A stretch of 12,824 nt of DNA, taken from Rickettsiales bacterium. Its GTDB lineage: Bacteria > Pseudomonadota > Alphaproteobacteria > Rs-D84. The notes below the pieces were generated by a model. That model worked only from the letters and a program-made list of their open reading frames with translations. It was not told the DNA's origin and did no database searches. Position numbers and translations under genes: made by a program. Below are positions 1-12,824 of the stretch, one piece after another; positions within the stretch are counted from its first letter, which is position 1; each line of letters starts with the position of its first letter. The stretch spans positions 1 to 12,824 of the forward strand of contig JAITLD010000005.1 in the NCBI GenBank assembly GCA_031278055.1, read 5' to 3'.

Positions 1-1742
1 GTGACCTCCACTAGTTCATCGTCTTGAATGTATGATAAGGCCTCTTCGAGCGACATTTTTTTCGGCGGCGCCAAAAATATTTTCTCGTCCGCCATGGTCG
101 TCCGCATGTTTGTTAATTCCTTTCCTTTCACCGGATTGACTTCGAGGTCGTTTTCTTTCGAATGCTCTCCTATTATCATTCCGTTATAGACCTGCGTTTG
201 CGGGCCGATGAACAGAATCCCGCGCGGCTCCAAGTTATGCAGCGCATAGCTGGCGGCCGCTCCGTTTTCCATGGAAACCAGCACCCCCGGGCGATAGGCC
301 GCTATGTCGCCGCGATATTCGCCGTATTCGGAAAATAGCCGGTTCATGATTCCGGTTCCGCGCGTATCGGTCCTGAATTCGGAGAGGTATCCGATAAGTC
401 CGCGTGACGGCGCGCTGAAAACAATTCTTGTTTTTCCAATTCCGGACGGTTTCATCTCGGTTATTGTGGCTTTGCGCTTGGTCATTTTTTCAATCACGAC
501 GCCGGAATATTCATCGTCGACGTCAATCACGACATCCTCTATCGGCTCTTTGCCATCAATCATGACCACGCGCGGACGCGACACCGACAATTCGAATCCC
601 TCGCGCCGCATCGTTTCGATTAAAATGCCGAGTTGCAGTTCGCCGCGTCCGGATACTTCAAACGATTCGTTTGCAGTCGATTGGACTACTTTCAGTGCGA
701 TATTCGTCTCCGCTTCTTTAAGTAGGCGGTCTCCAATCATACGCGATGTCAGTTTTTTTCCGCCTGATTTTCCCGCGAGCGGACTTGTATTCACGGAAAA
801 AGTCATCGTTAATGTCGGCGGGTCAATCGGCAGCGCGGGAATAGGGCTGTCGACAGATAAATCGCACAGCGTGTCCGCGACGGTCGCCTTGGAAAATCCT
901 GCAACCACAACAATGTCGCCGGCCGATGCCTGTGTCAGAGAAATCTTTTCAATTCCGCGGTGCTCGATAATTTTCGTAATTTTTGTTTGCTCGACTAATT
1001 CGCCTTTCATATTGATTGCTTTGGCGGCCTGTCCGACTTTAATTGTTCCCGACGCGATTCTTCCAGTCAGAATCCGTCCGACATAGGGGTCGGCTTCCAA
1101 GGTTGTCGCCAGCATTTGAAACGGTCCATCTGCGTCGTGTCGCCCGGGAATTGAGTCGGGGGCGGGGACGTGGTCGATAATTAATTGAAACAAGGGCGTC
1201 AAATCTTTATGCTCGTCATTCAGATTTCGAACGGCCCATCCGTCGCGCCCGACCGCGTAGAGATACGGGAAATCAAGCTGCGAATCGTTCGCGCCCAGTT
1301 TGTCGAACAAATCAAATGTTTCCGTCAGAACTTCGTCCGGCCGCGCGTCCTGGCGATCGATTTTATTTATGCACACAATCGGGCGCAGGCCGAGTTTCAG
1401 CGCTTTTGATAGGACGAATTTTGTCTGCGGCAGCGGTCCTTCCGCCGAGTCGACCAATAAAACCACTCCGTCTACCATTGACAGAATGCGCTCCACCTCG
1501 CCGCCGAAATCCGCATGCCCGGGCGTATCCACGATATTTATTTTATATTCGTTCCACAGGATTGACGTTGGTTTTGCGGAAATCGTGATTCCGCGCTCGC
1601 GTTCCAGGTCGCCTGAATCCATCACGCGTTCCGCGATTTTTTCATTTTCCCTAAATGTGCCCGCCTGTTTCAGCATGTTGTCGACCAGGGTTGTTTTTCC
1701 ATGATCTACATGCGCGATTATTGCAATGTTTCGAATTTTCAT
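1..1742 (-). CDS. typA: TypA/BipA ribosome-associated GTPase (C-terminus cut by window edge)
   Basis: This is a translational GTPase of the EF-G/LepA group that binds the ribosome and acts in stress adaptation and ribosome assembly (family knowledge). Reading back from the ATG at 1742, the protein starts MKIRNIAIIAHVDHGKTTL, which holds the P-loop (G1). It continues with RERGITISAK (G2), DTPGHADF (G3) and NKID (G4), all in the usual first 130 residues. About 580 codons lie in the window. The last readable residues, LEEALSYIQDDELVEVT, match the end region of the family, so only some 25-30 residues are missing. A GAAAG about 10 nt upstream is a weak ribosome binding site. The gene begins only 25 bp after the tRNA-Met 3' fragment at 1768-1812. 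Before the island inserted, it was probably read from the tRNA-Met promoter. Confidence 0.96.
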   Translation of the reverse strand, partial: MKIRNIAIIAHVDHGKTTLVDNMLKQAGTFRENEKIAERVMDSGDLERERGITISAKPTSILWNEYKINIVDTPGHADFGGEVERILSMVDGVVLLVDSAEGPLPQTKFVLSKALKLGLRPIVCINKIDRQDARPDEVLTETFDLFDKLGANDSQLDFPYLYAVGRDGWAVRNLNDEHKDLTPLFQLIIDHVPAPDSIPGRHDADGPFQMLATTLEADPYVGRILTGRIASGTIKVGQAAKAINMKGELVEQTKITKIIEHRGIEKISLTQASAGDIVVVAGFSKATVADTLCDLSVDSPIPALPIDPPTLTMTFSVNTSPLAGKSGGKKLTSRMIGDRLLKEAETNIALKVVQSTANESFEVSGRGELQLGILIETMRREGFELSVSRPRVVMIDGKEPIEDVVIDVDDEYSGVVIEKMTKRKATITEMKPSGIGKTRIVFSAPSRGLIGYLSEFRTDTRGTGIMNRLFSEYGEYRGDIAAYRPGVLVSMENGAAASYALHNLEPRGILFIGPQTQVYNGMIIGEHSKENDLEVNPVKGKELTNMRTTMADEKIFLAPPKKMSLEEALSYIQDDELVEV

Positions 1743-1767
1743 TTCAAAATCTTTCGATAAAAAAAAC

Positions 1768-1812
1768 TGGTAGCGGAGGAGGGATTTGAACCCCCGACCA
1801 AAGGATTATGAT
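1768..1812 (-). repeat. tRNA-Met 3' fragment, distal attachment-site copy
   Basis: These 45 bp are identical to 3657-3701, the part of the intact tRNA-Met gene running from the anticodon loop to the CCA end. The match stops abruptly at 1813, and no 5' half of a tRNA follows. An orphan tRNA 3' end at one side of a segment, with the intact tRNA in the same orientation at the other, is the usual footprint of an element integrated by a tyrosine recombinase. The identity block starts at the anticodon loop, a common crossover location. The fragment cannot give a working tRNA. Confidence 0.88.
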
Positions 1813-2119
1813 ACCGCAACGCAAGGGTCAATATTCCCCAGATTTTGGCGGATTTGTATGGGTTTCAGGCCCCCGAAACGCCGCCTATGTCTTATGCTGT
1901 GTCAAAAATACAAAAAACCTTCAGCCAGCCTTGTGGGCCTTGTCGAGGGGGCTGTGGCGAACCAATTACGCCCCTTTTATTTCCCATTGCCGCCACTACT
2001 TACTTGCCACGAATTCTATATCAGATTTTAACGAAAAGCAAATTTTTATACTGAATAAATATCCTTGAATAAATCGGCTTCCTCATCTGTAATTATTGGC
2101 TTCATTATTTAATATATCG
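1813..2119. other. Non-coding stretch inside the island, next to the distal repeat
   Basis: No convincing gene, RNA gene or strong terminator was found in these 307 bp on either strand. The part near the repeat (about 1813-1990) is richer in G+C than the rest of the island. It may hold recombinase arm sites or the present promoter of typA, but no clear sigma-70 promoter could be read. The only open frame near the Fic operon is a 19-codon minus-strand ORF at 2046-2105, described separately. Confidence 0.5.
2046..2105 (-). CDS. Possible 19-aa micro-ORF in the island
   Basis: The minus strand reads MKPIITDEEADLFKDIYSV and then TAA. It begins 15 bp beyond the stop of the preceding short ORF, in the same direction as fic. 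No good ribosome binding site is visible. It could be the preserved start of a truncated gene, or chance. It resembles nothing I can name. Confidence 0.15.
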   Translation of the reverse strand: MKPIITDEEADLFKDIYSV

Positions 2120-2338
2120 CTATCTTATAATCTTGTGATTTATATTTGGGATAGAATCTGATTTGATTGCTTTATTATTCACATCAATTGAAAAACAATC
2201 AGAAAAATTTTCTAGTTTGGATAATTGTTCGTCAATGTCAGAAAGCAAAGTATCAAATTTGAAATATGGCGGTAAATCTCTTGTGAAATAGCATTCGCTT
2301 TTCATAAGCATTTTTATTGCAGCCGACTTTCGCCGCAA
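2120..2338 (-). CDS. Short unknown protein downstream of fic
   Basis: This frame starts with TTG 6 bp after the fic stop codon and would give 72 residues. ATG codons at residues 10 (position 2311) and 12 (2305) would give 63 or 61 residues. No strong ribosome binding site precedes any of the three, so translation, if real, may be coupled to fic. The product is hydrophilic, has no membrane segment and holds an acidic middle part (DTLLSDIDEQLSKLENF) that could be helical. I do not recognise a family. Partners of Fic proteins are often small, so an accessory or antitoxin-like role is possible. The sequence itself does not show this, and the Fic protein already carries its own inhibitory motif. 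Confidence 0.4.
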   Translation of the reverse strand: MRRKSAAIKMLMKSECYFTRDLPPYFKFDTLLSDIDEQLSKLENFSDCFSIDVNNKAIKSDSIPNINHKIIR

Positions 2339-2344
2339 ATCTAT

Positions 2345-3400
2345 TTAGTTCATCGTGTTTTTCTCATACCACGCGCTTTTAGTGCCGCCATTTTTTACCA
2401 GATAACCTTTATCCACCAATGACTTTACATTCTTGCTTGCGGTATTTGCATTCATTTTTAATTTTTCAATAATTTCTGACATAGCCCATTCCGGATTGTC
2501 ATCAAATAATTCCAGTATAATCCTTGCTGTGCGCGAAAGTTTTGTGTCGTCTGCAACTGCCGCTTTAATTTTTTCTTCCAAATGTTTTTTTTGTTTTTGC
2601 AAGGATATCAGAAAAAATGACAGCCACGGCTCGTAATCAACCTTGTTATCCCAAATGTTTTTCTGGGTGCGTCGCAATGCGCGATAATAACCTTCCTTGC
2701 TTGCTTCTATAATGGATTCCAAAGAACTATATGAAACATAGGTATAACCCTTTTTCAACAGCAGGATTGTCGTCAATGCGCGGGAAAGTCGTCCGTTGCC
2801 ATCTTGAAACGGATGAACAGATAAAAAATGCACGATAAAAATTCCGATTGTAAGCAATGGATGCAATAACGCGTCATCAAGATTCTTTCGCGTCCATTCG
2901 GTAATTTCTTCCATAAGACGCGGGGTGTCAAACGGCGTTGCTGTTTCAAAAACTATACCGATTTCTTTGCCTTTTTCGTCAAAAGCCGCAACGGAATTGG
3001 AAATCTTTTTATATTCTCCGCGATGGGCTTCATCTTTCCCAACATATTGGAGCAAGATTTTATGCATTTGCTTGATATAATTTTCCGATAAAGGAATAAC
3101 CGAATAATCATCAAAAATAATATTCATAAGCTCTGCATAGCCAGCAACTTCTTCTTCATCGCGCGACTTGAATGATTTGCGATTTATATGGGATAGCAGT
3201 TTTTCAATCTCGGCATCGGATAATTTGTTTCCTTCTATACGGTTCGACGAACCGATAGATTCTATGGTTGAAACTTTTTTTAGTGCTTTCAACTGCTCTG
3301 GGCACAAGCGGACAAAGCCGTTCCAAGCCCCTTTGAACTCGTCTAATTCTGCAATAATTCCCAGCATTTGCGGCGTTATTTTGATGTTTTTGATATCCAT
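2345..3400 (-). CDS. Fic-family protein (putative AMP-transferase), class II type with C-terminal winged helix
   Basis: Fic enzymes transfer AMP, or less often other phosphate-linked groups, to hydroxyl side chains of target proteins. The catalytic motif HPFQDGNGRLSR lies at about residues 196-207, complete with His, the acidic residue, the GNG loop and Arg. Near the N-terminus, SNRIEG (about residues 52-57) matches the inhibitory motif [S/T]xxxE[G/N] of class II Fic proteins, so the enzyme probably restrains itself. The last 65 residues (from about LSRTARIILELF to the end) look like a winged helix-turn-helix, as in many Fic proteins that bind DNA. An AAGAGG lies 10 nt before the ATG at 3400 and 7 nt before a GTG at 3403; I chose the ATG. 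The gene is the main cargo of the tRNA-flanked element, and a short ORF follows it. The target is unknown. Confidence 0.92.
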   Translation of the reverse strand: MDIKNIKITPQMLGIIAELDEFKGAWNGFVRLCPEQLKALKKVSTIESIGSSNRIEGNKLSDAEIEKLLSHINRKSFKSRDEEEVAGYAELMNIIFDDYSVIPLSENYIKQMHKILLQYVGKDEAHRGEYKKISNSVAAFDEKGKEIGIVFETATPFDTPRLMEEITEWTRKNLDDALLHPLLTIGIFIVHFLSVHPFQDGNGRLSRALTTILLLKKGYTYVSYSSLESIIEASKEGYYRALRRTQKNIWDNKVDYEPWLSFFLISLQKQKKHLEEKIKAAVADDTKLSRTARIILELFDDNPEWAMSEIIEKLKMNANTASKNVKSLVDKGYLVKNGGTKSAWYEKNTMN

Positions 3401-3425
3401 CACAACCGTACCTCTTTCGAATTTT

Positions 3426-3463
3426 TATATACGAAATTATACGAAATTATACGAGAAAGTCCA
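3426..3463 (-). promoter_or_regulatory. fic promoter with three 10-bp tandem repeats (putative operator)
   Basis: On the minus strand the unit TTTCGTATAA recurs at an exact 10-bp period. It gives TATAAT at 3451-3446 and 3441-3436, and TATATA at 3431-3426. A TGGACT at 3463-3458 lies 16 bp before the second TATAAT and could be its -35 box. Repeats one helical turn apart that overlap the -10 region suggest an operator, possibly for the Fic protein's own winged-helix domain. The repeats are visible; the regulator is inferred. Confidence 0.5.
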
Positions 3464-3628
3464 GCGGTCTTTTTACTTTTTTATCGAAGTCTTGCGGGTC
3501 GTTTTATTCGCAACATGTATCCGCTTGTTTTACAACCCAATCTATGCGGATTATCAAAAAGACACTCCGGAAACAATTGAACAGATTTGACGACAGTAAT
3601 GTTATTTACGATACCCTGTGCGTCCACC

Positions 3629-3651
3629 AAAAAGCCCCCGAAGGATTTTGA
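3629..3651 (-). terminator. Possible tRNA-Met terminator
   Basis: Just after the tRNA-Met 3' end, the minus strand reads AAAATCC, a TTCG tetraloop, then GGGGCTTTTTG. A short stem with a two-base bulge and a T-run follows. It is weak, but placed where a tRNA terminator would be. It lies on the element side of the junction and could cut the tRNA promoter off from the genes downstream. Confidence 0.35.
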
Positions 3652-3656
3652 AAACT

Positions 3657-3731
3657 TGGTAGCGGAGGAGGGATTTGAACCCCCGACCAAAGGATTATGA
3701 TTCCTGTGCTCTACCCCTGAGCTACTCCGCC
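3657..3731 (-). tRNA. tRNA-Met (CAT)
   Basis: Read on the minus strand, the 75 bases fold as a full cloverleaf. The acceptor arm is GGCGGAG paired with CTCCGCT (the first pair is G-U), the D-arm GCTC/GAGC, and the anticodon arm CAGGA/TCCTT (outer pair mismatched) with loop ATCATAA and anticodon CAT. The variable loop is TGGTC and the T-arm GGGGG/CCCTC with loop TTCAAAT. CCA is encoded. It looks like an alphaproteobacterial elongator tRNA-Met. The initiator is unlikely, because it lacks a C1-A72 mismatch. The Ile2 (lysidine) type is the other CAT option and seems less likely. The part from the anticodon loop to CCA is duplicated at 1768-1812. Confidence 0.95.
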
Positions 3732-3742
3732 AAAGCGGCTGA

Positions 3743-3771
3743 ATTATATAGCATTGTTTTGAAAATGTCAA
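3743..3771 (-). promoter_or_regulatory. Consensus promoter of tRNA-Met
   Basis: The minus strand has TTGACA (3771-3766), a 17-bp spacer and TATAAT (3748-3743), a perfect sigma-70 match. The -10 box ends 11 bp before the first base of the tRNA. Before the island inserted, it may also have served typA. Confidence 0.9.
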
Positions 3772-3812
3772 AAATAACAAATGTTAAAGAATTGATCAAA
3801 TCTGAAAAAAAT

Positions 3813-3842
3813 AAAAAAATGCGGCGGCGGCCGCATTTTTTT
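3813..3842 (-). terminator. Rho-independent terminator of serS
   Basis: A perfect stem (ATGCGGC/GCCGCAT, extended by A-T pairs on both sides) with a 4-nt loop begins 1 bp after the serS stop codon. It is followed on the minus strand by a run of seven T, one A and then more T. The A-run on the other side would let it also work on the plus strand. Confidence 0.9.
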
Positions 3843-3843
3843 A

Positions 3844-5112
3844 TCATCCTATTTTTGCCCTGCCTGACATCAATGGGCGCAGTTTTTCCGGAATGTTGAC
3901 GCTTCCGTCCGCATTCTGGTGGTTTTCAAGCACGGGGACAATCGCGCGGGGCAGGGCGATTCCCGTATTATTCAGAGTCGCGCAGAAATGAATGTTGCCG
4001 CCCGCGTCTCGATAACGCGTGTTCGTGCGCCGCGATTGGAATTCGCCAATTGACGAGCAACTGCCGAGTTCGCGATATTTATTTTCGTTCGGGAACCAAG
4101 CCTCAAAGTCGTGCATTTTCACTTTGTTGAATCCCATGTCTCCGGTCGAACTGGCGATCACTTGATACGGCAATTCCAAATCTTCCATAACTTCGCATGA
4201 ATTATTCAAAATAAAGTCGTGCATCTCGTCCATTTGGTCCATCGTGCAATACACATATTGTTCGACCTTGTGGAATTGATAAAAACGCACCAGTCCGCGC
4301 GTGTCGCGACCGGCCGCGCCGGCCTCTTTTCGAAAACATGGCGAATATCCGGCATACAGAATCGGCAGCTGTTTTTCATCCAGAATTTCATCTTTGTGCA
4401 GGCTATTCAATATTATTTCCGCCGTTCCGGCCAAACATCTGTCGGTGTCCGCCAGCATGAACACGTCGTTTTTCATGACGGCTTGGTCGCTTCCGCGGAA
4501 ATGGCCCGCCTCGAAAATCGTTTGTGGTTTTGTTATTGCGGGAACCTGGGTAAAAGTGAATCCTTTTTTTATCAATTTTTGAATCACAAATGTCTGAATT
4601 GCCAAATCAAGTTCGGCTACTTCCCCGGCCAGGCAGTATGTGCGGCTGCCGCTGATTTCGCCGATTTTATCCGGCCGCCACCAATTGTGCATGTCCAGGA
4701 TTTCCCAGTGCGGCCGCGGGGAAAAGTCGAATTTTCGCGGCTTGCCAACCTGACGCAGGACGACATTCGCCGATTCGTCCGCGCCGACAGGGGCGTCCTT
4801 TGACGGAATCTGCGGAACATTCAGCAACAGTTCGCGCAGCGCGGCCTCTTTTTCGGCGAGCTCTGCCATCTCTGTTGCGATTTCGTCCGTGATTTTTTTT
4901 GATTCTGCGACCAGCGCCGCCTTGTCCGTCGCAGTCGGAATTTCTTTTGTTATTTTATTTTTTTCGGCTGTTTTTGTTTCCGTCAGCGTCTTTAATTCGC
5001 GGACGCGTTTGTCCAGTTTGATTATCTCGTCCGTGTGGTCTTCAAAGCCTTTGACCTTTGCCGCCCATTTAACAATATCCGGATTTTCTCTGATAAATTT
5101 TATGTCCAACAT
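3844..5112 (-). CDS. serS: Seryl-tRNA synthetase
   Basis: It charges tRNA-Ser with serine in the cytoplasm (class II aminoacyl-tRNA synthetase). The 422 residues match the usual length. Residues about 25-100 form the charged, heptad-like coiled-coil arm that grips the tRNA long arm. The TAE serine-binding motif is at about 230, motif 2 (FRKEAGAAGRDTRGLVRFYQF) at 260-280, the SCSSIGEFQSRRTNTRYR segment at 351-368, and motif 3 (NNTGIALPRAIVPVLENHQ) at about 381-399. The start MLDIKFIREN is the family's start, and AAAGGA lies 8 nt before the ATG. The open frame extends 34 codons further upstream, but only from a TTG with no family match. The gene is monocistronic, with its own promoter (5238-5266) and terminator. 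Confidence 0.98.
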   Translation of the reverse strand: MLDIKFIRENPDIVKWAAKVKGFEDHTDEIIKLDKRVRELKTLTETKTAEKNKITKEIPTATDKAALVAESKKITDEIATEMAELAEKEAALRELLLNVPQIPSKDAPVGADESANVVLRQVGKPRKFDFSPRPHWEILDMHNWWRPDKIGEISGSRTYCLAGEVAELDLAIQTFVIQKLIKKGFTFTQVPAITKPQTIFEAGHFRGSDQAVMKNDVFMLADTDRCLAGTAEIILNSLHKDEILDEKQLPILYAGYSPCFRKEAGAAGRDTRGLVRFYQFHKVEQYVYCTMDQMDEMHDFILNNSCEVMEDLELPYQVIASSTGDMGFNKVKMHDFEAWFPNENKYRELGSCSSIGEFQSRRTNTRYRDAGGNIHFCATLNNTGIALPRAIVPVLENHQNADGSVNIPEKLRPLMSGRAKIG

Positions 5113-5237
5113 TTTTTGTTCCTTTCGGTCGCAGTTATAATTATGGATTATTATTCTTGGTTCAGTCGCGCGATTATTCCCCTGCGGGGGACGAAAAAAG
5201 AGCGAGGAAAACAAACGATATGTCTTTCATGGTTTGC

Positions 5238-5266
5238 ATTGTAATTCATTGCCGAGTGGCAGTCAA
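5238..5266 (-). promoter_or_regulatory. serS promoter
   Basis: The minus strand has TTGACT (5266-5261), a 17-bp spacer and TACAAT (5243-5238). Transcription would start near 5231, leaving a leader of about 119 nt before serS. An 18-codon frame, MKDISFVFLALFSSPAGE, begins right at the predicted start (ATG at 5230). The leader also holds a small CCCC-gca-GGGG hairpin at about 5174-5188. Confidence 0.75.
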
Positions 5267-5294
5267 GGCGGGTTTTTTTCGTCTGGTTTTATGC

Positions 5295-5322
5295 TTGACG
5301 AATCAAGCTATCGATTTATAAT
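5295..5322 (+). promoter_or_regulatory. Promoter of the 63-aa orphan gene
   Basis: TTGACG (5295-5300), a 16-bp spacer and TATAAT (5317-5322) precede the ATG at 5341. Transcription would start near 5329, leaving a leader of only about 12 nt. The promoter is divergent from that of serS, with 28 bp between the two -35 boxes. Confidence 0.7.
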
Positions 5323-5340
5323 CAATTTTGATGAAATGCG

Positions 5341-5532
5341 ATGGCTGAAAAAAAAACAAACTTTATAACAAAAGAGGAAGTTGTTGAAGAAATAAAAACT
5401 GCTCAGAATAAAGCAGTCAGATATCTTGTAAGATTTGACGATTTGACAATAAGGGAAAAAATAGATTTCGGCTATCAGCGGCGCAGGGGGCGGGAATTAG
5501 CAAAAAAATTGAAAACAAATCAACAGAGATAG
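5341..5532 (+). CDS. Small charged protein of unknown function (63 aa)
   Basis: The predicted product begins MAEKKTNFITKEEVVEEIKT and is rich in Lys, Arg and Glu. It has no signal peptide, membrane segment or cysteine. It looks mostly helical, with a basic second half (YQRRRGRELAKKLKTNQQR) that could touch nucleic acid or ribosomes. No family is recognised. A good promoter lies just upstream, but there is no clear ribosome binding site before the ATG, and the very short leader suggests weak or near-leaderless translation. It stands alone between divergent serS and convergent trxB. The well-placed promoter argues that it is real, but sequence alone does not prove it. Confidence 0.55.
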   Translation: MAEKKTNFITKEEVVEEIKTAQNKAVRYLVRFDDLTIREKIDFGYQRRRGRELAKKLKTNQQR

Positions 5533-5567
5533 GGACCTGAGCGCTCGTTTGTTTCCTAATTCGTGAT

Positions 5568-6479
5568 TTATATTTTTTCTATTTTATTCAAATACATGAT
5601 TGCGTCCATCGCCGCCTCGCAGCCCCAGCCTGTTGCGGTGCATATCTGCATTTTTCCCGTGTGGCGCACATCGCCCGCCGCAAACAGCCCGTCAACAATT
5701 CTTGCAGAATTTGGGTCTGTTAGTAATCGTCCGAGATGGTCGCGGTCGTAATCCTCAGGCAGAAAATCGGTGTTTGCCTCGTGTCCGATCGCGACAAATA
5801 ATCCGTCGGACTCGATTTCGTTTCCATGATTCGTTTTTATTCCATTCATGCCTGATTCGTTCCCGATAACTTCTGAAATTTCCGTATCAAAAACGCATTC
5901 GATGTTTTTTGTTTCAAGGGCGCGCTTGACTAAAATCGCCTCGGCCCGGGTGAACGAGGATTTTCTGTAAATGATGTATACTTTTTTAGCGATGTTCGCC
6001 AGATAAAGCGCGTCGTTCAGCGCGCTGTTTCCTCCGCCATAGACGGCGACGGTTTTTCCGGAATAAAAAAATCCGTCGCAGGTCGCGCAATACGAGACGC
6101 CTTTGCCCAGGAATTCTTTTGTTCCCGCGATTTCGAGTTTTCTCGGACTCGCGCCGGTTGCGATAATCACGGACTTCGCCTCATAATTTTGCTTTTGCGT
6201 GCGAACTTCCCAAGAGCCGTCTTTTTTATTTTCAATATAAACGCAATGCTCCATTTTGAATTCCGCGCCAAATGATTCGGCCTGCTTTTTCATAAATTCC
6301 GCCAGCTCTGTTCCAGAGCCTGCCCACCCCGGATAGTTTTCCAGTTTTGCAATCTCATCCATTTGTCCGCCGAGCGAATCGCCGCCCAAAACCAAAGTGC
6401 TTTTGTTCGCCCGCGCGCCGTAAAGCGCGGCTGTTAATCCGGCGGGCCCGCTACCCAGTATTATAATGTCATAAGTCAT
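5568..6479 (-). CDS. trxB: Thioredoxin reductase (FAD/NAD(P)H-dependent)
   Basis: It passes electrons from NAD(P)H through FAD and a Cys pair to thioredoxin in the cytoplasm. The 303 residues fit the low-molecular-weight TrxB family. The FAD-binding GSGPAG is at 9-14, the redox pair CATC at 131-134, the NAD(P)H-binding GGGNSA at 148-153, and the second FAD motif GLFAAGDVR at about 264-272. In the region that normally reads HRRxxxRA and holds the NADPH 2'-phosphate, this protein has YRKSSFTRA. The start MTYDIIILG has AAGGA 8 nt upstream; a longer frame upstream lacks support. Thioredoxin can be the reductant of class II RNR, so trxB fits functionally with nrdJ in this window, although the two do not share an operon. 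Confidence 0.95.
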   Translation of the reverse strand: MTYDIIILGSGPAGLTAALYGARANKSTLVLGGDSLGGQMDEIAKLENYPGWAGSGTELAEFMKKQAESFGAEFKMEHCVYIENKKDGSWEVRTQKQNYEAKSVIIATGASPRKLEIAGTKEFLGKGVSYCATCDGFFYSGKTVAVYGGGNSALNDALYLANIAKKVYIIYRKSSFTRAEAILVKRALETKNIECVFDTEISEVIGNESGMNGIKTNHGNEIESDGLFVAIGHEANTDFLPEDYDRDHLGRLLTDPNSARIVDGLFAAGDVRHTGKMQICTATGWGCEAAMDAIMYLNKIEKI

Positions 6480-6501
6480 ATTTTTTCCTTTTTGCTCGAA
6501 A

Positions 6502-6530
6502 AATATATCAATTATTCGCCAATTTTGCAA
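6502..6530 (-). promoter_or_regulatory. trxB promoter
   Basis: The minus strand has TTGCAA (6530-6525), a 17-bp spacer and TATATT (6507-6502), about 22 bp upstream of the trxB start codon. Confidence 0.6.
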
Positions 6531-6616
6531 GTTAAGCGGTTAATGTCGGCGATTAGCGATAGTGATTCGTCATTTAAGGGGAATTTAATTTCTGTTGTCG
6601 CGGCTGTTAACACTCG

Positions 6617-6631
6617 TTTCATATTGCCGCA
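6617..6631 (+). repeat. Shared RNR-promoter block A, copy 1
   Basis: The 15 bp TTTCATATTGCCGCA are repeated exactly at 9776-9790 upstream of nrdJ. In both places CGTCAATTTTT follows exactly 40 bp further on (6657 and 9816). The function is unknown; a regulator site or the remains of a duplicated promoter region would fit. Confidence 0.7.
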
Positions 6632-6714
6632 AGGTTTTTAATACTTTCGCTCTTTCCGTCAATTTTTCTCTGTCAAGATTCTGAAAAAAGTCAGAGAAAG
6701 CGCGCCCCTAAAAA

Positions 6715-6739
6715 AATGCAAGAAAAAAATTATAAAAAT
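6715..6739 (+). repeat. Shared RNR-promoter block B, copy 1 (A/T-rich, UP-element-like)
   Basis: 25 bp beginning AATGCAAG and ending TATAAAAAT are identical to 9873-9897 upstream of nrdJ. The block lies in the A/T-rich tract just upstream of the likely -35 box, where an UP element contacting RNA polymerase would sit. It lies 33 bp before the first NrdR box here and 34 bp before it at nrdJ. Confidence 0.75.
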
Positions 6740-6749
6740 TTAAAAATTT

Positions 6750-6779
6750 TTGTAAGTGCATTAAGGGTTCATGTACTAT
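6750..6779 (+). promoter_or_regulatory. Likely nrdD promoter core
   Basis: TTGTAA (6750-6755), an 18-bp spacer and TACTAT (6774-6779). The -10 box lies inside the first NrdR box, so NrdR binding would block it. The nrdJ upstream region has the same TACTAT inside its first box, at 9933-9938. Confidence 0.5.
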
Positions 6780-6788
6780 ATATTGAAT
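6773..6788 (+). promoter_or_regulatory. NrdR box 1 of the nrdD operon
   Basis: The core ACTATATATTG fits the known NrdR-box core ACWATATATWG at every position. NrdR is the ATP/dATP-sensing repressor of RNR genes and binds paired boxes. The partner box starts exactly 32 bp downstream. Confidence 0.85.
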
Positions 6789-6804
6789 CAAAATCAAAGA
6801 AATC

Positions 6805-6820
6805 GCGCTATATGTAGTAA
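6805..6820 (+). promoter_or_regulatory. NrdR box 2 of the nrdD operon
   Basis: The core GCTATATGTAG has two differences from the NrdR core. Its start is 32 bp (three helical turns) after that of box 1, the spacing expected for cooperative NrdR binding. Confidence 0.78.
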
Positions 6821-6836
6821 ATAAGGGTTTTTGGAA

Positions 6837-8849
6837 ATGGCTGGAAAGGCGGATATGTCTTGGAATGTGGTTAAAAGGAATGGTGATTTGGCGCCGTTCG
6901 ATTCGACCAAAATCAGAAATGCGATCAGAGCGGCCGGCGAGGCGACGGTTCCTTTTTCCGATTCTGATTTGAATGATTTGGTTTCCAAAGTTATCGATGT
7001 GATCGGGCACAAATACAGTGCCGGACAAGCTGTGTTTCTAGAAAAAATTCAGGATATAGTAGAGCAGGTTCTGATTGCCAATGAACATTATGATACGGCC
7101 AGGGCCTATATTCTGTATCGCGAAAAGCGGGCGCAGTCCCGCGCGGATAGCCAGATAAAGGTCGATGTCGAAAAATCTGTAAAAGAATACATCGGCCAAT
7201 TGGATTGGCGCGTGAACGAAAATGCAAATCAAGGCTATTCTTTGGGCGGCATGATTATAAACATAGCGGGTAAAGTGGTCGCGAATTACTGGCTGTCGTA
7301 TGTATATCCCAAAGAAATCGGCGAGGCGCATCGAAATGGCGATATTCATTTGCATGATTTATCCATGCTGTCCGCTTATTGCGCCGGGTGGAGTCTGCGG
7401 CAACTGTTGGAAGAGGGTTTCAACGGAGTTCCGGGCCACGTCGAATCGGTTGCCCCGAAACATTTGTCGTCGGTTGTCGGACAGATGGTGAACTTTATGG
7501 GAACCTTGCAGAACGAATGGGCGGGCGCGCAGGCGTTCAGTAGCGTGGATACCTATCTGGCCCCGTTTGTGCGAATCGACGATATGACGTATGAAAGTGT
7601 TAAACAAAAGATTCAAGAGCTTATATTCAATCTGAATGTGCCGAGCCGGTGGGGGACGCAGACACCGTTCACGAATTTTACATTCGACGGCACATGTCCG
7701 GCGGATTTGGCCGATATTCATCCGAAAATCGGGGGAAAGACGGTTGATTTCAAATACGGAGATTTGCAAAAAGAAATAGATATGGTCAACAAGGCGTATG
7801 TTGAAGTAATGGCCGCCGGCGACGCCAAGGGACGACCGTTTACGTTTCCGATTCCAACTTACAATATAACCGAGGATTTTCAATGGGACGGGGAAATTGC
7901 CGACGCGATTTTCGAAATGGCCGCGAAATACGGAACGCCATATTTTCAAAACTTTCTGAATTCCGACATGGAGCCGACGGATGTTCGCTCGATGTGTTGC
8001 CGCCTGCGGCTTGATGTGCGCGAATTATTGAAGCGCGGAAACGGTCTATTCGGTTCGGCCGAGCAAACCGGCTCAATAGGCGTTGTGACTATAAACTGCG
8101 CGCGAATCGGATACAATTTCAAAAATGATTCGGATGGAATGTATAAGCGGCTGGATTATCTTTTGAACTTTGCCAAAACAAGTTTGGAATTAAAAAGAAA
8201 AACAATTCAGAAATTGATGGATGGCGGGCTTTATCCGTTCACAAAGCGTTACTTGGGCAGGCTTGACAACCATTTCTCGACCATCGGAATCAACGGAGTG
8301 AATGAGATGATTCGGAATTTCACAAATGATTCGCATGACATCACGGACGAATACGGTCAGAAATTCGCGATTGATTTTCTGAATCATATCCGTGAGAAGA
8401 TGTCGGAATTTCAAGAAGAGACCGGGCATATGTATAATTTGGAGGCCACTCCGGCCGAAGGTACGACATACCGGTTTGCCAAGGAAGACCAGAAACTTTA
8501 TACGGATATTATTCAGGCCGGGACTAAAAAGGCGCCTTATTATACGAATTCAAGCCAGATACCCGTAGGATTCAGCGACGATCCGTTTGAGGTTTTGGAA
8601 TTGCAGGACGAATTGCAGACAAAATACACGGGTGGGACGGTTCTTCATTTATATATGAACGAACGTATTTCTGATTCGCGCGTATGCCGCGATATAGTAA
8701 AGCGCATATTTCAAAATTATCATGTTCCGTATCTTACAATCACCCCAACGTTTTCAATCTGTCCGAAACATGGATACATAGCTGGCGAGCACGAATATTG
8801 CCCGCTTTGTGATGAAGAATTAAAAAAAGGAGTAAAAAATGGAAAATAG
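6837..8849 (+). CDS. nrdD: Anaerobic (class III) ribonucleoside-triphosphate reductase, large part lacking the glycyl-radical domain
   Basis: It reduces ribonucleotides to deoxyribonucleotides without oxygen. An ATP-cone (VVKRNGDLAPFDSTKIRNAI onward) fills the first 100 residues and should sense dATP. The conserved AYCAGWSLRQLL at about 180 and RSMCCRL at about 386 carry the active-site cysteines. The zinc ribbon CPKHGY...CPLC lies at about 642-658. The frame then ends after GVKNGK, without the RVxGY glycyl-radical motif that every complete NrdD has. That motif is in the next ORF (8839-9024), which overlaps this one by 11 bp. I chose ATG 6837, which has AAGGG 10 nt upstream; ATG 6855 and TTG 6831 are possible. 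The gene is first in an operon with the glycyl-radical peptide and nrdG, behind paired NrdR boxes. Confidence 0.95.
   Translation: MAGKADMSWNVVKRNGDLAPFDSTKIRNAIRAAGEATVPFSDSDLNDLVSKVIDVIGHKYSAGQAVFLEKIQDIVEQVLIANEHYDTARAYILYREKRAQSRADSQIKVDVEKSVKEYIGQLDWRVNENANQGYSLGGMIINIAGKVVANYWLSYVYPKEIGEAHRNGDIHLHDLSMLSAYCAGWSLRQLLEEGFNGVPGHVESVAPKHLSSVVGQMVNFMGTLQNEWAGAQAFSSVDTYLAPFVRIDDMTYESVKQKIQELIFNLNVPSRWGTQTPFTNFTFDGTCPADLADIHPKIGGKTVDFKYGDLQKEIDMVNKAYVEVMAAGDAKGRPFTFPIPTYNITEDFQWDGEIADAIFEMAAKYGTPYFQNFLNSDMEPTDVRSMCCRLRLDVRELLKRGNGLFGSAEQTGSIGVVTINCARIGYNFKNDSDGMYKRLDYLLNFAKTSLELKRKTIQKLMDGGLYPFTKRYLGRLDNHFSTIGINGVNEMIRNFTNDSHDITDEYGQKFAIDFLNHIREKMSEFQEETGHMYNLEATPAEGTTYRFAKEDQKLYTDIIQAGTKKAPYYTNSSQIPVGFSDDPFEVLELQDELQTKYTGGTVLHLYMNERISDSRVCRDIVKRIFQNYHVPYLTITPTFSICPKHGYIAGEHEYCPLCDEELKKGVKNGK
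8826..8832 (+). promoter_or_regulatory. Strong ribosome binding site for the separate glycyl-radical peptide
   Basis: AAAGGAG lies 6 nt before the ATG at 8839, inside the end of nrdD. An in-frame TAA at 8833-8835 closes the second frame just upstream of this ATG. The pair argues for new initiation here rather than a read-through or frameshifted fusion. Confidence 0.85.
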
Positions 8850-9024
8850 ACAAAAATGCGAAATTTGGACTCGCGTGATGGGATACTGTCGGCCTGTTTC
8901 TAATTTCAATATGGGCAAGGTGTCCGAATTTAAGGAACGCAAGTTTTTCAGCGAGACGATTTGCCTGGATTCTATGGAAAAATTCACAGGTTCTTCAAAT
9001 GGGCTGTCCATCCGTCTCCCATAG
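8839..9024 (+). CDS. Stand-alone glycyl-radical domain of class III RNR (NrdD C-terminal part), 61 aa
   Basis: The short protein holds TRVMGYCRPVSNFN at residues 11-24, then GKVSEFKERKFF. It matches the extreme C-terminus of NrdD proteins, where the Gly of RVxGY (here Gly15) carries the stored radical made by NrdG. With the preceding gene it makes up a complete NrdD, split just after the zinc ribbon. A Cys follows the GY pair (Cys17). About 20 further residues after the family's normal end have no match I know. Initiation looks independent: there is a strong ribosome binding site and an upstream in-frame stop. The closest functional parallel is YfiD/GrcA, which replaces the damaged radical domain of pyruvate formate-lyase. 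A true frameshift mutation is the alternative. Confidence 0.9.
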   Translation: MENRQKCEIWTRVMGYCRPVSNFNMGKVSEFKERKFFSETICLDSMEKFTGSSNGLSIRLP

Positions 9025-9028
9025 GAAA

Positions 9029-9751
9029 ATGCCGCGTGATATTCCAATAATCGGCGGTTTCGTGCCATTCACAACCCTCGATTACCCCGGTTGTGTCAGC
9101 ATGGTGCTGTTTTTACAGGGGTGTCCTTGGCGATGCGCCTACTGTTCGAATCCGCATTTATTCGGTATGCGGAAGGCCACAGAGAAAGATATAGAAAATT
9201 GGGAATCGATTTTGAATCGCTTGCGTCGACGGATAAAGCTTGTAGATGCTGTCGTATTCAGCGGCGGCGAGGCAGTGGCGCAGGCGGACGGAGTATTGGC
9301 CGCCATAAAAGAAATTCATGAAATAAGTCCGCATTATAAAATAGGATTGCACACCAACGGCTGCATGCCGCGTGAAGTCGCCAGACTTTTGCCGATGATT
9401 GATTGGGTGGGTCTTGACATAAAAGCGCCGGCGGACAAATACGATTCTATAACCGGCGTTTCAAATTCCGCCGGTCCGGCATTCGAGACATTGGATTTGC
9501 TTTTGAAAGATGGCGTTTCGTTTGAATGCAGAACGACATGCGACCCGCGTTTTCTAACCAAGAAAGATATATTGGGATTGGCGGATTTCTTGTCGAAAAA
9601 AGGCGTTGAAAATTATGCTATCCAAAAATTTCGCCCATCTGACAAAGATAAAAATGATGTTTCTTCGATGGATATAACGCAGTTTTTTGCCGACAAGGAT
9701 TTTGAGTTATCGCTCCGTAAAAAATTCATGAATTTAACATTAAGATGGTAG
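9029..9751 (+). CDS. nrdG: Anaerobic RNR activating protein, radical SAM (NrdG2-like)
   Basis: The activase uses S-adenosylmethionine and a [4Fe-4S] cluster to place the radical on the glycine of NrdD. The cluster motif CPWRCAYC (Cys 32, 36 and 39 of the product) follows the family opening FTTLDYPG and FLQG. SGGEA at about 78 matches the GGE motif that binds SAM. At 240 residues it is longer than the E. coli NrdG and resembles the NrdG2 type. I chose ATG 9029, 4 bp after the previous stop, because it gives the usual short lead-in to the motif. ATG 8999 would add 10 unmatched residues and overlap the previous gene by 26 bp. It is last in its operon. Confidence 0.93.
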   Translation: MPRDIPIIGGFVPFTTLDYPGCVSMVLFLQGCPWRCAYCSNPHLFGMRKATEKDIENWESILNRLRRRIKLVDAVVFSGGEAVAQADGVLAAIKEIHEISPHYKIGLHTNGCMPREVARLLPMIDWVGLDIKAPADKYDSITGVSNSAGPAFETLDLLLKDGVSFECRTTCDPRFLTKKDILGLADFLSKKGVENYAIQKFRPSDKDKNDVSSMDITQFFADKDFELSLRKKFMNLTLRW

Positions 9752-9767
9752 TTTTTTAACTATTTTT
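9749..9767 (+). terminator. Weak terminator-like hairpin after nrdG
   Basis: TAGTT, a 4-nt T loop and AACTA form a 5-bp stem overlapping the nrdG stop codon, followed by five T. The stem is short and A/T-rich. Confidence 0.3.
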
Positions 9768-9775
9768 CTGTTCGT

Positions 9776-9790
9776 TTTCATATTGCCGCA
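9776..9790 (+). repeat. Shared RNR-promoter block A, copy 2
   Basis: This is the exact copy of 6617-6631. CGTCAATTTTT follows 40 bp later at 9816-9826, as at nrdD. Confidence 0.7.
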
Positions 9791-9872
9791 TTTTTTCTAG
9801 CACGATTGAATTTTGCGTCAATTTTTTTAATCCGAATCAGCAAAAAATGCTAAAAACCTGCCGTGTTAAGAT

Positions 9873-9897
9873 AATGCAAGAAAAAAATTATAAAAAT
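9873..9897 (+). repeat. Shared RNR-promoter block B, copy 2 (A/T-rich, UP-element-like)
   Basis: 25 bp identical to 6715-6739. It starts 97 bp after block A begins, against 98 bp at nrdD. A further A/T tract (AAAAAATTTTTTT) follows it, as at nrdD. Confidence 0.75.
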
Positions 9898-9931
9898 AAA
9901 AAATTTTTTTACCCCTGATCTCATTTTGAAA

Positions 9932-9947
9932 ATACTATATATCGTAT
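9932..9947 (+). promoter_or_regulatory. NrdR box 1 of the nrdJ operon
   Basis: The core ACTATATATCG has one difference from the NrdR core. It contains TACTAT (9933-9938), a likely -10 box. The partner box starts exactly 32 bp downstream. Confidence 0.8.
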
Positions 9948-9963
9948 TAGAAACTGAAATTTG

Positions 9964-9979
9964 GCACTATACATTGATT
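9964..9979 (+). promoter_or_regulatory. NrdR box 2 of the nrdJ operon
   Basis: The core ACTATACATTG has one difference from the NrdR core. The 32-bp step from box 1 is the same as in front of nrdD. The box would lie in the 5' leader. Confidence 0.8.
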
Positions 9980-10033
9980 GCAAAGCAGTTTTAAGATATA
10001 ATTAAAATGATGTAAAATTGGAGAATCGGAAAG

Positions 10034-11899
10034 ATGAACGAGTCGCTACGCCTATTATCGGATTTGACTTTCTATATGAAATATTCCAAGTATGACCCGT
10101 CAAAGAAGCGGCGCGAAACTTGGTTTGAGACGATTGAACGCAATAAAAACATGCACCTTTCCAAATTCCCGCAATGCGGGGCCGAAATAGAAAAGGCCTA
10201 TGAATTGGTTTTGGCAAAAAAGATTCTGCCTTCGATGCGGTCCATGCAATTCGGGGGCCCCGCGGTCGAACAGAACAATGCGCGGATTTACAACTGTTCG
10301 GCCATAGGACTTGATTCGCTGGATTCATTTGCGGATTTGTTTTATTTGTTATTGTGCGGTACCGGTGTTGGATTTTCAGTTCGCCATAGTTTTATCGGAA
10401 AGCTGCCGCCGATGAAGCCGAAATCTGGAAGAAAGACGATTTTTGCGCCGGAAGATTCCATAGAAGGGTGGGCCGATTGTATTCGCGCCATAACGAAGGC
10501 GTATTTTGAGACAGGCGATGACCTGGAATTTGATTTCTCGCCGATTCGACCAAAGGGCGCTCTGATTCATTCGTCAATGTGCGCCGCCCCGGGGCCGGGG
10601 CCTTTGTCCGTGACATGTGAAAACATAAAGAAAATGTTGGACAAAAAAATCGCCGCAAATGATTTTATGCTGACCTCCATAGATTGTTATGACATCTGCT
10701 GCTTTATTTCCGAGGCCGTTCTGTCCGGTGGCGTCCGCCGTTCGGCGATGATTTGCCTGTTTGACAAGGACGACGAGCTGATGCTGCATGCGAAAGAGGG
10801 CGAATGGTGGAAAGATAATCCGCAACGCGGTTTGGCCAATAATTCTGTCCAGTTTGATCGCGCGACGACGACAAAGGAAGAATTTGACGCTATTTTCAAA
10901 CAGACTGAGGCGTCCGGCTGTGGCGAGCCCGGCGTCGTATGGACAAACAATCCCGAATGGCTTGTAAATCCGTGCTGCGAAATCTCAATGCCGTCACGCG
11001 GATTCTGCAATCTGACATCAATCAATCTTGGAACCATCGAATCGCAAGATGATTTTAACGAGCGCGCTTACTACGCGTCGGTTTTGGGAACGTTGCAGGC
11101 GGCTTACACTGATTTCAAATATATTGATTCGCGCTGGAAAAAAAATGCCGAGGAGATGGCTTTGATAGGCGTGTCGTTAACGGGGATCGCCGCCCATCCG
11201 GATTTGACGAAAATAGACTTTGCCGCAGCCGTCGGACAAGTCAAAAAAGCGAATGAAATTATTGCGAAAAAAATAGGAATCAAGACAGCCGATCGTCTGA
11301 CGACAATAAAGCCGGACGGAACAGGATCGTTGGTTTTGGGAACGTCCAGCGGGATTCATCCATGGCATGCGAAACATTATATCCGCCGCCTGCGCGTAAA
11401 TAAATTGGAGCCATTGTATAACTATATGGTGGATAATTTTCCGGATTTGATGGAAGACGAACAGATGAATCCTGAAAAGAACGGGGTTATGTCGCTGGTT
11501 ATCAAGGCGCCGGACGGGGCGATCACCCGACGGAACCAGACGGCATTGGAATTTCTTGAACGAATCAAATATATGTTCGAGCATTGGATAAAGCCCGGTC
11601 ATGTAAGGGGCGACAATTATAATAATGTGTCTTGTACCTGCAATGTCAAGAATCACGAGTGGGACGAGGTGCGCGAATGGATGTGGGAGAATCGCGGCAA
11701 TTATACCGGAATATCGTTGCTTCCGTATTCAGACAGTTCGTATATTCAGGCCCCATTCGAAGATACGAATGAAGAGGTTTATAAAGAGTTCGGAGAAAAA
11801 CATCGCGAATTTCGTCTGGACATGATAGAAGAAGAAAAGAATTTTGTGAATTTCGGGCATGAATCCGCCTGTTCCGGCGGCTCGTGCGAAGTCGTTTGA
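10034..11899 (+). CDS. nrdJ: Adenosylcobalamin-dependent (class II) ribonucleotide reductase, monomeric RTPR type
   Basis: It makes deoxyribonucleotides with a radical generated from coenzyme B12, with or without oxygen. YNCSA (Cys88) and FCNLTSINL (Cys325) carry the redox pair. NPCCE at 312-316 holds the Asn, radical Cys314 and Glu316 of the active site. The C-terminal tail has Cys613 and Cys618 (CSGGSC), the pair that passes electrons from thioredoxin, with the same five-residue step as in the Lactobacillus leichmannii enzyme. The finger loop PDGTGSLVLGTSSGIH lies at 427-442. At 621 residues it is shorter than the 739-residue model enzyme. No ATP-cone is visible. The start has a GGAG 11 nt upstream. 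The gene heads an operon with a cobalamin adenosyltransferase and lies behind paired NrdR boxes. Confidence 0.94.
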   Translation: MNESLRLLSDLTFYMKYSKYDPSKKRRETWFETIERNKNMHLSKFPQCGAEIEKAYELVLAKKILPSMRSMQFGGPAVEQNNARIYNCSAIGLDSLDSFADLFYLLLCGTGVGFSVRHSFIGKLPPMKPKSGRKTIFAPEDSIEGWADCIRAITKAYFETGDDLEFDFSPIRPKGALIHSSMCAAPGPGPLSVTCENIKKMLDKKIAANDFMLTSIDCYDICCFISEAVLSGGVRRSAMICLFDKDDELMLHAKEGEWWKDNPQRGLANNSVQFDRATTTKEEFDAIFKQTEASGCGEPGVVWTNNPEWLVNPCCEISMPSRGFCNLTSINLGTIESQDDFNERAYYASVLGTLQAAYTDFKYIDSRWKKNAEEMALIGVSLTGIAAHPDLTKIDFAAAVGQVKKANEIIAKKIGIKTADRLTTIKPDGTGSLVLGTSSGIHPWHAKHYIRRLRVNKLEPLYNYMVDNFPDLMEDEQMNPEKNGVMSLVIKAPDGAITRRNQTALEFLERIKYMFEHWIKPGHVRGDNYNNVSCTCNVKNHEWDEVREWMWENRGNYTGISLLPYSDSSYIQAPFEDTNEEVYKEFGEKHREFRLDMIEEEKNFVNFGHESACSGGSCEVV

Positions 11900-11910
11900 A
11901 AGGAGTTAAG

Positions 11911-12435
11911 ATGGCGCAGGTTACGACAAAACTTGGCGATAATGGAATGACGCAGGTCGCGCCGGACGCTATGGCGCCGAAATCGGCGACGATATTGGAC
12001 GTCATGGGAAATATTGACGAATTATCATGCGTGCTTGGCCTGTGCGGCGATAAATTCGATTCGATTCAGTCATTTTTATCCGAATTAATGGGATACCTTT
12101 ATTACAAGAATAACAACGAGTCGCGAATCGCCGGACAAGTTGCGTTGATGGAAGACTATATTTCTTCGCACAACAATTCGATTCCAACTTGGTTTGTAAA
12201 CCCGCGTGGCTTTGTGTCATTGGCGCGCGCGATTTGTCGTCGGGCCGAGCGCAGCATTGTCCGCATGAACAACGAATTGCGCGAGCAGGGGAGTGCCGGA
12301 TATAATCTGTATCCGGTAATGAGGTATCTGAATCGGTTATCGGATTATTTGTTTGTGAAGAGTTTCGAGCGTGAAGCCAATATGCCCGAACTGTTTCCTG
12401 ATGAATTGGCCGTTGCCGAAAGAGTTGCAATGTGA
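11911..12435 (+). CDS. pduO: PduO-type ATP:cob(I)alamin adenosyltransferase
   Basis: It attaches the adenosyl group of ATP to cob(I)alamin, giving the coenzyme that NrdJ needs. The family's ATP-binding opening is present as TKLGDNGMT (residues 6-14), followed by IDELS at 35-39, RRAER at 110-114 and NRLSDYLF at 141-148. The 174 residues make it slightly shorter than most PduO/MMAB proteins. ATG 11911 has AAAGGAG 5 nt upstream and lies 11 bp after the nrdJ stop. A longer frame upstream overlaps nrdJ and adds no family sequence. Placed directly behind nrdJ, it very likely supplies that enzyme. Cofactor synthesis genes for B12 itself are not in the window, so scavenging is possible. Confidence 0.92.
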   Translation: MAQVTTKLGDNGMTQVAPDAMAPKSATILDVMGNIDELSCVLGLCGDKFDSIQSFLSELMGYLYYKNNNESRIAGQVALMEDYISSHNNSIPTWFVNPRGFVSLARAICRRAERSIVRMNNELREQGSAGYNLYPVMRYLNRLSDYLFVKSFEREANMPELFPDELAVAERVAM

Positions 12436-12451
12436 AAATAAGGAGCACGAA

Positions 12452-12824
12452 ATGAAAAAAATTCTTATCTTTGGTTTTATAGGTTTTATGCTGGCGTCTT
12501 GCGGCGACAAGGTCGAATCGCCGTTGGAATTTGTTAAGAAGACGACGATAGACGACACTTATGAGTTCTGTATGAAAGTTAACGGGAACAAGGCGTATTG
12601 CGATTGTGAGATGGCGGATTTGGAAAAGAATTTTCCATGGTCTGATTATATGGCCGCGGTCGATATTTTGGCCGGCGAAGAAAACCATGTCGCGCGCGTC
12701 ATTAAGAAGCATGGCGGCGACCGCAAAAAAATTCTGGCCGAATTGAATTGCGACACATGTTATTTCGCTGTCGCCCTCGGCGCCGTGAATGTCGGCCCGT
12801 CGCCGCGTTGCGCCGAGTTTTTGG
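12452..12824 (+). CDS. Cys-rich putative lipoprotein (cut by window end)
   Basis: The product begins MKKILIFGFIGFMLASC, a signal peptide with lipobox LASC and the lipid-anchor Cys at position 17. The mature part seen here (about 107 residues) has six more cysteines: C40, a CDC at 50-52, a CDTC at 100-103 and C120. They could form disulphides in the periplasm or bind a metal. AAGGAG lies 6 nt before the ATG, and the gene starts 16 bp after the adenosyltransferase stop, so it is probably co-transcribed with nrdJ. No family is recognised. There is no stop codon before 12824. A role with cobalamin or redox would be a guess from position only. Confidence 0.8.
   Translation, partial: MKKILIFGFIGFMLASCGDKVESPLEFVKKTTIDDTYEFCMKVNGNKAYCDCEMADLEKNFPWSDYMAAVDILAGEENHVARVIKKHGGDRKKILAELNCDTCYFAVALGAVNVGPSPRCAEFL

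Follow-up and report, generated by a model that had tools for sequence, protein, structure and literature searches.

The window considered here is the whole 12,824-nt stretch at the start of a contig from a Rickettsiales bacterium, and it carries a class III ribonucleotide reductase locus in which the catalytic chain, the glycyl-radical domain (GRD) and the activase follow one another as separate ORFs. The genes and signals are the following (L and G numbers further below denote loci and genomes):

6837..8849, + strand: nrdD catalytic chain, 670 aa (read directly; profile matches), with an ATP-cone at aa 10-99 and the NRDD core at aa 128-660 by domain profiles and no radical glycine
8760..8810, + strand: zinc-ribbon-like CxxH...CxxC end of NrdD (C642, H645, C655, C658; from the sequence)
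8827..8832, + strand: Shine-Dalgarno AAGGAG, 6 nt ahead of the GRD ATG at 8839 (from the sequence)
8833..8835, + strand: in-frame TAA immediately upstream of the GRD ORF (from the sequence)
8839..9024, + strand: stand-alone glycyl-radical domain protein (GRD), 61 aa (PF13597 positions 529-562; relatives)
8881..8883, + strand: codon of the predicted radical glycine, Gly15, in RVMGY of the GRD (from the sequence)
9029..9751, + strand: nrdG2, radical-SAM activase (TIGR02495, 185.2 bits against a cut-off of 131.15)

The larger protein has the class III catalytic domain (PF13597, 594.6 bits against a curated cut-off of 26.2; NF006126, 1096.8 bits against 548) together with an ATP-cone (PF03477, 81.6 bits), and its CCRL motif, which is invariant across 33 aligned NrdDs and aligns with the T. 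maritima NrdD, may hold the finger-loop cysteine for the thiyl radical. The initial annotation had this chain ending after its zinc ribbon without RVxGY, and direct reading of 6837-8849 proves that correct to the base: the C-terminal end is SICPKHGYIAGEHEYCPLCDEELKKGVKNGK-stop, the stop comes 12 residues after the last zinc-ribbon cysteine, RVxGY is absent, and the chain stops at position 529 of 562 in PF13597, leaving no radical glycine on the same polypeptide. The CxxH...CxxC end itself is predicted, by analogy, to bind zinc.

The remainder of the profile is found on the small ORF, which begins MENRQKCEIWTRVMGYCRPVSNFNMGK and lies in the +1 frame, overlapping nrdD by 11 nt in an A-rich stretch; here too the first description, of RVMGY in an overlapping 61-aa ORF with its own Shine-Dalgarno at 6 nt and an in-frame stop upstream, agrees with what can be read directly. 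PF13597 (562 positions) is matched by NrdD over 1-529 and by the GRD ORF over 529-562, the latter at 32.5 bits against the cut-off of 26.2, and since both ORFs exceed that cut-off and meet at 529, the profile is divided at the junction. PF13597 is also the sole family in a Pfam scan of the small protein (E up to 0.001), and PDB sequences searched with the GRD profile (hmmsearch) gave no match up to E = 1. The ORF is beyond chance, in that a search restricted to proteins of similar length matched it to 37 others of 53-99 aa, some of them on short contigs. Among 26 aligned stand-alone relatives the radical glycine of RVMGY is invariant in all 26, as are 18 columns altogether, and the relatives are under purifying selection, with a pooled pN/pS of 0.16 for 104 different bacterial cores and 0.19 for 66 viral cores. 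A consensus scan of 6550-10050, which is weak evidence, shows nothing resembling a + strand promoter or terminator at the junction.

A cysteine shortly ahead of the radical loop, Cys7 of the GRD (8857-8859), is kept in 26 of 26 aligned split-type GRDs, some phage GRDs have V or T in its place, and two fused proteins (L224 and G470) are without it; possibly this cysteine and the CxxH...CxxC ribbon of NrdD form a shared metal site or serve a redox role across both chains.

The dedicated radical-SAM activase is the next gene, nrdG2, starting 4 nt 3' of the GRD ORF, with an alternative upstream ATG at 8999. As assembled (674 kb, 92 contigs, 83% complete), the genome holds one match to the GRD and one to NrdD, so that in this organism the small protein would be a required subunit and not a back-up, and a claim of repair from a spare copy has no basis in it. 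Elsewhere in the window lie a class II (B12-dependent) reductase-like gene of 621 aa (10034-11899; 214 bits against an RTPR cut-off of 340), followed by a cobalamin adenosyltransferase gene (11884-12435), which gives this small genome neighbouring genes for class II and class III reductases, as well as a gene for a Fic-family protein with a winged-helix match (2345-3403, -) and a tRNA-Met gene (3657-3731, -).

An overlap of 11 nt in A-rich DNA could also arise if one fused NrdD had been broken by a sequencing or assembly error, or were joined in the cell by a programmed +1 frameshift, and it is the relatives that speak against this. In 100 genomes (the window's and 99 relatives), NrdD was matched in 56, a few of these matches being weak or partial, and the small protein in 53; the break and adjacent short ORF that had been proposed as the thing to look for are there, the GRD being separate and downstream in 100 of 116 NrdD loci. 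These loci are not all independent. Three same-genome duplicates were dropped before the count, along with ORFs that extend past the edge of the locus and matches that fall below 45% identity or stop short of residue 600. The remaining 16 comprise 14 fused loci, one with the GRD upstream of nrdD (L014) and one that is separate and was missed by the counting script (L073). Relative to nrdD, the 100 downstream GRDs fall in frame +1 (41), +2 (30) or 0 (29), across gaps of -23 to 421 nt (median 33; 7 overlap), and in one further genome the GRD is about 9.5 kb away (G404). All 100 GRDs have an ATG start, and a Shine-Dalgarno of at least 4 bases precedes 96 of them, a figure favourable by construction because the start was chosen for its Shine-Dalgarno. 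An independent count places a Shine-Dalgarno at some in-frame start in 100 of 108 bacterial and 54 of 79 viral GRD ORFs, against 8.6% and 15%, respectively, of individual out-of-frame starts, in a comparison that favours the in-frame side (best of several starts) and whose pattern missed three loci. Junctions L003-L017, read directly, show a separate small ORF, mostly with AGGAGG-type sites.

Continuous NrdDs in close relatives would have told for a single enzyme, and none was found: the last 110 residues of the nearest NrdD proteins lack the radical motif in 119 of 119 (the best 119 of 8000 scored). Apparent fusions suggested by open-frame length (e.g., 756 for both parts of G644) were rejected by direct reading, which finds a stop before the GRD in all eight cases read (G580, G644, G657, G286, G540, G590, G387 and G455). 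Now considering that GRDs occur in all three frames, upstream or at a distance, that each has a start of its own and that most have a Shine-Dalgarno too, there is no one mechanism that could fuse all these arrangements; error and frameshift are thus excluded for the group, and for the window itself the odds of either are very small. The proposal that the glycyl-radical domain is separately translated is strongly supported, and the notion that the split is private to the window genome is rejected, because the same arrangement recurs in relatives.

How far the arrangement extends can be gauged in several samples. Stand-alone GRDs served to rank bacterial contig loci by similarity, and of the best 80 (there are others) a stop-to-stop script scored 76 as separate, 2 as truncated and 2 as fused; of the last two, L072 proved split on inspection and L095 (Candidatus Riflebacteria) is fused through a long linker. 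Split bearers among the matches listed include Pleomorphomonas, Magnetospirillum, Thiohalocapsa, Nitrincola, Pollutimonas, Rugamonas, Janthinobacterium, Herbaspirillum, Achromobacter, Cupriavidus, Undibacterium, Neorhizobium, Kangiella, Pseudomonas and Acidobacteria MAGs. In a less biased sample of 397 Pseudomonadota genomes, PF13597 was over cut-off in 65, of which I read 19 as split (the window included) and 46 as fused, the latter mostly of one E. coli-like type; direct reading gave G286, G540, G309 and G404 as split and G470 and G261 as fused. Within the genus of Pseudomonas yangonensis (L118), as the search tool defines that group, NrdD was present in 23 of 99 genomes and split in 23 of 23, four of which were read directly (G580, G644, G657 and G590).

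The Acidobacteriota sample holds both forms, fused at 63% identity (L259 and L260) and split at 61-66%, along with a distant split set (L263, L265 and L266) that has YSRVVGY-type GRDs; the NrdD ends of L265 and L266 lack the usual ribbon cysteines. A further split lineage is indicated by the sequences of two genomes of one genus, G387 (L284) and G455 (L253), where an NrdD of the distant, E. coli-like type (22% identity for G455) stops once past its ribbon, and RRITGY, in place of RVMGY, is found on an ORF of its own. In Marinicella sp. W31 (G565 C1:3687091-3688693), NrdD appears as two overlapping matches (profile 2-308 and 290-531), possibly a break inside the catalytic chain.

Since fused relatives at about 62-63% identity occur in other lineages (L095, L259 and L260), the split is not required for function, and one must ask whether it has any benefit at all. 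The enzyme could be a permanent two-chain product of neutral gene fission, its small subunit never exchanged and never serving repair, as would fit the GRD adjoining nrdD both in this window and at 100 of the 116 loci, the fused proteins at 62-63% identity, and a tree of 109 NrdDs (92 split, 17 fused) on which the split/fused label needs only 5 changes. That tree was made by a quick method with the C-terminus left out, the E. coli-like type and one genus thinned and G455 omitted, and several long branches meet in it; well-supported branches force 4 of the 5 changes, which means that splitting and/or re-fusion happened more than once. Neutral fission is harder to reconcile with splits in at least two further NrdD lineages (L263/L265/L266 and G387/G455), and with the two kinds of unattached GRD described below, extra copies in bacteria and lone copies in virus contigs. 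I regard it as a serious contender that falls somewhat short of even odds.

That two such chains would work together is suggested by Cupriavidus necator H16, whose plasmid pHG1 encodes a 676-aa NrdD, a 66-aa 'nrdD' and nrdG in the same arrangement, and whose NrdDG was reported as essential for complete denitrification (PMC2864759). The split enzyme is very probably functional. Similar split arrangements lie on Sulfuricystis and Bradyrhizobium plasmids, and public annotation of these plasmids already names the small gene 'nrdD'. Rmet_5138 would be such a small ORF as well; tblastn finds a GRD at its site, where the record shows no annotated gene. Specialists may know split NrdD from databases. 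The portions available of the relevant papers describe the class III enzymes of Pseudomonas aeruginosa and Cupriavidus as nrdD plus nrdG only, and in the open-access literature, as far as its texts were available, nothing was found that describes an NrdD split in this way, or phages in which the NrdD glycyl-radical domain stands alone.

With high confidence, then, though judged from sequence, the locus would encode an intact class III ribonucleotide reductase made of two polypeptides. NrdD would supply the ATP-cone, catalytic barrel and zinc ribbon, and the separately translated 61-aa protein the C-terminal loop with the radical glycine; NrdG2 would form the glycyl radical at Gly15 of this 61-aa chain, and the loop would dock into the NrdD barrel to generate the thiyl radical in the manner of the covalent loop of fused enzymes. 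An AlphaFold2 model of the natural fused homologue L095 (mean pLDDT 65, last 49 residues below 50) was too poor to interpret. Since no covalent bond ties the radical part to NrdD, a small subunit cleaved by oxygen could be exchanged for a fresh one, made from its own gene, supplied by a paralogue at another site in the genome, or brought in by a phage. Whether such exchange or repair is the reason the split is kept I would put at even odds. The purpose first suggested for it, renewal of an oxygen-cleaved tail in the way YfiD/GrcA serves pyruvate formate-lyase, would find indirect support in unlinked additional copies, some of them near clpB or class I nrdA, and in virus contigs that have this domain alone.

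Paralogues do exist, for at least one unlinked extra GRD accompanies the one adjoining NrdD in 12 of 33 genomes searched whole, a sample in which 13 were chosen for an orphan GRD and in which the stop between NrdD and GRD was not read in every case. Such copies sit beside clpB in two proteobacterial MAGs (L065 and L110), and Magnetospirillum fulvum (L090) has one directly ahead of class I nrdA; these look chromosomal. Around 14 bacterial orphan GRD loci, 4 of 72 ORFs match integrase, and at bacterial (L075 and L076) as well as viral (L142, L155 and L163) loci the GRD gene converges tail to tail on an integrase-like ORF, which makes some of the extra bacterial copies resemble prophage genes.

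Furthermore, GRDs are found in viruses themselves. IMG/VR virus contigs hold 147 GRD relatives, and of the best 80 of these 147, 79 are separate and 1 is truncated, and tblastn with the window's NrdD and NrdG2 matched nothing in the sequence flanking any of the 80. Catalytic NrdD was absent from all 59 of the 80 virus records searched whole with PF13597, which gave GRD-sized matches only, one record (G140) having a second, degenerate one; the NrdG-type activase PF13353 was over cut-off in none of 50 records, with one sub-threshold match, and because no virus record was rated at least 90% complete these absences are not proof. The evidence comes mostly from IMG/VR contigs, which may be prophages or fragments, and from one or two annotated phage records. 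Among the flanking ORFs (122 of 165 listed, from 39 loci) there are 7 integrase and 6 phage lysozyme matches, and 1-2 matches each to tail, portal and DNA polymerase families. The phage family phrog_4132, labelled 'unknown function', is matched by 7 of 7 queries, the window's GRD included, and appears to contain an NrdD-type glycyl-radical domain at about positions 110-162 of 179. The archaeal virus ANMV-1 (L277 2186-2620) encodes a 144-aa protein annotated as an anaerobic reductase that consists of a zinc-ribbon-like part and a GRD only, the catalytic NrdD being absent, and that matches phrog_487 (NrdD-like), not phrog_4132.

What would a phage do with such a gene? These proteins could be decoys or inhibitors of the host enzyme, or have nothing to do with ribonucleotide reduction, as the missing NrdD (59 of 59 records) and above-threshold activase (0 of 50) and the 'unknown function' label of phrog_4132 would allow. 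I consider this unlikely, roughly a one-in-four prospect, given that the radical glycine and its surrounding motif are under purifying selection (pN/pS 0.19), that 3 of 62 different viral cores are identical to a bacterial one over 28 residues, and that phage T4 Y06I offers a precedent by reactivating pyruvate formate-lyase (PFL; PMC8683613). That the phage copies serve the host enzyme I would put at somewhat less than an even chance.

The most far-reaching interpretation, with a probability of about 0.4, is a widespread two-subunit class III enzyme with an interchangeable radical subunit, of which phages, prophages and at least one archaeal virus would carry the radical part alone, so as to recharge the enzyme of the host or commandeer it. 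If true, this would be a spare-part system for ribonucleotide reductase, and the spare-part candidate is at the same time the normal architecture in many bacteria. With the radical subunit separate, radical installation, oxygen repair and subunit exchange become directly testable, and lone phage genes of 'unknown function' gain a concrete hypothesis.

Several known systems come close. Phage nrdD genes split by introns, inteins or fragmentation (PMC3653736) likewise come in pieces; those are interruptions inside whole NrdDs, whereas the GRD virus records hold the last domain only, with no catalytic part found. The class II NrdJa/NrdJb also has its C-terminal part as a second chain (PMC9669993), but there the second chain comprises other C-terminal domains and bears no glycyl radical. 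The validated spare parts are YfiD (GrcA) and T4 Y06I only, according to PMC8683613, which adds that other glycyl radical enzymes may have them; both are small autonomous glycyl-radical proteins, one of them phage-encoded, yet they are about 14 kDa and act as PFL back-ups beside an intact tail, while the GRD has 61 aa and matches PF13597 of NrdD as its only Pfam family, with no match to that of the PFL C-terminus at E up to 0.001. Unlike the parent enzyme of YfiD, the window's NrdD has no glycyl tail of its own and the GRD is the only source of a radical glycine found; extra GRDs occur in other genomes. Close too are the fused enzymes, whose ATP-cone and/or barrel and zinc-ribbon region (Prevotella copri 8p23, T. 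maritima 4coi/4u3e) align to the window NrdD and whose nrdDG operons place an NrdG-type activase gene adjacent, as here. In P. copri NrdD the glycyl-radical domain (676-739), with the zinc site and Gly711, forms the C-terminus of one chain (PMC11226230), and by comparison the window enzyme is cut between zinc ribbon and glycine loop, the loop being a separate protein.
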